Source: an uncultured Pelagibacteraceae bacterium
Lineage (GTDB): Bacteria > Pseudomonadota > Alphaproteobacteria > Pelagibacterales > Pelagibacteraceae
Reading direction: 5' to 3'
Assembly: GCA_902622545.1 (NCBI GenBank)
Contig: CACNQD010000002.1
Coordinates: 124,001 to 188,000, forward strand
DNA length: 64,000 nucleotides
The notes under the pieces are model-generated. The model had not been told where the DNA came from. It was given only the letters and a program-made list of their open reading frames with translations, and made no database searches. Below are positions 1 to 64,000 of this stretch, piece by piece; the stretch's first letter is position 1, and each line of letters opens with the position of its first letter. Both the position numbers and the translations under genes were made by a program.

Positions 1-529
1 AAATTGGTGTGAAATATGTAAAATCAACATTTAAAAATTGTATTTCACTTTTGCTATAAATTAATGGCATCAAGACCAAAATACCTCCAGCGGGAGATGG
101 AACCCCTTCAAAAAAGTTATCTTTCCATGAAGGTTGTGTTTCAGAATTTACATTAAATCTTGCAAGTCTTAACGCAACGCATATTACATAAACTAAACAA
201 ATTAACCAACCAACTCTACCAAGAGTATTTAGTTGCCAAAAATACATTATAAAAGCTGGGGCAACTCCAAAACTTATCACATCTGTTAAAGAATCTAATT
301 CTTTTCCTACTTGAGAAGTTCCCTTTATCAATCTTGCTATTCTTCCGTCTAAACCATCTATTAAACCTGCAACAATAATACAAATAATTGCCAATCCAAA
401 TCTTTCATCAAATGCAAATTTTATAGATGTCAAGCCTATACAAACTCCTACTAATGTGAACATATTAGGCAAAATAGTTCTTGTTTTTTTGTTTGATACT
501 AATTTAAACTTTTTATTAGTTTGTTGCAT
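1..529 (-). CDS. pssA: CDP-diacylglycerol-serine O-phosphatidyltransferase, 3' end cut by window
   Basis: Membrane enzyme joining CDP-diacylglycerol and serine to make phosphatidylserine, the precursor of phosphatidylethanolamine. I translated it by hand from the ATG at 529; about 176 residues are visible and the C-terminus lies outside the window. The CDP-alcohol phosphatidyltransferase signature is complete: D61-G62, A65-R66, G75, D79 and D83 with the family spacing, followed by hydrophobic segments. It starts 3 bp after the psd stop codon, so psd-pssA form one operon for two consecutive steps. The family call is firm; only the end of the gene is unknown. Confidence 0.93.
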   Translation of the reverse strand, partial: MQQTNKKFKLVSNKKTRTILPNMFTLVGVCIGLTSIKFAFDERFGLAIICIIVAGLIDGLDGRIARLIKGTSQVGKELDSLTDVISFGVAPAFIMYFWQLNTLGRVGWLICLVYVICVALRLARFNVNSETQPSWKDNFFEGVPSPAGGILVLMPLIYSKSEIQFLNVDFTYFTPI

Positions 530-532
530 TTG

Positions 533-1180
533 CTATCTTTTAGCTATTAATGTTTCACCTGCTATAGTTTTTTGATCGATTTTTACAAGTGGTTTGTAAT
601 TTTCAAAATATAATTCTGCTCTACTTCCAAATCTTATCATTCCTATTCTTGAACCTTGCTCAAGTTTTTCACCCTTTGATGTTTCGGTGACTATTCTTCT
701 TGCAACTAATCCTGCTATCTGTACAACAATTATTTCTTCCCCAAAACTATTTTTTATTTTGTAGTAGTTTCTCTCATTATCCTCGCTAGCTTTATCTAAT
801 GAGGCGTTTAAAAATTTTCCAGTAACATACAAAATATCCTCTATTTCTCCAGAACATGGAATTCTATTTACATGACAATCAAAAACATTCATAAATATAC
901 TTACCTTAGTAAATTTTTTATTTTCTAAATTTAATTCTTTTGGACCTGTGGTTTCTATAACTTGCAAAACAATGCCGTCAGCGGGACTAACTAGATAATC
1001 TTCATCATTTATGGAAACTCTGTCGGGATCTCTAAAAAAATAGTAAACCCAAATAGTTAGAACGACTCCAATTAGTCCTAAAAAACCATTGATTAAATAG
1101 AGAACAAGTGTTGCGAGACCGAAAATTACTAAAAATTTATAGCCCTCGTTGTGTAATTTAGGAAATATTTTATCAATCAT
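533..1180 (-). CDS. psd: phosphatidylserine decarboxylase proenzyme
   Basis: Converts phosphatidylserine to phosphatidylethanolamine at the inner membrane. The 215-aa length fits the short bacterial family. Two hydrophobic segments are visible near residues 15-50. Close to the C-terminus, the RFGSRAELY motif carries the Gly-Ser bond at which the proenzyme cleaves itself to make the pyruvoyl group. FDCHVNRIP (around residues 100-108) is the conserved histidine region. It lies directly upstream of pssA, 3 bp apart, and is divergent from icd. Confidence 0.95.
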   Translation of the reverse strand: MIDKIFPKLHNEGYKFLVIFGLATLVLYLINGFLGLIGVVLTIWVYYFFRDPDRVSINDEDYLVSPADGIVLQVIETTGPKELNLENKKFTKVSIFMNVFDCHVNRIPCSGEIEDILYVTGKFLNASLDKASEDNERNYYKIKNSFGEEIIVVQIAGLVARRIVTETSKGEKLEQGSRIGMIRFGSRAELYFENYKPLVKIDQKTIAGETLIAKR

Positions 1181-1191
1181 AATTCTTTTTT

Positions 1192-1221
1192 TTGCTAATT
1201 TTTGATTAATATGTATATAAA
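1192..1221 (+). promoter_or_regulatory. candidate sigma70 promoter of icd
   Basis: In the 77-bp psd/icd divergent gap, TTGCTA at 1192-1197 precedes TATATA at 1214-1219 (16-bp spacer) or TATAAA at 1216-1221 (18-bp spacer). It would start transcription about 30 bp before the icd ATG. The background is extremely AT-rich, so chance matches are likely. Confidence 0.35.
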
Positions 1222-1257
1222 AAGCAAAAATTCAATTAATAAGATTTATAAGTAAAT

Positions 1258-2472
1258 ATGAGCAAAATTAAGGTCAAAAATTCAATTGTTGAGCTAGATG
1301 GTGACGAAATGACTAGAGTAATATGGGAGTTTATCAAAAAAAAATTAATCCTCCCCTATCTAGACCTTGGGATTGAGTATTACGATTTAGGGATGAAAAG
1401 TAGAGATGATACTTCAGATCAGATAACAATTGATTGTGCTAATGCAATTAAAAAAAATGGAGTTGGAATTAAATGTGCAACAATAACTCCTGATGAAGCA
1501 AGAGTAAAAGAATTTAACTTAAAAAAGATGTGGAGATCTCCTAATGGAACTATAAGAAATATTATAGGTGGAACTGTTTTTAGAGAACCAATTATTTGTA
1601 AGAATGTTCCAAGACTTGTGCCATCTTGGACAGATCCAGTCATTATTGGTAGACATGCATTTGGTGATCAATATAGAGCAACTGATTTTAAAGTACCAGG
1701 AAAAGGAAAATTAGAAATTAAATGGACATCGGAGGACGGTAAAGATAGTAAAAATTATGAGGTATTTAATTTTCCTGGATCTGGTGTTGCTTTATCGATG
1801 TATAATTTAGATAAATCTATCGAAGACTTTGCAAGATCTTGTTTCAATTATGGATTAATAAAAAAATGGCCTGTATTTTTATCCACGAAAAATACGATAT
1901 TAAAAACATACGACGGCAGATTTAAAGATATATTTCAAGAAGTTTTTGAAAAAGAGTTTAAATCTGATTTTGACAAACATGATTTGACATATGAACACAG
2001 GCTAATTGATGACATGGTTGCTTGTGCAATGAAATGGAGTGGTAAGTATATTTGGGCATGTAAAAATTATGATGGTGATGTTCAGTCTGATACTGTTGCT
2101 CAAGGCTATGGTTCGCTTGGATTAATGACTAGTGTATTACTTGCCCCTGATGGAAGAACTATGGAAGCAGAGGCTGCTCACGGAACAGTTACACGTCATT
2201 ACAGAATGCACCAACAAGGTAAAGAAACATCTACAAATCCAATTGCATCTATTTTTGCTTGGACTAGAGGATTAGCTCACAGAGGTAAATTAGATAATAA
2301 CGAAGAATTAATAAAATTTTCAAAAACTCTTGAATTAGTTTGTATTGAGTGTGTTGAAACAGGTTCAATGACTAAAGATTTAGCGATCTTAATTGATAAA
2401 GACCAAAAATTTTTAACTACCAATCAATTCCTAGATACAATAGATGGTAATCTTAAAAAGAAATTGAATTAA
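1258..2472 (+). CDS. icd: NADP-dependent isocitrate dehydrogenase
   Basis: TCA-cycle enzyme that oxidatively decarboxylates isocitrate to 2-oxoglutarate. The 404-aa length and sequence match the eukaryotic/alphaproteobacterial type rather than the E. coli type. Visible landmarks are [13 protein letters not shown] near the N-terminus, SPNGTIRNI for isocitrate binding, [12 protein letters not shown] with metal-binding Asp, and [12 protein letters not shown] with the NADP-binding region near residues 305-317. It is monocistronic and divergent from psd. Its TAA directly abuts the stop codon of the convergent gene at 2473. Confidence 0.97.
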
Positions 2473-2724
2473 TTAATCTGATTTCTTTTTTCGCCAAATT
2501 AAATAAAAAACATAAGGCATGGTTGCTGGTATAATTCCAAACCAAAACCACTCATCCCATTTAAAGCTTTTATCTAGGCCTACTGCTTTAATTCCATTCC
2601 ACCAAGTTAAATAGCCTATAAATAAAACCCAGCCAATACTCGCAGATAAGCAAATCTTTTGTTTTTTCTCTAAATCACCTGATTTAATTTTTATAAAAAA
2701 ATCTTTAATAATTTCTTTAAACAT
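2473..2724 (-). CDS. small two-helix membrane protein downstream of a pilin
   Basis: An 83-aa protein not recognised as a known family. It has an amphipathic charged N-terminus, one hydrophobic helix near residues 28-42, a Trp-rich stretch (KWDEWFWFGIIP), a second helix and a Lys-rich tail (RKKKSD). It begins 6 bp after the stop codon of the pilin at 2731-3162, so it is likely cotranscribed with the pilin. A second small membrane gene sits in the same place behind the pilin at 20836-21381, which makes a pilin-accessory role possible. That role is inference only. Confidence 0.75.
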   Translation of the reverse strand: MFKEIIKDFFIKIKSGDLEKKQKICLSASIGWVLFIGYLTWWNGIKAVGLDKSFKWDEWFWFGIIPATMPYVFYLIWRKKKSD

Positions 2725-2730
2725 TAATAT

Positions 2731-3162
2731 TTAACAATCACTTGCTTTTTTTTCAGATATTGCTCCAAATTCATTCATCAATAATATGCATTTACCACCA
2801 ACTTCTTTTGCAACAACTTTAAACTTTGTCTTTGTATTATCTTGGTGAGTACAAAGCTCGTATCCCATTTCTTCATTTATAGAATCTGATCTTCCTAAAA
2901 GATTTTGTTCTATAGCATTTGAAGAATTTGTATTAGGACTACATTCTCCTGTTGACTGACTAGTGTAATAATACTGCCCGTTTTGGGACATATACTCAGA
3001 TTGACCTAGTGATACTTGCTGCATCACATTTCTCGCAGATTGTTTTTTTGTACCAGATATGTATCCTGAATATGCATTTATACCAAGTGTTGCAATGATA
3101 CCTAATATTGCAACAACTACTAAAAGCTCGATTAAAGAAAAACCGAGCTTATTAGTATTCAT
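2731..3162 (-). CDS. type IV pilin-like protein, four-cysteine
   Basis: A 143-aa prepilin with a short leader MNTNKLG followed by FSLIELLVVVAILGII. This is a class III signal: cleavage after Gly, Phe+1, Glu+5, then the hydrophobic helix used for assembly. The head domain has four cysteines (SPNT, YELC, GGKC and terminal ASDC regions), enough for two disulfides. It lies 15 bp downstream of a second pilin and upstream of a small membrane protein. It is substrate for PilD at 22024. Major versus minor status cannot be told from sequence. Confidence 0.9.
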   Translation of the reverse strand: MNTNKLGFSLIELLVVVAILGIIATLGINAYSGYISGTKKQSARNVMQQVSLGQSEYMSQNGQYYYTSQSTGECSPNTNSSNAIEQNLLGRSDSINEEMGYELCTHQDNTKTKFKVVAKEVGGKCILLMNEFGAISEKKASDC

Positions 3163-3177
3163 TAAAAAATTGAAATA

Positions 3178-3645
3178 TTATTCTATAGTAACTTTAGATT
3201 CGCCTGTTATATTTGAACCAGAGCAGGGTGTTACATAACAAGACTTAATAGTTATAACTTTACCGCTTCCGCTCACACTAACTTGACCTTCTGCATAGCC
3301 AGTTGAACTTGCTATTGCTTTCGCTGCTGTATTGTATGGGTTTTTATCAGTAGAGTTACCAACTAAAGCAGTAACTGCTGTTGTCGCTCCGTTGTTACCA
3401 TTAATTTGTCCACAGTTTGCGGTATTTGCTCCAAACGCTTTACCCGTGTTTCCTTCAAGAGTACATTTTTGTATCTCTGCTGAAACATACTTTAGTGTTT
3501 GTGCATGCATAGTTTTAACAGCATTCTTTTTTGCTGAAGCCGTATATCCATTGTAAGCAACCACACCAACTGCAGCCAAAATACCGATGATAGCTACAAC
3601 AACAAGTAGTTCTATAAGTGTAAAACCTTTTGAATTTTTTTTCAT
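3178..3645 (-). CDS. pilA: type IV pilin, candidate major pilin
   Basis: A 155-aa prepilin with leader MKKNSKG, cleavage before FTLIELLVVVAIIGIL and Glu at +5. The mature head is rich in Ala, Thr, Gly and Asn, with four cysteines, the last two in SCYVTPCSG. A strong ribosome-binding site (TTGAGGAG) precedes the ATG. Good translation signals and first position in the cluster fit the main structural subunit, but this is inference. Its first ~36 mature residues are nearly identical to those of the pilin at 20836-21381, while the heads are unrelated. Confidence 0.88.
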   Translation of the reverse strand: MKKNSKGFTLIELLVVVAIIGILAAVGVVAYNGYTASAKKNAVKTMHAQTLKYVSAEIQKCTLEGNTGKAFGANTANCGQINGNNGATTAVTALVGNSTDKNPYNTAAKAIASSTGYAEGQVSVSGSGKVITIKSCYVTPCSGSNITGESKVTIE

Positions 3646-3824
3646 TATTTAACTCCTCAATTATTGTTTAACTTTATCTCCATTAAAACGTAATTTAAAG
3701 CCCTTTTTTATTCAATTTATTGTTATTTTCAACAAATTTCGTGTTAAAATTAGGCCAAAACACCTTTTTTTTTCTTAATTTAACATCTATAAGGCATATA
3801 TACCTATGAGGGAATATTAATTTT

Positions 3825-4124
3825 ATGACATATAAAGTCTCAGAGGAAGGAAATATATCTACCGTTTTTTTAAATGGGGAAATAGATATGGACGTTGTTG
3901 ATAAGGCTAAAGAGCTAATTATGCCTTTAATCGAAGCCAAGAAAGAAGTTCATATAAATTTAAAAGATGTTCAGTACATGGACTCATCTGGAATATCGGT
4001 TCTAATTGAAAGTCACCAAAAAGCATTAGAAGTTGGAACTAAGGTTACCTTAAAAGAAATTAGTAAATCAGTTTTGAAAGTAATCATGATGGCTAAGCTA
4101 GAGCAAATTTTAAATTTAGACTAA
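3825..4124 (+). CDS. STAS-domain anti-sigma factor antagonist (RsbV/SpoIIAA-like)
   Basis: A 99-aa single STAS domain. In partner switching, the unphosphorylated form binds an RsbW-type kinase and frees that kinase's target; phosphorylation of one Ser switches it off. The signature YMDSSGISVL is present, with S54 at the position expected for the phosphorylated serine. It lies 9 bp upstream of an RsbW-like kinase gene and is divergent from the pilins, inside the pilus locus. Two candidate PP2C phosphatases that could reactivate it lie at 22951 and 33327. Neither target nor partner is proven. Confidence 0.9.
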   Translation: MTYKVSEEGNISTVFLNGEIDMDVVDKAKELIMPLIEAKKEVHINLKDVQYMDSSGISVLIESHQKALEVGTKVTLKEISKSVLKVIMMAKLEQILNLD

Positions 4125-4133
4125 ACAAATTAG

Positions 4134-4574
4134 ATGAACGAGACAAACAAAAGTGAAAATAAAATTTCCGAGACAAGAGAATTTATTGTTAATTCTGCAA
4201 GTTTAAAAGAAGTAAGATCTTTTTCAAGAGAGGTTTTTGAAAAAATTAAAATTGATCAAGACCTGAAAGACGAACTAGTTTTAGCAATTGCTGAAGCGGC
4301 TCAAAATATTGTTAAACATGCTTATAAGGATATTGAAACTAGCAATGATAAAATGGAAATAAAAATTTCATTAGGAAAAAATAATGAATTAGAAATTGGT
4401 TTTTTTGACAAAGGTAAACCAGTTGATGGTGCAAAAGTAAGACACAGAAATATTGATGATGTTAAACCAGGTGGATTAGGAACTTTTTTTATTCAACAAA
4501 TTATGGATGCAGTTGTTTTTAGAGAAGGTGAAAAACCTTGGATCAACCATTTAATTCTTACTAAACAATTATAA
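4134..4574 (+). CDS. RsbW-like anti-sigma factor / serine kinase
   Basis: A 146-aa GHKL-ATPase of the RsbW/SpoIIAB type. The N-box (AIAEAAQNIVKHAY) holds the catalytic Glu and Mg-binding Asn. FFDKGKPVD is the G1 box, and GGLGTFFIQQIMD is the G2 lid. These proteins phosphorylate the STAS partner and otherwise sequester a target, usually a sigma factor. It pairs with the STAS gene 9 bp upstream and ends 1 bp from the convergent pilC stop. No sigma factor gene is nearby, so the target is unknown and may not be a sigma factor. Confidence 0.88.
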   Translation: MNETNKSENKISETREFIVNSASLKEVRSFSREVFEKIKIDQDLKDELVLAIAEAAQNIVKHAYKDIETSNDKMEIKISLGKNNELEIGFFDKGKPVDGAKVRHRNIDDVKPGGLGTFFIQQIMDAVVFREGEKPWINHLILTKQL

Positions 4575-4575
4575 A

Positions 4576-5814
4576 TTATCCTACTATAGAACCAACATTG
4601 AATATTGGTGAGTACATCGCTATCATTAATCCACCGATCATCGTACCCATAAAAACAATCATGATCGGTTCAATTAAACTTGACATATTATCTACTGCAG
4701 AATCAAATTCTTCCTCGTAATAACTTGAAACAGAGGTAAACATTTCATCGAGATTACCAGTTTGTTCACCAACAGAAATTAATTGACTGAATGTAGGTGG
4801 AAACACTGGCTCTTTCAAAAATAGTTTGGTTAAAGTGTCTCCGGAGAAAACTCCTTTTTTAACATTTTCTAGAGCTTGAGTAACAACATCATTATTGCTA
4901 ACTTGTTTTGCAATTTCTATACTCTCTAAAAGGTTAACACCTGCTGCACTTAGATTTCCCATAATTAATGATATTCTTGCAATAAGAGATTTTAGTATCA
5001 TATCTCCAAATACTGGCATTTTTAAAACCTGTTGATGCCACTTATATCTTATTGCAGGAATCTTTGTTGTTGTATACTTAAATACAGCAAAACCGATCAC
5101 TAATATGATAAAAAGTGTTAAACCACCAGCGCCTCTCATAAAATTACTAGCATTCATAATTACCGCTGTAGGAGTTGGTAAGGCAACTCCCATTCCTTCA
5201 TACATTTTAGCAAAAACTGGAACTACTTTTATTAACATGAATACCATAACTGTTATAGCTACGGTGAACATAACTGTTGGGTATGTTAAAGCACCTTTTA
5301 TCTTCTTTTTAACCTTTTCTCTTTTTTCTAATGAATCTACTAATTTGAGTAAGAAAATATCTAATTTACCGCTGGCCTCTCCTGCTTTAATTAAGTTGAT
5401 ATAAATATTATCAAAAACTTTTGGATATTTTTCAAAGCACTTTGAAAGAGTTATACCACCCTCAAGACTTTTTCTAATATCTTCAATAATTTCTTTCATT
5501 GTTGGATGCTCAATTTGATCTCTTAGCATCGTAAGTACGTTCAAAATTGGAAGTCCTGCTTTAACCATTGTTGCAAATTGTTTTGAAAAGATTACTACAT
5601 CTGCAGGTGTAATTTTTTTCTTTCCAAATGAAAATCCAGAGCCTTTTTTCTTCTCTTTTTCAGCTTTTTTCTTTTTAGTTTTAACTAAATTGGTTATTAT
5701 TATTTTCTGCTCTTTAAGCTTAAACGAAGCTTCTTCTTGATTAAGAGCCTCAATATCTCCCTCAACGTATTTTCCAGCGGATATGCCTTTGTATGTAAAT
5801 GTTTCTGATGACAT
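4576..5814 (-). CDS. pilC: type IV pilus inner-membrane platform protein PilC
   Basis: Polytopic platform on which the PilB and PilT ATPases act. The 412-aa protein has the duplicated GspF/PilC domain. The first copy (about residues 70-190) includes FSKQFATMVKAGLPIL, the second starts near residue 275, and three transmembrane helices are visible. The C-terminal region SSLIEPIMIVFMG is typical of the family. It is last in the operon pilMN-O-P-Q-B-C. Its start codon shares one base with the pilB stop, implying coupled translation. Confidence 0.96.
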   Translation of the reverse strand: MSSETFTYKGISAGKYVEGDIEALNQEEASFKLKEQKIIITNLVKTKKKKAEKEKKKGSGFSFGKKKITPADVVIFSKQFATMVKAGLPILNVLTMLRDQIEHPTMKEIIEDIRKSLEGGITLSKCFEKYPKVFDNIYINLIKAGEASGKLDIFLLKLVDSLEKREKVKKKIKGALTYPTVMFTVAITVMVFMLIKVVPVFAKMYEGMGVALPTPTAVIMNASNFMRGAGGLTLFIILVIGFAVFKYTTTKIPAIRYKWHQQVLKMPVFGDMILKSLIARISLIMGNLSAAGVNLLESIEIAKQVSNNDVVTQALENVKKGVFSGDTLTKLFLKEPVFPPTFSQLISVGEQTGNLDEMFTSVSSYYEEEFDSAVDNMSSLIEPIMIVFMGTMIGGLMIAMYSPIFNVGSIVG

Positions 5815-7571
5815 TATTGATCTCCAGATATAACTCTATCAAATTCTCTAAAATTTAAATCACCAGTTAATATTAATTCTCTACCCATGTCTTGCATAGT
5901 TCTAAAACCTTCGTCTGTAGCAATTTTTTTGAGTTCTGGCGTTGTTGCTTTTCTTAAAATAGCTTCTTTAATAGGTTTAGTTACATTTAGAATTTCATAA
6001 ATACCCATTCTTCCTTTGTAACCTGTGTCTTTACATTTTGAGCATCCCTTTCCTCTTTGAACTTTTGCTCTCGAGGCTTGCTCAACTGTGAATCCAAAAT
6101 CTGCTAAAGCTTTTGGAGTAATGTCAGGGTCGGGTTCTCTACATTCCATACAAGTTTTTCTTGCAAGTCTTTGCGCTAACACAAGAGTAACTGCTGCACT
6201 AATTAAATAATCTGGTGTACCCATATTTTGTAACCTTGTAATGGTACTTGGTGCATCATTTGTGTGAAGTGTGCTAAAAACTAAGTGACCAGTAAGAGCA
6301 GCTTTCAAACCTATATCCACTGTTTCTTTATCTCTCATCTCACCAACTAAAATAATTTCAGGATCTTGTCTTAAAAAGGATCTAAGTGCTGTTGCAAAAC
6401 TAAAACCAATGTCCTCTTTAACTTGAACTTGTCCAACTCCATCTAATTCATACTCAACAGGATCCTCTGCTGTTAAAATATTAAGATGAGGTTTTGAAAC
6501 TTCTTTTAAAATAGAATAAAGAGTAGTAGTTTTTCCTGATCCAGTTGGACCTGTAACTAAAACTAATCCTTGAGTTCCATGAATTGCTTTTCTAAGATTT
6601 TTTAAATCTGTTTCCTCGAAATTTAATTGCTCAAGACTAATATCTCCTGCATCTTTATTTAAAATCCTCATTACAATTCTCTCATTATTTGCAGTAGGTA
6701 AAATTGATAAACGTAAGTCAACAACCTTACCATCAATCTTAAAAGGAATTGCTCCGTCCTGAGGAAGTCTTCTCTCTGCAATATCTAGTTTACCCATAAT
6801 TTTAAATCTAGTTACTACAGCTCCATAATTATCATGTAAAAATTTCGCGAATTTGTCTTGAGAAGCTAAAATTCCATCAAGTCGATATCTTACTCTTGAG
6901 GAAAATCTATAAGGCTCAATATGAATATCTGATACACCCATTTTAATTGCCTCTGCAACAACAGCCGTTGAAAATTTAATAACTTCAGATTCATTTTCTA
7001 TAGCTTCGATATCTTCTTCGGGTTTATTTTCTAATACTTCGCCTGCTTCAGCTAAATCAGAGTCAAATGTTTTAGTTCTATCTTTTCTAGCGTTTTCTTT
7101 TTTAATACTTTTTATTGTTGTTTCATTGCCTTCTAAAATTTTTTCTATATGTCTTGATATTTGAGTAATTTTTGCTGCATGTAATTCTATATCTTTTTTA
7201 GTTATAGTTTTTAAATTTCTCATTAAACTTAGTTTAGATATATCTGAAATAGCTATATGAAGAACCTTGCCTTCAATCTTGAAAGGGGCAATAAAATTCA
7301 TATTGATATAATTTGCAGGAAGTACAGTTTTTACTTCATCTGTAATTTCCATATTATCTAATTCAACAACATCTAAATTTTGATCTTTTACTAATAAATC
7401 TAAAATTTTGTCCTCATCAGTTAAATTTAAATCAAACACTGCTTCAAGTTGTGTTTTCTCTCCCTCAGAGGATAGTTTTTTAATATTTGGTAAATCTTTT
7501 CCTGATATAACGTCTTGATCTATTAAAACGTTGATCAAGTTAACCTCAGACTCTCTACTGATTTTTATCAT
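5814..7571 (-). CDS. pilB: type IV pilus extension ATPase PilB
   Basis: Hexameric cytoplasmic ATPase powering pilus extension. The 585-aa protein has an MshEN-type N-terminal domain (about 1-150) and the GspE core. It shows Walker A GPTGSGKTTTLY, the Asp box (ILTAEDPVEYELDGVGQ), Walker B (IILVGEMRD), the His box (GHLVFSTLHTNDA) and the zinc site with CMEC and CSKC pairs. The tetracysteine separates PilB/GspE from retraction ATPases. It lies between pilQ and pilC, 1 bp from pilQ. Confidence 0.97.
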   Translation of the reverse strand: MIKISRESEVNLINVLIDQDVISGKDLPNIKKLSSEGEKTQLEAVFDLNLTDEDKILDLLVKDQNLDVVELDNMEITDEVKTVLPANYINMNFIAPFKIEGKVLHIAISDISKLSLMRNLKTITKKDIELHAAKITQISRHIEKILEGNETTIKSIKKENARKDRTKTFDSDLAEAGEVLENKPEEDIEAIENESEVIKFSTAVVAEAIKMGVSDIHIEPYRFSSRVRYRLDGILASQDKFAKFLHDNYGAVVTRFKIMGKLDIAERRLPQDGAIPFKIDGKVVDLRLSILPTANNERIVMRILNKDAGDISLEQLNFEETDLKNLRKAIHGTQGLVLVTGPTGSGKTTTLYSILKEVSKPHLNILTAEDPVEYELDGVGQVQVKEDIGFSFATALRSFLRQDPEIILVGEMRDKETVDIGLKAALTGHLVFSTLHTNDAPSTITRLQNMGTPDYLISAAVTLVLAQRLARKTCMECREPDPDITPKALADFGFTVEQASRAKVQRGKGCSKCKDTGYKGRMGIYEILNVTKPIKEAILRKATTPELKKIATDEGFRTMQDMGRELILTGDLNFREFDRVISGDQ

Positions 7572-7572
7572 T

Positions 7573-9120
7573 TTATAATACCCTTGGTGCTATGAATACT
7601 AATAGCTCACTTAAGTCATCAGAGTTGGTAGAGCCTTTAAAGAGATTTCCAATTACAGGAACATCACCAAGCGCAGGAACTTTGTTAGTATTTTGATTTA
7701 CTGTGCTTTCTTTAATCCCACCAATCACTACGATATCACCATCTGCAACTAAAAGTCTTGTGTCAATTTCCATTTTACTTACCGGAGGTTCATCAGACTC
7801 TGATCCCTCTTTGACACTGTCATTGTTTACTTTAATAGTCATAAGCACGTTTCCATCACCTACTATACTTGGAGTAACTTCTAATTTCAATGCTGCTTCT
7901 TTAAACGATGTAGATGCAGCTCCATCTGATATGGTTGTATATGGTATTTCTGTACCTTGTGTGACTGTAGCTGTCTGATTATCTAAAGTGAAAATTTTGG
8001 GATTTGAGATTATTTGTCCTAAACCTAAATTCTCCAATGCATTAATTTCTGCTTTTAAAACACTAGTTGTTGTTCTTTTTAACACTCCAATTCCACTAGT
8101 GCCTGCAATTCCTGTATCGAGAATATCGCCTGTTGCGTTACCAAATCCACCAGCATCAACTGAAGTATCACCCTGTCCAGAGGGAGGATTGCCACCGCCT
8201 AATCCCCCAATTGTTGGCTCACCAGCTTTTGTACGATATGCACCAATTCTTGTTCCAAGAGCTCTTTCAAACTCAGAGGTAGCTGTTACAAGAAATGCTT
8301 CAATTAATACTTGTTTCGTTCTAACATCAATCTCCTTAATTACTTTATCAACCACATCTAAATCTTTCTCTTTACCTCTAATTATAATTGATCTGGTTGT
8401 TTGCTCCTCTGTTATTTGTATAGCTGAGAAAGAATTTTCGCCCTCACCTGAAGAAAATAATTCTGTTAGTGTTTCCTTGGCTTGAGCTGGTGAAATGTAA
8501 TATAGCCTGAAAATTTCTGAGTAAATTGGTTCAACACTATCTTCTAGCTCAACTTTTTTTCTAACTGCAGAGGCTCTTTCAGATTTATAAGTTTCTTGAG
8601 CTGTTAATGTCTCTGGAGAGTGAACTCTTATTAAATTACTGTTTACATCAATATCAGATGCATAATTTTTCATATCTAAAAGTGCTTGGAATGCTTTATC
8701 CCATGGCACGTTAATCAACTCTGCACTTATAGCGCCCGCAACTTCATCTCCAACAAGCACATTAATTTCTCCAATTTTACCCATAAGAGTCATAGTCTCT
8801 TTAAAATCTAAGTTTTTAAAGTTCAGGGTTACTCTTTGTTTAAGCAATGGAAAGTCTTCGGGAATTAAAAGATAGTTTCTTTGTGCTTCAGAAGATATTT
8901 TTTTTCTTTTTTGTAGTTTTATAATATCTCCTTCAACCGGTTTTGGGCCCATCTCTAAAGTTTTTTCTATCTCTGCTCTACCTGTGGCTTTAATATCTTT
9001 TTTTATAAGTGGGGTGTTGTGTTTAAAAGTTTTAATATTTTGTGGCTTTTTTGCACACCCCGAAACTATTAATAAAATTACTAAAAAAACTGTTGGGTAT
9101 AAAATTTTTCTAATATTCAT
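7573..9120 (-). CDS. pilQ: secretin PilQ/MshL, lipoprotein form
   Basis: Outer-membrane pore through which the pilus exits. The 515-aa protein starts with a lipoprotein signal ending in VSGC (lipobox). Secretin N-domains follow (LNFKNLDFKETMTLMG and the region around residues 200-275). The C-terminal secretin barrel carries VPALGDVPVIGNLF and ends LLVFIAPRVL. A Gly-rich loop at about residues 300-335 probably lies in the gate region. It is shorter than PilQ with AMIN domains and more like MshL. It overlaps the end of pilP by 11 nt. Confidence 0.94.
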   Translation of the reverse strand: MNIRKILYPTVFLVILLIVSGCAKKPQNIKTFKHNTPLIKKDIKATGRAEIEKTLEMGPKPVEGDIIKLQKRKKISSEAQRNYLLIPEDFPLLKQRVTLNFKNLDFKETMTLMGKIGEINVLVGDEVAGAISAELINVPWDKAFQALLDMKNYASDIDVNSNLIRVHSPETLTAQETYKSERASAVRKKVELEDSVEPIYSEIFRLYYISPAQAKETLTELFSSGEGENSFSAIQITEEQTTRSIIIRGKEKDLDVVDKVIKEIDVRTKQVLIEAFLVTATSEFERALGTRIGAYRTKAGEPTIGGLGGGNPPSGQGDTSVDAGGFGNATGDILDTGIAGTSGIGVLKRTTTSVLKAEINALENLGLGQIISNPKIFTLDNQTATVTQGTEIPYTTISDGAASTSFKEAALKLEVTPSIVGDGNVLMTIKVNNDSVKEGSESDEPPVSKMEIDTRLLVADGDIVVIGGIKESTVNQNTNKVPALGDVPVIGNLFKGSTNSDDLSELLVFIAPRVL

Positions 9121-9601
9121 TTACTTCCCGAATTTGGTTATTAAAGTCTATGATCATATAAGTTTTATCATTTTTTTCAAATATTGCTTCATTTATTCTC
9201 ATATCCACTAATTTAATTTCTCCTAAATACTGAGACAATGATAGAGTGATAACCTCTCCAGATGCATCAACTAAAGAAATATAACTATTTTCTTCACCAG
9301 AAATTATACCAACCAATTTAAAATTATATAAACTCATTTCATTTTCCTCTTCACCATCTGGTATATTGGACATACTAGAGCCAGACTCGTTTCCTGCAAA
9401 TGGATCATTCAAAGGAACTTCGTCTTCCTCATCTTCTGGTAATGTTGCTTGATCTGTTGGTGGTTGTTCAACTGTTTGATCTGTTTCTTGTTCTGTTACT
9501 TGTTCAGTTGTTTGCTCTTCAACACTTTCATGTTGATCAGCAAATGATACTTGCGAGTAGATTAAGATCAGAGTAATAAAAAAAATTTTAAAAAAATTCA
9601 T
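9110..9601 (-). CDS. pilP: PilP-like periplasmic alignment protein
   Basis: A 163-aa protein with a Sec signal peptide (cleavage likely after QVSFA), then an acidic Glu/Gln/Thr-rich linker (about 25-80). A small C-terminal beta domain follows (FKLVGIISGEENSYISLVDASG), the kind of HR domain by which PilP contacts the secretin. Family assignment rests on position between pilO and pilQ plus this architecture. No lipobox is visible, unlike many PilP lipoproteins. Its start overlaps pilO by 14 nt. Confidence 0.78.
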   Translation of the reverse strand: MNFFKIFFITLILIYSQVSFADQHESVEEQTTEQVTEQETDQTVEQPPTDQATLPEDEEDEVPLNDPFAGNESGSSMSNIPDGEEENEMSLYNFKLVGIISGEENSYISLVDASGEVITLSLSQYLGEIKLVDMRINEAIFEKNDKTYMIIDFNNQIREVNEY

Positions 9602-10241
9602 TAGGTAATCCTACTATTGTTAATTCTCCTTTTGCAACTATTGCACCGTTTGGGTCGTTTTGCACTAAACTTATAATTTCTTTATCAAAGTTCAACATTT
9701 TATTTGATCTTGCTAAAGCTCTTTTAAATTTTATATATCCAAGAAAGTTACCTTTTATTTCATAGGCAACTGGAATTTTGAAATATTTAACACTCTGGAT
9801 TTCTAGATTTTGGTCAGCCTGCTCAGTTGCTCCCTCTACTAGAACAGGTTTTGGTTTTTGTTTCTCTATTTTAGAAATTACTAATCCGTTTACGCCAGCA
9901 TATTTACTTAAACTATCGTATAGTCCTTCTACTTCAGCTTTGGTATGAAATAGTGATGAACTTTGCTCGAATTCTGGAGTTTTGTTTTTAATCTCTGATT
10001 TGAATTGAGTGATTTCATTACTCATTTGCATAATTTCATCTTGTTTTAGGACTTTATCGTTATACTTTTCCTTCTTTTCATTAACTATCGGACTTAATAT
10101 AGCGTAATAACCTATTAAAAAAATCAATATAGCCGCAAAACCTGAGCCAAACTTAATTAAAGTTTTTTTATCTACATTTTGTAACTTTGCTTTTAAATCT
10201 TCTATATTTATATTTTTTAAATCAATATTTTTTAAGTCCAT
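9588..10241 (-). CDS. pilO: PilO-like inner-membrane alignment protein
   Basis: A 217-aa bitopic protein: short cytoplasmic N-terminus, one transmembrane helix (about residues 33-52), a coiled-coil stretch (NEKKEKYNDKVLKQDEI) and a periplasmic ferredoxin-like domain. This is the classic PilO layout. I start it at the ATG at 10241 rather than 21 bp upstream, because that ATG overlaps the pilMN stop codon (TAATG), the usual coupling in this operon. PilO would pair with the PilN half of the upstream fusion. Confidence 0.85.
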   Translation of the reverse strand: MDLKNIDLKNINIEDLKAKLQNVDKKTLIKFGSGFAAILIFLIGYYAILSPIVNEKKEKYNDKVLKQDEIMQMSNEITQFKSEIKNKTPEFEQSSSLFHTKAEVEGLYDSLSKYAGVNGLVISKIEKQKPKPVLVEGATEQADQNLEIQSVKYFKIPVAYEIKGNFLGYIKFKRALARSNKMLNFDKEIISLVQNDPNGAIVAKGELTIVGLPNEFF

Positions 10242-11983
10242 TAAATGCTCTCCACGGTACAAGCAACTTTAAAACCTTTCATTTTAGGTTTAGTTGGGTC
10301 ATTACTCTCTGGTAAAGTCATACTAGCTAAAGATGCCTGAGATATTAGTTTTTTTTCATTTAAGTTACCAATTAGTTTTAATATATCTTGGTCTGTTGAT
10401 GCAACTCCGTTTATAATAACTTGATTTTGTCCATCGAAGTCTATTGAATTAAATTTAACTCTTTTTGGAACTGAGGATGCTATTTGAGCTAAAATTCTAA
10501 AACTTATTTTTTTATTTGACTCGATTGATCCACTTAATTCTAAAGATTTGTTAATAATTCCTAATTCTTTTGCAAATTTGGCTTTTTCTAAAGTCTTTAA
10601 CTGATGTTCAGAAATAATTTGATCATAGTCAGTTAATTTTTTGTTGAGAGAACTTATTTGCCAAAACGATAATCCAAAAAGAATTATGTATATTGCTCCT
10701 ACAACACCAACTACTCCCTTAAAAGCAAAATTTGAAAATATTTTTGCTTTTTTCTGTGCAATCATGCTGTCTCTGTTTGGTAATAAGTTGATATTTTTTA
10801 CAGCTGTTACAAATTTATAATAACCAAACACATCTAATTTTCTAAAAGCTAGCCCAATTACTGTCGAAAGATAAGATCTATTTGCAAGTTTAACACCTTC
10901 TGATAATTGAGCTGGAATTTTAACTTCAGAAATTGGATCAAATAAATTAAAACCAGTATTAGCTAAATTTTTTCTAAAACTTCCTAAATACGAATCTACA
11001 TTTGGTAAATTTGAGACTACTTTTAAATTTCTTATTCTTTTTTCATATTTTGTTTCAAAGTCTTGGATAGCTTGTTTTACTTGGGTCATATATCTTCTTA
11101 CCAAACCATCCATTTCCTCCTGATTGTCAGATTTCTGCAAAGTGGTTCTATCCTGACTTCTTATGAAAATGTCTGTAATAATTGGATTGTTTTCGTAAAG
11201 AATCATTACATAATTTTCATCTAAACCAAATTCTAAAACTGCAGTTAAATTACTTTCTTCAATTGAACCCTTAATTTGATTCATTTGGTCAACAGCAGAT
11301 TTTAAAGCAAAACATTTAACATCAATTATGACTGCATTTAGTCCACCTTTTTTAATAATTGATGTGTAACCATTAATATCTGACAATTTTGAAGCTACGA
11401 AAAGAATATCCATCGTATTCCTCTCTTTGTCTCTATTTATTACTTGGTGAAATATAGAATAATCATTTAAATTATCAGTTAATTGAACAAGATTTTCCCA
11501 TAAAGAATCTGTATCGATTGCTTTACCTAACTCTTCATCGGTCATTAGTGGAGCGGTTACAACTCTTATGATTGCACTAGTCACTGGTATTGCAATTGCA
11601 GCATTTGTAGTTTCTATTTTAGATTTTTGAAGAGCTATTTTAAGCTCATCTCCAATTTTATCCGGATGTTCTAAAACTGAAGCATTTTCTGGTAATCCTT
11701 CAATGGTATGTATAAAAAATTTTTCTAAAACCCACTCATTATTCTTATTATTATTTAATTGGGCTAGTCTTATTTCGTATGGCGTTAATTCTACACCTAC
11801 GATTTCCTCACCTTGTATAGCTTGTTTTCCTAATTTATTTTTTATACCAGAACTAAATTTAGATTTTATTTTTTCTATTAAAGAATTGATTTTTTTATTA
11901 CCTTTTTCCCCTTCATTTTTTTTTGGAGTAGCATCTGGATTGTTTTCTTTTTTTTTTAAAATATTTTGTAAGAAATTTTTCAT
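10241..11983 (-). CDS. pilMN: PilM-PilN fusion protein
   Basis: A 580-aa protein combining two T4P alignment subunits. Residues about 60-385 form an actin-like PilM domain (GVELTPYEIRLAQL, and ATP-site segment LTAVLEFGLDENYVMIL). Residues 390-580 are PilN: the NINLLP motif at 397-402, one transmembrane helix (about 421-440), a coiled coil and a periplasmic domain. In well-studied systems PilM binds the INLLP peptide of a separate PilN; here both are on one chain. A Lys-rich N-terminal extension (1-55) is extra. It is the first gene of the machine operon, divergent from pilT. Confidence 0.9.
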   Translation of the reverse strand: MKNFLQNILKKKENNPDATPKKNEGEKGNKKINSLIEKIKSKFSSGIKNKLGKQAIQGEEIVGVELTPYEIRLAQLNNNKNNEWVLEKFFIHTIEGLPENASVLEHPDKIGDELKIALQKSKIETTNAAIAIPVTSAIIRVVTAPLMTDEELGKAIDTDSLWENLVQLTDNLNDYSIFHQVINRDKERNTMDILFVASKLSDINGYTSIIKKGGLNAVIIDVKCFALKSAVDQMNQIKGSIEESNLTAVLEFGLDENYVMILYENNPIITDIFIRSQDRTTLQKSDNQEEMDGLVRRYMTQVKQAIQDFETKYEKRIRNLKVVSNLPNVDSYLGSFRKNLANTGFNLFDPISEVKIPAQLSEGVKLANRSYLSTVIGLAFRKLDVFGYYKFVTAVKNINLLPNRDSMIAQKKAKIFSNFAFKGVVGVVGAIYIILFGLSFWQISSLNKKLTDYDQIISEHQLKTLEKAKFAKELGIINKSLELSGSIESNKKISFRILAQIASSVPKRVKFNSIDFDGQNQVIINGVASTDQDILKLIGNLNEKKLISQASLASMTLPESNDPTKPKMKGFKVACTVESI

Positions 11984-12072
11984 ATTTAACGTCTATTGGT
12001 ATACTTAACTTATTCGTTTATATTAATCAACTTAGACTAGAATAATTAAACCCAGAATAATCATTGGAAATT

Positions 12073-12102
12073 TTGCGTTTTTAGGCTTAAAAAGGCTATA
12101 TA
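12073..12102 (+). promoter_or_regulatory. candidate sigma70 promoter of pilT operon
   Basis: In the 136-bp gap between pilMN and pilT, TTGCGT (12073-12078) and TATATA (12097-12102) are 18 bp apart, giving a short leader before the ATG at 12120. The direct AGGCT repeats at 12083-12097 overlap the spacer. It is supported by pattern only. Confidence 0.35.
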
Positions 12103-12119
12103 GGAAAAATAAATTTAAA

Positions 12120-13136
12120 ATGTTTGAAAAACTCGAGGATCTTGCAAAAAATAATAAAAAAATTTCTGATTTCCATATTAGAACTGGTTCACCACTTGCA
12201 TATCGTCAAACTGGTGAAATTGTAGTAGTTAAAGACGTCCCAATTAAAGCTCAAGATTTAAAAGATTTAATGTCAATGAATTGCAATGAAGTAGAAATTG
12301 AAAGATTTGATAAAACTCACGAGTTAGACTCTGCTGTTATGCTAAGTGGTTTAAGATTTAGAGCTAACTTTTACAAAACAATTAATGGAACCGCGGCAGT
12401 ACTTAGAAGAGTTGAAAGTCAAATTCCAAACATGGATCAATTTAATTTACCTCAGTCTTTATATGATGTAGTTGATTTTCATAAAGGGTTGGTGCTTGTT
12501 ACCGGTCCAACTGGATCTGGTAAGTCAACAACCTTAGCTGCTATCATAAATGAAATTAATAAAACAAGAAGTGCAAATATTATTACTGTTGAAGACCCTG
12601 TTGAATTTATACATAAAGATAATAGAAGTATAGTTTCTCATAGAGAAGTTGGTAAACAAACTAAAACATTCGCAGCAGCTCTTAAAGCAGCATTAAGAGA
12701 AGATCCCGATGTTATTTTAGTTGGAGAGATGAGAGATTTAGAGACTATCAGTTTAGCTCTGACTGCAGCCGAAACAGGTCACTTAGTTTTTGGAACTCTG
12801 CACACTAGTGGTGCACCTAGTACAATTAATAGAATTATAGATGTATTTCCGCCTGAACAACAAGAACAAATTAGAGCACAGATATCAACATCTTTAAAGA
12901 TGGTAATTACCCAAAGACTTCTTAAGACAAGAGATGGTGCTGGAAGAGTTGGTGCATTTGAAGTTATGAAATGTACATCTCCAATTCAAAACTTAATACG
13001 AGAGGCCAAAATACATCAAATACCAAGCATTATGCAGACTGCGGTAAGAGATGGCATGATTACTATGGAAAAATCTTTGGAAGAATTAGCAAAGTCAGGT
13101 AAGATAGATCCAGGTGCAGCAAGATCAGAACATTAA
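12120..13136 (+). CDS. pilT: type IV pilus retraction ATPase PilT
   Basis: Hexameric ATPase that depolymerises the pilus and powers retraction and twitching or DNA uptake. The 338-aa protein shows Walker A GPTGSGKSTTL, Asp box (IITVEDPVEFIH), Walker B (VILVGEMRD) and His box (GHLVFGTLHTSGA). The C-terminal SPIQNLIREAK corresponds to the AIRNLIRE retraction motif of PilT. The absence of a tetracysteine separates it from PilB. It heads a plus-strand operon with the minor pilins. Confidence 0.97.
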   Translation: MFEKLEDLAKNNKKISDFHIRTGSPLAYRQTGEIVVVKDVPIKAQDLKDLMSMNCNEVEIERFDKTHELDSAVMLSGLRFRANFYKTINGTAAVLRRVESQIPNMDQFNLPQSLYDVVDFHKGLVLVTGPTGSGKSTTLAAIINEINKTRSANIITVEDPVEFIHKDNRSIVSHREVGKQTKTFAAALKAALREDPDVILVGEMRDLETISLALTAAETGHLVFGTLHTSGAPSTINRIIDVFPPEQQEQIRAQISTSLKMVITQRLLKTRDGAGRVGAFEVMKCTSPIQNLIREAKIHQIPSIMQTAVRDGMITMEKSLEELAKSGKIDPGAARSEH

Positions 13137-13776
13137 AGGTTTTACACTTTTGGAATTATTAGTTGTAATTACAATTGTTGGAATTGTGTCCGCAGTTGGA
13201 ATTCCAAACTTTCTAGATTGGAATACTGATCGTAAAATAAGAGTGTTAGCTGAAAAAGCCTCTGCGATGATTAATTCAGCGACAACACAAGCTCAAAGAG
13301 GAAGCTACCCTTTTATATCATTTTATATGTCTCAAAATAATGGAAAAATTATTTTTCACACAAGAGGATTTACTAAAAAAAAACTTTCTGAAACTTTAAA
13401 TTCTGGAAAATTACCTCAATGTAAAACAGGTAATAATTATTATTCTAAAATTAATGGAACATCTGAATATATAGATTACTATGAGGGTGAAGGTGCGGCA
13501 CATTATAGCCCATCACCAATAGAGACGGCTGTATGTTTTTCACAAGACGGTTCTTATTACTCTTATAAAAATTTAGCGAATAAAAATGTTACTTTGGAAG
13601 GTAGAACATCAAATCAATATATAATTTTTTGCAAAACAAGTGTTGCCGCTAAAAATAGTAATAAATGTCCAATATCTTCGCCAGGTCTGGAACAACCTGC
13701 GTACTTGGTGGAATGGTCAAGATTTGGTAATGTAACAAGGTACAAATTTAATGGAAAAAATTGGTCAAGACAGTAA
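13114..13776 (+). CDS. fimT: minor pilin, FimT/FimU (GspH)-like
   Basis: A 220-aa prepilin starting at GTG 13114 inside the end of pilT (23-nt overlap). The leader MQQDQNIKG precedes FTLLELLVVITIVGIVSAVG with Glu at +5. The head matches the FimT/GspH pattern: IPNFLDW after the helix, then a helix with AEKASAMINSATTQAQRG. This is the first of four minor pilins thought to prime pilus assembly. The start is set by the leader, as no ATG lies in the right place. Confidence 0.88.
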   Translation: MQQDQNIKGFTLLELLVVITIVGIVSAVGIPNFLDWNTDRKIRVLAEKASAMINSATTQAQRGSYPFISFYMSQNNGKIIFHTRGFTKKKLSETLNSGKLPQCKTGNNYYSKINGTSEYIDYYEGEGAAHYSPSPIETAVCFSQDGSYYSYKNLANKNVTLEGRTSNQYIIFCKTSVAAKNSNKCPISSPGLEQPAYLVEWSRFGNVTRYKFNGKNWSRQ

Positions 13777-14347
13777 AAGATTTTTTGAAAAGGGGATAAC
13801 ACTTATAGAAGGTTTAATCTCCACAGTTATAGTTGGCATTGGCTTTATCGCTGTTTTTCAAATGGTCAATTATTCAGTTCAATCAATTGATGTATCAGGA
13901 GAGAGAACTAAAGGTACTTACTTAGTTGGTATGGTTGCTGAAGACCTACTAGGAAATTCTCAAGCAGAAAGATCTAGTCAAAAGTTTGTTGATATTTTAG
14001 TTAATAATAGCAAGCAAGATAACAGCACTGGTGATAAGCAGTCTTGGGGTTCGAATAGTTGTTCAGCAGGTGCCAATTTAAACTCAAATTTTACCAACAT
14101 TATAGATAAAAAATTAGATAAATGGAATAATCGATTTTCTCAGAGAAGGCTTAAATGTAGAAAAGATGGTACAGGTACCAAAGAAAAGAAATTTTTGAAA
14201 GTATTTGATATCTGCCCTTCAGGTTGCAGGTTCAAAAATGACAAAGTTTTTGACAAAATGTATATAGCTAAATTTCAAATTTTTTTAAATAATGGTGAAA
14301 AAGATAAATTCATTTATTTTCCTGTACACGTAGATATTAAACCGTAA
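13751..14347 (+). CDS. pilV: minor pilin, PilV-like
   Basis: A 198-aa prepilin with a 15-residue leader ending FFEKG, followed by ITLIEGLISTVIVGIGFIAVF (Glu at +5). GLISTVIVGIGF and the following Q-x-V-N segment resemble PilV/GspI. Cysteine-rich head (residues about 95-155). It overlaps fimT by 26 nt and shares the ATG/TAATG junction with pilW. Assignment to PilV rests on order (fimT-pilV-pilW-pilX-pilY1) and helix type. Confidence 0.85.
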   Translation: MEKIGQDSKRFFEKGITLIEGLISTVIVGIGFIAVFQMVNYSVQSIDVSGERTKGTYLVGMVAEDLLGNSQAERSSQKFVDILVNNSKQDNSTGDKQSWGSNSCSAGANLNSNFTNIIDKKLDKWNNRFSQRRLKCRKDGTGTKEKKFLKVFDICPSGCRFKNDKVFDKMYIAKFQIFLNNGEKDKFIYFPVHVDIKP

Positions 14348-15192
14348 TGAAAAAAAATAAAAAATCTATTCTGGGAGTTACTTTAGTCGAAATATTAATT
14401 GGTATAGTGATTTCATCAATTATGATGGCTGCAATGTATGCTTCTTACACTGCAGTCAATAACTCTTTTCAAAAAGTTACAGATAAAGCAAAAGTGAGTC
14501 AAACCGGTAGATCAGTACTTAATATGTTGGTGAGAGATATTCGTATGGCAGGTTTTAAGTATTATGGAGATGACTTGAAAGTTTCAGATCCCCCAATATT
14601 AATTTCTAAAACTTCAAACAAGCTTAGTGATTGTGATAAAATTGATATTGTTTATGGTGATGTAGAATACAAGCCCAATGAAACTGATGTAAATAAAAGG
14701 TATACATTTATAAGATACAAAGTTTCTTATTATTGTAAACCTTCAACTGTAAAAGATAAATTAACTAATAATAATATTGATGCATTTTCAGTTTACAAAA
14801 CTAAAGTTAAATGGAGTAAGACAAAAAATACTTGGGATAATCCTGCTACAGACACATATCCAAATAGCAGTCAATTAGATGAGAGAACTTACCCAGAACA
14901 ATTTATTGAAGGTTATGTTCAAGATATGATTTTTAACGCAATTGATGCAAATGGAAATCTTCTTAAACCACCACCATCACCAACAAATTCTAACAAAAAG
15001 AAATTATATGACATTAAAACTGTAGATATCGCATTAGCGGTAAGATCAAAAAATCCGTTTTATAATGACAACAAAAAAAAAACAATTTTTGCTTTAACAG
15101 ATTCATCTAGAGATCTTACAAGATTTAATGATCGATTTTTAAGAGAGACTTTAACGGTAACGGCTTATGCCAGAAATGTAGGATTAGAATGA
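14347..15192 (+). CDS. pilW: minor pilin, PilW-like
   Basis: A 281-aa prepilin with leader MKKNKKSILG and helix VTLVEILIGIVISSIMM (Glu at +5). The following segment SQTGRSVLNMLVRDIRMAGF is a hallmark of PilW/GspJ. The C-terminal TLTVTAYARNVGLE also fits. It shares one base with the pilV stop and overlaps pilX by 4 nt (ATGA), so the four minor pilins are translationally coupled. Confidence 0.9.
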   Translation: MKKNKKSILGVTLVEILIGIVISSIMMAAMYASYTAVNNSFQKVTDKAKVSQTGRSVLNMLVRDIRMAGFKYYGDDLKVSDPPILISKTSNKLSDCDKIDIVYGDVEYKPNETDVNKRYTFIRYKVSYYCKPSTVKDKLTNNNIDAFSVYKTKVKWSKTKNTWDNPATDTYPNSSQLDERTYPEQFIEGYVQDMIFNAIDANGNLLKPPPSPTNSNKKKLYDIKTVDIALAVRSKNPFYNDNKKKTIFALTDSSRDLTRFNDRFLRETLTVTAYARNVGLE

Positions 15193-15893
15193 AAAATAGA
15201 AATGAAAAAGGGTTTGCGTTAGTACTTTCACTTGTTTTGCTTCTTGTAATGTCTTTGATGGGTGGTGCTTTAATTGTGATTTCTTCAGGTGATCATCAAA
15301 GTAATAATTATAGTGATGATTACCAGCAAACATTTTATGTAGCGGAAACAGCAATTATGGAGGGAGAAAATTATTTAAAAAATTATTTTTTGGGTCCATG
15401 GAATTCTAAATCTAAAAAGAGAGATTTAAGTTTAAGAAAATTACCTGAAAACCAAGGTGGTAAAAGCACAGGAGGGTCAGGTTTTTCGGGCACAATGACA
15501 CTTGCAAATTACGACAAGAGCTTTGGTAGTTATAAAAATACGAGTAATGTATGTTACAACAGTTTTCATGACTTAGACAAAAAAAATTTAGATAACAAAG
15601 GAGTAGTTACTGCTCAAAGCTGGAATTTTGGAAAATTGCTAAGAGATAGTTTTAAAACTAATGCCAGCAAAAGTGAAAAGGAGGAGGCAGAAGATTTATA
15701 TGATTATTATTATGAATTTTTTATCTTTAGAATTGGCGCTGTTCCCTTTAAAGGATACGGTGGAAGTGTAAAAAAAACCCAGTCAGATGCTGGACAAAAC
15801 GGAATGGCTTACAGAGTGTACGGATGCGGCCTTAATATGGACAGTGAGAACATGGTAGTTTCATTGGAAAGCACAATAGTTTTTCCAAGATAG
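15189..15893 (+). CDS. pilX: minor pilin, PilX-like
   Basis: A 234-aa prepilin with leader MKNRNEKG and hydrophobic helix FALVLSLVLLLVMSLMGGAL. There is no Glu at +5, as expected for PilX/GspK-type tip subunits. The segment DDYQQTFYVAETAIMEGENYL after the helix is the A-E-x-A-x-x-x-x-E/Q pattern typical of PilX. The last residues (SLESTIVFPR) fit a beta-strand end. It is followed by a 74-bp gap. Confidence 0.87.
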   Translation: MKNRNEKGFALVLSLVLLLVMSLMGGALIVISSGDHQSNNYSDDYQQTFYVAETAIMEGENYLKNYFLGPWNSKSKKRDLSLRKLPENQGGKSTGGSGFSGTMTLANYDKSFGSYKNTSNVCYNSFHDLDKKNLDNKGVVTAQSWNFGKLLRDSFKTNASKSEKEEAEDLYDYYYEFFIFRIGAVPFKGYGGSVKKTQSDAGQNGMAYRVYGCGLNMDSENMVVSLESTIVFPR

Positions 15894-15967
15894 TCAAAAA
15901 ATATTTATTTATCCTAAAAAATTTATTTTAAAATATTTAAATATTCGTCTATAATTATTAAAATTTC

Positions 15968-16516
15968 ATGTTTTTAAGATTAAATATTATATTAATAAGT
16001 CTTTTAATATCTGCTGCAGCACACGCGAAATGCAACGTTATATATGATATCGGTGATAATTTATCAAAAATGGAAAAGGAGTATGGCCCTCCACCTCCAT
16101 ATCGTTATCCAGGAATGAACATATATCCTTTTTTTGCAAAAGATATTTGTCCTGGTGAAGGATTAGATGAGGGAATTATGATTGAGTATAGGTTTGTTAA
16201 TAACACTCTTGTTGCTATAAATTTTGTTGCACTAAATGATGAAAATAACAACATCTCAAAAAAATTAACCCTAATGAAATATACTAAAAAGGTATATGGT
16301 GATTTTGATACTACTCAAAATCCAGACTCGTTTACAGGTTTTCATATTTTTGAAAAGTCAGATGAATTTGTAGTTTACCAAAGGTTTTTGGGTGAAGAAA
16401 ATAAAATAGATGAACAATTATATTTATCTACAAAAAAATATGATCAAATTTTAGCGGAACATATTAATAATTTTGAATTAGGAAAAATTGAAGAAGAACT
16501 AGACAAATCACAATGA
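15968..16516 (+). CDS. secreted protein of unknown function in the minor-pilin operon
   Basis: A 182-aa protein with a clear Sec signal peptide (cleavage likely after AAAHA) and two cysteines (K-CNV and DICPG). The mature part has a Pro-rich stretch (EYGPPPPYRYPG), then alternating beta and charged segments. I do not recognise the family. It lies between pilX and pilY1 and overlaps pilY1 by 4 nt (ATGA). A role in pilus tip assembly or PilY1 maturation is plausible only by context. Confidence 0.8.
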   Translation: MFLRLNIILISLLISAAAHAKCNVIYDIGDNLSKMEKEYGPPPPYRYPGMNIYPFFAKDICPGEGLDEGIMIEYRFVNNTLVAINFVALNDENNNISKKLTLMKYTKKVYGDFDTTQNPDSFTGFHIFEKSDEFVVYQRFLGEENKIDEQLYLSTKKYDQILAEHINNFELGKIEEELDKSQ

Positions 16517-19500
16517 AAAATTTTAAAATTACATTTACTTCATTATTTTTATATTTAATTTCTTTTAGTGTAGTTTTTGGAAAAGCGTTACCTCCTGGAA
16601 CTGGTATTGGTGATGTGCCAGCTAATGTTTTAATATTATTAGATAAGTCTGGAAGTATGGGTTGGAGAATGAGCGGAGGATCTTCTGGAATAAGTTTACC
16701 TTACGATACTACAACAGATGCAAACGGTAATTTATATGTTGCGCAATATGCAGCATATGGAATTAAGAAATTAGAATATGCAAACGCTAAAGTTGATGCA
16801 AGTTGGGGAGTAAATGGTACAGCCCATAAAGGAAATTGTCAGACTTATTATCCATATAGTATTGAGTCTGCGGGTGGAGTACTTTATGCAATTAGTTGGT
16901 CAAACAGAAGAATAGTTAAAATAAGAGAGTCGGATGGGGCGTGCTTAGGTTTTATAAATCTTGGAAGTGCCTATCCTTATAACCTTGCATTATTTCAGAA
17001 CCCTCAAGGGAGGTTTATCGGAGTTGGAACTAGTCAGGGTTATTATCTTTATGATGTTGATAGAAATAGAGCAAGAAATTGTAATGTAAATACCAATTTA
17101 AGGTATTCTTACATGGTTGGTGCAGCTGATAAAAATTTTAGTTACATGTATTCTTACAGAAACAGTAGAATATATAGATTTCAATTTGATAGTAATGGTT
17201 GCCCAAGTATTAACGCTGGTAGCTATAGATATGGTTATGGAAACAATTATGGGGGATTAACAGTTGATCCTAATAACGAACAGGTTCTTTATCATCTGAG
17301 CTGGGGTTCAAGTAGGCTGACAAAAGTTAGTTACGGTCAAAGTAATTATACATGGAGGAAAGGTGTTAGAAGCACTGCGGCTTCAACAAATAGCGCTACT
17401 TACTTTTATTATCCTTGGGGAGTTTCAGTAGATAAAACTAATAGCAGAATTATTACAACAGGACTAAATAAAGCAACTGTTCAATCTTTTGATATGAATG
17501 GAAGCTGGTTGAAAAATTTCGGTGGTGCTCCACAAACAAGAATGCAGGCAGCTCACGAGGCTATCAAAGCGATCGTTACAGATGCTTCTTTAACTTCTGG
17601 TGTTAACTTTGGATTTGCTTATTGGGCGCATGGTTCATCTGGATTTAGAAATTGGAGTGGAAACATAACAACAGGAAATTCAAGTCCATGCAATAGATAT
17701 AATTGTTTAAAAGTTAGAGTTCATAAAGGTGGAGCTGCAAGAATTAATCAAATAATTAGCGGAGTAAACCCTGGGGGTGGAACAGATGCAATGGCTTTTA
17801 TGAAAATTGCGCAACAGTATTATAATCATGGCAGATTCAGCCCAATAGATAAAAATTCACCATGTCAAAATAGTTATGCCATGGTAATTGGGGATGGTGA
17901 TTGGTATAATCATAATGGTGCGAAGAATGCAGCAAAAAGTCTTAGAACACAAAAACATCCTGTAAAAACTTTTGCAGTTGCTTTTGGAACAGGAATATCA
18001 TCAAGTGGTTTAAGAAATTTTAATCAACTTGCAAAAGAAGGTGGAACAGATGCAGCAATTGTTGCAAAAACAGCTGCTCAATTAAAATCAGAACTTAAAG
18101 CGGCAATTTCGCAAATTATTGCTCAAAAATTATCATTTACAGCTCCAGCAATTACAGCAACGATTGAGTCTTCAGGATCACTATTTCAAGCACAGTTTGA
18201 TTACAGACAAAATAAAGAATGGGCAGGAACTATTACAAGAACAGCCATTGACTCAAATGGAAACTTAGATGAGAAGGATAGTGGTAATTGGTCAGCTGTT
18301 GAGGAAATGCCAGCGCCAGATCAAAGGAAAATTTGGAGTGTTGGAATTCCTGGAACAAACTACAAATCTGGCTATAACAATTTTACTAAAGCAAATGCGG
18401 CAGATGTTGGTGCTTTATTTAGTTTATACAAAAATGCTATTGTCGACTTTCATAATGATACTGATACGACAAATAATAGATGTGCAAACACAGCTGGTGT
18501 TATAGATGGTAATTCAGACGATCAGGAAGGTTTAATAGAGTTTATTAGAGGTAAAGACTATTTCGATTATGATGGTGATTGTAACTTAACTGAAACAAGA
18601 GACAATCCTTTAGGTGACATTTATCATTCACAGCTTGTAGTAGTTGGTCCGCCAGGGGCAGATACAGCATTTACAGGAAATAACCAGGAAGCTTATTTTA
18701 GAAGTTATAATAACTACCCTAATTTTGCTGCAAATAATAAAAATAGAAAAGAAGTAATTTATGCAGGCTCTAATAGTGGAATACTTCATGCCTTCGACTC
18801 TAAAACAGGAAAAGAGTTATGGGGATTTGTGCCGCCTTTAGTTGCTCCAAACCTTCCACTAGTTATGAATAGATCACTAAATAAAACAAAAGGTGGAACA
18901 AATGCAGTTTTTGGAGTTGACGGCTCTATTGTAGTGCATGATATGTTCTTTAAAAGTCCTTTAGATAAACTCAAAAAATGGCATACAATATTAATGGTGC
19001 CTTACGGTAGAGGTGGGGCTGGTTTTTCTGTTCTTGATGTAACAGATCCTGAAAAACCTTTACACTTAATGTCAATATATAATGACAATATTAACAGTAC
19101 TGTTTACAGAATAGATCATAACGAAAATACACATCTTTATAAATATATTGCACGATCATATTCTTTAGCAAGTTTTGCAGAAGCTTTAGAGGTTACAGAT
19201 AAATTTTCTCAAAACAGCAGTATATCTAATACATGTCAAGACACTAGAGATAGTAATGGAGAACTTACTACTTCATGTTACAAAGGTAAATCATGGACGT
19301 TTCCTGTAAGAGATATTTCAAAAAACGATATAAAAGTTTTATTTAACGACAAGAATTACACAAATTTTACTGTTACAAAAGATGCAAATGGTGAGACAGT
19401 TTTAAACTTTGCTGATGATATAACTTATTCTGCAGATACAGGTGACAGCAATACAAGCTCAATACTTGGTGTCAGCATCAAAGCAGGCTCTAAAAATACT

Positions 19501-20595
19501 GGTGTGACTACTCATCCAGAGTATGACTACAGTCTTCTTGGTGAGACATGGTCAGATCCAAGAATTTTTAGAATTCCAAACAATGGTGCAGGTGACAATA
19601 ATATATTAGATGATATTTATGTTGCCGCAATGGGTGGCGGATATGGTACTCAGTTTGAGGGTATTGGATCAAATTTAACAATTGTTAATCTTGAAGATTT
19701 CACAAATCCTGGAAGTCTATATAAAAGAATAGATATCACAGACATGGCATCAAGTGATATTGTTAATTCAACCCCGGCTTCTCCAGTTTTGATAACTCCT
19801 GATACAGCTAGGGGAGTAACTTACTCAGGTGGTCTTTTATATCTAAGTGATTTAGAAGGTAAAATTACGAAATTTAATTTAACAAACATGACCGACGATG
19901 GTGCCGGAAATCAAATTAAAATATTCGACCAAACAACTTTATTTACTGCTGGATCGAACAAAACTAATGGAAGGTACATGTTCCATCCAATGGATGCTAC
20001 TATTGGTAGATCGACAAATTCATTATGGGTATACGCAGGAACTGGAGACTTTAATAGAATAAATGACACTTCAGCTGGAACATCTAATTACTTAATAGGT
20101 ATAAGAGACGAATTTTATCCTCAATTTAGAGATGTCGGTAAAGCAGCAACAGCAGATGATATAACTAAATGCAGAAATACGACAAATGATATGCCAACTA
20201 CATGTCTTGTGGAAAATAAACATAGAGGCTGGTATATAGTTTTAGATAATTCTTCTAAAGTCACTGCAGAGCCAACTGTTTACAAAGGTTTTGCGTATTT
20301 TCCTATATATGAACCTACGCAATCAGTTAATAAGTGTAGTTTAGGTAATGCATATATTTGCCAAGCTGATGATGAATGTGGAAGTAACAACTCAAGTCAA
20401 TTAGGAACTATAAGAAAAGGTGAAGCGTGTTATTATGTTGGACAAGGTGTTTTATCAAAAATTGTAGTTTTTGCAGATAAATTATTTGCTAACATCGCAG
20501 GTCAATCTGCAGGAAATAAAAAAGATTTAGTTCAGATTCAAGCTGGTCAAGGAGCTGCTTCATCTTACAGAAATTCTTGGAAAGAAAACTTTTAA
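16513..20595 (+). CDS. pilY1: PilY1-like pilus tip protein with split vWA domain
   Basis: A 1360-aa exported protein (signal peptide ending near residue 24). The vWA metal site begins LILLDKSGSMG (D44, S46, S48), but the fold is interrupted. Residues about 52-342 form an inserted region of repeated Tyr/Gly-rich beta strands resembling NHL repeats, and the vWA resumes at TRMQAAHEAIKAIV with GGGTD (T424) and VIGDGDW (D461). The PilY1 C-terminal propeller starts near residue 697 (DNPLGDIYHSQLVVVG), with DVTDPEKP later. PilY1 acts in pilus biogenesis and surface adhesion. It ends convergent with the gene at 20592 in a shared TTAA. Confidence 0.93.
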   Translation: MKNFKITFTSLFLYLISFSVVFGKALPPGTGIGDVPANVLILLDKSGSMGWRMSGGSSGISLPYDTTTDANGNLYVAQYAAYGIKKLEYANAKVDASWGVNGTAHKGNCQTYYPYSIESAGGVLYAISWSNRRIVKIRESDGACLGFINLGSAYPYNLALFQNPQGRFIGVGTSQGYYLYDVDRNRARNCNVNTNLRYSYMVGAADKNFSYMYSYRNSRIYRFQFDSNGCPSINAGSYRYGYGNNYGGLTVDPNNEQVLYHLSWGSSRLTKVSYGQSNYTWRKGVRSTAASTNSATYFYYPWGVSVDKTNSRIITTGLNKATVQSFDMNGSWLKNFGGAPQTRMQAAHEAIKAIVTDASLTSGVNFGFAYWAHGSSGFRNWSGNITTGNSSPCNRYNCLKVRVHKGGAARINQIISGVNPGGGTDAMAFMKIAQQYYNHGRFSPIDKNSPCQNSYAMVIGDGDWYNHNGAKNAAKSLRTQKHPVKTFAVAFGTGISSSGLRNFNQLAKEGGTDAAIVAKTAAQLKSELKAAISQIIAQKLSFTAPAITATIESSGSLFQAQFDYRQNKEWAGTITRTAIDSNGNLDEKDSGNWSAVEEMPAPDQRKIWSVGIPGTNYKSGYNNFTKANAADVGALFSLYKNAIVDFHNDTDTTNNRCANTAGVIDGNSDDQEGLIEFIRGKDYFDYDGDCNLTETRDNPLGDIYHSQLVVVGPPGADTAFTGNNQEAYFRSYNNYPNFAANNKNRKEVIYAGSNSGILHAFDSKTGKELWGFVPPLVAPNLPLVMNRSLNKTKGGTNAVFGVDGSIVVHDMFFKSPLDKLKKWHTILMVPYGRGGAGFSVLDVTDPEKPLHLMSIYNDNINSTVYRIDHNENTHLYKYIARSYSLASFAEALEVTDKFSQNSSISNTCQDTRDSNGELTTSCYKGKSWTFPVRDISKNDIKVLFNDKNYTNFTVTKDANGETVLNFADDITYSADTGDSNTSSILGVSIKAGSKNTGVTTHPEYDYSLLGETWSDPRIFRIPNNGAGDNNILDDIYVAAMGGGYGTQFEGIGSNLTIVNLEDFTNPGSLYKRIDITDMASSDIVNSTPASPVLITPDTARGVTYSGGLLYLSDLEGKITKFNLTNMTDDGAGNQIKIFDQTTLFTAGSNKTNGRYMFHPMDATIGRSTNSLWVYAGTGDFNRINDTSAGTSNYLIGIRDEFYPQFRDVGKAATADDITKCRNTTNDMPTTCLVENKHRGWYIVLDNSSKVTAEPTVYKGFAYFPIYEPTQSVNKCSLGNAYICQADDECGSNNSSQLGTIRKGEACYYVGQGVLSKIVVFADKLFANIAGQSAGNKKDLVQIQAGQGAASSYRNSWKENF

Positions 20596-20828
20596 ATTAA
20601 AGCTAAAAAATTCAAATTTTCTATAGGTTTAAATATTAAATAATAAAAATATATCACCCAAGAAAACATAGTAATCATTGTAACAAATATTAAAGCTAAG
20701 CCAATAATTGTTCCTTGTTTAACTTTATTTCTCCACTTTTTTGGAAAAAAATTATAAGAAAATGCGTAAATGATAATAAAAATATTTAATGCTGAAATTA
20801 AAATATTATAATATAGAAACTGATTCAT
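20592..20828 (-). CDS. small membrane protein downstream of a pilin
   Basis: A 78-aa hydrophobic protein with two or three helices (about 5-25, 38-58, 58-72) and a basic loop KKWRNKVKQG. I start it at the ATG at 20828, 7 bp after the pilin stop; a longer reading frame upstream would overlap the pilin by 68 bp. Family not recognised. Its position mirrors the small membrane gene behind the pilin at 2731-3162, although the two sequences are not clearly similar by eye. Confidence 0.68.
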   Translation of the reverse strand: MNQFLYYNILISALNIFIIIYAFSYNFFPKKWRNKVKQGTIIGLALIFVTMITMFSWVIYFYYLIFKPIENLNFLALI

Positions 20829-20835
20829 TATTTTG

Positions 20836-21381
20836 TTATTTAAATTCACAAAAATTATATTCTTTAGATAAAAAGTCGTCTTTACCGTCTCCATCTGTGT
20901 CACCTAAGTTTACTCTTACGCAAGACATGTTACCTGCCATTCCACATGTATTATTTTTATGGGCATAACCTAAGGCTATTTGACCTGGTGGTACATTTGC
21001 TGGTGGACATCTTCCATTACTCCACGCTACTCCGGCAACAGAGTCATCCATCGGATTTTTTGTTCCGTAGACTTCCAAATAAAGTTTATATGTAATTGAA
21101 TCTGCATTTAACATATTCCCAGAAAAACTTGGCGTATTACATGAGTGACTATTAGGAGATCTGCCATCAAGATAAGGACCGAATTTTACCTCTACTCCAC
21201 TGAAACAACCAATTGCTGATGTAGCAATTTTTTTTTCTATATTTTTAAAATTAGTTTGCAATGTATTTTTCTTTGCACTTGCTGTATATCCGTTGTAAGC
21301 AACTACTCCTACAGCAGCTAAAATACCGATGATGGCTACAACGACTAGGAGTTCTATTAACGTAAAACCTTTGTGTTTCAT
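20836..21381 (-). CDS. type IV pilin with EF-hand-like calcium loop
   Basis: A 181-aa prepilin with leader MKHKG and FTLIELLVVVAIIGIL (Glu at +5). The N-terminal ~36 mature residues match the pilin at 3178-3645 almost exactly. The distinct head carries several cysteines and, near the C-terminus, DTDGDGKDDF (D161, D163, D165, D169), a D-x-D-x-D-G-x-x-D loop of the EF-hand/dockerin kind. Calcium sites are known in GspG-type pseudopilins, but this form is unlike them. It lies between pilY1 (convergent) and a lipase/pilD pair on the same strand. Confidence 0.9.
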   Translation of the reverse strand: MKHKGFTLIELLVVVAIIGILAAVGVVAYNGYTASAKKNTLQTNFKNIEKKIATSAIGCFSGVEVKFGPYLDGRSPNSHSCNTPSFSGNMLNADSITYKLYLEVYGTKNPMDDSVAGVAWSNGRCPPANVPPGQIALGYAHKNNTCGMAGNMSCVRVNLGDTDGDGKDDFLSKEYNFCEFK

Positions 21382-21389
21382 GTAAAATT

Positions 21390-22019
21390 TTAGTTTATTA
21401 ATCCTACTATACTTTTTTTTAAATTGATTGAAATAATTTTAACTCCTTTAAAATTTGGGTGGATACCATCAGATTGATTAAGATCTGGATTTAAGGCTAC
21501 ATCTTTTAACAAAAATGGAAAAAAAAATATATCATTATTTTTTGATAACTCTGGGTAAATTTTATCAAATTTTTTTTTATAACTTAAGCCTCTTGATGTC
21601 GTCGCTTTCATCCCTGCGAGGAGTATCTCAATGTTTTCACTTTTTATATTGGTAATTATTTCTTGTAAATTTTTTTTAGTTTTTTGAGGAGCAACACCTT
21701 GCAGCATGTCATTTGCTCCTAGACCTAAGATTATTAAGTCAGTATCTTTTATTTTTAGTATTTCATCTAATCTAGCTAGACCATCAGATGAAGTATCGCC
21801 TGATACACTTTTATTTATAATTGTAATCTTATATCCACTTGAGTTTAAATCTTTCTGTAAAATTTTATCTAAATGTTTTTCACTAGACAGGCCGTATCCA
21901 CTCATTAAACTATCACCAAGTAATACAATTTTTTTTATTTCTTTAGGTTGTTTTTCACTGCAACTATTAAATAAAACTATTAAAAAAAAAAATAAGTAAA
22001 GGCGAATTTTAATTTTCAT
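21390..22019 (-). CDS. SGNH/GDSL-family lipoprotein esterase (TesA-like)
   Basis: A 209-aa hydrolase. The start at 22019 gives a lipoprotein signal ending FNSC; the longer frame upstream would run back into pilD. Catalytic blocks are visible: GDSLMSGYGL (Ser), SGDTSSDG (Gly), LGLGANDML (Asn) and SDGIHPN (Asp and His). TesA/arylesterase enzymes cleave thioesters or esters of acyl chains. It starts 4 bp after pilD and lies 8 bp upstream of a pilin, so it is embedded in the pilus locus, though a pilus role is not evident. Confidence 0.9.
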   Translation of the reverse strand: MKIKIRLYLFFFLIVLFNSCSEKQPKEIKKIVLLGDSLMSGYGLSSEKHLDKILQKDLNSSGYKITIINKSVSGDTSSDGLARLDEILKIKDTDLIILGLGANDMLQGVAPQKTKKNLQEIITNIKSENIEILLAGMKATTSRGLSYKKKFDKIYPELSKNNDIFFFPFLLKDVALNPDLNQSDGIHPNFKGVKIISINLKKSIVGLIN

Positions 22020-22023
22020 TAAA

Positions 22024-22785
22024 CTATAAAAGAAAATTAGTAAAGCTCTCTTTGAAAAAAATAAATATTGCAGTTGCGATAATAATATATGGGCCAAAAG
22101 GAATTTCGGATGACATTTGCTTTGATTTATTTATCAAACTTGGAATTACAGAAACTAATGCTATCAAGGATGATAGAAAAACAATAAATGGAATTGATAT
22201 CCAACCAAACCAAAATCCTATGACAGCGAATAGTTTTGCATCACCTAAGCCCATCCCCTCTTTTTTTCTAATCTGTTTATAAAAATAAATTATTGAAAAA
22301 ATTATTCCATAACCTAATGCACCTCCAATTAATGAATTTATATAATTTGGAAAAAGGTAACTTAAATTTGGATCAAAGGATTTTAAAAAGCCTAAAGCCA
22401 TCAGAGGGAACGTTATTACGTTTGGTATTATAAAGTGTTTAAGATCTATAAAAAAAATTATTAAAAAAGATAAAAACAAAATCCAAAAAAATAAAGTTGT
22501 TAATGAAATTCCAAATAGAAAATATATTAATGTAAACGATAATAAGCTTAAAATTTCAACTATAAGATATTGAAAAGCAATTCTATAATCACAACTTCTA
22601 CATTTTCCCTTTAAAATAATATAAGAGATAATTGGTATATTGTCATACCATGCTATTTTTTGTTTGCATTTAGGGCAAAACGATCTTCCTGAAACAACAT
22701 TACCCTCATTTGGTAATCTAAAAATACATACATTTGCAAAACTACCCCAGAGTGCGCCTAGGATTATTACAAATAGTATATCCAC
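22024..22785 (-). CDS. pilD: prepilin peptidase / N-methyltransferase PilD
   Basis: Bifunctional inner-membrane protease that removes prepilin leaders and methylates the new N-terminus. The 253-aa protein has the cytoplasmic zinc loop with two CxxC pairs (CPKCKQKIAWYDNIPI and CRSCDYRI). Catalytic aspartates are in FFIDLKHFIIPN and in GMGLGDAKLFA. About eight hydrophobic helices follow. The start codon is GTG at 22785. It serves at least seven prepilins in this window. Confidence 0.96.
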   Translation of the reverse strand: MDILFVIILGALWGSFANVCIFRLPNEGNVVSGRSFCPKCKQKIAWYDNIPIISYIILKGKCRSCDYRIAFQYLIVEILSLLSFTLIYFLFGISLTTLFFWILFLSFLIIFFIDLKHFIIPNVITFPLMALGFLKSFDPNLSYLFPNYINSLIGGALGYGIIFSIIYFYKQIRKKEGMGLGDAKLFAVIGFWFGWISIPFIVFLSSLIALVSVIPSLINKSKQMSSEIPFGPYIIIATAIFIFFKESFTNFLL

Positions 22786-22791
22786 ACGTTT

Positions 22792-22905
22792 TTAAAGTTC
22801 TATGTTTGAGGTAATATGGATTAATCCGTCTATAATGTACTGCACAACAAGCATTGCATCTTGAAGATGAATGTAAAGATTTGGTGTATTTATTATTATT
22901 TCCAT
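22792..22905 (-). CDS. possible 37-aa small ORF upstream of pilD
   Basis: Hand-found reading frame from ATG 22905 to TAA 22792, 6 bp before the pilD GTG. It encodes 37 residues (starts MEIIINTPNLYIHL) with a hydrophobic C-terminal half and no Lys run. It fills most of a 165-bp gap that is otherwise unexplained in a genome with tight spacing. A frame this long can occur by chance; no family recognised. Confidence 0.3.
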   Translation of the reverse strand: MEIIINTPNLYIHLQDAMLVVQYIIDGLIHITSNIEL

Positions 22906-22950
22906 TATTGTAGAATTTACCAAAAACTGTTTAAAATGCTAGTATAATAA

Positions 22951-24240
22951 ATGTTTTTTAAATCCAAAAAACAAGAAAAAAATGAAACAGATAAGAGTCT
23001 GCAAGTAAATGTAGATTTGGAGATTGTCACTAAAATGAATCAAGAGTTTGCGGTCTCTCTTGATTTAAATGACACCTTGAAGACTGCGCTACAAGTAATC
23101 ATTGCAAGAATTAATGCTGAGGCTGCAAATATATTTTTAATTAATGATAAAAAAAAAAAATTTGAATGTATTGCCTCATTGCATCAAAATTATCTTGATG
23201 AATATGAATTAGATTTAAAAGACGGAGTAATGGGTAAGGCTGTGCAAAGTAGAAAATGTGTGAGAGTGGGAAATGTTAGAAAGGATGTAAGAGAAATTGC
23301 AGAATTTTATTTTGATTTAGACAATAAAACAAATTTTACAACTTATTCAGTCTTATGCTCACCTCTTATAGCTGCAAACGATTGCATTGGTGTGATTCAT
23401 TGTTTAAACAAAAAAACTAACGATAAATTATTTATTGAAGATGATAGGAAATTATTAGAAACACTTTCTGCTCCTGCAGCTTTAGCGATTAGAAATGCTA
23501 AAATGGCTAAAGAGATGATTGAGAAAAATAAAATTCAAAAAGAAGTAGAAATAGTTGGAGAAATTCAAAGATCATTATTATCTCAAAATAAAAAGGAGGA
23601 TTTTCCAATAGCTGGAATAAACATTCCGGCTAAAGTTGTATCTGGAGATTTTTATAACTTTTCTGATCTTGGTGATGGTAGATATGGATTTGGAGTAGCT
23701 GATGTATCTGGAAAAGGAATTAAATCGTCTTTATTAATGTCTAAGGCATCTAGTCTTTATAGATGTTTAAGTAAAACAATGTTTTCAACATCGGAATTAT
23801 TAATGCTTCTTAATAACGAAATATGTGAAACAATTTCTAGAGGAATGTTTGTTACTATGTTGGTTGGTATTTACGACAGCAACAAAAAAGAATTAAAATT
23901 ATCAAGTGCAGGACATGAGCCACCATTAATTTTAAAAAAAGATGGAAGTTTTACCACATTCGAAGAGGCTGGGCCACCTCTTGGAATAATGGCTAAAACG
24001 AAATATAACGAAACTAAAATAGGATTTGATGAAAGCTCAATGTATATTTTCACAGATGGCATAACAGAAATTAAAGATCCAAAAGGTGAAATGTTGGGTT
24101 CAGACGGATTTAAAGATTATATAAAAAAATATCAAAAAAAACCAAATAATGAAAGACTGAAAATTATTATTGATGATATAATTAACTCAGGCAAAATTCA
24201 AAAAGATGATTTAACTATTTTAGTGGTTGATTCAAAATGA
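22951..24240 (+). CDS. GAF-PP2C (RsbU/SpoIIE-type) serine phosphatase
   Basis: A 429-aa cytoplasmic signalling protein. A GAF sensor domain spans about residues 30-190, followed by a short helical linker and a SpoIIE-type PP2C domain (about 200-428). PP2C metal motifs are SGDFYNF, GVADVSGKGIKSSLLMS, FTDGITE and DDLTILVVD. Such enzymes dephosphorylate a STAS partner, here plausibly the one at 3825-4124. It is divergent from pilD at the right edge of the pilus locus and overlaps the next gene by 4 nt. The GAF ligand is unknown. Confidence 0.92.
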   Translation: MFFKSKKQEKNETDKSLQVNVDLEIVTKMNQEFAVSLDLNDTLKTALQVIIARINAEAANIFLINDKKKKFECIASLHQNYLDEYELDLKDGVMGKAVQSRKCVRVGNVRKDVREIAEFYFDLDNKTNFTTYSVLCSPLIAANDCIGVIHCLNKKTNDKLFIEDDRKLLETLSAPAALAIRNAKMAKEMIEKNKIQKEVEIVGEIQRSLLSQNKKEDFPIAGINIPAKVVSGDFYNFSDLGDGRYGFGVADVSGKGIKSSLLMSKASSLYRCLSKTMFSTSELLMLLNNEICETISRGMFVTMLVGIYDSNKKELKLSSAGHEPPLILKKDGSFTTFEEAGPPLGIMAKTKYNETKIGFDESSMYIFTDGITEIKDPKGEMLGSDGFKDYIKKYQKKPNNERLKIIIDDIINSGKIQKDDLTILVVDSK

Positions 24241-24530
24241 CAAAAATAATTTTAACGATTGGTATTGTTATTGGCTTAATACTTCAATGGGCTACTACTA
24301 GTGTTTGTCGTTATAATTTTACAATAGATAAGAAAACTGAGGCTTTAAAAATTATTAGCGATGAAGTAAAACCAACTTTGGGCTATACTAATACTTATTA
24401 TTTTCATGAACTAAATTGCAATGATGCAAATTTTAGTTTCGACATAAATAGATTAGAGAAAAATATTAGAGCTATAACAGTTATGGTTTATCAAGAACTT
24501 ACCACTGACATCAAAGGTAATAAAAACTAG
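24237..24530 (+). CDS. membrane-anchored small protein coupled to the phosphatase
   Basis: A 97-aa protein with an N-terminal hydrophobic segment (about 4-22) that could be a signal anchor, then a soluble domain of about 70 residues with two cysteines. Family not recognised. Its ATG overlaps the stop of the GAF-PP2C gene (ATGA), so the two are translationally coupled. It ends 20 bp from the convergent alaS. A sensory or scaffold partner of the phosphatase is conceivable but unsupported. Confidence 0.7.
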   Translation: MTKIILTIGIVIGLILQWATTSVCRYNFTIDKKTEALKIISDEVKPTLGYTNTYYFHELNCNDANFSFDINRLEKNIRAITVMVYQELTTDIKGNKN

Positions 24531-24550
24531 TTTGAATAATTATTTTTTAT

Positions 24551-27217
24551 TTAAATAAGACCTTTTATTTCATTAAATGCATCGTCAATTTTATTGACCA
24601 AATTTCCTCCTGATTGGGCGAAATCTTTTCTACCACCACCACCCTTTCCACCAATAATTTCGGATCCTGCTTTAGCAAGTTTAACGGCATCATACTTAGT
24701 TGTTAAATCTTCTGTAATTCCTACTGCTAAACCTACTTTATTGTCTTTATAAGCAGAAACTACGACAATACCTTTTTTTAAAAAATTTTTACCTTCATCA
24801 ACTAATTTTCTTAAGTCCTTTGGTGATAAATTAGTTACTTTTTGAAACCTGACTTTGACTTTATTGATCTCAAGATCTTGAACTATATTTTTTGATTTAT
24901 CCTCAAGAACTTTTTTAATGTTTAATTGATCTAATTGTCTTGTAAGCTCTTTAATAACTAATTTTTTATCATCTGAAGTTATATTAGCTTTGCCTCCTAA
25001 TTTTTGGATTTGATTTAATAAATTAGCAATGTTTTCCTCATCTTTTTGAGTAGATAGATTTATATTCTTTTCCTTCTCTTGTAAGTATTTATCCAATTGA
25101 ATATCTCTTAAAGCTTCTACACGTCTAACGCCTGATGCTATCGCAGATTGACTTACAACTTTGAATTTTCCAATTTCACTTGTATTTCTTACATGTGTTC
25201 CTCCACATAATTCTGTTGAAAAATATTTGTTACCTTCTTCGCCCATAAACACTACTCTTACTTCTTCTCCATATTTTTCTCCAAATAAGGCTAAAGCACC
25301 GTGTTCCATGCCCTGTTTAGGTGTCATTAATCTTGTAATGACCTCGCTTTTATTATCAACAATCTGATTAACAATATTATTAATTTTATCTAATTCACTT
25401 TCAGATATAGATTTCATATGACTAAAATCAAATCTAAGTCTATCAGGTGCAACGAGAGATCCTTTTTGCATTACATGCTTACCTAAAGTTCTTCTTAAGG
25501 ACTCATGTAGGAGATGTGTTGCGGAGTGGTATGCTCTAATGCTTTTTCTACGCTCAAAGTCTATATTTAGTTCAACACTGTCATTTATATTAAGCTTACC
25601 TTTTTTTATTTTGCCAAAATGGATGAATAAATCTCCAAACTTTTTTTGTACATCGCTTACGACAAAATTGTTATCTCCACATTTAATAGTCCCAGTATCA
25701 CCAAGTTGTCCGCCTGACTCACCATAAAATGGAGTCTGGTTTACAACTATATATCCTTCTTCACCTTCTGAGAGTGAATTAGCTTCTTTGTTATCTTTTA
25801 TAATAAATTTAATTACTCCCTCTGATGTATTTGTTTCATAACCTAAAAATTCAGTTGGTTCTGTTTTATCTTTAATAGTAAACCAAATTTCCTCTATAGA
25901 TTTATCACCTGAACCTTTCCAATTTTTTTTTGCAAGCTCCTTACTTTGTTTCATTAAGATATCAAATTTTTTATGGTCTAGTGTTAGTGATTTATTTTTT
26001 AAAATGTCTTCTGTTAGATCTAGTGGAAAGCCATAAGTATCATAAAGTTTAAATGCTACCTCGCCTGATAATTTTTTGTCGACTTTTTTTATTTCCTCAT
26101 CCAAAATTTTTATTCCTCTATCAAGTAAAAGTAAAAATTTTTCCTCCTCCATTCTTAAAGTCTCTGTAATTAGTGAGTTTGCTCTTTTTAGTTCTGGATA
26201 ATTGCCTGACATTTCATCCATCAATGTTTTAAATATATTAAAAAAAATAGGCTTTTTAGATCCAAGCAAATGACTGTGCCTCATACCTCTTCTCATAATC
26301 CTCCTTAAAACATAGCCTCTGCCTTCATTAGATGGTAAAACACCTTCTGCTAATAAAAATGAACTTGCTCTCAAGTGGTCTGCAATAACTCTAAAGCTTG
26401 ATAAATTATTTGTGTCAGGCTTAACTTTTAATTCTTCAGAGATAGAGCCTATTATTTTTTTAAAGTGATCTGTTTCATAATTATCATGTGTGCCTTGAAG
26501 CAGTGCGGCTATTCTTTCTAGGCCCATCCCTGTATCAACTGATGGTTTTGGTAAATTAATTCTTTTATCTTTAGTAATTTGCTCAAATTGCATGAACACT
26601 AAATTCCAAATTTCAATATACCTATCACCATCTTGGTCTTTAGTGCCAGGTAAACCACCTTTTAAATGATCTCCATGATCGTAAAATATCTCTGAACAGG
26701 GGCCACAAGGCCCAGTTTCTCCCATAGACCAAAAATTATCTGATGTAGGTATTTTTATTATTCTATCATCACTAAAACCTGTAATTTTTTTCCAAAGATT
26801 AAATGCCTCATCATCTTCGCTGAAAACTGTGAAATAAAGCCTATTTTTATCTAGTCCGAAATCTTTTGTTATTAAATTCCATGCAAGATGAATTGCTTTT
26901 TCTTTAAAGTAATCACCAAAAGAAAAATTTCCTAACATCTCAAAGAATGTATGATGCCTTGGAGTATAACCAACATTTTCTAAATCATTATGCTTACCAC
27001 CAGCTCTTACACATTTCTGTGAAGTGGTTGCTCTTTTATAATCTCTTTTCTCTAAACCCGTAAAAACATTTTTAAATTGAACCATCCCAGAGTTTGCAAA
27101 CATCAAAGTTGGATCGTTATTAGGCACAAGATTACTAGACTCAACAATTGTGTGGTCATTTTTCTCAAAATATTTGAGAAAAGTATTTCTTATTTCATTT
27201 AAAGTTTTTTGAGCCAT
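24551..27217 (-). CDS. alaS: alanyl-tRNA synthetase
   Basis: Charges tRNA-Ala with alanine. The 888-aa length is full size. Landmarks are the N-terminal class II catalytic core (SNLVPNNDPTLMFANSGM, GRGYVLRRIMRR), the editing domain zinc motif (HSATHLLHESLR, and CGGTHVRNTSEIG) and the C-terminal Gly-rich GGKGGGGRKDFAQSGG. It lies downstream of the recA terminator and is probably transcribed from its own promoter in the 97-bp gap. Confidence 0.98.
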   Translation of the reverse strand: MAQKTLNEIRNTFLKYFEKNDHTIVESSNLVPNNDPTLMFANSGMVQFKNVFTGLEKRDYKRATTSQKCVRAGGKHNDLENVGYTPRHHTFFEMLGNFSFGDYFKEKAIHLAWNLITKDFGLDKNRLYFTVFSEDDEAFNLWKKITGFSDDRIIKIPTSDNFWSMGETGPCGPCSEIFYDHGDHLKGGLPGTKDQDGDRYIEIWNLVFMQFEQITKDKRINLPKPSVDTGMGLERIAALLQGTHDNYETDHFKKIIGSISEELKVKPDTNNLSSFRVIADHLRASSFLLAEGVLPSNEGRGYVLRRIMRRGMRHSHLLGSKKPIFFNIFKTLMDEMSGNYPELKRANSLITETLRMEEEKFLLLLDRGIKILDEEIKKVDKKLSGEVAFKLYDTYGFPLDLTEDILKNKSLTLDHKKFDILMKQSKELAKKNWKGSGDKSIEEIWFTIKDKTEPTEFLGYETNTSEGVIKFIIKDNKEANSLSEGEEGYIVVNQTPFYGESGGQLGDTGTIKCGDNNFVVSDVQKKFGDLFIHFGKIKKGKLNINDSVELNIDFERRKSIRAYHSATHLLHESLRRTLGKHVMQKGSLVAPDRLRFDFSHMKSISESELDKINNIVNQIVDNKSEVITRLMTPKQGMEHGALALFGEKYGEEVRVVFMGEEGNKYFSTELCGGTHVRNTSEIGKFKVVSQSAIASGVRRVEALRDIQLDKYLQEKEKNINLSTQKDEENIANLLNQIQKLGGKANITSDDKKLVIKELTRQLDQLNIKKVLEDKSKNIVQDLEINKVKVRFQKVTNLSPKDLRKLVDEGKNFLKKGIVVVSAYKDNKVGLAVGITEDLTTKYDAVKLAKAGSEIIGGKGGGGRKDFAQSGGNLVNKIDDAFNEIKGLI

Positions 27218-27263
27218 ATTTTTAAAATACAGCTTTTTTAAATGATGTCTATAATGTTAAAGG

Positions 27264-27293
27264 GAAAAAAGGCGTCCCATCGGACGCCTTTTA
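27264..27293 (-). terminator. intrinsic terminator of recA
   Basis: A perfect 7-bp GC-rich stem GGCGTCC / GGACGCC (27271-27277 and 27282-27288) with a CATC loop, flanked by A6 and T4 runs. Read on the minus strand it gives a hairpin followed by six T, just after recA. It is one of only two strong intrinsic terminators I see in the window. It could also slow transcription in the plus direction. Confidence 0.9.
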
Positions 27294-27314
27294 TGACTAA
27301 TAATGACTATTTAG

Positions 27315-28439
27315 CTAATTCTTTTTTGCAGGAGCTTCTTCTTCTTTTTGATTTGCTTTTACTTTCTCCTGATCAAGTGGATTACCTTCTATTTTTTTAG
27401 TGATCACACCTGCTTTTTCTCTAATTGCCATCTCTATTTCAGCAGCAACATTTGGATTTTGCTCTAGGTAAATTTTAGCATTCTCTCTACCTTGACCAAT
27501 TTTTTCACCTTTGTATGCATACCAAGCTCCAGATTTTTCTACAATCTCTGCTTTAGCACCAAGGTCAATCAATTCACCTACTTTGCTAATTCCTTTTCCA
27601 TACATTAGATCAAATTCAACTACTTTAAATGGTGGTGATACTTTATTTTTAACAACCTTAACTCTTGTAGAGTTACCAATGATTACATCTTTATCTTTTA
27701 TTGCACCAATTCTTCTAATATCCATTCTTACAGATGAGTAGAATTTTAATGCATTTCCACCTGATGTAGTTTCAGGACTTCCAAACATAACACCTATTTT
27801 CATTCTGATTTGGTTAATGAAAATCATCATTGTATTTGTGTTTGATATTGAGCTAGTTAATTTTCTTAAAGCCTGACTCATTAATCTTGATTGAAGACCT
27901 ACGTGATGGTCTCCCATATCCCCTTCAATTTCAGCTTTTGGTGTTAATGCCGCAACTGAGTCGATAACTATTACAGAAATAGAACCTGATTTAACAAGTG
28001 TATCTGCTATCTCTAGTGCTTGCTCACCAGCATCAGGTTGAGAAATTAACAATTCTTCTGTATTTACACCTAATTTTTTTGCATATACTGGGTCTAAAGC
28101 ATGCTCTGCATCAACAAATGCACATATTCCACCAGATTTTTGAGCTTCTGCGATTACTTGAAGAGCAAGTGTTGTTTTTCCAGAAGACTCTGGACCATAA
28201 ATTTCAACAATTCTTCCTTTCGGTAATCCACCAATGCCTAGTGCTAAATCCAAGCTTAATGAGCCTGTAGAAATAGACTCTATATCCATTGCTTTTTTTT
28301 GGCCAAGCTTCATTACAGAGCCTTTTCCAAAGTTATCTGTAATCTGGCTAATAGCTGCTTCTAAAGCTTTATTTTTCTCTTTGTTTTCCAAATCTTTATC
28401 TTTTGCTGATTTAACTACTTTTAAGTTATTTTTACTCAT
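27315..28439 (-). CDS. recA: recombinase RecA
   Basis: DNA strand-exchange protein and co-protease for LexA and UmuD. The 374-aa protein shows Walker [13 protein letters not shown], the segment [18 protein letters not shown], Walker B ([12 protein letters not shown]) and loop 2 region [15 protein letters not shown]. An N-terminal extension of about 25 charged residues is present. A LexA-like operator lies 51-65 bp upstream, and a strong terminator follows. Confidence 0.98.
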
Positions 28440-28489
28440 ATTTTGCCTCTTTTTTTGTGTTTTTTAACATACGAATCATACGTATAAAT

Positions 28490-28504
28490 GTACACATTTT
28501 GTTC
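28490..28504 (-). promoter_or_regulatory. LexA-box-like operator of recA
   Basis: On the minus strand the sequence is GAAC-N7-GTAC, one mismatch from the alphaproteobacterial LexA box (GTTC-N7-GTTC, or GAAC-N7-GAAC on the other strand). Its spacer AAAATGT resembles the AAAATAA of the box before umuD. A possible -35 (TTGCTA) immediately precedes it. A direct repeat CGTATG-ATT-CGTATG lies between it and the recA start. Confidence 0.6.
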
Positions 28505-28534
28505 TCATTAGCAAGAATTAAAAATAATAGCCTT

Positions 28535-29836
28535 TTACTTAACAATTTTGAGATATTTAGCGTTCAAAAGTCCAACAGACTTTAATAGTTCCAGCTGAGA
28601 TAAGAAAAAGTTTCTCTCTGAATTAGCAAGATTAATTTTAGATGTAAGTAAGATCGTATTTGATTGAATAACATCTAAAGTGGTTCTTCCAAGACCTGTC
28701 TCATATTCAACTGTTATACCTTCATTTGCAATTTCTGCTGCATTAACTTGAGATCTAACAGATGTTAAAGCGCTCTCAGATGATTGAAAACTAGACCATG
28801 CGCTCGCAACGTTTGTTTCATTTGTTCTAAGTGCATTATCTAAAAGAAGTTTTTTTCTATTATTTAATCTTTTGCTTCTTTCTAAAGAGGCCGAATTTTT
28901 TCCACCTTTGAACAATGGCCAAGTTATTTCTGCTTTAAGAGTTTCTTGATCTCTCTCATCTACCGTTGAACTTAAATCATTAGATTTAGTAGATTCAGCT
29001 GATAATTTAGCGGTTGGTGAAAATTCAGCTATTGCTATTTTAACATCTTGTTGTGATTGCTCATATTCTAATTTTGCAATTATTAAATCTGGATTATTAC
29101 CAATGGATATTTCAATAGCTTTATTTAAACTTTCAGGAATATTAAAATCTAAATTTATACTACCACTAATTAAATCTATATCTTCTAAAGGGCCAATAAT
29201 TTTTTCATAAGTTAATTTTGCAGTTATTAAATCGTTTTTTGAATTAATGAATTGAGCCTCTGCGCCTGCAAGTGAAGACTCTGATTGAGCTAAATCAGCA
29301 AGAGTTATTAATCCATTTTCTAATCTATTTTGATCTGTCTCAACTTGTCTCTCAAGCAAACTTAAATTTTCTTTATTAATATCTAACTTTTTTTTTGCAA
29401 ATGTAAGACCGCTATAAGCCTCTGCTGCTGTTAAGATAATTTCTTGTTCTTTCTTTAATAAATTTGCTTCTGCTAAAACTATTCCAATTTTGCTTTTATC
29501 TAGATCAGCTTTTCCACCAAGTCCTTTAAATAATGTTTGCTCAATTGTAATTTTTTGGGTTTCAGTATTTACATCGGTAATAGCGGTTTCATTTCCAGAT
29601 CTATCAGTTAATTTATCTGTAGTTTGGTCACTTTTAGATCCTGTGATTGTAATGGATGGTAAAAATTCACTCCTAGATATTTTAAGATCTTCTTTAGAAA
29701 CTAAAATATTTTCTCTTTCAGCGTTAAGTTCTGGATTTTTATAATATGCATCTGATAATGCTTTCATTAAGTCATCAGCATTCGATTGACTGAAAATTAA
29801 GAAAGAAAACAAAATTATTAATATTTTTTTATGCAT
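28535..29836 (-). CDS. tolC: TolC-family outer-membrane efflux protein
   Basis: A 433-aa outer-membrane channel for type I secretion or efflux. The N-terminal signal peptide ends near QSNA. Long alternating helices with heptad-like composition follow in two repeats (about 30-215 and 235-425), the TolC fold. LNAERENILVSKEDLKISR and VIQSNTILLTSKINLANSERNF are typical segments. It overlaps the upstream kinase gene by 8 nt. No inner-membrane pump is next to it, so the substrate is unknown. Confidence 0.9.
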   Translation of the reverse strand: MHKKILIILFSFLIFSQSNADDLMKALSDAYYKNPELNAERENILVSKEDLKISRSEFLPSITITGSKSDQTTDKLTDRSGNETAITDVNTETQKITIEQTLFKGLGGKADLDKSKIGIVLAEANLLKKEQEIILTAAEAYSGLTFAKKKLDINKENLSLLERQVETDQNRLENGLITLADLAQSESSLAGAEAQFINSKNDLITAKLTYEKIIGPLEDIDLISGSINLDFNIPESLNKAIEISIGNNPDLIIAKLEYEQSQQDVKIAIAEFSPTAKLSAESTKSNDLSSTVDERDQETLKAEITWPLFKGGKNSASLERSKRLNNRKKLLLDNALRTNETNVASAWSSFQSSESALTSVRSQVNAAEIANEGITVEYETGLGRTTLDVIQSNTILLTSKINLANSERNFFLSQLELLKSVGLLNAKYLKIVK

Positions 29837-30758
29837 TTTTAAATTTTACTCTTTTTATTTGATGCCTATCATTTAAGTCAATAATAATAGAGGAATGTTT
29901 TGGTGCAATTTTAAACATATTTTGTGTAATTCTTTGGTAAGTCATCATAAAGTTTAAAACTTCTGAATTATTCATAACTTTATTATTTTTTTTTGTTTTA
30001 TTTTTTAATTTAAGTTTTTTTTCTTGTTTAATTCTCCAACGTTTAAGCACATTAAAATTTTTAGCCTTTAAATATAATAAAATATGTATTTGATCAAATA
30101 ACTTAGAGTATTTACTTTTCAATTGATTATTAACGTACAATCTCCACTTTTTTTTACTATCTAAATTTTTCTCTAACTTGTTTAATGGCTTATATAATGT
30201 ATTTCTTTTCTCTGGTTTTGCCCCAACACACCACCCCTCTAAAATCAATACATCAGGTTTTTTCTTTATCTTGTACCAAAGTTTTTTATTACACCGATCA
30301 TCAATTGATTTGTCAAACTTTGGTATCATCATGCTATTAAATGTCCTTTTTTTTACATTAGAAAAAAGTTTGTTCATCATATCGACATCATGTGTTCCTG
30401 GTACACCTCTTGTTAAAAGTAAGGGATGTTTTGATTTTGATAATTTTATTCTTTCTTTTCTAGTTCTGTAAAAATCATCAATAGAGACTTTGAATACGTT
30501 TAATTTAAAATAAGTTGTCAATATTAATCTTATTAAAGAAGATATTGTAGTCTTGCCAGTTCCTTGACCACCAGCAAGTCCTATAATAAATGTTTTATTT
30601 TGTGGTTTATTTTTATTAATCCAAAAACAAATTGGAATTAAAAAACTTTTAATCATTTTTTCTTTATTCTTAAATTTTTCTTTTTTAGTTTCCTGTAAAT
30701 TGATAAATTTAAAACACTTTTTCTTTACCTTTTGATAACAATCTAAATGATTAATCAT
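29829..30758 (-). CDS. D-glycerate 3-kinase (GLYK-type P-loop kinase)
   Basis: A 309-aa P-loop kinase. GLAGGQGTGKTT is the Walker A loop. VSIDDFYRTRKERIKLS, HPLLLTRGVPGTHDV and ILEGWCVGAKPE are signatures shared with plant and fungal D-glycerate 3-kinase, which makes 3-phosphoglycerate from glycerate. It is very Lys-rich. It sits between tolC and a GFA-family gene with 1-8 nt overlaps. In this lifestyle it would return glycerate from glycolate or glyoxylate metabolism to central carbon; that is inference. Confidence 0.85.
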   Translation of the reverse strand: MINHLDCYQKVKKKCFKFINLQETKKEKFKNKEKMIKSFLIPICFWINKNKPQNKTFIIGLAGGQGTGKTTISSLIRLILTTYFKLNVFKVSIDDFYRTRKERIKLSKSKHPLLLTRGVPGTHDVDMMNKLFSNVKKRTFNSMMIPKFDKSIDDRCNKKLWYKIKKKPDVLILEGWCVGAKPEKRNTLYKPLNKLEKNLDSKKKWRLYVNNQLKSKYSKLFDQIHILLYLKAKNFNVLKRWRIKQEKKLKLKNKTKKNNKVMNNSEVLNFMMTYQRITQNMFKIAPKHSSIIIDLNDRHQIKRVKFKNA

Positions 30759-31129
30759 TACTTCTTTTGATCTAGTGGATGGTTTTCTCCATCATTAAGT
30801 CCGATATTTTTTAATTGAAACGGATCTATACCTTTAACACATGCTACATTAATACCAAATATTTTAGGATTTATTCTTGGTCTATTGTGCGTATGAATTC
30901 CACATATTGAACAGAAATAATGTTTTGCAGCTTTAGTATGGTACTGATAAAGTTTTAATAATTTCTCACCTTTTATAATTTTAAAGTCATTTTCACCTAA
31001 AACTCCAATCACATAACCTTTTCTCTTACATAAAGTACAATTACATCTCATAACTTTTTCAATACCATTTTCAGGTATTGTTACTTCTGCTTCAAATTCT
31101 CCACAATGACATGTTAATTTTTTTTTCAT
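30758..31129 (-). CDS. GFA / CENP-V family zinc protein 1
   Basis: A 123-aa protein of the glutathione-dependent formaldehyde-activating (GFA) fold. The zinc ligands are visible: CHCG near the N-terminus, CNCTLC at about 29-34 and HYFCSICGIHTHN at about 70-82. Family members bind glutathione adducts, but many have unknown substrates. It is a tandem paralogue of the next gene, roughly half identical by eye, with 5 bp between them. Its stop overlaps the kinase start by one base. Confidence 0.85.
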   Translation of the reverse strand: MKKKLTCHCGEFEAEVTIPENGIEKVMRCNCTLCKRKGYVIGVLGENDFKIIKGEKLLKLYQYHTKAAKHYFCSICGIHTHNRPRINPKIFGINVACVKGIDPFQLKNIGLNDGENHPLDQKK

Positions 31130-31134
31130 AATTA

Positions 31135-31500
31135 TTATTTATCCATTACGTGATTTCTTCCATCGTTTACCCTAACTTTAAAATCAAATAGCTCTTTTGT
31201 AGATATTTCATTGATACACGCAACATTAATACCATATGTATTTGGATCTCTTCTTCTTAGGTTGTGAGTTTGAATTCCACAATTGGAACAGAAATAATGT
31301 TTTGCTACCTTTGTTTTGAATTGATAACATTTTAATTTATCCATACCTTTAACTACTTTTAAATCTTCTTTGTTTACAATTGCAGTAATTGCTCCTTTCC
31401 TGATGCACATTGAACAATTACATCTATATAAATCTTCAAAACTATCTTTTATATTGATCTCAATTTCTATAAGACCGCAATGACAGGTTAATTTTCTCAT
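31135..31500 (-). CDS. GFA / CENP-V family zinc protein 2
   Basis: A 121-aa paralogue of the previous gene with the same zinc motifs (CHCG, CNCSMC, HYFCSNCGIQTHN). I choose the ATG at 31500 because it aligns with the start of the paralogue (MRKLTCHCG). The open frame continues 57 bp upstream into the umuDC divergent region without family similarity. Function beyond the GFA fold is unknown. Confidence 0.83.
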   Translation of the reverse strand: MRKLTCHCGLIEIEINIKDSFEDLYRCNCSMCIRKGAITAIVNKEDLKVVKGMDKLKCYQFKTKVAKHYFCSNCGIQTHNLRRRDPNTYGINVACINEISTKELFDFKVRVNDGRNHVMDK

Positions 31501-31564
31501 TTCATTCAGTCTATCTATTGTAAAAGTTATCCACAACACAACAATATCTAGTTTCAATGTTCAC

Positions 31565-31586
31565 CTTTTGATTCACTTTTGATTCA
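31565..31586. repeat. tandem 11-bp repeat in the gfa/umuD gap
   Basis: CTTTTGATTCA occurs twice head to tail at 31565-31575 and 31576-31586, upstream of the umuDC promoter. It could be a regulator site or chance; no known motif is recognised. Confidence 0.5.
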
Positions 31587-31611
31587 ATTTCAGACTCAAA
31601 ATACAACCTAT

Positions 31612-31640
31612 TTGACTACATTTAATTATTAGGCTATAAA
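31612..31640 (+). promoter_or_regulatory. sigma70 promoter of umuDC
   Basis: TTGACT at 31612-31617 and TATAAA at 31635-31640 with an ideal 17-bp spacer, the best promoter match I find in the window. Transcription would start near 31647, placing the LexA box at about +2 to +16, where a bound repressor blocks initiation. Confidence 0.75.
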
Positions 31641-31648
31641 TATTAAAA

Positions 31649-31663
31649 GAACAAAATAAGAAC
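31649..31663 (+). promoter_or_regulatory. LexA (SOS) operator of umuDC
   Basis: A perfect GAAC-N7-GAAC, the reverse complement of the GTTC-N7-GTTC LexA box described in alphaproteobacteria. It ends 4 bp before the umuD ATG and lies just downstream of a strong promoter. The downstream genes are classical SOS targets, and recA carries a related site. LexA itself is not in the window. Confidence 0.8.
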
Positions 31664-31667
31664 ATTT

Positions 31668-32063
31668 ATGAAAATTACAATACCTTATTATCTACACAAA
31701 GCTGGGGCTGGTTTTCCATCCCCTGCTACAGATTATATAGAGGAAGATATAGACCTTAATGTTCATTTAATAAAGAATGTTCCAGCAACTTTTGTAATCA
31801 GAGTACAAGGTAAATCTATGACTGACGTTGGTATTAATGATGGGGATATATTGGTGGTTGATAAAAGTTTAAAGCCAAAAAATTTTTCAACTGTAATTGC
31901 AAATGTTCACGATGAATTAGTTGTTAAAAGTTTTGTCCAGGAAAGAGATAAAAAATTTCTCACTTCAGGATCTAAAAACTTTAAAGATCGAATTTTAATT
32001 AACGAAGAAGAAGATATTTTTATTTGGGGAGTTGTAACTTATGTCATCCACTCGGTTTACTAA
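31668..32063 (+). CDS. umuD: UmuD-like S24 peptidase, polymerase V subunit
   Basis: A 131-aa protein matching UmuD: AGAGFPSPATDYIE contains the self-cleavage Ala-Gly site (residues 14-15). VQGKSMTDVGINDGD holds catalytic Ser50, and DELVVKSF holds catalytic Lys87. RecA filaments trigger cleavage to UmuD', which joins UmuC in error-prone polymerase V. It overlaps umuC by 23 nt. Short and lacking a DNA-binding domain, so it is not LexA itself. Confidence 0.93.
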   Translation: MKITIPYYLHKAGAGFPSPATDYIEEDIDLNVHLIKNVPATFVIRVQGKSMTDVGINDGDILVVDKSLKPKNFSTVIANVHDELVVKSFVQERDKKFLTSGSKNFKDRILINEEEDIFIWGVVTYVIHSVY

Positions 32064-33321
32064 AAAAATAGCACTGGTCGATTGTAATTCTTTCTATGTA
32101 TCTTGTGAAAGATTGTTTAATCCTAAAATAAGGAAAAAGCCTGTCGTTGTTTTATCCAACAATGATGGCTGTATTATTTCAAGATCTAACGAAGCAAAAG
32201 TTCTTGGAATAAAAATGGGAGAGCCATATTTCAAAGCAAAAGATATAATTATTAAAAATAATGTCCAAGTTTTTTCTTCAAACTATTCTTTGTATGGAGA
32301 TTTATCAAGAAGGGTAATGAGAACATTAAAAAGATTTAATTCCGATATAGAAGTGTACTCAATAGATGAAGCATTTATGGATTTATCTAATTTTCCAGAT
32401 AATGAAATAGCAGATGTTGGTAAAGAAATAAGAAATACAGTACTACAATGGACTGGCATTCCAACCAGTATAGGAATAGCAAAAACTAAGACCTTAAGTA
32501 AAGTTGCAAATCATATTGCAAAGAAAAAACAATCAGGTGTTACAAGTTTGATTGGTATTGAGAATCTTGATCCGATATTGGAAAAAATAGAAATAAATGA
32601 TGTATGGGGGGTTGGTAGACAGTTAACAAAATTTTATCAGAAAAATGGAATATATAATGCTAAACAATTAAAAAATAAATCTAATACCTGGATAAAAAAA
32701 TCTTCAAATGTTTTAAGTTCAAGGACAGCAATGGAACTAAGAGGTGTACCATGTATAGATCTTGAAAAGACCGCTTCAAAGAGAAAAAGTTGTGTAGTCT
32801 CACGTTCTTTTGGAAAAAGAGTTGAAAGTTTTCAAGAATTAAAAGAAGCAGTTGCAAATTATTGTCTAAACGCTTCTGAGAAGGTAAGATCAGAGTCTTT
32901 GGTTGCAAAAGCAATAACAGTTTTTGTAAGAACTAGCCCTTTTCAAAGAAACTTTGGATATTATTCAAATTCCAAAACAATAGACTTTCCAATTGCAACA
33001 AATAATAGCATCGAAATAGTGAAAGCAGCTATTTCTATTTTAGAAAATATTTTTAAAAATGGTTATCGTTATCAAAAAGCAGGAGTAATGCTAATAGGAT
33101 TGTCAAACGATACCGAAAAGAAAAATTTGTTTTCATCTGAGAAGGATGAAAAAATAAATAAGTTAATGAAATCAATTGATAATACTAACTATCGATATGG
33201 TAGATCTACTTTGAGCCTTGCAAGTGCTGGGGTGCATAAAAAATGGAACATGAGAAGAGAATATTCGTCAAAAATAGATACCGCAGATTTTTACTGTATG
33301 CCAAAAATTAGAATTGGATGA
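32041..33321 (+). CDS. umuC: Y-family DNA polymerase UmuC (pol V catalytic subunit)
   Basis: A 426-aa translesion polymerase. It has the N-terminal catalytic motif IALVDCNSFYVSCERLF, the NNDGCIISRS segment and the second acidic motif EVYSIDEAFMDLS. The helix-hairpin-helix region (VWGVGRQLTKF) and little-finger domain follow, and the C-terminus ends in an UmuC-type tail. It is translated from within the end of umuD and expressed under the same SOS promoter. Confidence 0.95.
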   Translation: MSSTRFTKKIALVDCNSFYVSCERLFNPKIRKKPVVVLSNNDGCIISRSNEAKVLGIKMGEPYFKAKDIIIKNNVQVFSSNYSLYGDLSRRVMRTLKRFNSDIEVYSIDEAFMDLSNFPDNEIADVGKEIRNTVLQWTGIPTSIGIAKTKTLSKVANHIAKKKQSGVTSLIGIENLDPILEKIEINDVWGVGRQLTKFYQKNGIYNAKQLKNKSNTWIKKSSNVLSSRTAMELRGVPCIDLEKTASKRKSCVVSRSFGKRVESFQELKEAVANYCLNASEKVRSESLVAKAITVFVRTSPFQRNFGYYSNSKTIDFPIATNNSIEIVKAAISILENIFKNGYRYQKAGVMLIGLSNDTEKKNLFSSEKDEKINKLMKSIDNTNYRYGRSTLSLASAGVHKKWNMRREYSSKIDTADFYCMPKIRIG

Positions 33322-33326
33322 TGAAA

Positions 33327-35477
33327 TTATTTTCCGATAGCTAAAACAGTTAAGTCATCACTTAATTGATGGTTTTTAGCATTAGATTTTATTTCTTTAG
33401 CAATATCATTAAGTTCATCTTGCAAATCTTTATTAAAATTTTTATTAATAACCTCTTTAGAACCTTCAATACCAATCTCCTTATTATTTTTATCCAAGCT
33501 TTCTGATAAACCATCAGTAAAAGCGTAGAACCTATTTCCATTTAGATTAGATTTATTTATAAAATAATCATTTTTAGAGTTTTGTTTTACAACTCCTAAT
33601 GGAGGTGATTTGCTCTGAAACTCCTCAAAATTACCTTTTTCGTCTCTCAATAAAGCAGGTTGATGGCCAGCATTTACCCAACTTAATTCTCCACTTTTAA
33701 CATTATAATTTCCTATAATTGAGGTAACAAACATCCCGGCTGTTTTTGTTATGTGTAAATCATTATTCATGTGGAAAGTCATTTCATCAACGTCAACTTT
33801 ATCTCTCGACATTATTTCAAAGAGAGTGGAGGCTTTGGCCATAACCATTCCTGCATGAATCCCTTTTCCAGCTACGTCTGCAATAATGAAATAAACACTT
33901 TCATTGTGTGGATAAAAACTAAAAAAATCTCCAGAAACCTCTCTTGCAGCAATGTTGATACCATGCACAGGATAATTGTCTAGATTTCTTTTAGGAAGAA
34001 AGTTTTCTTGAACTTTTACTGCAAGTTTAACTTCATTTGTAATTCTATTTCTCCACTTTTGTTTTTCTATTTCACTAGTCTCTAGTTTGCTCATTAGTTT
34101 ATTATAATATAAACCTATCACACCCCCTGCAGTAAATGGATCTTGTGGTCCTCTAATAGTTAAATCTCCGCTCTCAGATTGTTTTTCTAAAATAGAGATT
34201 AAATCATGTTCTACTGAAGTTGCATTATGCTCTGCAATATTAAGACCTAACTCTTCTTGAATAGGGCTAACTCGTAAAGGATAAATTTTATTTAAAATTT
34301 TTAAGATAAAATAGGAACCTATGAAAGAAAATGCTCCTATTGAAATTATACCAATTAATTGTGCTTCTACTTGCTCAAGTCTGCTTAAACCAGTGCCTAG
34401 CAAATCTAAATCACTAAATAAACCAACGGCTAAAGTCCCCCAAACTCCAGCTGCTAAGTGAACTGGTATAGCTCCTACTACATCATCAATTTCATATTTG
34501 TGCAAAACTTCATTAACTACTATTGCAATTATAGAGCCAACTATTCCAACGAATATTGAAACAACGGATGACATTGAGTTGCATCCAGCAGTTATAGCAA
34601 CTAAACCTGCTAATGGTCCAAGAATAACATAATAAGGATCTGGTTTTTTAAATAAAGTAAAAGAAATACCAAGCCCTGTCAGTAACCCAAATGAGGCTGC
34701 TAAAAAGGTATTAATTAATATTAGTGGGACAGCTTCATCCATTGCGCCGTTACTTCCACCATTAAAACCAAACCAACCAAACCAAAGTATTAAAGTTCCC
34801 AATACTGCTAAAGGGAAACTAGAACCTGTAAACTTTCCTTTGTTTGCTTTTGAATACTTTCCTATTCTTGGTCCCAAAATCATAACAGCTGCAAGTGCCA
34901 TCCATCCACCAACTGAATGGACAATAGTACTACCAGCAAAATCGATAAAACCTATTTTACTTAACCACCCGCCTGTACTTATTTGGCCAGTTATCTCCAA
35001 CAATTGTCTTTCAGCATCCATATTACTAAGATAGCTTGAGGACCATGCCCAATGGCCTACAATTGGATAAATTATTCCAGTTGCTAATATTGTAATAATT
35101 ATGTAACCATTGAACTTCATTCTCTCTGCAACAGCACCTGAGATAATAGTTGCAGCAGTAGCAACAAACATTGCTTGAAACACAAAGTAAACCATATATT
35201 CAGCTATATCTGTCTTGAATAAAAATAAGTCTGTTCCAAACAATCCATTAAAGCTTTTTCCAAACATTAAACCAAATCCAAAGATCCAAAAAACTACAAC
35301 TGCTACACCAAAGTCAGCAGCATTTTTTAAAGCTACGTTAATGCTATTTTTATGTCGTGACAAACCAGTTTCCATACACATGAAGCCAGCTTGCATAATA
35401 AATACAAGAATGGCACAATCTATTACCCAAAGTGTATCTACGAAAGACTTTACTGAACCCAAATCAATATTCTCCAT
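33327..35477 (-). CDS. ammonium transporter-PP2C phosphatase fusion
   Basis: A 716-aa protein of two parts. Residues 1-400 form an Amt/Mep channel with about eleven helices and the conserved pore histidines H187 (IVHSVGG) and H340 (PVHLAAG). After a linker with the Amt-type tail motif EELGLNIAEHNA and a helical region (about 420-490) comes a SpoIIE/RsbU PP2C domain (about 490-716) with REVSGDFFSF, IADVAGKGIHAGM, FTDGLSES and DDLTVLAIG. This suggests ammonium-controlled dephosphorylation of a STAS protein. It is monocistronic, convergent with umuC. Channel fusions to histidine kinases are known; this output is less usual. Confidence 0.92.
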   Translation of the reverse strand: MENIDLGSVKSFVDTLWVIDCAILVFIMQAGFMCMETGLSRHKNSINVALKNAADFGVAVVVFWIFGFGLMFGKSFNGLFGTDLFLFKTDIAEYMVYFVFQAMFVATAATIISGAVAERMKFNGYIIITILATGIIYPIVGHWAWSSSYLSNMDAERQLLEITGQISTGGWLSKIGFIDFAGSTIVHSVGGWMALAAVMILGPRIGKYSKANKGKFTGSSFPLAVLGTLILWFGWFGFNGGSNGAMDEAVPLILINTFLAASFGLLTGLGISFTLFKKPDPYYVILGPLAGLVAITAGCNSMSSVVSIFVGIVGSIIAIVVNEVLHKYEIDDVVGAIPVHLAAGVWGTLAVGLFSDLDLLGTGLSRLEQVEAQLIGIISIGAFSFIGSYFILKILNKIYPLRVSPIQEELGLNIAEHNATSVEHDLISILEKQSESGDLTIRGPQDPFTAGGVIGLYYNKLMSKLETSEIEKQKWRNRITNEVKLAVKVQENFLPKRNLDNYPVHGINIAAREVSGDFFSFYPHNESVYFIIADVAGKGIHAGMVMAKASTLFEIMSRDKVDVDEMTFHMNNDLHITKTAGMFVTSIIGNYNVKSGELSWVNAGHQPALLRDEKGNFEEFQSKSPPLGVVKQNSKNDYFINKSNLNGNRFYAFTDGLSESLDKNNKEIGIEGSKEVINKNFNKDLQDELNDIAKEIKSNAKNHQLSDDLTVLAIGK

Positions 35478-35492
35478 TACAAAATTTTAGTA

Positions 35493-36362
35493 TTATTTAA
35501 TGATTTTTACATCAAAAATATTCTTAATTGAGTTTTTATAATCCTCTAAATTTTCCCTCTTAGAGACTACAAATACTGACAAATTGAATAAAATTATTAG
35601 TAAAATAGGTATTAATGTAATTACCGAAATTTTTTCATAAATTAAAAAAAGGTATATAAAAAAAAATAGTATTGATCTAATTAAAACACTAATCTTAAAA
35701 ACTGCTATTATCGATAAAGAGTGAATTATAAGGTTCTTAAAACTCATTTTAGACGGTCCAAAGTATCTTGTGCCTCTTTCTGAGGGTACTCCAATTTTAA
35801 TTGTAGAGATTTTTGATAAGGATCCTGAAAAACTACTCCAAGTGGCCTTTTCGTTGATCATACTTTTTACTACTTCTTTTGGAAGGCAAGTAAAATTTCC
35901 AAACTTAATAGATCTTCCTGTAAAGGTAAGAGTAATTAATTTGTGTAAAAAATAACAAGATCTAAAAAAAATTCCTTCTGATCTTTTTACCCTTTCACAA
36001 ACTATTGGTAAATCAGCCTCAGGTTCAATTTTATTTATTAAATCTTTTATTTCCTCAGGTCTATCTTCGCCATCTGAGTCCATAGGTATAATGTAATCAA
36101 AATTATCATTTTCCAAAATAAATTTTAGACCAATTGCGATAGATCTAGCATGACCAACATTTTCTTTTAAATTTATAACTTTAATAGAATTTATTTTTGA
36201 GTAACTAGAAAAACTTTCAGGAATCTTTTCAGTTGATCCATCATTTATAACTACAACAGAGATAATGTGATCTATATCACTAATAACATGGTTAATATTT
36301 TCAAGAAGCTTAAGCAGGGATTCCCAATCGTTATAAAGAGGTATTAATACTTTAATTTTCAT
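35493..36362 (-). CDS. membrane-anchored family 2 glycosyltransferase
   Basis: A 289-aa protein with an N-terminal GT-A domain (KVLIPLYNDWESL, VVINDGSTE, MDSDGEDRPEE with the DxD-type motif) and two C-terminal transmembrane helices (about 222-268). This resembles enzymes that load a sugar onto a polyprenyl phosphate. It overlaps a 42-aa gene by ATGA, which in turn overlaps a GT39-type transferase, so the three form a tightly coupled unit. The product sugar is unknown. Confidence 0.88.
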   Translation of the reverse strand: MKIKVLIPLYNDWESLLKLLENINHVISDIDHIISVVVINDGSTEKIPESFSSYSKINSIKVINLKENVGHARSIAIGLKFILENDNFDYIIPMDSDGEDRPEEIKDLINKIEPEADLPIVCERVKRSEGIFFRSCYFLHKLITLTFTGRSIKFGNFTCLPKEVVKSMINEKATWSSFSGSLSKISTIKIGVPSERGTRYFGPSKMSFKNLIIHSLSIIAVFKISVLIRSILFFFIYLFLIYEKISVITLIPILLIILFNLSVFVVSKRENLEDYKNSIKNIFDVKIIK

Positions 36363-36487
36363 ATTGAATTAATTGAACTCAAAAATCTTATTAAGGATGC
36401 AAATATTCCATGCCCTGAAAATTCTATCACAGCAATTATAAAAATTATTAATATTAATTTTTTATTTTTTTCTATGAATTCATTCAT
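36359..36487 (-). CDS. 42-aa membrane peptide coupled to two glycosyltransferases
   Basis: A small gene too short for routine calling. It starts at ATG 36487 and ends TGA 36359, coding for 42 residues (starts MNEFIEKNKK, then a hydrophobic helix LILIIFIIAVIEFSG). Its ATG overlaps the stop of the upstream glycosyltransferase (ATGA), and its stop overlaps the ATG of the downstream one (ATGA). Two exact 4-nt couplings strongly suggest it is translated. Function not recognised; perhaps a small helper of the polyprenyl-sugar pathway. Confidence 0.75.
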   Translation of the reverse strand: MNEFIEKNKKLILIIFIIAVIEFSGHGIFASLIRFLSSINSI

Positions 36488-37806
36488 TTATTACCTAAAC
36501 ATATTCTATCTATACAAATATAAAAATTATAAGTATCTAGCTTATTTTGATCAATCTCCCCACCCCAAACTGGTCTAGTTTTTAAATGGTATGACAAATT
36601 TCCAGCATTCCATTCATTTCCTAAAACAACGTTTATTGGTTCTTTAAATTCTTTATTCCATCTCAATTGAACTTTATCTGCAATTTGTTTGCCAGGATAA
36701 TCGGTTCTTTTATTAGTTTCCGTTATTGAAACGTAAGCATATGTAATTGGGGATAAAAGAAATAAGATTAAAAATGATATCATAAAACTTTTATAATTTT
36801 GTTTTACAATGTATTTTTGGAAAACGTAAATCAATAAAGTTCCAAAAAATAAATAAAAAGGTGTCATCCACATTGTTCGTATTTTTGAACCCATTATCAT
36901 AGATGTAAAAAGAATTAAAAAAATTGGTAAAAGATTTATTGTTAATAAAAATAAAAGTTTTTTATCCTTTAAATTATAATTAATTTTAATTTTTTTTATG
37001 AGAAAATATAACATAACAAAAAATGGAGTTAATATTCCAATTTGTTTAAATATAAATATTACTGGATAAATAAGATGATTTAAAAAAGTTGAGCTGTCTA
37101 CACTTGATCTCGCTAGTCCATAAGTTATTGTAATAAAATCATTATTAAATAACCAGATAATATGTGGAATTAATAAAACTAAAAAAACTTCAACTGAAAT
37201 TAAATAATTAAAATGAAATTTTCTATCTTTTTTGAAAAATATTAAATAAATGAAAAGTATATCAATTGCTATTAGTAAATAAATAAATAGATATTTTGAT
37301 AAAAACCCACCAACTGCAAATACTCCAACAATAACACAATCTTTTAATTTAGGTATTTTTTGATTAAAGACTTTCCATGAATAATAAACTGTCAAAACCC
37401 AAAAAGGAATTTGGCAAACGTTCACGTTAAATTCGGGGGTCGTGAAATTGTAGAAATAAATACCCTCTAATAATAAAACAGATATAAGTGCTAAAATTTC
37501 ATTATTTAAAATTTCTTTACTAAATTGAAAAACGACAAAAAATGAAAAAATAATAAATATCTGACTAAGTAAGTAATATGCCCAATCATTAGAGCCAAAA
37601 ATATTGTAAAAAATTTCTACTATAAATGCGCTCATTGGAGGATGTTTATTAAAACCCCAATCTAAATTACTTCCCCAAGCTAAAGCTTCGATTGTATCGA
37701 GTGGAAGGTTGTTATTTGTTAAAGATGGAATCAGAGTCCATAAAATTAAATGGATTACCAAAAAAATATAAAAAAGATTTTTTATTTGCTTTTTATAAAT
37801 CACCAT
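36484..37806 (-). CDS. GT39/PMT-type (ArnT-like) membrane glycosyltransferase
   Basis: A 440-aa polytopic protein with about ten helices. The N-terminal periplasmic loop carries LPLDTIEALAWGSNLDWGFNKHPP, in which D-x-E and KHPP are conserved in the protein-mannosyltransferase/ArnT superfamily. These enzymes transfer a sugar from a polyprenyl-phosphate donor onto lipid or protein. The downstream family 2 glycosyltransferase could make that donor. It is first of a three-gene unit. Confidence 0.87.
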   Translation of the reverse strand: MVIYKKQIKNLFYIFLVIHLILWTLIPSLTNNNLPLDTIEALAWGSNLDWGFNKHPPMSAFIVEIFYNIFGSNDWAYYLLSQIFIIFSFFVVFQFSKEILNNEILALISVLLLEGIYFYNFTTPEFNVNVCQIPFWVLTVYYSWKVFNQKIPKLKDCVIVGVFAVGGFLSKYLFIYLLIAIDILFIYLIFFKKDRKFHFNYLISVEVFLVLLIPHIIWLFNNDFITITYGLARSSVDSSTFLNHLIYPVIFIFKQIGILTPFFVMLYFLIKKIKINYNLKDKKLLFLLTINLLPIFLILFTSMIMGSKIRTMWMTPFYLFFGTLLIYVFQKYIVKQNYKSFMISFLILFLLSPITYAYVSITETNKRTDYPGKQIADKVQLRWNKEFKEPINVVLGNEWNAGNLSYHLKTRPVWGGEIDQNKLDTYNFYICIDRICLGNK

Positions 37807-37884
37807 TTATTTGAATTTATACAATTAAACCTTGCTTGACACTACCTATTTGCTGAATATACTTCCAGCGTTTTAAAATAGATA

Positions 37885-38304
37885 ATGGTTAAAATTTCTA
37901 AAACTTACGTTCCAAAAGAATCAGAAAAGTATATGTGTGAAAAACATAAAGTATTTTTCAAAAATAAACTATTAGCTTGGAAAAAAGATTTGGTTAGATC
38001 AAATAATGAGGCTTTATATAATAGTTCCATGGATGATAACAGTACTTCTGCGGATATTGTAGACCAAGCTAGCTCTTACACAGATAAAAATGTTGAGATG
38101 AGAGCAATCAACAGACAAATAAAACTAATATCAAAAATAGACTCTGCTTTAAGAAAGATTAAAGACGGAACTTATGGATTTTGTGAAGAGACCGGAGAAC
38201 CAATCGGAATTAAAAGGCTTATAGCTAGACCAGTTGCAACTTTATCTATTGCTGCTCAAGAAAAACATGAAAAAGAGGAAAAAGTTTACGCAGATGATAT
38301 TTAA
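37885..38304 (+). CDS. dksA: DksA/TraR-family transcription factor
   Basis: A 139-aa RNA polymerase-binding regulator that works with ppGpp. It has a coiled-coil region (about 15-95) with DDNSTSADIVDQASSYTDKNVEM near the tip. The C-terminal zinc-finger remnant YGFCEETGEPIGIKRLIARP has one of the four usual cysteines, a form common in alphaproteobacteria as I recall. It ends convergent with the GST gene in a shared TTAA. No operon partner. Confidence 0.92.
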   Translation: MVKISKTYVPKESEKYMCEKHKVFFKNKLLAWKKDLVRSNNEALYNSSMDDNSTSADIVDQASSYTDKNVEMRAINRQIKLISKIDSALRKIKDGTYGFCEETGEPIGIKRLIARPVATLSIAAQEKHEKEEKVYADDI

Positions 38305-38921
38305 GGTTTTGGAATTTTTTCTCCTTTATTCAAATAATCGTATCCCTTTATAACAGCATCTCTCTCAGATATTTCTAAATACCATCTACAAAGATTTTCG
38401 TAATTTTTAAGTCCTATATCGTGCCAATCATGTCTTGCAATCCATGGGAAGGTTGCGATGTCTGCTATTGTGTAATGTTCCCCTGCAAGATATTTAGAAA
38501 CTGATAATCTTTCATCTAAATTTTTATAAATTGAAGTTGAAATTTTAAAATATCTTTTTTCGCCAAACTCACTTTTACCTGGATTATAATGATGAAATTG
38601 ATGATGTTGTCCAAGTATTGGTCCAACATATCCCATTTGAGCCATCAACCATTGTGTAATAATATTTTTATTATCAAAGTACTTTCCACTTTTTTCAGCA
38701 AGATATATAAGAATAGCTCCGGACTCAAAAACTACCTCATTATTATCGCTATCTTTAATTACTGGTATTTTACTAAATGGGCTAATCTTTTTAAAATCAG
38801 GATTAAATTGATCACCTTTATTTAAATCAATTGTATTTACATTATATTTATATCCAATTTCCTCTAACATAATTGATATTTTTTTACCGTTGGGAGTATT
38901 GGCGGTATATAACTCAATCAC
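38301..38921 (-). CDS. nu-class glutathione S-transferase / disulfide reductase (YfcG-like)
   Basis: A 206-aa GST. The N-terminal thioredoxin-like domain starts MIELYTANTPNGKKISIMLEE; the T-P-N-G motif replaces a catalytic Tyr or Ser in YfcG/YghU enzymes, which reduce disulfides with glutathione. FESGAILIYLAEKSG is the glutathione-binding segment, and the helical C-domain contains YTIADIATFPWIARHDW. It overlaps the ferredoxin reductase gene by 8 nt, forming a redox operon. Confidence 0.9.
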   Translation of the reverse strand: MIELYTANTPNGKKISIMLEEIGYKYNVNTIDLNKGDQFNPDFKKISPFSKIPVIKDSDNNEVVFESGAILIYLAEKSGKYFDNKNIITQWLMAQMGYVGPILGQHHQFHHYNPGKSEFGEKRYFKISTSIYKNLDERLSVSKYLAGEHYTIADIATFPWIARHDWHDIGLKNYENLCRWYLEISERDAVIKGYDYLNKGEKIPKP

Positions 38922-39933
38922 TTTTTACACCAAGCCTATCTTTTATAGTTTTTGAAGATGTGGTGAATTCAAATCTATATTTTTCATTTGGTCTTGCTAG
39001 TTTAAAACAAGCTCTTGCAGCTAAAGCACCTTCGTGAAAACCAGATAAAATAAGTTTCAATTTGCCAGGGTAAGTACATATATCACCAACGGCGTATATG
39101 CCTTTTTGATTTGTTTCAAATTTTTCCGTATCTACTTCAATAGTTTTTTTATTAAGATTTAGTCCCCAATTTGCAATTGGCCCAAGCTGCATAATTAATC
39201 CAAAAAAGCCAAGTATGTAATCTGTTTTAAATGTTTTAATCTCTTTATTTTCATGAGTAATTTCTACACTTTCTAAATTACCTGATCCCTTTACTCCACT
39301 TATTTGATACTTAGTAAATAAATTAATTTTTCCTGATTTTGCTAGATCATGAATTTTATCTACTGTTGCTTTAGCCCCTCTAAATTCATCTCTTCTATGA
39401 ATTAAGTTAACTTTTGAAGTTTTAGAAAGTTCTACTGCCCAATCGAGTGCACTATCACCACCACCAAAGATAGTGACAGTTTTTCCCTCAAATATTTTTT
39501 TATCTTTTATGGAATAAAATATAGACTTATTTTCAAACTGTTCACATTCTTTTAAAGAAAATTTTCTTGGCTCAAAAGAACCAACGCCACCAGCAATAAT
39601 AACATTGGGAGTGCTAAATTTTGTACCGTTACTAGTTTTAACTTCCCAATTATTTTTATCTTTTTTTACTTCATCAACTCGTTCATTTAAATGAAATTTT
39701 ATTTTGAAAGGCTCAAGTTGTTTAATTAAATTTTGCGTTAGCTCTTCTCCAGTACATTCGGGTATTGCTGGAATATCATAAATAGGTTTATCTGGATAAA
39801 GTTCTATACATTGACCACCAATTTTATCTAAGTTGTCGACTATCTGACAATCCAACCCAATTATTTTTAATTGATGTGCTGTAAACAATCCTGTTGGACC
39901 TGCTCCAATTATTAAAGCGTCTGTTTTTATCAT
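38914..39933 (-). CDS. ferredoxin-NADP+ reductase, thioredoxin-reductase type
   Basis: A 339-aa flavoprotein moving electrons between NADPH and ferredoxin. The FAD motif GAGPTGLFTAHQ is at the N-terminus, IFGGGDSALDWA is the NADPH motif, and KGIYAVGDICTYPGKLKL is the second FAD motif. No CxxC redox pair is present, which separates it from thioredoxin reductase. Its ATG overlaps the ferredoxin stop by one base, so the two are translationally coupled partners. Confidence 0.93.
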   Translation of the reverse strand: MIKTDALIIGAGPTGLFTAHQLKIIGLDCQIVDNLDKIGGQCIELYPDKPIYDIPAIPECTGEELTQNLIKQLEPFKIKFHLNERVDEVKKDKNNWEVKTSNGTKFSTPNVIIAGGVGSFEPRKFSLKECEQFENKSIFYSIKDKKIFEGKTVTIFGGGDSALDWAVELSKTSKVNLIHRRDEFRGAKATVDKIHDLAKSGKINLFTKYQISGVKGSGNLESVEITHENKEIKTFKTDYILGFFGLIMQLGPIANWGLNLNKKTIEVDTEKFETNQKGIYAVGDICTYPGKLKLILSGFHEGALAARACFKLARPNEKYRFEFTTSSKTIKDRLGVKSD

Positions 39934-40253
39934 TAAACTTGTTTCTCAGGTAAGTAAACTATTAAACCTTCTGTTTTATCAGAGACAATTATTTGACAAC
40001 TCAGTCTACTGTTTTTTTTTGGTTCGTAGGCCTGATCAATCATATCATCTTCGCCTTCACTTTTTTCATTTAATTTATTGTACCAATCATCTTTGACATA
40101 AACATGACAAGTAGCACAAGCCATACCGCCTCCGCAATCAGCATCAATTCCAGGAATATCATTTTGAACAGCGCCTTCCATTACTGTCAATCCATTCTGA
40201 ACATCTATAGTGTGCTCTTTACCATTGTGCTCTATGTATGTAATCTTTGTCAT
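39933..40253 (-). CDS. 2Fe-2S ferredoxin, adrenodoxin type
   Basis: A 106-aa electron carrier. Cluster ligands are C40, C46, C49 ([14 protein letters not shown]) and C86 (SRLSCQIIV), spaced as in adrenodoxin/Isc-type ferredoxins. It lies immediately upstream of its likely reductase and downstream of the proteorhodopsin terminator. Possible uses are P450, lipoate or carotenoid oxygenation steps; the sequence alone does not decide. Confidence 0.95.
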
Positions 40254-40271
40254 TTATTTATATATAGGTAT

Positions 40272-40310
40272 AAAAAAAAATAGGGCAAGTATTTCTACTT
40301 GCCCTATTTT
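40272..40310 (-). terminator. intrinsic terminator after proteorhodopsin
   Basis: An 11-bp perfect stem TAGGGCAAGTA / TACTTGCCCTA (40281-40291 and 40296-40306) with a TTTC loop. On the minus strand it is followed by a run of nine T. It separates the highly expressed opsin from ferredoxin; the A/T runs on both sides would let it act in both directions. Confidence 0.92.
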
Positions 40311-40334
40311 AAATTTCAACTCGTTCGAAGTTTA

Positions 40335-41099
40335 TTACGCTCTTCTTCCAGAGTTTGCAACTGCACAAGACCAGATAATAATACCAAAAGCGATCTTATT
40401 AACGAAGTCTGCTAAGTTGTAAATTACGTTTAATGAGTTAGCATCTACACCACCTGTTAAGTATCCGAAGATATAACCTAGTGGGTAAATAGCCCAACCT
40501 ACAGTAACGATCATTCTTAAAGCGCTGAATGCTGTTACTAATGATTTGTTACCAGATTTAGCAGCAACTTTACCTGCTTCACCAGAAAAGATTTCATATA
40601 AAATGTAAATCCATCCAGCCATTCCGATTACAAAACCAAGAGTAGCGTTTATCATTCCTGCTTCTCCAAGATAACCACCAATTAACATCACTAAAGAACC
40701 GATTAAAATTCTCCAGAATATTCCTGTTGGTACTTTTTTAACTGCAGATAGAATTAGATAAAATTCTACTAACTGTAGTGGTACAGTAATTAACCAATCG
40801 ATGTATCTGTAAACAGTTGGAGTATCACCTGTTTCAACCCAAACCGCTCTCATGTACATATAGTGGATAAATGCAATACCTGTTACTAATCCAGCTACGT
40901 TTACTGATTTTCTCCACTGAGCACCGACGTTTGCTTGCTCCATAAAGAAAAATGCAGTAGCTGCCAACATACCCATTGAAATTAGCCAAAATGAAATACC
41001 TACGAAGTCATCTGTAGCTAGGAAGGCTGTTGCTGAGTTAGCTGCTGTAGTAGCTCCGAAAAGAACTAGCACTAAAGCTAACATTTTCATTGTTTTCAT
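40335..41099 (-). CDS. proteorhodopsin, blue-type (Gln at tuning position)
   Basis: A light-driven proton pump with seven helices. The 254-aa protein has a cleavable signal (first ~20 residues). Key sites are: proton acceptor D101 with H79 in contact, proton donor E112, and retinal Schiff-base lysine K235 (DFVNKIAFG). Position 109 in ITVPLQLVEF corresponds to residue 105 of the first described proteorhodopsin; Gln there goes with blue absorption. It has an SD-like AGAGGGAG and its own terminator, so it is probably monocistronic. Retinal synthesis genes are not in the window. Confidence 0.97.
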   Translation of the reverse strand: MKTMKMLALVLVLFGATTAANSATAFLATDDFVGISFWLISMGMLAATAFFFMEQANVGAQWRKSVNVAGLVTGIAFIHYMYMRAVWVETGDTPTVYRYIDWLITVPLQLVEFYLILSAVKKVPTGIFWRILIGSLVMLIGGYLGEAGMINATLGFVIGMAGWIYILYEIFSGEAGKVAAKSGNKSLVTAFSALRMIVTVGWAIYPLGYIFGYLTGGVDANSLNVIYNLADFVNKIAFGIIIWSCAVANSGRRA

Positions 41100-41130
41100 A
41101 AAAAACTCCCTCTTTAGTTAGTTTTTTTTA

Positions 41131-41164
41131 GTTTAAATTTAAACTACGGCTTTTATTCAAAGCC
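41131..41164 (-). promoter_or_regulatory. inverted repeats in the proteorhodopsin leader
   Basis: The 216-bp gap upstream of proteorhodopsin holds a 14-bp palindrome GTTTAAATTTAAAC (41131-41144) and a short hairpin GGCTTT / AAAGCC with 5-nt loop (41148-41164). These lie 32-65 bp before the ATG and could be a regulator site or mRNA-stabilising leader structure. No clear -35/-10 pair was found. The rest of the gap shows nothing identifiable. Confidence 0.4.
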
Positions 41165-41315
41165 AAAGTTGGGGTCTAAATATCAAATATAAAAGGGTAT
41201 TAGAAGTATAAATTTGAGCCTATTTTTGTTGATTTTACTAGGTTTTTGAAATTTAATACAACTTATAGATACATAAAGGCCAATTTTAACTAATTATGAA
41301 TCAATTTTAATAAAA

Positions 41316-43208
41316 ATGGATTTTAAAGACTTATATCAAAAATCTATAAGTAAACCTGAGGAATTCTGGAGAGAAATTTCAAATGATATCTTCTGGTTTA
41401 AGAAACCAACAAAAATATTAAATAATACAAAACCCCCTTTCTATAAGTGGTTTGAAGACGGAATTACAAATAGCTGTTACAACGCTCTAGATATTCACAT
41501 TGATGAAGGTAGAGGCGATAAAACAGCCTTAATTTATGACAGTCCTATAACAGGTAGTAAAGCTAAATTCACTTTTAAAGAGCTAAAAAATAAAGTTTCA
41601 AAGTTTGCAGGTGCATTATCAAATCAAGGGGTTAGAAAAGGTGATCGAGTAATCATTTATATGCCAATGGTACCAGAGGCGGTAGTTGCGATGCTTGCCT
41701 GTGGAAGAATTGGAGCAATTCACTCTGTCGTATTCGGGGGATTTGCATCAAACGAGTTAGCAAGCAGAATTGATGATAGCAAAGCAAAGGTATTGGTAAC
41801 CGCTTCTTGCGGTTTTGAACCAGGTCGAACAGTAGAATATCGACCTCTTGTGGATGGAGCGTTAAAGCTTGCAAAGCATAAAGTAGAAAAGGTTATTTGT
41901 TTTCAAAGACAAGGTCATGAAATCAAACTTAATGCTCCATTAGAGATAAGTTGGGAAGAGTCTTTATTAAATGCTCAGGATACGGACTGTGTAGAGATGG
42001 GTTCAAATGAGTTTGCATATATTTTATATACGTCCGGTACTACCGGAGTGCCAAAAGGTATTGTGCGAGATATTGGGGGTCACATAGTGGCTCTAAAATG
42101 GACTATGAAAAATATTTATAATATCGATGTTAACGACGTATGGTGGTCAGCAAGTGATATTGGTTGGATTGTTGGTCACTCTTACATTGTATACGCACCA
42201 TTATTTAAAGGTTGTACAACTGTTCTTTTTGAGGGAAAACCAGTGGGAACTCCCGATGCTGGAGTATTTTGGAGAGTAATATCAGAATATAAAATCAAAT
42301 CTTTATTTACTGCTCCAACAGCGTTCAGAGCTATTAAAAAAGAGGACCCGGAGGGAAAATTTTTTTCAAAATATGATTTAAGTTCATTTCAATCTTTATT
42401 TTTGGCAGGAGAGAGAGCTGACCCTGACACAATTAAATGGGCAGAAAATTTATTGAAGGTACCTGTGATAGACCATTGGTGGCAAACGGAAACTAGCTGG
42501 GCTATTAGTTCTAATTGTACAGGTATTGAAATGCAAAATACAAAGTACGGTTCTGCTTGCAAAGCTGTGCCTGGTTATGATGTAAAAATTATTAAACCAG
42601 ATCAAACTTTAGCTAAACCTAATGAGATGGGAGATATAGTTATAAAATTACCTTTACCACCAGGAACATTTCCGACACTGTGGAATGCAGATAAAAGGTA
42701 CGAAGAAAATTATATGTCAAATTATAAGGGATATTATCAAACTTATGATGCAGGACATATTGATGAGGACGGGTATATTTGGATAATGTCTAGAACAGAT
42801 GATATAATAAACGTTGCAGGCCATAGATTGTCCACAGGACAAATTGAAGAAGTATTATCTGAACATCAGTCAGTTGCTGAATGTGCAGTTATTGGAATTA
42901 AAGATCAACTTAAAGGACAATTACCAATTGGATTAATAGCTTTAAAAGCTGGTGTTACAAAAGAAAACGAGGCTATCTCAAAAGAGTGTATTCAAATGGT
43001 AAGAGACAAAGTTGGGCCAGTTGCAGCTTTTAAAATAGCAATAGTTGTTAAAAGACTTCCAAAAACAAGGTCAGGTAAAGTATTAAGAGGAACTATAAGA
43101 AAAATTGCTGATAAAGAAGATTATAAAATGCCAGCAACTATTGATGATCCTGCTATTTTAACTGAGATAACTGAGGACTTAATAAAAAATAATATTCTTA
43201 AAATGTAA
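41316..43208 (+). CDS. prpE: propionyl-CoA synthetase (acetyl-CoA synthetase family)
   Basis: A 630-aa AMP-forming acyl-CoA ligase. It has AMP-binding motif LYTSGTTGVPKG, WWQTETSWAI, and the C-terminal TRSGKVLRGTIRKIA with the catalytic lysine that is acetylated in the family. Early segments such as ASCGFEPGRTVEYRPLVDGA favour PrpE over Acs. It would activate propionate or similar short acids. It is divergent from proteorhodopsin across a 216-bp gap. Confidence 0.88.
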   Translation: MDFKDLYQKSISKPEEFWREISNDIFWFKKPTKILNNTKPPFYKWFEDGITNSCYNALDIHIDEGRGDKTALIYDSPITGSKAKFTFKELKNKVSKFAGALSNQGVRKGDRVIIYMPMVPEAVVAMLACGRIGAIHSVVFGGFASNELASRIDDSKAKVLVTASCGFEPGRTVEYRPLVDGALKLAKHKVEKVICFQRQGHEIKLNAPLEISWEESLLNAQDTDCVEMGSNEFAYILYTSGTTGVPKGIVRDIGGHIVALKWTMKNIYNIDVNDVWWSASDIGWIVGHSYIVYAPLFKGCTTVLFEGKPVGTPDAGVFWRVISEYKIKSLFTAPTAFRAIKKEDPEGKFFSKYDLSSFQSLFLAGERADPDTIKWAENLLKVPVIDHWWQTETSWAISSNCTGIEMQNTKYGSACKAVPGYDVKIIKPDQTLAKPNEMGDIVIKLPLPPGTFPTLWNADKRYEENYMSNYKGYYQTYDAGHIDEDGYIWIMSRTDDIINVAGHRLSTGQIEEVLSEHQSVAECAVIGIKDQLKGQLPIGLIALKAGVTKENEAISKECIQMVRDKVGPVAAFKIAIVVKRLPKTRSGKVLRGTIRKIADKEDYKMPATIDDPAILTEITEDLIKNNILKM

Positions 43209-43234
43209 TTAAGACATAAGTAATAGGCTTAAAT

Positions 43235-44005
43235 TTGAAAACATCTGTTGTAATTGCCAACTATAATAACGAAAAATACATTGAACAATGTATTAACTCT
43301 TTAAAATCTCAAACTTATAAAGATACAGAAATAATTTTTTTTGATGATAATTCCTCAGATAATTCATTAGATGAAATTAAAAAATTTTCAAATGTCGTAG
43401 TTATAGAAAATAAAAAACAAACAAATCATGGATCTCTCAATCAACTAAATGCTTTTAGAAAGTCCATAAATCAAAGCACAGGTGAATTGATATTTTTTCT
43501 AGATAGCGATGACTATTTTCACGAAAAAAAGTTGGAAACAATTGTTAATTATTTCAAAAATAATGAAGAAACTAAAATCGCATTCGATCTTCCAATTAAT
43601 GTATATGAGAACTATAATTATTTAGAAAAAGGAAATAAAAATTTTTTAAAGACCTACTGGCCCTTCATTCACCCTACTAGTTGTATAACAATAAAAAAGG
43701 AAATTGTTAACGAATTATTTGCATCAATATCATCAAAAAATTTTGTTGATGTTTGGATGGATCTTAGGATTTGTTTATATGCACAATATATTTTAAAAAA
43801 TTTTAATAGAGTAAATGAAAATCTTACTTATTATAGAAAAACAGAGAATAATGTGTCTTCAAAATTTAAAAAATATAAAAAAAATTGGTGGAAACGCAGA
43901 AGTCAAGCTCACGAGTACTATCATTCTTTCTGTAAAAATAACGATATTAAGTTTAAGAAGAACCTAGACTATTTATTAACAAAATTTATTTGTTCATTGG
44001 TCTAA
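43235..44005 (+). CDS. family 2 glycosyltransferase
   Basis: A 256-aa GT-A protein: TSVVIANYNNEKYIEQCINSL at the start, FFDDNSSDNS, then FFLDSDDYFHEKKLE with the DxD motif. The TTG at 43235 is the only start giving a full GT2 N-terminus. No transmembrane helix. It lies 26 bp after prpE and 2 bp before an epimerase; the pair probably make a surface glycan. Very rich in Lys and Asn. Confidence 0.88.
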   Translation: MKTSVVIANYNNEKYIEQCINSLKSQTYKDTEIIFFDDNSSDNSLDEIKKFSNVVVIENKKQTNHGSLNQLNAFRKSINQSTGELIFFLDSDDYFHEKKLETIVNYFKNNEETKIAFDLPINVYENYNYLEKGNKNFLKTYWPFIHPTSCITIKKEIVNELFASISSKNFVDVWMDLRICLYAQYILKNFNRVNENLTYYRKTENNVSSKFKKYKKNWWKRRSQAHEYYHSFCKNNDIKFKKNLDYLLTKFICSLV

Positions 44006-44007
44006 AT

Positions 44008-44811
44008 ATGAAAAAGATTTTAATTATTGGAAAAAGAGGATTTATTGGAAAAAACTTAAAAAAATTTTTAAAAATTAAACATAAAGTCAAATTAATAAGT
44101 TTCAAGAATGCTCTTAGTTTCAAGCAAATTAATAAGTACAATTTTGTTATTAATTCATCAATAAATAGAGATTACATTACAAAAAAATATAATAAAAGTT
44201 TTGATAATGATCTAAAGATAGCTGAAAGAATAAAAGATAAAAAAATAATTTACATTTTTCTAAGTTCAAGAAAAGTTTATAAAGCAAAACCAAATATAAA
44301 AGAGAAAAGCAAGTTACTTCCAAAATCTAATTACTCAAAAAACAAATTAAAGACTGAGAAAAAATTATATAAAATATTTAAAAATGATTTAATTGTTTTG
44401 AGAATTTCTAATATAATAGGAAATAAATCAAACATTGGTCAAAGCTTACATAAAACATTTGTAGATATTTTTTATAAGAAAGCCAAAAAAGGTATAATTT
44501 ATAATAATAAGAAAAATTATAAAGACTTCATATCAATTGAAAAGTTTTGTGAAATTGTTAGTATGATTATTCATAAAAATTTAAGAGGTACTTTTAATGT
44601 TTCAATTGGTAAAAAAGTTTTCTTAAATGATCTAGTTAAATGGCTTAATCATTTTAATCAAAGAAAATTTAAAATTGTTAATTATAACAAGGCTCACGAA
44701 AAAAACTTCTATTTAAATAACAGAAAATTAATGTCTAAAATAAAAATATCTAATAATTTAGAAAGTTTAAAAAAAGATTGTATTAATTTGAGTAAAAAAC
44801 TATTTAAATAA
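44008..44811 (+). CDS. NAD-dependent epimerase/dehydratase (extended SDR)
   Basis: A 267-aa short-chain dehydrogenase of the sugar-nucleotide type. It has the Rossmann motif GKRGFIGKN, FLSSRKVY for the catalytic Ser, and YSKNK with the catalytic Tyr and Lys. I start at ATG 44008, 2 bp after the glycosyltransferase stop, rather than the in-frame codon upstream that overlaps it. Strikingly Lys-rich. It overlaps the convergent pyrC gene by 8 nt. Confidence 0.85.
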   Translation: MKKILIIGKRGFIGKNLKKFLKIKHKVKLISFKNALSFKQINKYNFVINSSINRDYITKKYNKSFDNDLKIAERIKDKKIIYIFLSSRKVYKAKPNIKEKSKLLPKSNYSKNKLKTEKKLYKIFKNDLIVLRISNIIGNKSNIGQSLHKTFVDIFYKKAKKGIIYNNKKNYKDFISIEKFCEIVSMIIHKNLRGTFNVSIGKKVFLNDLVKWLNHFNQRKFKIVNYNKAHEKNFYLNNRKLMSKIKISNNLESLKKDCINLSKKLFK

Positions 44812-46108
44812 ATTCTAAAGGGGTTCCCTCAGGTTCACCAATTAGTGAACCATTTTTCATTTTTATCTTGCCTGCAATTATAGTTGCTACCGGTGAACCT
44901 TTAAATGTCTCGCCATGGTAAGGTGACCATTTACATTTGCTTTGCATATCCTTGTTATCGATTGTAATTTTTTTGTTTAAATCTACTATTGTAAGATCGG
45001 CATCAAAGTCTTTTTTGATGTATCCTTTATTTTTAACACCAAATATTTTAACAGGATTTTCACAAATAAATTTAATTAATTGTTCTAATTTTAATTTTCC
45101 ATTATTGATATGATTTAACATAACAGGTAGCAATGTTTGTACCCCAGGCATGCCTGAAGGTGAATCTGGATAAGTTTTATCTTTATTAACCTTTAAGTGT
45201 GGTGCATGATCTGAGCCAATTGTATCATTGTAATTATTTTTTATTGCATACCAAAGACGATCTTGATGGGTTTTATCTCTAATGGGTGGATTCATTTGAG
45301 CATAAGTGCCAATTTTATCGTAACAATCAGGTGCGCAAAACGTTAAGTGTTGAGGTGTTATTTCAAATGTTATGTTACCTTTGTTTTGAGACAGAAAATC
45401 TATTTCTTCTTTTGTGGTAATATGAAGTATATGTGCCTTCTTATTAAATCTCTTTGCTATTTTGACAATTTTTCTAGTTGAAGACATGGCCACTTCTTCA
45501 TTTCTCCAAACAGGATGTGTTTTCACATTCCCTTTTTCAATTAACTTTTTTCTAATTTTAAGTATTTCCTCATCTTCCGAATGTACAGCAACTACCTTTG
45601 ATGCATACTTAAACACTTTTTCTATATCATCTTCTTTGTCCACTAATAAATTTCCTGTTGAAGATCCCGCAAAAAGTTTTATTCCACAACATCCTTTTAA
45701 ATCCTGTAATTTTTCTAAGGTTTCACAATTTTCAGCCGTAGCTCCAAAAAAAAATGCGTGATTACAGTACATTTTTTTTGCAATGTTTATTTTTTTTTCG
45801 AATTCATCAAAATTAGTAGTAGGTGGTTTTGTATTTGGCATTTCAAAAACCGACGTTATACCTCCCATGACCGCTGCTTTACTTCCAGAATTAAGATCTT
45901 CAGTATCTGTTGAGCCCGGTTCTCTAAAATGAACTTGTGTATCAATGCAACCAGGAAGAACTGTTAAATTTTCCGCATCATAGGTATCTTTCGATTCTTG
46001 CTCGAAATTTCCTATATTTACAATTTTGCCTTCTTTAATGCCTATATCTTGTTTTTCAAGTTTTCCATTAATATAACAATTGCCGTTTATAATTTTTAAA
46101 TCTAACAT
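44804..46108 (-). CDS. pyrC: dihydroorotase (class I amidohydrolase)
   Basis: Third step of pyrimidine synthesis, closing carbamoyl aspartate to dihydroorotate. The 434-aa length and motifs DTQVHFREPGSTDTEDL, FEMPNTKPPT and TIGSDHAPHLKVNKD fit. The first histidine of the usual H-x-H metal pair is Gln here (QVH). I recall a dihydroorotase subgroup with the same change, but a related amidohydrolase remains possible. No other pyr gene is nearby. Confidence 0.83.
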   Translation of the reverse strand: MLDLKIINGNCYINGKLEKQDIGIKEGKIVNIGNFEQESKDTYDAENLTVLPGCIDTQVHFREPGSTDTEDLNSGSKAAVMGGITSVFEMPNTKPPTTNFDEFEKKINIAKKMYCNHAFFFGATAENCETLEKLQDLKGCCGIKLFAGSSTGNLLVDKEDDIEKVFKYASKVVAVHSEDEEILKIRKKLIEKGNVKTHPVWRNEEVAMSSTRKIVKIAKRFNKKAHILHITTKEEIDFLSQNKGNITFEITPQHLTFCAPDCYDKIGTYAQMNPPIRDKTHQDRLWYAIKNNYNDTIGSDHAPHLKVNKDKTYPDSPSGMPGVQTLLPVMLNHINNGKLKLEQLIKFICENPVKIFGVKNKGYIKKDFDADLTIVDLNKKITIDNKDMQSKCKWSPYHGETFKGSPVATIIAGKIKMKNGSLIGEPEGTPLEFI

Positions 46109-46152
46109 TATTTTAAAAATCTTATTATATTATAAAATATAAGTTATCAATT

Positions 46153-47046
46153 ATGATTAATAAAAAATTTGTATTTATTCTAGAGGACAGAGGAGTTTTG
46201 TACATTAATGGATCTGACACAAATGAGTTTCTTCAAAATTTAATAACAAACGACATTTATAAAGTTAATGATAAAAACAGTTGTTATGCCTCATTGTTAA
46301 CGCCTCAAGGTAAGTATTTATATGACTTCATAGTTGTAAAACATAAAAATGGTTTTTTTTTAGATTGTGAAAAAAGTATTGCAGAAGAATTATATAAAAA
46401 AATAATCTCTTATAAATTGAGATCTAAGGTGGAAATTTTAAATTTAAGTAACGAATTTGTTGTTGCTGCTTTTTCATATTCTAAATTTTTAGAATTTGAA
46501 GGAGCTCAAGACTTGCCTGGTTTCACCACTAAATATAGAGAAGATCCGGTCTTTCTAGATCCAAGAAACAAAGAATTGGGGGGAAGATTAATAATCAATT
46601 TAGAAAAATTATATTTATCTTTAAAAAAATTAAATCTCAAATCCGAGGATCCTGATATATATTATGATTATAGTTTCAATCTGGGAATTCCTCAATTACA
46701 AACTAATTTGTTAAAAGAAAAATTATTTGGAATTGAATGTAATTTTGAAGAACTTAATGCAATAGATTTCAAAAAAGGGTGTTATATAGGACAAGAAAAT
46801 ACTTCAAGAATAAAACTTAAAAACAAATTAAATAAGCGACTTTTACCTTTTAAAATTCTAAATGGTTCATTGTCAAAAGATGATAATATTAAATATAACG
46901 AAAAAGAAATTGGAAAGGCTTTAATATCAAAAAAATATAACTTTGGTTTGGTTAAATTAAATAATGATATCTTCAGTTTTGATAAGGTTTTTAAATGCGG
47001 GAATGCAGAAATTAAATTTTTTAAACCTGATTGGCTTAATTTATGA
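46153..47046 (+). CDS. ygfZ: YgfZ/GcvT-like folate-binding iron-sulfur repair protein
   Basis: A 297-aa protein related to the GcvT aminomethyltransferase. The key motif KGCYIGQE (about residues 205-212) identifies YgfZ/IBA57, which supports maturation or repair of some iron-sulfur enzymes with folate. The N-terminal DRGVLYINGSDTNEFLQNLITND is also typical. It overlaps the cupin gene by 4 nt (ATGA) and is divergent from pyrC. Confidence 0.9.
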   Translation: MINKKFVFILEDRGVLYINGSDTNEFLQNLITNDIYKVNDKNSCYASLLTPQGKYLYDFIVVKHKNGFFLDCEKSIAEELYKKIISYKLRSKVEILNLSNEFVVAAFSYSKFLEFEGAQDLPGFTTKYREDPVFLDPRNKELGGRLIINLEKLYLSLKKLNLKSEDPDIYYDYSFNLGIPQLQTNLLKEKLFGIECNFEELNAIDFKKGCYIGQENTSRIKLKNKLNKRLLPFKILNGSLSKDDNIKYNEKEIGKALISKKYNFGLVKLNNDIFSFDKVFKCGNAEIKFFKPDWLNL

Positions 47047-47387
47047 AAAAAAGGTTAATAACAAAGATCTCTAAAATTAAATTTAAACCATTTGATAATT
47101 ATGGAAATGTTTTCAAAGGCATGGATTGGCACAAAATAACTTATGACAAAAAAACAGGCCAAGGAAGCTATATATTAAGATTAAAACCTTATACTCGAAC
47201 TCCTTTCCACAAACACTCAAATTATGAGGAGTTTTATATTTTAGATGGGCAATTAATTGATAAAGATAATACTAAATTTAACAAAGGAGACTTTGTAAGT
47301 TATAAACCTGGCACTTGTCATTCATCTTATACAAAAACAGGTTGTAAACTTTTAGTTTTCATGAGAAAAAAAAACAAATTATTATAA
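47043..47387 (+). CDS. cupin-domain protein, ChrR-like
   Basis: A 114-aa single cupin. The metal-site motif RTPFHKHSNYEEFYILDGQL is followed by the second motif YKPGTCHSSYTKTGC. It resembles the cupin half of ChrR anti-sigma factors or small dioxygenase-like proteins; the substrate is not known. Translationally coupled to ygfZ. Confidence 0.82.
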   Translation: MKKRLITKISKIKFKPFDNYGNVFKGMDWHKITYDKKTGQGSYILRLKPYTRTPFHKHSNYEEFYILDGQLIDKDNTKFNKGDFVSYKPGTCHSSYTKTGCKLLVFMRKKNKLL

Positions 47388-47392
47388 ACTTT

Positions 47393-47478
47393 TGGTGCGG
47401 CCGGAGAGACTCGAACTCTCATGGGGAAGCCCCACTTGGCCCTCAACCAAGCCTGTCTACCAGTTTCAGCACGGCCGC
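47393..47478 (-). tRNA. tRNA-Leu (anticodon GAG)
   Basis: An 86-nt tRNA with 7-bp acceptor stem GCGGCCG / CGGCCGC, discriminator A and encoded CCA (TGG at 47393-47395 on the plus strand). The anticodon stem CTTGG / CCAAG encloses TTGAGGG, giving GAG, which reads CUU and CUC leucine codons. The variable arm is long as expected for class II (GTGGGGCTTCCCCAT). The T-loop GTTCGAGTC is present. Confidence 0.97.
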
Positions 47479-47532
47479 GTATGCGTCACATTAATTGAAT
47501 GACAATCTTCTTTCAAGTTGATAGGATTACAT

Positions 47533-48522
47533 ATGGAATTTAACTCAGAAGTAAAAAAAGCAACTAATCCTATTTACGAAAAAATATCCGACATAATGCC
47601 AGAAATAGAGTGGTCTACTCACGCTCCATATATTTATGAAATTAACAAACTAAAAAAAGAAAAAAATGCGGTAATACTTGCCCATAATTATCAGACTCCA
47701 GAAATTTATCATGGTATTTCAGATTTTTCAGCCGACTCATTAGCGCTTGCAGTTGAAGCAGCAAAAACAAAAGCTGACATAATTGTTATGTGTGGAGTGC
47801 ACTTCATGGCTGAAACAGCAAAATTAATGAGCCCAAACAAAAAAGTTTTATTACCCGATATGCGTGCCGGCTGTTCGTTATCTTCCTCAATAACAGGAGA
47901 AGACGTTAGAAACTTGAAAAAAAAATATCCAGGAGTGCCGGTTGTATCATATGTTAATACCTCTGCAGATGTTAAAGCAGAAACTGATGTGTGTTGTACC
48001 TCTGCGAATGCTGTAAAAATTGTAAATTCCCTTGGTGTTAAAAAAGTTATTTTCTTACCTGATGATTATCTTGCAAAATATGTAGCAACTCAGACAGATG
48101 TTGAGATAATTTCTTGGAAAGGTACTTGTGAAGTACATGAACAATTCAACGATCAAGAAATAAATGAAATTAGAAAACATAATCCTGGTATTAAAGTTAT
48201 TGCTCATCCTGAATGCCCACCAGATGTCATAAACGCAAGCGATTTTACAGGTTCTACCAGTGGTATGATTAAATACGTAAAAGAAAATCAGCCCGAGAAA
48301 GTTATGATGGTAACAGAATGCTCAATGAGCGATAACGTACAAGTTGATAATCCTAAAGTAAAATTTATAAAACCTTGTAACTTATGTCCACATATGAAGA
48401 GAATAACTCTTCCAAAAATTTTAGATTGTTTAAAAAAAGAAACGAACGAAATTTTAATGTCTAAAGAGGTAATAGAAAAAGCTAGAAAATCTGTTGAAAG
48501 AATGACTGAAATTGGTCGTTAG
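47533..48522 (+). CDS. nadA: quinolinate synthase A
   Basis: Condenses iminoaspartate with dihydroxyacetone phosphate to quinolinate for NAD synthesis. About 329 residues from the ATG at 47533; a TTG five codons earlier is less likely. The [4Fe-4S] cysteines are in MRAGCSLS, the later ECPPD, and CNLCPHM near the C-terminus, with LAHNYQTPEIY near the N-terminus. It forms an operon with nadC. nadB is not in the window. Confidence 0.95.
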   Translation: MEFNSEVKKATNPIYEKISDIMPEIEWSTHAPYIYEINKLKKEKNAVILAHNYQTPEIYHGISDFSADSLALAVEAAKTKADIIVMCGVHFMAETAKLMSPNKKVLLPDMRAGCSLSSSITGEDVRNLKKKYPGVPVVSYVNTSADVKAETDVCCTSANAVKIVNSLGVKKVIFLPDDYLAKYVATQTDVEIISWKGTCEVHEQFNDQEINEIRKHNPGIKVIAHPECPPDVINASDFTGSTSGMIKYVKENQPEKVMMVTECSMSDNVQVDNPKVKFIKPCNLCPHMKRITLPKILDCLKKETNEILMSKEVIEKARKSVERMTEIGR

Positions 48523-48526
48523 ATCA

Positions 48527-49357
48527 GTGCAAAAAATAAACCAAAAATACATAAATAACTTAGTTCTTAAAGCTCTTGAAGAAGATTTAAAACCAAATGG
48601 TGACATAACAACAAAACTTTTAAATTCGAAAAATAAAATAGTTCAAGCTAAAATAATATCAAAACAGAGTGGAATAATATCTGGTATTAATTTTTGCAAG
48701 GCAGCTTTCAAACTTTTGGAGAGGAATAGTAAATTTTCACAGAAAATTAAAGATGGTAAAAAAGTTAAAAGAAATCAAATTATAGCTGAAATAACTGCAA
48801 AAACAAAAACGATTTTGATTGCCGAGAGAACCGCTCTTAATTTTCTTAATCATGCCTCAGGTATTTCCACCATCACTAATCTATATGTAAGCAAAGTCAA
48901 AAACAAAACTAAAATTTGTTGCACAAGAAAAACAACACCAAATTTAAGATTGTTAGAAAAATACGCTGTCAGAAAAGGTGGTGGGTATAATCATAGATAT
49001 AATCTAAGTGATGAGGTGCTTATTAAAGAAAATCATTTTAAATCAGAGACATCATTAAGAGATATAATAAAAAAATCCTTAAAAGCTAAAAAAAAAGTAA
49101 CAGTTGAGATCGAAAATTTAAGACAATTAAATAATGTCTTGGATCTTAAATTTAATAGAATTTTATTTGATAATGTAAGTCTTACTCAATTAAAAAAATA
49201 TTTAAAGATTTGTAAGGGTAAATATGAAACTGAGTATTCTGGAAACGCTAACTTAAAAAATATAACAAAAATTAGTAAGACTGGGGTAAACAGAATCTCA
49301 GTAGGTTCAATTACACATAGTGCAAAAAGTTTCGATAGTAGTTTACTTATTTTTTAA
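48527..49357 (+). CDS. nadC: nicotinate-nucleotide pyrophosphorylase (quinolinate phosphoribosyltransferase)
   Basis: Converts quinolinate and PRPP to nicotinate mononucleotide. About 276 residues; conserved DITTKLL, AERTALNFLNHASGI, TRKTTPNLRLLEKYAVRKGGG and LIKENHF. No ATG is available: I choose GTG at 48527, 4 bp after nadA; TTG at 48512 is the alternative. It overlaps the convergent ppdK by 11 nt. Confidence 0.94.
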   Translation: MQKINQKYINNLVLKALEEDLKPNGDITTKLLNSKNKIVQAKIISKQSGIISGINFCKAAFKLLERNSKFSQKIKDGKKVKRNQIIAEITAKTKTILIAERTALNFLNHASGISTITNLYVSKVKNKTKICCTRKTTPNLRLLEKYAVRKGGGYNHRYNLSDEVLIKENHFKSETSLRDIIKKSLKAKKKVTVEIENLRQLNNVLDLKFNRILFDNVSLTQLKKYLKICKGKYETEYSGNANLKNITKISKTGVNRISVGSITHSAKSFDSSLLIF

Positions 49358-52010
49358 TTAACTCAGCTTGTGCCGCAGCCAATCTTGCAACAGGAACTCT
49401 GTAAGGTGAACAAGAAACATAATTTAGTCCAGTTCTAGAACAGAAATTAATACTTTTTGGATCTCCCCCATGCTCACCACAAATACCAAGTTTAATATTT
49501 TTATTTTGTTTTTTTCCTTTTAAAGTTGCAATTTCAATTAAGTCACCAACACCATCATCAATCGAAATAAAAGGGTCAATATCAAATATTTTATTTTCAA
49601 TATAATCGTTCAAAAACTTTCCACTGTCATCTCTGCTGATACCAAAAGTTGTTTGGGTTAAGTCATTTGTTCCAAAACTAAAAAACTCAGCATGTTTTGC
49701 TATATCTTTTGCTTTTATTGCTGCTCTTGGTAATTCAATCATTGTCCCAACTAAAAAGTTTACTTTAGTTTTGTGCTCGTCTTGAACTTTTTTTGCTACC
49801 CTAATAACTAAGTCTTTCATGATTTTTATCTCTGCCTCTGTTGAGACAAGTGGGATCATTATTTCTGGCATAGTAGACTTAAGTTTTCTTTTTTTACAAT
49901 CTATTAAAGCCTCAAAAATTGCTCTGCACTGCATTTCATAAATTTCTGGAAAAGATATTCCTAATCTACATCCTCTGTGTCCAAGCATTGGGTTGTGTTC
50001 ATGTAATTCTTCTGTTCTAGATTTTATTTCGTTTACATGCAGACCTGTTACATTGCTGAGATCGCTTATCTCTTTATCGTTTTTAGGTAAAAACTCGTGT
50101 AAAGGTGGATCCAACAGCCTTACAGTTACTGGTAAGCCGCTCATAATTTCAAAAATTTCAGTAAAATCCTTCTTTTGATGAGGAAGAAGTTTAGCCAAAG
50201 CTTTATTTCTATCGTCAATAGTTTTAGATAAAATCATCTCTCTTACTGAAAGAATTCTATCTTCATCAAAAAACATATGCTCTGTTCTACATAAACCAAT
50301 TCCTTCAGCTCCGAAGTCTCTAGCAGTTTTTGTATCTAGAGGAGTTTCAGAATTAGTTCTAACTTTTAATTTCCTAAATTTATCAGCCCAATTCATCAAT
50401 TTTGAAAAATCTCCTGAAATCTCTGGTTTTATAGTTGGAACTTCTCCTAAAATTACTCTCCCTGTAGATCCATCGATTGTAATTATATCACCTTCTTTTA
50501 TTTTAATATTTGAGGAAGTTTTAAAAAGTTTATCATCATAATTAATATCGATTTCACTTGATCCAGAAACACATGGTCTACCCATGCCTCTTGCAACAAC
50601 TGCGGCGTGGCTTGTCATGCCTCCTCTAGCTGTTAAAATTCCTTTTGCTGCATGCATACCATGAATATCTTCAGGGGATGTTTCTACACGAACTAGTATT
50701 GTATCTTGCATCATGCCATTTAATCTTTCTGCTTCGTCTGATGTAAAAACTACCTTTCCACTTGTTGCACCTGGTGATGCTGGCAAACCTTTTGCGATAG
50801 TTTTTATATCTTTTGTTTCATCAAGTGTTGGATGGAGCAATGTGTCTAGTGAATTTGCATCCACTCTTAACACAGCCTCTTTTTTTGAAATTAATTTTTC
50901 TTTAACCATGTCAACAGCTATCTTCACAGCTGACTTTGCTGTTCTTTTTCCAGATCGTGTTTGAAGCATCCAAAGTTTTGAGTTTTCAACAGTAAATTCT
51001 ACATCTTGCATATCTTTATAATGTTTCTCTAAAAGTAGTAGAATTTTTTTTAATTGAGAAAATACTTTTGGCATAGCTTCCTCCATTGATTTTCCATTTG
51101 ATTTTGATTCTTTGTGTGCTTTTTTTGTAATGTAATTTGGAGTTCGAGTTCCTGCTACAACATCTTCACCCTGGGCATTAATTAAATATTCGCCATAAAT
51201 TTCATTTTTTCCATCAGATGGATTTCTTGTAAAAACAACCCCAGTTGCACAATCATCTCCCATATTTCCAAAAACCATTGATTGAACATTAACAGCTGTT
51301 CCCCATTCAGATGGTATTTGATTTAGCTTTCTATAAACTTTTGCTCTATTGCTTTCCCAAGACAAAAACACAGCAGAAATTGCTCCATATAATTGTTCAT
51401 ATACATCTTGGGGGAATTGTTTCTTTGTTTTTTCTTTAACAACATTTTTGAAATCTCTAATTAAACCATCCCAATCATTTTCATCTAGATCAGTGTCCAT
51501 TAAAACACCCTTTGTTAGCTTATAGTTTTCGATTAGTTCCTCAAAATTATAACTTTCTATTCCTAAAACAACGTTTGAATACATCTGAATGAATCTTCTG
51601 TAGCTATCTTTTGCAAACCTCATGTTAGAGGTTTTTTTAGCTAATGCGTTTACAGTTTTATCATTTAATCCAAGATTTAAAATGGTATCCATCATTCCTG
51701 GCATAGAGACTCTTGCTCCAGATCTAACTGAAACCAAAAGTGGATTGTTTAAATCACCAAATTTTTTTCCACACTCAGTCTCAACTTGTTTTAATTCAAG
51801 GTTAATAGATTTAATTAGTTTTGAATTTAATTTTTTATTATTTTTGTAAAAAATTTCACAAACTTCCGTGGAAATTGTGAAGCCAGGGGGAACTGGTAAT
51901 CCTAGTTTTCCCATTTGAGCCAAGTTCGCGCCCTTACCACCTAAGATAAATTTTGGGTTTTTTAAATTCTTTGACTTTTTAGAATTAAAATTAAAAACTA
52001 AATTACTCAT
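49347..52010 (-). CDS. ppdK: pyruvate, phosphate dikinase
   Basis: Interconverts pyruvate + ATP + Pi and phosphoenolpyruvate + AMP + PPi, serving gluconeogenesis or PPi-based glycolysis. Full length at 887 aa. It has the N-terminal ATP-grasp domain (LGGKGANLAQMGKLGLPVPPG), phosphohistidine GGMTSHAAVVARGMGRPCVSG, and C-terminal PEP-binding domain with LGICGEHGG. Its start shares one base with glyS, placing it last in a glyQ-glyS-ppdK operon. Confidence 0.97.
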   Translation of the reverse strand: MSNLVFNFNSKKSKNLKNPKFILGGKGANLAQMGKLGLPVPPGFTISTEVCEIFYKNNKKLNSKLIKSINLELKQVETECGKKFGDLNNPLLVSVRSGARVSMPGMMDTILNLGLNDKTVNALAKKTSNMRFAKDSYRRFIQMYSNVVLGIESYNFEELIENYKLTKGVLMDTDLDENDWDGLIRDFKNVVKEKTKKQFPQDVYEQLYGAISAVFLSWESNRAKVYRKLNQIPSEWGTAVNVQSMVFGNMGDDCATGVVFTRNPSDGKNEIYGEYLINAQGEDVVAGTRTPNYITKKAHKESKSNGKSMEEAMPKVFSQLKKILLLLEKHYKDMQDVEFTVENSKLWMLQTRSGKRTAKSAVKIAVDMVKEKLISKKEAVLRVDANSLDTLLHPTLDETKDIKTIAKGLPASPGATSGKVVFTSDEAERLNGMMQDTILVRVETSPEDIHGMHAAKGILTARGGMTSHAAVVARGMGRPCVSGSSEIDINYDDKLFKTSSNIKIKEGDIITIDGSTGRVILGEVPTIKPEISGDFSKLMNWADKFRKLKVRTNSETPLDTKTARDFGAEGIGLCRTEHMFFDEDRILSVREMILSKTIDDRNKALAKLLPHQKKDFTEIFEIMSGLPVTVRLLDPPLHEFLPKNDKEISDLSNVTGLHVNEIKSRTEELHEHNPMLGHRGCRLGISFPEIYEMQCRAIFEALIDCKKRKLKSTMPEIMIPLVSTEAEIKIMKDLVIRVAKKVQDEHKTKVNFLVGTMIELPRAAIKAKDIAKHAEFFSFGTNDLTQTTFGISRDDSGKFLNDYIENKIFDIDPFISIDDGVGDLIEIATLKGKKQNKNIKLGICGEHGGDPKSINFCSRTGLNYVSCSPYRVPVARLAAAQAELIKK

Positions 52011-54079
52011 TAAGCGCTCTCTATATTTGAAAAATTTATATAATTATTGAAGGTTTTACATAACAATTGTAAAAGTTCCAAACGATTTTTTTTTAAAACC
52101 TCATCATCATCATTGACGATTACATCCTCAAAAAAATTTGAAACTTCTATTTTTGCTTCTGCTAACACCTCAAGAGTTTTCTCACAATTCTCACCACTAC
52201 CTAGACTTGTAAAATATTTTCTTATTTCCTGTATCTTTTTATATAATTTTTTTTCAGAGTCATTTTTGAATAATCCTGGATCAGTAGTCTCAGACAATTC
52301 AAAGTTATTTTTTTTAATCTCATCACTTAAAATATTTGAGGCTCTTTTATATGAGAAAATAATATCTTGACCTATATTTTTATCGATTAGTTTATTTAAA
52401 ATAAATGCTTTATTAAATATTTTGTAAATTTGATCTATATTGTAACTACTCATAGAACATTCAATGATATCTGGTCTAATATTTTTTTCTTTCATATAAA
52501 ATCTCAGTCTGTCTGAAATAAACCTATATAAATCGTGTTGGGCTAGTTTGATATCAAACTTAACACCTTGTTCACTAAAAAGTAAAAAAGAATAATTTAT
52601 TATATCTTTTAATTTAATTTCTAATTTATTTTCTACTATTAGCCTAATAAGACCGATAGCAGATCTTCTTAATGCAAATGGGTCTTTTGAACTAGTGGGT
52701 TTTAAATTAATTGCAAAGAAACCTGACAGTGTATCTAACTTATCGCTCATAGCTAACGTAACAGAGTAAGGTTTTTTTGGAGTTTTAGTTTCTGGACCTA
52801 TAGGTAGATAATGTTCTCTTATAGCTAAACATATATCGTTATCAAAACCTTGTGATTTTGCAAAATGACCGCCCATTACACCTTGAAGTTCAGGGAACTC
52901 ATTTACTAAATCTGATGTCAAATCTACTTTACAAATTGAACTGGCTATCTCAACTTTTTCTTTACTTATTAGTAATTCGTCAGAAATTAAAGCACCTAAT
53001 TTTCTAAGTCTTTGAATTTTTTCAAAGTAAGATCCTAGTCCCTCAAAATAATTTAGTTTTTTTAAATTTGATATGCCCTTAACCAAATTTTGAGTTTTAT
53101 TTTTATCCCAAAAAAATTTCGCATCATTTAAACGGGCCTCGACTACATTTTCATTACCTATTTTTATTAAACCTTTACTGTCTTTATTATCTGCAACTAG
53201 AAAAAAATTATTTGTTAAATTATCTCTACTATCAAATGTTGGAAAGTACTTTTGATGAAACTGCATTGTGGTCACTAATATATCATCTGGGATCTCAAGA
53301 AATCTTTTATTAAATCTACATTTAATTATATTTGGTTTTTCAACTATGTTGGTGACTTCATTTAAAAGATTAGAGTTGAAATGAATTTTTAAGTTTTCTT
53401 TTTTTGCTATTCTGTTCAATTGATCTATAATAAACTTCTCTCTTTTTTCATTATCTAAAATAATATTTTGTGACTTAAAAAAAGCTAAGTAATCTTTAAA
53501 TCTAAAAAACTTTGTGGTTTTTTGCTCAAAATCCTTATCGATGAAAGTGATGTTCGATGAAACTAGATGATGGTATTCAAATTCCAAAGTTTTATTGTCA
53601 AAACAACATAGTATAGATTTAAGTGGCCTTCCCCAATATAGCCCATGGTCAGCCCAGCGCATCGATTTCTTCCAGGATATATTGTCTAAAATTCTTGGTA
53701 AATTTTTTTGCAAAAGGGACTTTGTTTCAATATTTTCGGATGGTTTTTTAAAGAAATAAAATTCTCCTTTATCAGTTTTTTTTTTATAAATTTTGTCTAT
53801 GGTTATCTTATATGATTTTAAAAAACCGTTTAAAGCTACCTCTGGAGCATTAATATTGGGGCCCCTAATTTCATTTGCCTTTTTAATAATTTTTTTAGAT
53901 ATATTTTCAAAGTAAACAATTAATCTATTTGGTATTGAAAAAGCTGTAGCTTCACCGCTATATTTTATCTCCTCTTTTTCTAAAAATTCTTTTAAATTTT
54001 GAAAAAAATCTTTTCTTGTCTTATTCTGTAAATTTGCAGGAATTTCCTCACTAAAAAGTTCTATAAAAAATTCTGACAT
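52010..54079 (-). CDS. glyS: glycyl-tRNA synthetase beta subunit
   Basis: Beta subunit of the alpha2beta2 bacterial glycyl-tRNA synthetase; binds tRNA-Gly. 689 aa, starting FFIELFSEEIPANLQ as is typical, with WKKSMRWADHGLYWGRPLKSILC, ELQGVMGGHFAKSQG, and DPFALRRSAIGLIRL. It lies 7 bp after glyQ and overlaps ppdK by one base. Confidence 0.96.
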   Translation of the reverse strand: MSEFFIELFSEEIPANLQNKTRKDFFQNLKEFLEKEEIKYSGEATAFSIPNRLIVYFENISKKIIKKANEIRGPNINAPEVALNGFLKSYKITIDKIYKKKTDKGEFYFFKKPSENIETKSLLQKNLPRILDNISWKKSMRWADHGLYWGRPLKSILCCFDNKTLEFEYHHLVSSNITFIDKDFEQKTTKFFRFKDYLAFFKSQNIILDNEKREKFIIDQLNRIAKKENLKIHFNSNLLNEVTNIVEKPNIIKCRFNKRFLEIPDDILVTTMQFHQKYFPTFDSRDNLTNNFFLVADNKDSKGLIKIGNENVVEARLNDAKFFWDKNKTQNLVKGISNLKKLNYFEGLGSYFEKIQRLRKLGALISDELLISKEKVEIASSICKVDLTSDLVNEFPELQGVMGGHFAKSQGFDNDICLAIREHYLPIGPETKTPKKPYSVTLAMSDKLDTLSGFFAINLKPTSSKDPFALRRSAIGLIRLIVENKLEIKLKDIINYSFLLFSEQGVKFDIKLAQHDLYRFISDRLRFYMKEKNIRPDIIECSMSSYNIDQIYKIFNKAFILNKLIDKNIGQDIIFSYKRASNILSDEIKKNNFELSETTDPGLFKNDSEKKLYKKIQEIRKYFTSLGSGENCEKTLEVLAEAKIEVSNFFEDVIVNDDDEVLKKNRLELLQLLCKTFNNYINFSNIESA

Positions 54080-54086
54080 TTATTCT

Positions 54087-54959
54087 TTATTTTTGGTTAT
54101 CTACCCAAGCTTGTCCTACACTTTTTGTCATGTCCCTTATCTTTGCAATATACTCTGCTCTTTGAGCAACACTAATTGCTCCTCTTGCATCTAAAATGTT
54201 AAAAACGTGACTTGCTTTTAAACATTGATCATAAGCCGGTAATGGCAGTTTTTTTTCTAGCAATAGTTTTGTTTCTTGTTCAACCATATCAAAAATTTTG
54301 AACAGATTGTCTACATTTGCTAATTCAAAATTATAAGCTGAAAATTCTTTTTCTGCTTGAAAGAAAATATCCCTATAAAGTATACCCTCATTATTCCAAA
54401 CTAAATCAAACACATTTTTTTTTTGTTGGGTAAACATGCAAAGTCTCTCTAGTCCATACGTAAGTTCAACAGAAATAGGTTTACAATCCATACCAGCCAT
54501 TTTTTGAAAATATGTAAATTGGGTTATTTCCATACCGTCACACCAAACTTCCCAGCCTAGTCCAGCTGCGCCTAGAGTTGGGCTTTCCCAATCATCTTCT
54601 ACAAATCTAATATCATGTTCACTATGTTTAATGTTCAAGTTTTCTAAGCTACTCAAATATAATTTCTTAATATTTTTTGGTGATGGCTTCATTATTACTT
54701 GGAACTGATAGTAGTGTTGCAATCTATTTGGATTTTCTCCATATCTTCCGTCAGTCGGTCTTCTAGACGGTTGAACGTAGGCTGACTTCCATGGTTTTGG
54801 TCCAAGTGATCTCAAAGTTGTTGCTGGATGAAAAGTTCCAGCCCCCACTTCCAAATCGTATGGTTGTAAAATTACACACCCGTGATTTGCCCAAAATTTT
54901 TGTAGAGTAAAAATTGTATCTTGAAAAGTTTGTATCTTAGTTTTTTTTTTAGAAGCCAT
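54087..54959 (-). CDS. glyQ: glycyl-tRNA synthetase alpha subunit
   Basis: Catalytic alpha subunit, class II type. 290 aa with [58 protein letters not shown] and [17 protein letters not shown]. It overlaps the upstream peptidase gene by 11 nt and precedes glyS, so both subunits are made from one message. Confidence 0.97.
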
Positions 54960-55755
54960 ACCTTTGCCAAATAGATTTTTCTTCCATTACATTTGACAAA
55001 CTATCAATATAATTTTCTGATGATAATCTTTTAGCAAGCCATCCTTTGCTCTTCTCAAATTTTTTAATTACAACTTCTTCACCGTAAATTTCTTTTAACA
55101 TATGGTTTGCATCACCTATTCCATCAATTAATCCCAGTTCTTTTGATTTACTACCAGACCAAAACTCACCAGAAAATAATTCAATTCCCAAATCCTTTTT
55201 TAGTTTTGATCCTCTGCTAGTTTCAACAACATTTATAAAATCTTTATGAAGATCCAATTGAATGTTTTTAAGTCTATCAATATCTTCTTTTTTTTCTTCC
55301 ATAAATGGATCTAAAGTGCTTTTATTCTTTCCAGCTGTATAAACTCTTCTTTGCACTCCAATTTTTTGAATTAAATCCTTAAATCCGAATGATGAATAAA
55401 TAACTCCTATAGATCCAATTATAGAACTTGAATTAGCATATATTTCATCACCAGCACAGGCTATAAGATAGCCACCTGATGCAGCAACATCTTCGGCAAA
55501 AACAATAACTTTCTTTTTTTCTTTTTTCGCAAGTCTCCGAATGAAACTATAAATTAAATGCGATTGCACTGGTGATCCTCCAGGTGAATTGATTGATATA
55601 GCAACTGCAGGAGATTTTTTTATTGCGAAAGCTTTTTTAATAATTTCTTCTTGGCCATTAAAATCAATTCCTTGTTTAAATTTTCCTACGCTTCCTATAA
55701 CGCCAGTTAATCTTATATGAGGAATGATTTTTTTTTTTTTGAAAAATGACAACAT
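54949..55755 (-). CDS. signal peptide peptidase SppA/SohB-type (S49)
   Basis: A 268-aa single-domain S49 protease. It contains [30 protein letters not shown] with the catalytic Ser, and [13 protein letters not shown] with the catalytic Lys. The N-terminus lacks a long hydrophobic anchor ([15 protein letters not shown]), so membrane attachment is unclear. It heads the glyQ-glyS-ppdK operon. Confidence 0.9.
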
Positions 55756-55865
55756 AGATAATGCTTATAAAATTTTTTTAATAATATAAAGTCTACTTAT
55801 AGTTGAAGTTTAGGGTGCGTCAATTGATAAGTATGATTAATGCACAATTATATTAACTTAAGTTC

Positions 55866-56879
55866 ATGGGTTCGGTAATACAACTTAAAACAAAAATTAA
55901 TAATACTTATTTAGATCTAAGAAATTCTGTAGAGCATAAATTAGAGCTTGTTGAAGATAAGATCAAAAATAAGTTAAAAAGTGATGTCTCTTTGGTAGAA
56001 AAGATGACAACTTACAACTTAAGCACAGGTGGAAAAAGACTTAGGGCTTTAATAACTTTAGGATCTGCAAAACTATGTGGTTATTCAAAAGGTGGGAGAG
56101 ACGTAAATCTTGCTGCGTGTGTCGAGTTAATTCATGCTGCTACACTAATGCACGATGATGTACTTGATAATGGAGAAATTAGGAGAGGAAAAAAAACTCC
56201 TAGATCAATTTGGGGAAACAACGCCTCAATTCTTGTCGGGGATTATTTATTAAGTAGATGTTTTGAAATGATGGTGGAAGATGGGAACATTGAAGTTTTA
56301 AAATTATTATCATCAACTTCAGCTCAAATTGCACAGGGTGAAGTATTGCAATTACAACATAAGTCTGAGTTAGATATTATAGAAGAAACATATTTAAAAA
56401 TAATAACATTTAAAACAGCTTCCTTATTTTCAGCCTCTAGCAGAGTTGGCGCAATACTTGGTCAGCAAGAGGAGAAAATTAAGGATGCATTAGACTCATA
56501 CGGCAAAAATCTAGGTATAACATTTCAAATTGCAGATGATACTTTAGACTACAACTCTCAAATACAAAAATTTGGGAAAAAAATTGGGAATGACTTTTTT
56601 GAGGGTAAAATTACACTTCCTGTAATCATATTAAACCAAAAATGTAATTCAGATGAAAAAATAAAATTAAAAAAATTGTTTACAAAAGAATATCGTAATG
56701 AAAATGAATTTAAGTTTGTGTTAGATCTGATTACAAAATATAATGTGATATCAGAGTGTTACCAAAAAGCAGATTATTTTATTTCTCTAGCGTCAAATTC
56801 CTTAAATGTTATTAAAGATTGTGAAGAAAAGAATATTCTAAAAAAGTTGACATCCTTTAGTATCGAAAGATCTTTTTAA
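55866..56879 (+). CDS. ispB: long-chain polyprenyl diphosphate synthase (octaprenyl type)
   Basis: Makes the isoprenoid tail of ubiquinone. 337 aa with first Asp-rich motif LMHDDVLDNGEIRRGK and second motif FQIADDTLDYN. The residue before the first motif region is small (HAATLMHDD), consistent with long products. It ends convergent with pdxH in a shared TTAA. Chain length cannot be read with certainty. Confidence 0.9.
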   Translation: MGSVIQLKTKINNTYLDLRNSVEHKLELVEDKIKNKLKSDVSLVEKMTTYNLSTGGKRLRALITLGSAKLCGYSKGGRDVNLAACVELIHAATLMHDDVLDNGEIRRGKKTPRSIWGNNASILVGDYLLSRCFEMMVEDGNIEVLKLLSSTSAQIAQGEVLQLQHKSELDIIEETYLKIITFKTASLFSASSRVGAILGQQEEKIKDALDSYGKNLGITFQIADDTLDYNSQIQKFGKKIGNDFFEGKITLPVIILNQKCNSDEKIKLKKLFTKEYRNENEFKFVLDLITKYNVISECYQKADYFISLASNSLNVIKDCEEKNILKKLTSFSIERSF

Positions 56880-57499
56880 GGACTAAGTAAAAACTTATCC
56901 CATTTATTTTGCTCAAATTTGTATTTTAATCTTTCATGAATTCTATTTTCACCGTCTAACCAAAATTCTATTTCATTTGGAATTAATCTCCATCCTGACC
57001 AATATTCAGGTCTTGGCACTTCATTTGTGTCTGGATATTTTTTTTTGTATTTTCCTATAGATGATAATAGCTGATCTCTATTTTTTAAAATTGTACTTTG
57101 TTTTGATGCCCAGGCTCCTATTCTGCTACCATATTTTCTTGAATTATAATAGTCATCAGCTTCTTTATCAGTAACATTCTCTATTGCTCCGGAAATTCTT
57201 ATTTGTCTTAATAAACTTTTCCAATGAAAGCACATAGAAGCTTTGGGATTCGCCACCAAAGCTTTGCTTTTTGGACTGTTTAAATTTGTATAAAACACAA
57301 AACCTTTCTCGCTGAAGCCTTTCAATAAAACCATTCGTACATTAGGATTTCCCTCTTTATCAGAAGTTGCTAATGCTAAGGCATTTGGGTCATTTGGCTC
57401 TTTTTCTTTGGCCAAATCAAACCATTCTTCAAATAATTTAAAAGGATTATCCTCATCCTTAAAGCAAATATCTAGTCCAAGAGAGTTTTTTTGATTCAT
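56876..57499 (-). CDS. pdxH: pyridoxamine 5'-phosphate oxidase
   Basis: FMN-dependent last step to pyridoxal phosphate. 207 aa with DPNALALATSDKEGNPNVRMVLLKG, FYTNLNSPKSKAL, SRKYGSRIGAWASKQS and the C-terminal PRPEYWSGWRLIPNEIEFW with NRIHERLKY. It is divergent from aroC by 32 bp. Confidence 0.96.
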   Translation of the reverse strand: MNQKNSLGLDICFKDEDNPFKLFEEWFDLAKEKEPNDPNALALATSDKEGNPNVRMVLLKGFSEKGFVFYTNLNSPKSKALVANPKASMCFHWKSLLRQIRISGAIENVTDKEADDYYNSRKYGSRIGAWASKQSTILKNRDQLLSSIGKYKKKYPDTNEVPRPEYWSGWRLIPNEIEFWLDGENRIHERLKYKFEQNKWDKFLLSP

Positions 57500-57531
57500 A
57501 ATTTAAACAAAATAATTTATATAATACAATA

Positions 57532-58617
57532 ATGTCATTTAATACTTTTGGAAAGTTTTTTCGTTTTACTACATGGGGAGAGTCACATGGTCCAGCTATA
57601 GGATGTGTTGTTGATGGTTGTCCGCCTAATGTAGCTTTAAAACAGGAAGATATTCAAAAAGAACTAAATAAAAGAAAACCAGGACAATCAAAGTTTACTA
57701 CGCAAAGAAAAGAAGATGATAAAGTTGAGATATTGTCTGGTGTTTTTGAAGGAAAAACGACAGGGACCCCTATATCACTAATTATTTATAACAAGGATAT
57801 GAGGTCAAGAGACTACGAAACCATAAAAAATAAATTTAGACCTGGTCACGCAGATTTTACATATTTTAAAAAATATGGGATTAGAGATTACCGAGGAGGT
57901 GGTAGACAGTCAGCACGAGAAACTGCCTCTAGAGTGGCCGCTGGAGCGATAGCAAAAAAAGTTTTAGAAAGAAAAATAGGGAAAAAATATAAAGTCGTAG
58001 GAGCGGTTACCCAACTTGGAATATTAGGTTGTGATGTAACTAGATGGAATGATAAAGAAATAGGGAAAAATCCATTTTTTTGTCCAGATAAAAAAATTAT
58101 AAAGTTGTGGGAAAAATATTTATTGGCCATCAGAAAATCGGGCTCATCTTGTGGTGCAATTATTGAAGTACGAGCAAGAGGTGTGCCAGTTGGGCTAGGG
58201 GCACCTATATATGCAAAGCTTGATATGGATTTAGCCTCAGCAATGATGAGTATTAACGCAGTTAAAGGAGTAAATATAGGATCTGGTATGAATGCAGCTC
58301 AATTAACTGGTGAAGAAAATTCTGATGAGATTATTTCAAAAGGAAAAAATATAAAATTTAAATCAAATAAAGCTGGGGGCATACTTGGAGGTATATCTAG
58401 TGGACAAGAAATAATAGTATCTTTTGCCGTAAAACCAACTTCATCGATTCTGTCCTCTAGAAAAACTATTGATAAATTCGGAAAAAGTACTTCTATATCA
58501 GTCAAAGGGCGTCACGACCCATGTGTTGGAATAAGAGCAGTCCCTATTGGTGAAGCAATGATGCACTGTGTATTACTCGATCATTATTTAATGAATGAAG
58601 CTCAGTGCAGTAACTAA
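57532..58617 (+). CDS. aroC: chorismate synthase
   Basis: Final step of the shikimate pathway, using reduced FMN. 361 aa with [53 protein letters not shown] (given here only as landmarks at about residues 103-138), and [18 protein letters not shown]. It overlaps the convergent dxs stop by 4 nt (CTAA). Confidence 0.97.
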
Positions 58618-60521
58618 TTTTGCTTTTGGGCTAGAATTTTAGAGTCAATAATTTCGTAAATTTTGTTTTCTATTGCCTGGCTATCTAAACCAGCCTCTTC
58701 ATACATTTTTTTTGGATCATTATGCTCTATAAACCTATCAGGCAAAATCATAGATCTGAATTTTATTTTTTCTAATAAAGATTTATCGGATAAAAACTTA
58801 CTCAAGTGAGAGCCAAATCCACCTATTGAGCCCTCTTCAATTGAAATTAATATTTCGTGATTTCTAGCGACTTGCCACATTAAATTTTCATCTAGTGGCT
58901 TACAAAATCTTGCATCTACAATAGTTATGCTTAAGCCTTTTTTCTCCAAATTTTGTGCTGAAATTTTGCACTCATTTAATCGTGCTCCAAAATTAATTAA
59001 AGCTATTTTTTTTCCCTCTTGAATTATTCTACCTTTTCCAATTTCAATTTTTTCACTAATATCTGGAAGCGTAATTCCAAACCCATTACCTCTTGGATAT
59101 CTAAAGGCACTTGGTCTGTCATTTATATCAACCGAAGTATTAATCATCTTAACTAACTCTGACTCATCACTAGCTGCCATCACAACAAAATTTGGCAATG
59201 TAGATAAAAATGTAATATCAAATGAACCTGCGTGCGTTGGGCCGTCAGCTCCAACTAGTCCAGCTCTATCAATTGCAAACCTAACTGGTAAGCTTTGAAT
59301 TGCAATATCATGCACAACTTGATCATAAGCCCTTTGTAAAAAAGTAGAATATATAGCGGCATAAGGTTTGTATCCTTCTGTTGCTAATCCCCCAGAAAAT
59401 GTGACCGCATGCTGTTCAGCTATTCCAACATCGTACGTTCTATCGGGAAATTTTTTTCCAAATAAATCCATCCCAGTCCCAGATGGCATAGCTGCAGTAA
59501 CTCCAATTATTTTACTATCTCTCTCTGCATGTTTAATTAATGTTTCAGCAAAAACTTTAGTATAAGACGGTACAGTTCCTTTTGACTTTTGCTGAACACC
59601 TGTTTTGACATCAAATTTTGAAACTCCGTGAAACTTATCATTTGACTTCTCTGCAAATTGATATCCTTTCCCTTTTTTAGTTTTAATATGTATCATTATA
59701 GGTCCGTTAAAATTACTGTTTTTTGCGTTTTTTAATACTGAAACCAAAGTTTCTATATCATGACCATCTATTGGACCTACATAATAAAATCCTAATGAAC
59801 TAAATAAGGTGCCTCCTGTGACAGCACTTCTAAAAAAATCTTCAGCTTGTCCAGCTTTTTTACTAAATCTTTTAGAAAACGATGAAATAATTAATTTTAC
59901 AGTTTCTCTAAAGCTAAAATACATCTTGCCAGTAAATAATTTTGCTAGATATGTTCTCATTGCTCCAACAGGTTTTGCAATTGACATATCATTGTCGTTT
60001 AAGATAACTATCATTTTTGTTTTTGAAGTTCCGGCATTATTCATTGCCTCATAAGCCATGCCGGCACTAATTGCTCCATCTCCAATTACTGCAACTACGT
60101 TATCATTTTTTTTTGATAGTTTATTAGCTGTTGCTATACCAAGCGCTGCAGAAATAGATGTGGAACTATGAGCTGCACCAAAAGGATCATATTCGCTCTC
60201 TGATCTTTTTGTGAAACCGGATAAGCCATTTCCTTGTCTTAAAGTTCTAATTTTTTCTTTACGACCTGTCAGAATCTTATGTGGGTAGGATTGATGTCCC
60301 ACATCCCAGACCAATTTATCATTTGGAGTATCAAAAACATAGTGTAAAGCAACACTGAGTTCAACCACACCTAGTCCAGCTCCTAAGTGACCTCCCGTAA
60401 CTGAAACAGCATCAATCAATTCTTCTCTTACTTCGTTAGAAAGTATTTTAAGTTCACTTAATTTTAATTTTCTGATATCAGATGGAAATTTTACTTTATC
60501 TAAAAACTTATATTTTTTCAT
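58614..60521 (-). CDS. dxs: 1-deoxy-D-xylulose-5-phosphate synthase
   Basis: Thiamine-diphosphate enzyme that starts the MEP isoprenoid pathway. 635 aa with [14 protein letters not shown], the ThDP motif [29 protein letters not shown], and [19 protein letters not shown]. It overlaps ispA by 4 nt, in the common xseB-ispA-dxs order. Confidence 0.97.
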
Positions 60522-61384
60522 TTTTCCCTATTAACAATAAATTCAATCGTATCTTTTAAATCATTACTTTTTTTTAAGTTTTTTAACACTGTAAATATTT
60601 TATCTTTTTTAAAATTACAATACTTAACAGTATTTTTGTATCCGAGTAAACTTATTAAAGTTGCTTTACCTTTTTTCTTGTCTTTATGAATTTTTTTTCC
60701 TAACTTTTTTGCATTTCCCTTGAAATCTAATAAATCATCAATTATTTGAAATAATAAACCTATCTCTAGACCTAAATTAGAAAATTTTTTGAATATATTT
60801 TTCTTATTACTCAAAATTACTGGAGCTAAAGTTGAGAACATAAACAACTTACCAGTTTTGTTTAATTGCATTTCTAATATTTTACTTTTTCCTATTCTCT
60901 GTCTTTCAAAACTCAAATCAAGGAACTGTCCGCCCGCTATTCCGCTATGACCTGAGCTAGCTGCAAGAATATGAACAAGCTGGTTTTTCTTTTTATCTTG
61001 AATAGCAAATTTTTTTTCACTAATTATTTCAAAAGCCATTGTTAAAAGTGAATTACCTGCCAAAACAGCTGTCGACTCTCCATATTTTTTATGAACAGTT
61101 AACTTTCCTCTCCTTATATCATCATCATCCATACATGGTAAATCATCATGAATTAATGAGTATGCATGAATACACTCTATGGCAGCTCCAATTCTAATTA
61201 AATGTCTATAAGGAACCGATAAAATCTTACCTATATCAACTAAAATTTTTACCCTTATTTTTTTCCCTCCAGGAAACAATCCATATTTGATTGGATCTAA
61301 TAATTTTGTTTGTTTTTGATTTCTAAGGTAATTTTTTAAGAATGTATTAGTATCTCTTGCAACTTTATTTAGTTTTTCTTGCAT
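60518..61384 (-). CDS. ispA: farnesyl/geranyl diphosphate synthase
   Basis: Short-chain prenyl synthase, 288 aa. The first Asp-rich motif is [20 protein letters not shown], with two residues inserted between aspartates as in bacterial FPP synthases, and the second is [13 protein letters not shown]. It lies between xseB (20-nt overlap) and dxs (4-nt overlap). It could supply the carotenoid/retinal pathway as well as quinones. Confidence 0.94.
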
Positions 61385-61616
61385 TTTTTTTTATAATTTC
61401 ATCAATTTTTGATTTTGAATTATTGCTAATTTCTTTTGAGAGAGATTGAAATTTTTTTTCTATTAAATTATTAACTTTAATTAATTTTTGGTAATCATCA
61501 GCGTAATTTTCCAAATTTGGAGATGTTTCGATTTTAGTCAGCAAACTATTGAGAATTTCTCTTAATTCATCTAGTGACTTTGCTTTAATATCATCTGGTA
61601 AATTTTTATGTTTCAT
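61365..61616 (-). CDS. xseB: exodeoxyribonuclease VII small subunit
   Basis: An 83-aa helical protein: SLDELREILNSLLTKIETSPNLE and a second helix YQKLIKVNNLIEKKF fit XseB, followed by a Lys/Ser-rich tail. The position before ispA-dxs is the usual one, and the assignment leans on that. The large subunit is elsewhere. Confidence 0.85.
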   Translation of the reverse strand: MKHKNLPDDIKAKSLDELREILNSLLTKIETSPNLENYADDYQKLIKVNNLIEKKFQSLSKEISNNSKSKIDEIIKKNARKTK

Positions 61617-61635
61617 ATATTAGTTTTATTATTAC

Positions 61636-62571
61636 ATGAATAATAATCTTTCAAATATTAAAAAAGGTAAATATTTCCTCGATAAACACAATTGTATAGG
61701 TATGCCAACAGAAACTGTTTATGGACTAGCTGCTAACGCTTACTCCAATAAGGCTATATCAAAAATATTCAAATTAAAAAAAAGGCCAAAAAATAATCCC
61801 TTAATAGTTCATTATAGCAGTCTTGAAATGTTAAAAAGAGATTGTATTTTAAATAAGAATTTTACCAATCTTTATAATAAATTTTGCCCCGGTCCACTAA
61901 CGTTTATTTTAAAATTAAAAAAAGATAGTAAAATTTCAAAATTAGTAACAAATAACAAAAAAACACTTGCTGTAAGATTTCCTTCACATCCTAAAGCAAT
62001 AGGTCTTTTGAAAATAATAAATTATCCATTGGCTGCTCCTAGCGCAAACATTTCATCGAGAGTAAGTCCAGTAACAAAAAACCATGTGAAAGAAGAATTT
62101 GGTAAAAAAATAAAATATATTATTGAGGGAGGTCTTTCTAAGATTGGGTTAGAGTCTACAATTATAAATTTGACAGGTAAGCCTGAAATTCTTCGTATTG
62201 GCAGTATAGATATTAATAAATTAAGAAAAGCATTAAAAAAAAAGTTACTTTACAGAAAAAAAACTTATATGAAAGTACCGGGTCAAAATAGATTACATTA
62301 TTCTCCAGGCATACCATTAAGAATGAACTGTAAAGAAGCAAGTCAAGATGAGGCGTTTATACTAGTGAAAAAAAGAAATAATAGTAATAAAAATTTTTTT
62401 TATATTAGTAAAAATAAAAATTTAAAAGAGGCGGCAAGGAACCTATATTCAGTTTTAAGAATGATTAAAAAAAAAGGATATAAAAAAATTGCTGTTGAAA
62501 AAATAGAAAATAAAGGGATCGGGTCGGCAATAAATGACAGGCTGCAAAAGGCTTCGAAAAAAAATAAATGA
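61636..62571 (+). CDS. tsaC: threonylcarbamoyl-AMP synthase (TsaC/Sua5)
   Basis: Makes threonylcarbamoyl-AMP for the t6A modification of tRNAs reading ANN codons. 311 aa: the YrdC domain (about 1-195) with GMPTETVYGLAANA, KRPKNNPLIVH, FCPGPLTFIL and APSANISSRVSPVT. A C-terminal Sua5-type extension contains PGQNRLHYSPGIPL. The length shows the longer Sua5 form rather than E. coli TsaC. It overlaps the ABC ATPase by 4 nt. Confidence 0.92.
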   Translation: MNNNLSNIKKGKYFLDKHNCIGMPTETVYGLAANAYSNKAISKIFKLKKRPKNNPLIVHYSSLEMLKRDCILNKNFTNLYNKFCPGPLTFILKLKKDSKISKLVTNNKKTLAVRFPSHPKAIGLLKIINYPLAAPSANISSRVSPVTKNHVKEEFGKKIKYIIEGGLSKIGLESTIINLTGKPEILRIGSIDINKLRKALKKKLLYRKKTYMKVPGQNRLHYSPGIPLRMNCKEASQDEAFILVKKRNNSNKNFFYISKNKNLKEAARNLYSVLRMIKKKGYKKIAVEKIENKGIGSAINDRLQKASKKNK

Positions 62572-63302
62572 ATACTTTGGTGAGTGTAAATAATCTAACT
62601 AAAAATTTCTCAAATTTTGAAGCTGTAAAAGAAATTAGTTTTAGTATAAATGAAAGTGAAATTCTCGGTTTACTAGGTCCAAATGGTTGTGGCAAAACTA
62701 CAACAATTGGAATGATGTTAGGCTTATTAAGACCAACAAGTGGCGAGGTTATAATAAATGGTCTTAATGTTGAAAAGAATAGAATAAATCTTCTAAAAAA
62801 GATGAATTTTATTTCTCCTTACATTGAGTTGCCAAAAAAACTTACTGTAAAAGAAAATCTAATGGTTTATGGTAAATTATACTCTGTTAATGATATAAGT
62901 AATCGCATTGATTATCTTACTGAAACATTAAGGTTGAGTGAATTCATTAACAAAAAAACTGGTGAACTTTCTTCAGGCCAAAAAAATAGAGTCAGTCTTG
63001 CAAAAGCAGTAGTTAATGATCCAGACATTTTATTATTAGATGAGCCAACAGCTTCATTAGATCCAGAAACAGGAGATTTTGTTAGGACTTTCATAGAAAA
63101 AATTTCATCAGAAAAAAAAATGTCAATCTTGCTTGCCTCCCATAATATGAATGAAGTAAAAAGGCTTTGCAAAAGTATTTTAATGATGAAAGACGGAAAA
63201 ATTATAGATAGAGGCACACCGTCAGAAATTATTAATAAACACGGTAAAAAAAACTTAGAAGAAGTTTTTTTGAAACTTAATAGAACTAAAAATGAGTTAT
63301 AA
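62568..63302 (+). CDS. ABC-2 type transporter ATP-binding protein
   Basis: A 244-aa ABC ATPase: Walker A GPNGCGKTTTIG, Q-loop region FISPYIELPKKLTV, signature LSSGQKNRVSLAKA, Walker B ILLLDEPTASLDPE and H-loop LLASHNMNEVKRL. It overlaps its permease by 11 nt. Substrate unknown; such pairs export lipids, polysaccharides or drugs. Confidence 0.93.
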   Translation: MNTLVSVNNLTKNFSNFEAVKEISFSINESEILGLLGPNGCGKTTTIGMMLGLLRPTSGEVIINGLNVEKNRINLLKKMNFISPYIELPKKLTVKENLMVYGKLYSVNDISNRIDYLTETLRLSEFINKKTGELSSGQKNRVSLAKAVVNDPDILLLDEPTASLDPETGDFVRTFIEKISSEKKMSILLASHNMNEVKRLCKSILMMKDGKIIDRGTPSEIINKHGKKNLEEVFLKLNRTKNEL

Positions 63303-64000
63303 TAGAATTTTAGGACTTTTCTTAAGACACTTTTTTTTAATAAAAGGTTCTCTACCAAGAATTTTAGACTTAATTTATTGGCCTACAATTCAAATAATCC
63401 TTTGGGGATTTATTTCAAAGTTTTTTACGGTATATAGTGATTACTACAATAATACTGTTGGGGTCATACTAAGTTGCGCAATTCTTTACGATTTTTTATT
63501 TAGATCAAGCATAAGTTTCAATATGTTATTTTTAGAGGAGATTTGGAGTAGGAATTTTACAAATTTATTTATTGCGCCTCTTCGTATAAGTGAAATAATT
63601 ATATCATTAGTTTTGACTGCTCTTTTAAGAACTTTGATAGGTTTGGTACCTGCAATATTAATTACTTCGCCATTATTTGGTATATCAATTTTAGATCTTG
63701 GTACGCCTCTTTTTTTATTATTTTTTAGTTTATATGCATTTGGGATTACATTGGGCTTATTTGTTTCATCAGGTTTACTAAGATATGGGCCAGCGTTTGA
63801 AAACATTGCATGGTCATCACTTTTTTTATTAGCACCTTTAGGATGTATTTATTATCCAATTGAAATATTACCCGAGTTTTTTCAAACTGTAGCAAAGTTA
63901 TTACCTTTGGTTTATATTTTTGAGGAAGCAAGATCAATTTTAGTAAACAATACTGTGAACTATTCAAGTATAATGTCTGCAATATATTTAAACATTTTTT
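63292..64000 (+). CDS. ABC-2 type transporter permease, 3' end cut by window
   Basis: Hand-translated from ATG 63292, inside the end of the ATPase gene (+1 frame). About 236 residues are visible, beginning MSYNRILGLFLRHFFLIKGS, with six hydrophobic segments and ILPEFFQTVAKLLPLVYIFE typical of ABC-2 membrane subunits before the last helix. The end lies outside the window. Confidence 0.88.
   Translation, partial: MSYNRILGLFLRHFFLIKGSLPRILDLIYWPTIQIILWGFISKFFTVYSDYYNNTVGVILSCAILYDFLFRSSISFNMLFLEEIWSRNFTNLFIAPLRISEIIISLVLTALLRTLIGLVPAILITSPLFGISILDLGTPLFLLFFSLYAFGITLGLFVSSGLLRYGPAFENIAWSSLFLLAPLGCIYYPIEILPEFFQTVAKLLPLVYIFEEARSILVNNTVNYSSIMSAIYLNIF

Follow-up and report, generated by a model that had tools for sequence, protein, structure and literature searches.

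A gene that joins an ammonium channel fold to a protein phosphatase raises the question of what its product does: does it carry ammonium, sense it, or both, and on which partner would the phosphatase act? We analyzed such a gene together with the other genes of the window (the whole stretch of DNA under study, 64,000 nucleotides). Our results suggest that the fusion is probably an ammonium receptor with a phosphatase output, which would feed a partner switch linked to a type IV pilus. Its parts are as follows.

33327..35477, minus strand: Amt-PP2C fusion of 716 aa, with an ATG start and no internal stop, made up of Amt, linker and SpoIIE/RsbU-type PP2C
34218..35429, minus strand: Amt domain of putative receptor type, residues 17-420 (from Pfam, mapping to Ks-Amt5, the residue table and trees)
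33903..34217, minus strand: linker, residues about 421-525, between the Amt and PP2C Pfam matches
33336..33902, minus strand: PP2C (SpoIIE) domain, residues 526-714 (from a Pfam match and invariant aspartates)

The first-pass annotation had described the fusion as a single frame of 716 residues, and this is borne out. Pfam finds both domains in the uninterrupted frame, with Ammonium_transp (PF00909) at residues 17-420 (E 2e-111, model positions 2-397 of 399) and SpoIIE (PF07228) at residues 526-714 (E 6e-34, 118 bits against a cut-off of 25); it finds no match in the fusion to the HisKA or HATPase_c domains of Amt sensor histidine kinases. Three Amt genes are present in the host genome, which spans 1.15 Mb and is 97.7% complete: the fusion of the window, a second, diverged Amt-PP2C fusion of 745 aa on a different contig, and a plain Amt of 437 aa that scores above the TIGR03644 cut-off. 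When genome contigs were scanned with a linker-PP2C alignment, a full-length fusion frame was found in 77 of 80 loci (the best 80 of 414 relatives, all titled Pelagibacteraceae), and the partial frames at the other three (L108, L130 and L140) abut contig ends. An assembly artefact, a concern raised at first pass, is ruled out by the diverged copy on another contig and by these full-length frames. In four dN/dS comparisons (dS above 1 in three of them), values of 0.00-0.03 for the linker, 0.04-0.06 for Amt and 0.03-0.11 for PP2C show purifying selection on all three parts. The linker was the most constrained part in each comparison, which argues that the join itself is under selection. A scan for promoters and terminators gave no excess over shuffles (18 against 27.2, and 2 against 1.8).

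At first pass, the phosphatase half had been credited with all metal-binding motifs. Its aspartates D517, D534, D655, D707 and D708 do not vary among the 98 aligned rows, which comprise the window's fusion, a further 96 fusion frames and one PP2C protein with no Amt match (L163). Profile searches with the domain match RssB, SpoIIE and other serine phosphatases, and its fold neighbors are structures of RsbU, RssB, SiaA and SpoIIE (Z 14-17). SiaA is a membrane sensor joined to a PP2C domain. The Pseudomonas protein (PDB 6k4e) has a PP2C of similar fold (Z 15.3), but its sensor domain differs, and the fusion matches the SiaA family model NF038263 weakly (22 of 700 bits, far under the cut-off). 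According to the accessible part of PMC11418112, SpoIIE/RsbU-type members act on STAS proteins. The fusion resembles RsbU and SpoIIE in its SpoIIE domain and invariant aspartates, and in the presence in the genome, usually at the same locus, of a STAS protein and an RsbW-type kinase; it differs in having a whole putative Amt receptor as its input.

Between the two domains, linker residues 421-525 gave no Pfam match up to E 5, HAMP included. Related proteins do have HAMP matches, at or below the cut-off and in one case above it (L094, L097, L199, L207 and L208). D517 stands just ahead of the Pfam SpoIIE match (526-714).

Is the Amt half a channel or a receptor? It had been described at first pass as a full Amt channel. 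The domain is indeed whole, with the twin histidines H187 and H340 invariant across 14 aligned fusions and the Phe gate residue F104 and W143 conserved in fusions, but the description as a full channel is not supported as worded. Against all PDB chains, the closest to the fusion are 8qj3, 8qj4 and 8qpf (E 1e-118, query residues 10-466), which are Sd-Amt1 from Shewanella denitrificans, and the next solved relative is 6eu6 (E 8e-85), Ks-Amt5 from Kuenenia; the match to transporter structures is far weaker (AfAmt1, E 2e-45; AmtB, E 8e-29). The PDB titles of the best matches are Receptor Sd-Amt1 (ON, OFF state), Amt1 of Shewanella denitrificans and Sensor Amt Protein. In fold comparison, a model of the fusion matches the top five Amt structures at Z 35.1-37.8; this model of the whole protein is of poor quality, with a mean pLDDT of 59, and served solely to list fold neighbors. 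Sd-Amt1, a receptor Amt, shares the pocket residues of the fusion, and the match extends into the linker, where residues up to 466 align. The transducer of Sd-Amt1 is a diguanylate cyclase, whereas that of the fusion is a PP2C phosphatase. Ks-Amt5 is likewise an Amt receptor with a cytoplasmic transducer, as described in the portion of PMC5764959 available to us, and its output is a histidine kinase.

According to the same portion of PMC5764959, Ks-Amt5 holds two ammonium ions by Q24, E31, N47, D50, T51, T109 and T112. These ligands map to Q29, E36, N52, D55, F56, T110 and S113 of the fusion, and thus five of the seven are identical, the differences being F56 for T51 and S113 for T112. Sd-Amt1 likewise has F and S at these two aligned positions. 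The twin histidines of Ks-Amt5 are intact, yet ammonium is not efficiently translocated (PMC5764959, same portion), so that these histidines are no proof of transport in the fusion. We scored positions 29, 36, 52, 55, 110 and 113 in 75 aligned Amt rows (rows, not genes). The set Q-E-N-D-T-S is present in all 42 SAR11 fusion rows, six of them shortened at locus ends and one gene represented twice, and in 18 of 21 other fused rows, again with one gene twice; the exceptions are L056, L058 and L065 (cut). Eight of the 12 unfused rows, the host's third Amt among them, have A-E-N-L-S-S, three (L064, L066 and L069) have the receptor set and one has neither.

The trees point the same way, although both contain long branches and gave long-branch warnings. 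A tree built from 48 Amt domains gathers the PP2C fusions into a single clade (100/100), and a branch in it (91/88) separates fused from plain Amts, with the host's third Amt on the plain side; eight transporter-type Amts sit on a long 100/100 branch, with L064, L066 and L069 beside them. In a quick tree of 62 rows, the PP2C clade groups with Amts fused to kinases and to GGDEF domains (92) and lies closest, at weak support (85), to the GGDEF-fused ones; the plain side of this tree also takes in the five MCP-fused Amts and one Amt fused to GGDEF. Because unfused pocket-bearing Amts and MCP-fused Amts sit on the plain side, neither the pocket nor fusion alone sorts the proteins cleanly. Structure matches, pocket and tree position together favor a receptor over a channel as the reading of the Amt half.

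How widespread is this architecture? The search proposed at first pass found the fusion in 58 genomes out of 297 drawn from the host's order (taken as Pelagibacterales), with at most three candidates scored per genome; the 58 include G056, with a piece at a contig end, and G174, where residues 67-716 match with one stop. Outside the order, the search covered 398 genomes drawn from the host's phylum and 385 drawn from its class (taken as Pseudomonadota and Alphaproteobacteria), two draws that overlap slightly and include relatives; up to two candidates were scored per genome. Among the matches listed there, SpoIIE occurs in none of 48 fused C-termini, which by Pfam are 26 histidine kinases, 16 GGDEF-EAL proteins, five MCPs and one with PAS only (L086); L211, whose frame is broken by a stop, and L212, unfused at 433 aa, were left out. 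Same-class matches that reach residue 565 looked like PP2C fusions, and Pfam identifies them as kinases. As far as searched, a PP2C output is new for the receptor-Amt module, and one receptor module is now seen with four kinds of output: kinases, c-di-GMP enzymes, chemotaxis proteins and a phosphatase. Among open-licence literature, we found no paper naming an Amt-SpoIIE or Amt-PP2C protein, and the accessible part of a paper on marine Amt charge (PMC9277239) mentions neither phosphatase nor fused nor sensor.

A candidate partner for the phosphatase is encoded elsewhere in the window, within a type IV pilus locus.

2731..3645, minus strand: two pilin-like genes (N_methyl; domain match)
3825..4124, plus strand: STAS protein of 99 aa, RsbV/SpoIIAA type, with a DSSG motif containing Ser54 and Ser55 (PF01740)
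4134..4574, plus strand: RsbW-type serine kinase (HATPase_c_2) of 146 aa (PF13581)
4576..9120, minus strand: PilC (T2SSF), PilB (T2SSE with MshEN) and PilQ (secretin; domain matches)
9110..11983, minus strand: PilP, PilO and PilM/N-like genes (from reading and gene order, not Pfam)
12120..13136, plus strand: PilT-like ATPase (T2SSE; domain match)
22951..24240, plus strand: GAF-PP2C (SpoIIE) phosphatase of 429 aa (Pfam)

PilMNOP, PilD and PilY1 were named by reading. The parts of an Rsb-type partner switch are present, namely a STAS protein with a candidate phosphorylatable serine and a HATPase_c_2 kinase, and their genes are adjacent, between the pilin genes and pilC. They are the sole matches in the genome to PF01740 and, at E 0.001, to PF13581, and the genome has three SpoIIE proteins: the two Amt-PP2C fusions and the GAF-PP2C protein. 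The best models and structures are RsbW/SpoIIAB for the kinase and RsbV/SpoIIAA for the STAS protein, at scores below the equivalog cut-offs, and the STAS residues D53-S54-S55-G56 are identical in 47 of 47 rows. The STAS protein is likely the substrate of the fusion, and the GAF-PP2C protein is likely a second input to the switch. To our knowledge, no ammonium receptor is known for the HmpU/HmpV/HmpW system of Nostoc punctiforme. That system is likewise a partner switch, with the STAS protein as its proposed output, in hormogonium development and motility (accessible parts of PMC6495340 and PMC8256260).

We compared stretches of 14 relatives, with genes labeled by similarity to the window's proteins. 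In 11 of the 12 that bear a fusion, at least one copy lies in the pilus locus beside the STAS and kinase genes; in G084, as in the window, a fusion adjoins umuDC. Around the 80 loci (the best 80 of 414 relatives), umuC appears in 23 flanks, and kinase, STAS and PilC in 44 each. Other phosphatases occur in relatives: Pfam identifies CHASE2-PP2C proteins at L033, L041 and L042 and a receiver-PP2C protein at L040, and frames of 683-684 aa at L046 and L047 resemble these by size, place and PP2C similarity. Of these, L033, L046 and L047 map to the pilus locus or its vicinity and L040 sits among pilin genes, while L041 lies elsewhere.

Among the 297 genomes, the kinase is found in 87, SpoIIE in 96, PilC in 102 and the fusion in 58. 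The kinase was called at E 1e-13 or better; 173 of the 297 genomes reach E 0.001, the next best match being E 1.8e-7, and the weak matches left out, those listed, are in frames of 317-599 aa. SpoIIE and PilC are each present in all 87 kinase genomes, and the kinase is missing from nine SpoIIE genomes and from 15 of the 102 PilC genomes. It is present in 55 of the 58 fusion genomes; the other three, G174, G231 and G238 (90, 87 and 87% complete), have neither kinase nor PilC matches. Measured in 51 genomes (G056, G230, G248 and G293, which carry both, were left out), the distance from the kinase to the nearest fusion copy is at most 5 kb in 45 and 10-29 kb in the other six, the host genome among them. 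Kinase and PilC coordinates were compared in 58 of the 87 kinase genomes, and in 53 of these a PilC match is no more than 1 kb from the kinase. These counts ignore shared ancestry; with related genomes and an island passed on as a unit, the Fisher values overstate independence. A link to partner switching, put forward at first pass, gains support from a single STAS protein and a single RsbW-type kinase that are adjacent, and from the presence of the kinase in nearly all fusion genomes. The earlier interpretation is partly supported, with the Amt half as a receptor rather than a channel and the partner switch linked to a pilus.

From domains, pocket residues, catalytic residues, neighbors and co-occurrence, all read from sequence, it is most likely that the protein senses ammonium and signals to a switch encoded within the pilus genes. 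Ammonium would bind in the intramembrane pocket of the Amt half, as in Ks-Amt5, and would not mainly be taken up. Binding would change the Amt trimer, and the helical linker would transmit this change so as to alter the activity of the cytoplasmic PP2C domain, upward or downward. The RsbW-type kinase would phosphorylate the STAS protein at Ser54 or Ser55 and the PP2C domain would remove this phosphate, whereupon STAS protein and kinase would change partners and control a target associated with the type IV pilus, gene location being our one guide to that target. The GAF-PP2C protein, and in relatives the CHASE2-PP2C and receiver-PP2C proteins, may bring other signals to the same switch. The ammonium-binding and linker steps are drawn from Ks-Amt5 and Sd-Amt1, and STAS dephosphorylation from SpoIIE and RsbU (accessible part of PMC11418112).

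Published data from the cultured strain HTCC1062 bear on this proposal. As far as the available text of its 2025 phosphoproteome goes (PMC13198564), 1014 Ser/Thr/Tyr sites were found in 555 proteins, RsbW (SAR11_0057) is named the sole Ser/Thr kinase, proteins are not the predicted substrate of any of six annotated phosphatases, and known protein phosphatases are concluded to be absent. The same text states that the strain has only sigma-32 and a sigma-70; a target other than a sigma factor is therefore plausible. In the available part of PMC2217521, SAR11_0049 and SAR11_0050 of HTCC1062 are listed as "ammonium transporter", one of the strain's two tandem copies is absent from HTCC1002, and SAR11_1218 is listed as a phosphatase, sigB regulator. 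Our genome G011 is most likely HTCC1062, as its gene order fits SAR11_0048 to SAR11_0054 in that source, and if so the strain's two fusions are most likely SAR11_0049 and SAR11_0050. G011 has four SpoIIE matches, which, if G011 is HTCC1062, argues against the absence of protein phosphatases. Among NCBIfam models, the fusion passes just one, TIGR00836, 'ammonium transporter', and under this label, as for the HTCC1062 copies in PMC2217521, the phosphatase half would go unnamed.

Other readings of the fusion must be weighed against a receptor that feeds the switch. The first-pass annotation had called it a transceptor, in which the Amt half transports ammonium and the PP2C domain reads that transport, uptake and signaling being joined in one protein. 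Its conserved twin histidines, F104 and W143 would suit a transporter, as would the fact that two of three bulky residues that block the pore of Ks-Amt5 (Y30 and F34) are replaced by M35 and L39, but the inefficient translocation by Ks-Amt5 with twin histidines (PMC5764959, available portion), the receptor pocket and the tree position all argue against it, as does the separate plain Amt above the TIGR03644 cut-off. With receptor Amts matching better than transporters and the receptor pocket missing from the genome's plain Amt, the term transceptor is not supported as worded, and we regard such a protein as distinctly improbable. It is also conceivable that the fusion is a decayed or silent relic, retained by chance in a variable pilus island. 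The island is indeed patchy among genomes, and HTCC1002 lacks one of the two tandem HTCC1062 copies (PMC2217521, available part), but all three parts evolve under purifying selection, the catalytic and pocket residues do not vary, and the host genome keeps two paralogues, which makes a relic extremely improbable.

The remaining alternatives accept the phosphatase and differ in what it serves. Acting as a general phosphatase, the PP2C domain would work on non-STAS proteins, the many Ser/Thr phosphoproteins of SAR11; the wealth of phosphosites alongside a single Ser/Thr kinase, without an annotated phosphatase for which protein substrates are predicted (available text of PMC13198564), would leave room for such an enzyme. 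We nevertheless consider this role very doubtful, since SpoIIE/RsbU-type members act on STAS proteins (accessible part of PMC11418112), in most genomes compared the fusion genes neighbor those of the STAS protein and the kinase, and SpoIIE accompanies the kinase in all 87 genomes. In a classical anti-sigma switch, the kinase would sequester a sigma factor that the STAS protein frees, shifting transcription under ammonium stress, with the pilus a mere neighbor. The best matches of kinase and STAS protein to RsbW/SpoIIAB and RsbV/SpoIIAA, though below equivalog cut-offs, speak for this, whereas the statement that HTCC1062 has only sigma-32 and a sigma-70 (PMC13198564, available text) and the company of a pilus locus in 87 of 87 kinase genomes speak against it; we judge it unlikely, if worth keeping in mind.

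A receptor that reports ammonium to a partner switch would be of particular interest in this host. The first-pass annotation had placed the protein in a nitrogen-starved ocean bacterium, and the genome is indeed of SAR11 type. The fusion has the Amt fold in common with AmtB of the AmtB-GlnK system, but the P-II regulation of that system was not found: PF00543 had no matches at E 0.001 in the 97.7% complete genome, with 13 of 14 controls positive. We tentatively propose that in SAR11 without P-II, receptor-phosphatases may gate a partner switch of the pilus machine, so that external ammonium would directly control pilus building or retraction (for contact, or for uptake of DNA or particles), and that the PP2C proteins may be the phosphatases reported missing in the SAR11 model strain. 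Thus, in a SAR11 genome where P-II was not found, the fusion is a concrete candidate ammonium receptor, with a conserved pocket, conserved catalytic residues and a likely substrate at hand.

The STAS component of the partner switch varies in number among relatives, with two STAS genes standing beside the kinase gene in some of them (L029 and L032), compared with one in the window, and further PP2C proteins lie close to the pilus locus in others:

L029 9491-10071 (+), two STAS genes adjoining the kinase gene, both with DSSG
L032 14555-15135 (-), two STAS genes adjoining the kinase gene
L033 999-4363 (+), CHASE2-PP2C (assigned by Pfam) and the neighbouring protein gene
L046 12559-15964 (+), putative CHASE2-PP2C frame and the neighbouring protein gene

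At both of the latter loci the neighbour encodes a secreted, highly lysine-rich protein, which in L033 has a FecR match. Within the window, the end of the GAF-PP2C gene is overlapped by an ORF with no Pfam match, and similar ORFs are found in three relatives (L032, L035 and L045). The window also holds a PilB with an MshEN domain, a type of domain that elsewhere binds c-di-GMP, and an sRNA located upstream of a tandem GFA-domain gene pair:

5814-7571 (-), PilB with MshEN domain
24237-24530 (+), 97-aa ORF
31519-31608 (-), SAR11_0636 sRNA (Rfam, 89 bits)

A gene for a small secreted CxxC protein adjoins the fusion paralogue, and in tandem-fusion loci it sits between both fusion copies:

L002 2821-3153 (-), small secreted CxxC protein
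L029 7575-7904 (-), small secreted CxxC protein

The L029 copy has no Pfam match at E 0.001. By gene order, this gene is SAR11_0051, labelled 'metal ion transporter' in PMC2217521.

Elsewhere in the phylum, the residues matching the receptor pocket also occur in unfused Amts (L064, L066 and L069; frames of 445-457 aa). In other genomes of the phylum, MCP signalling domains are fused to Amt domains that match the receptor type (L093, L096, L207, L208 and L209), and these Amt-MCP proteins are candidate ammonium chemoreceptors.
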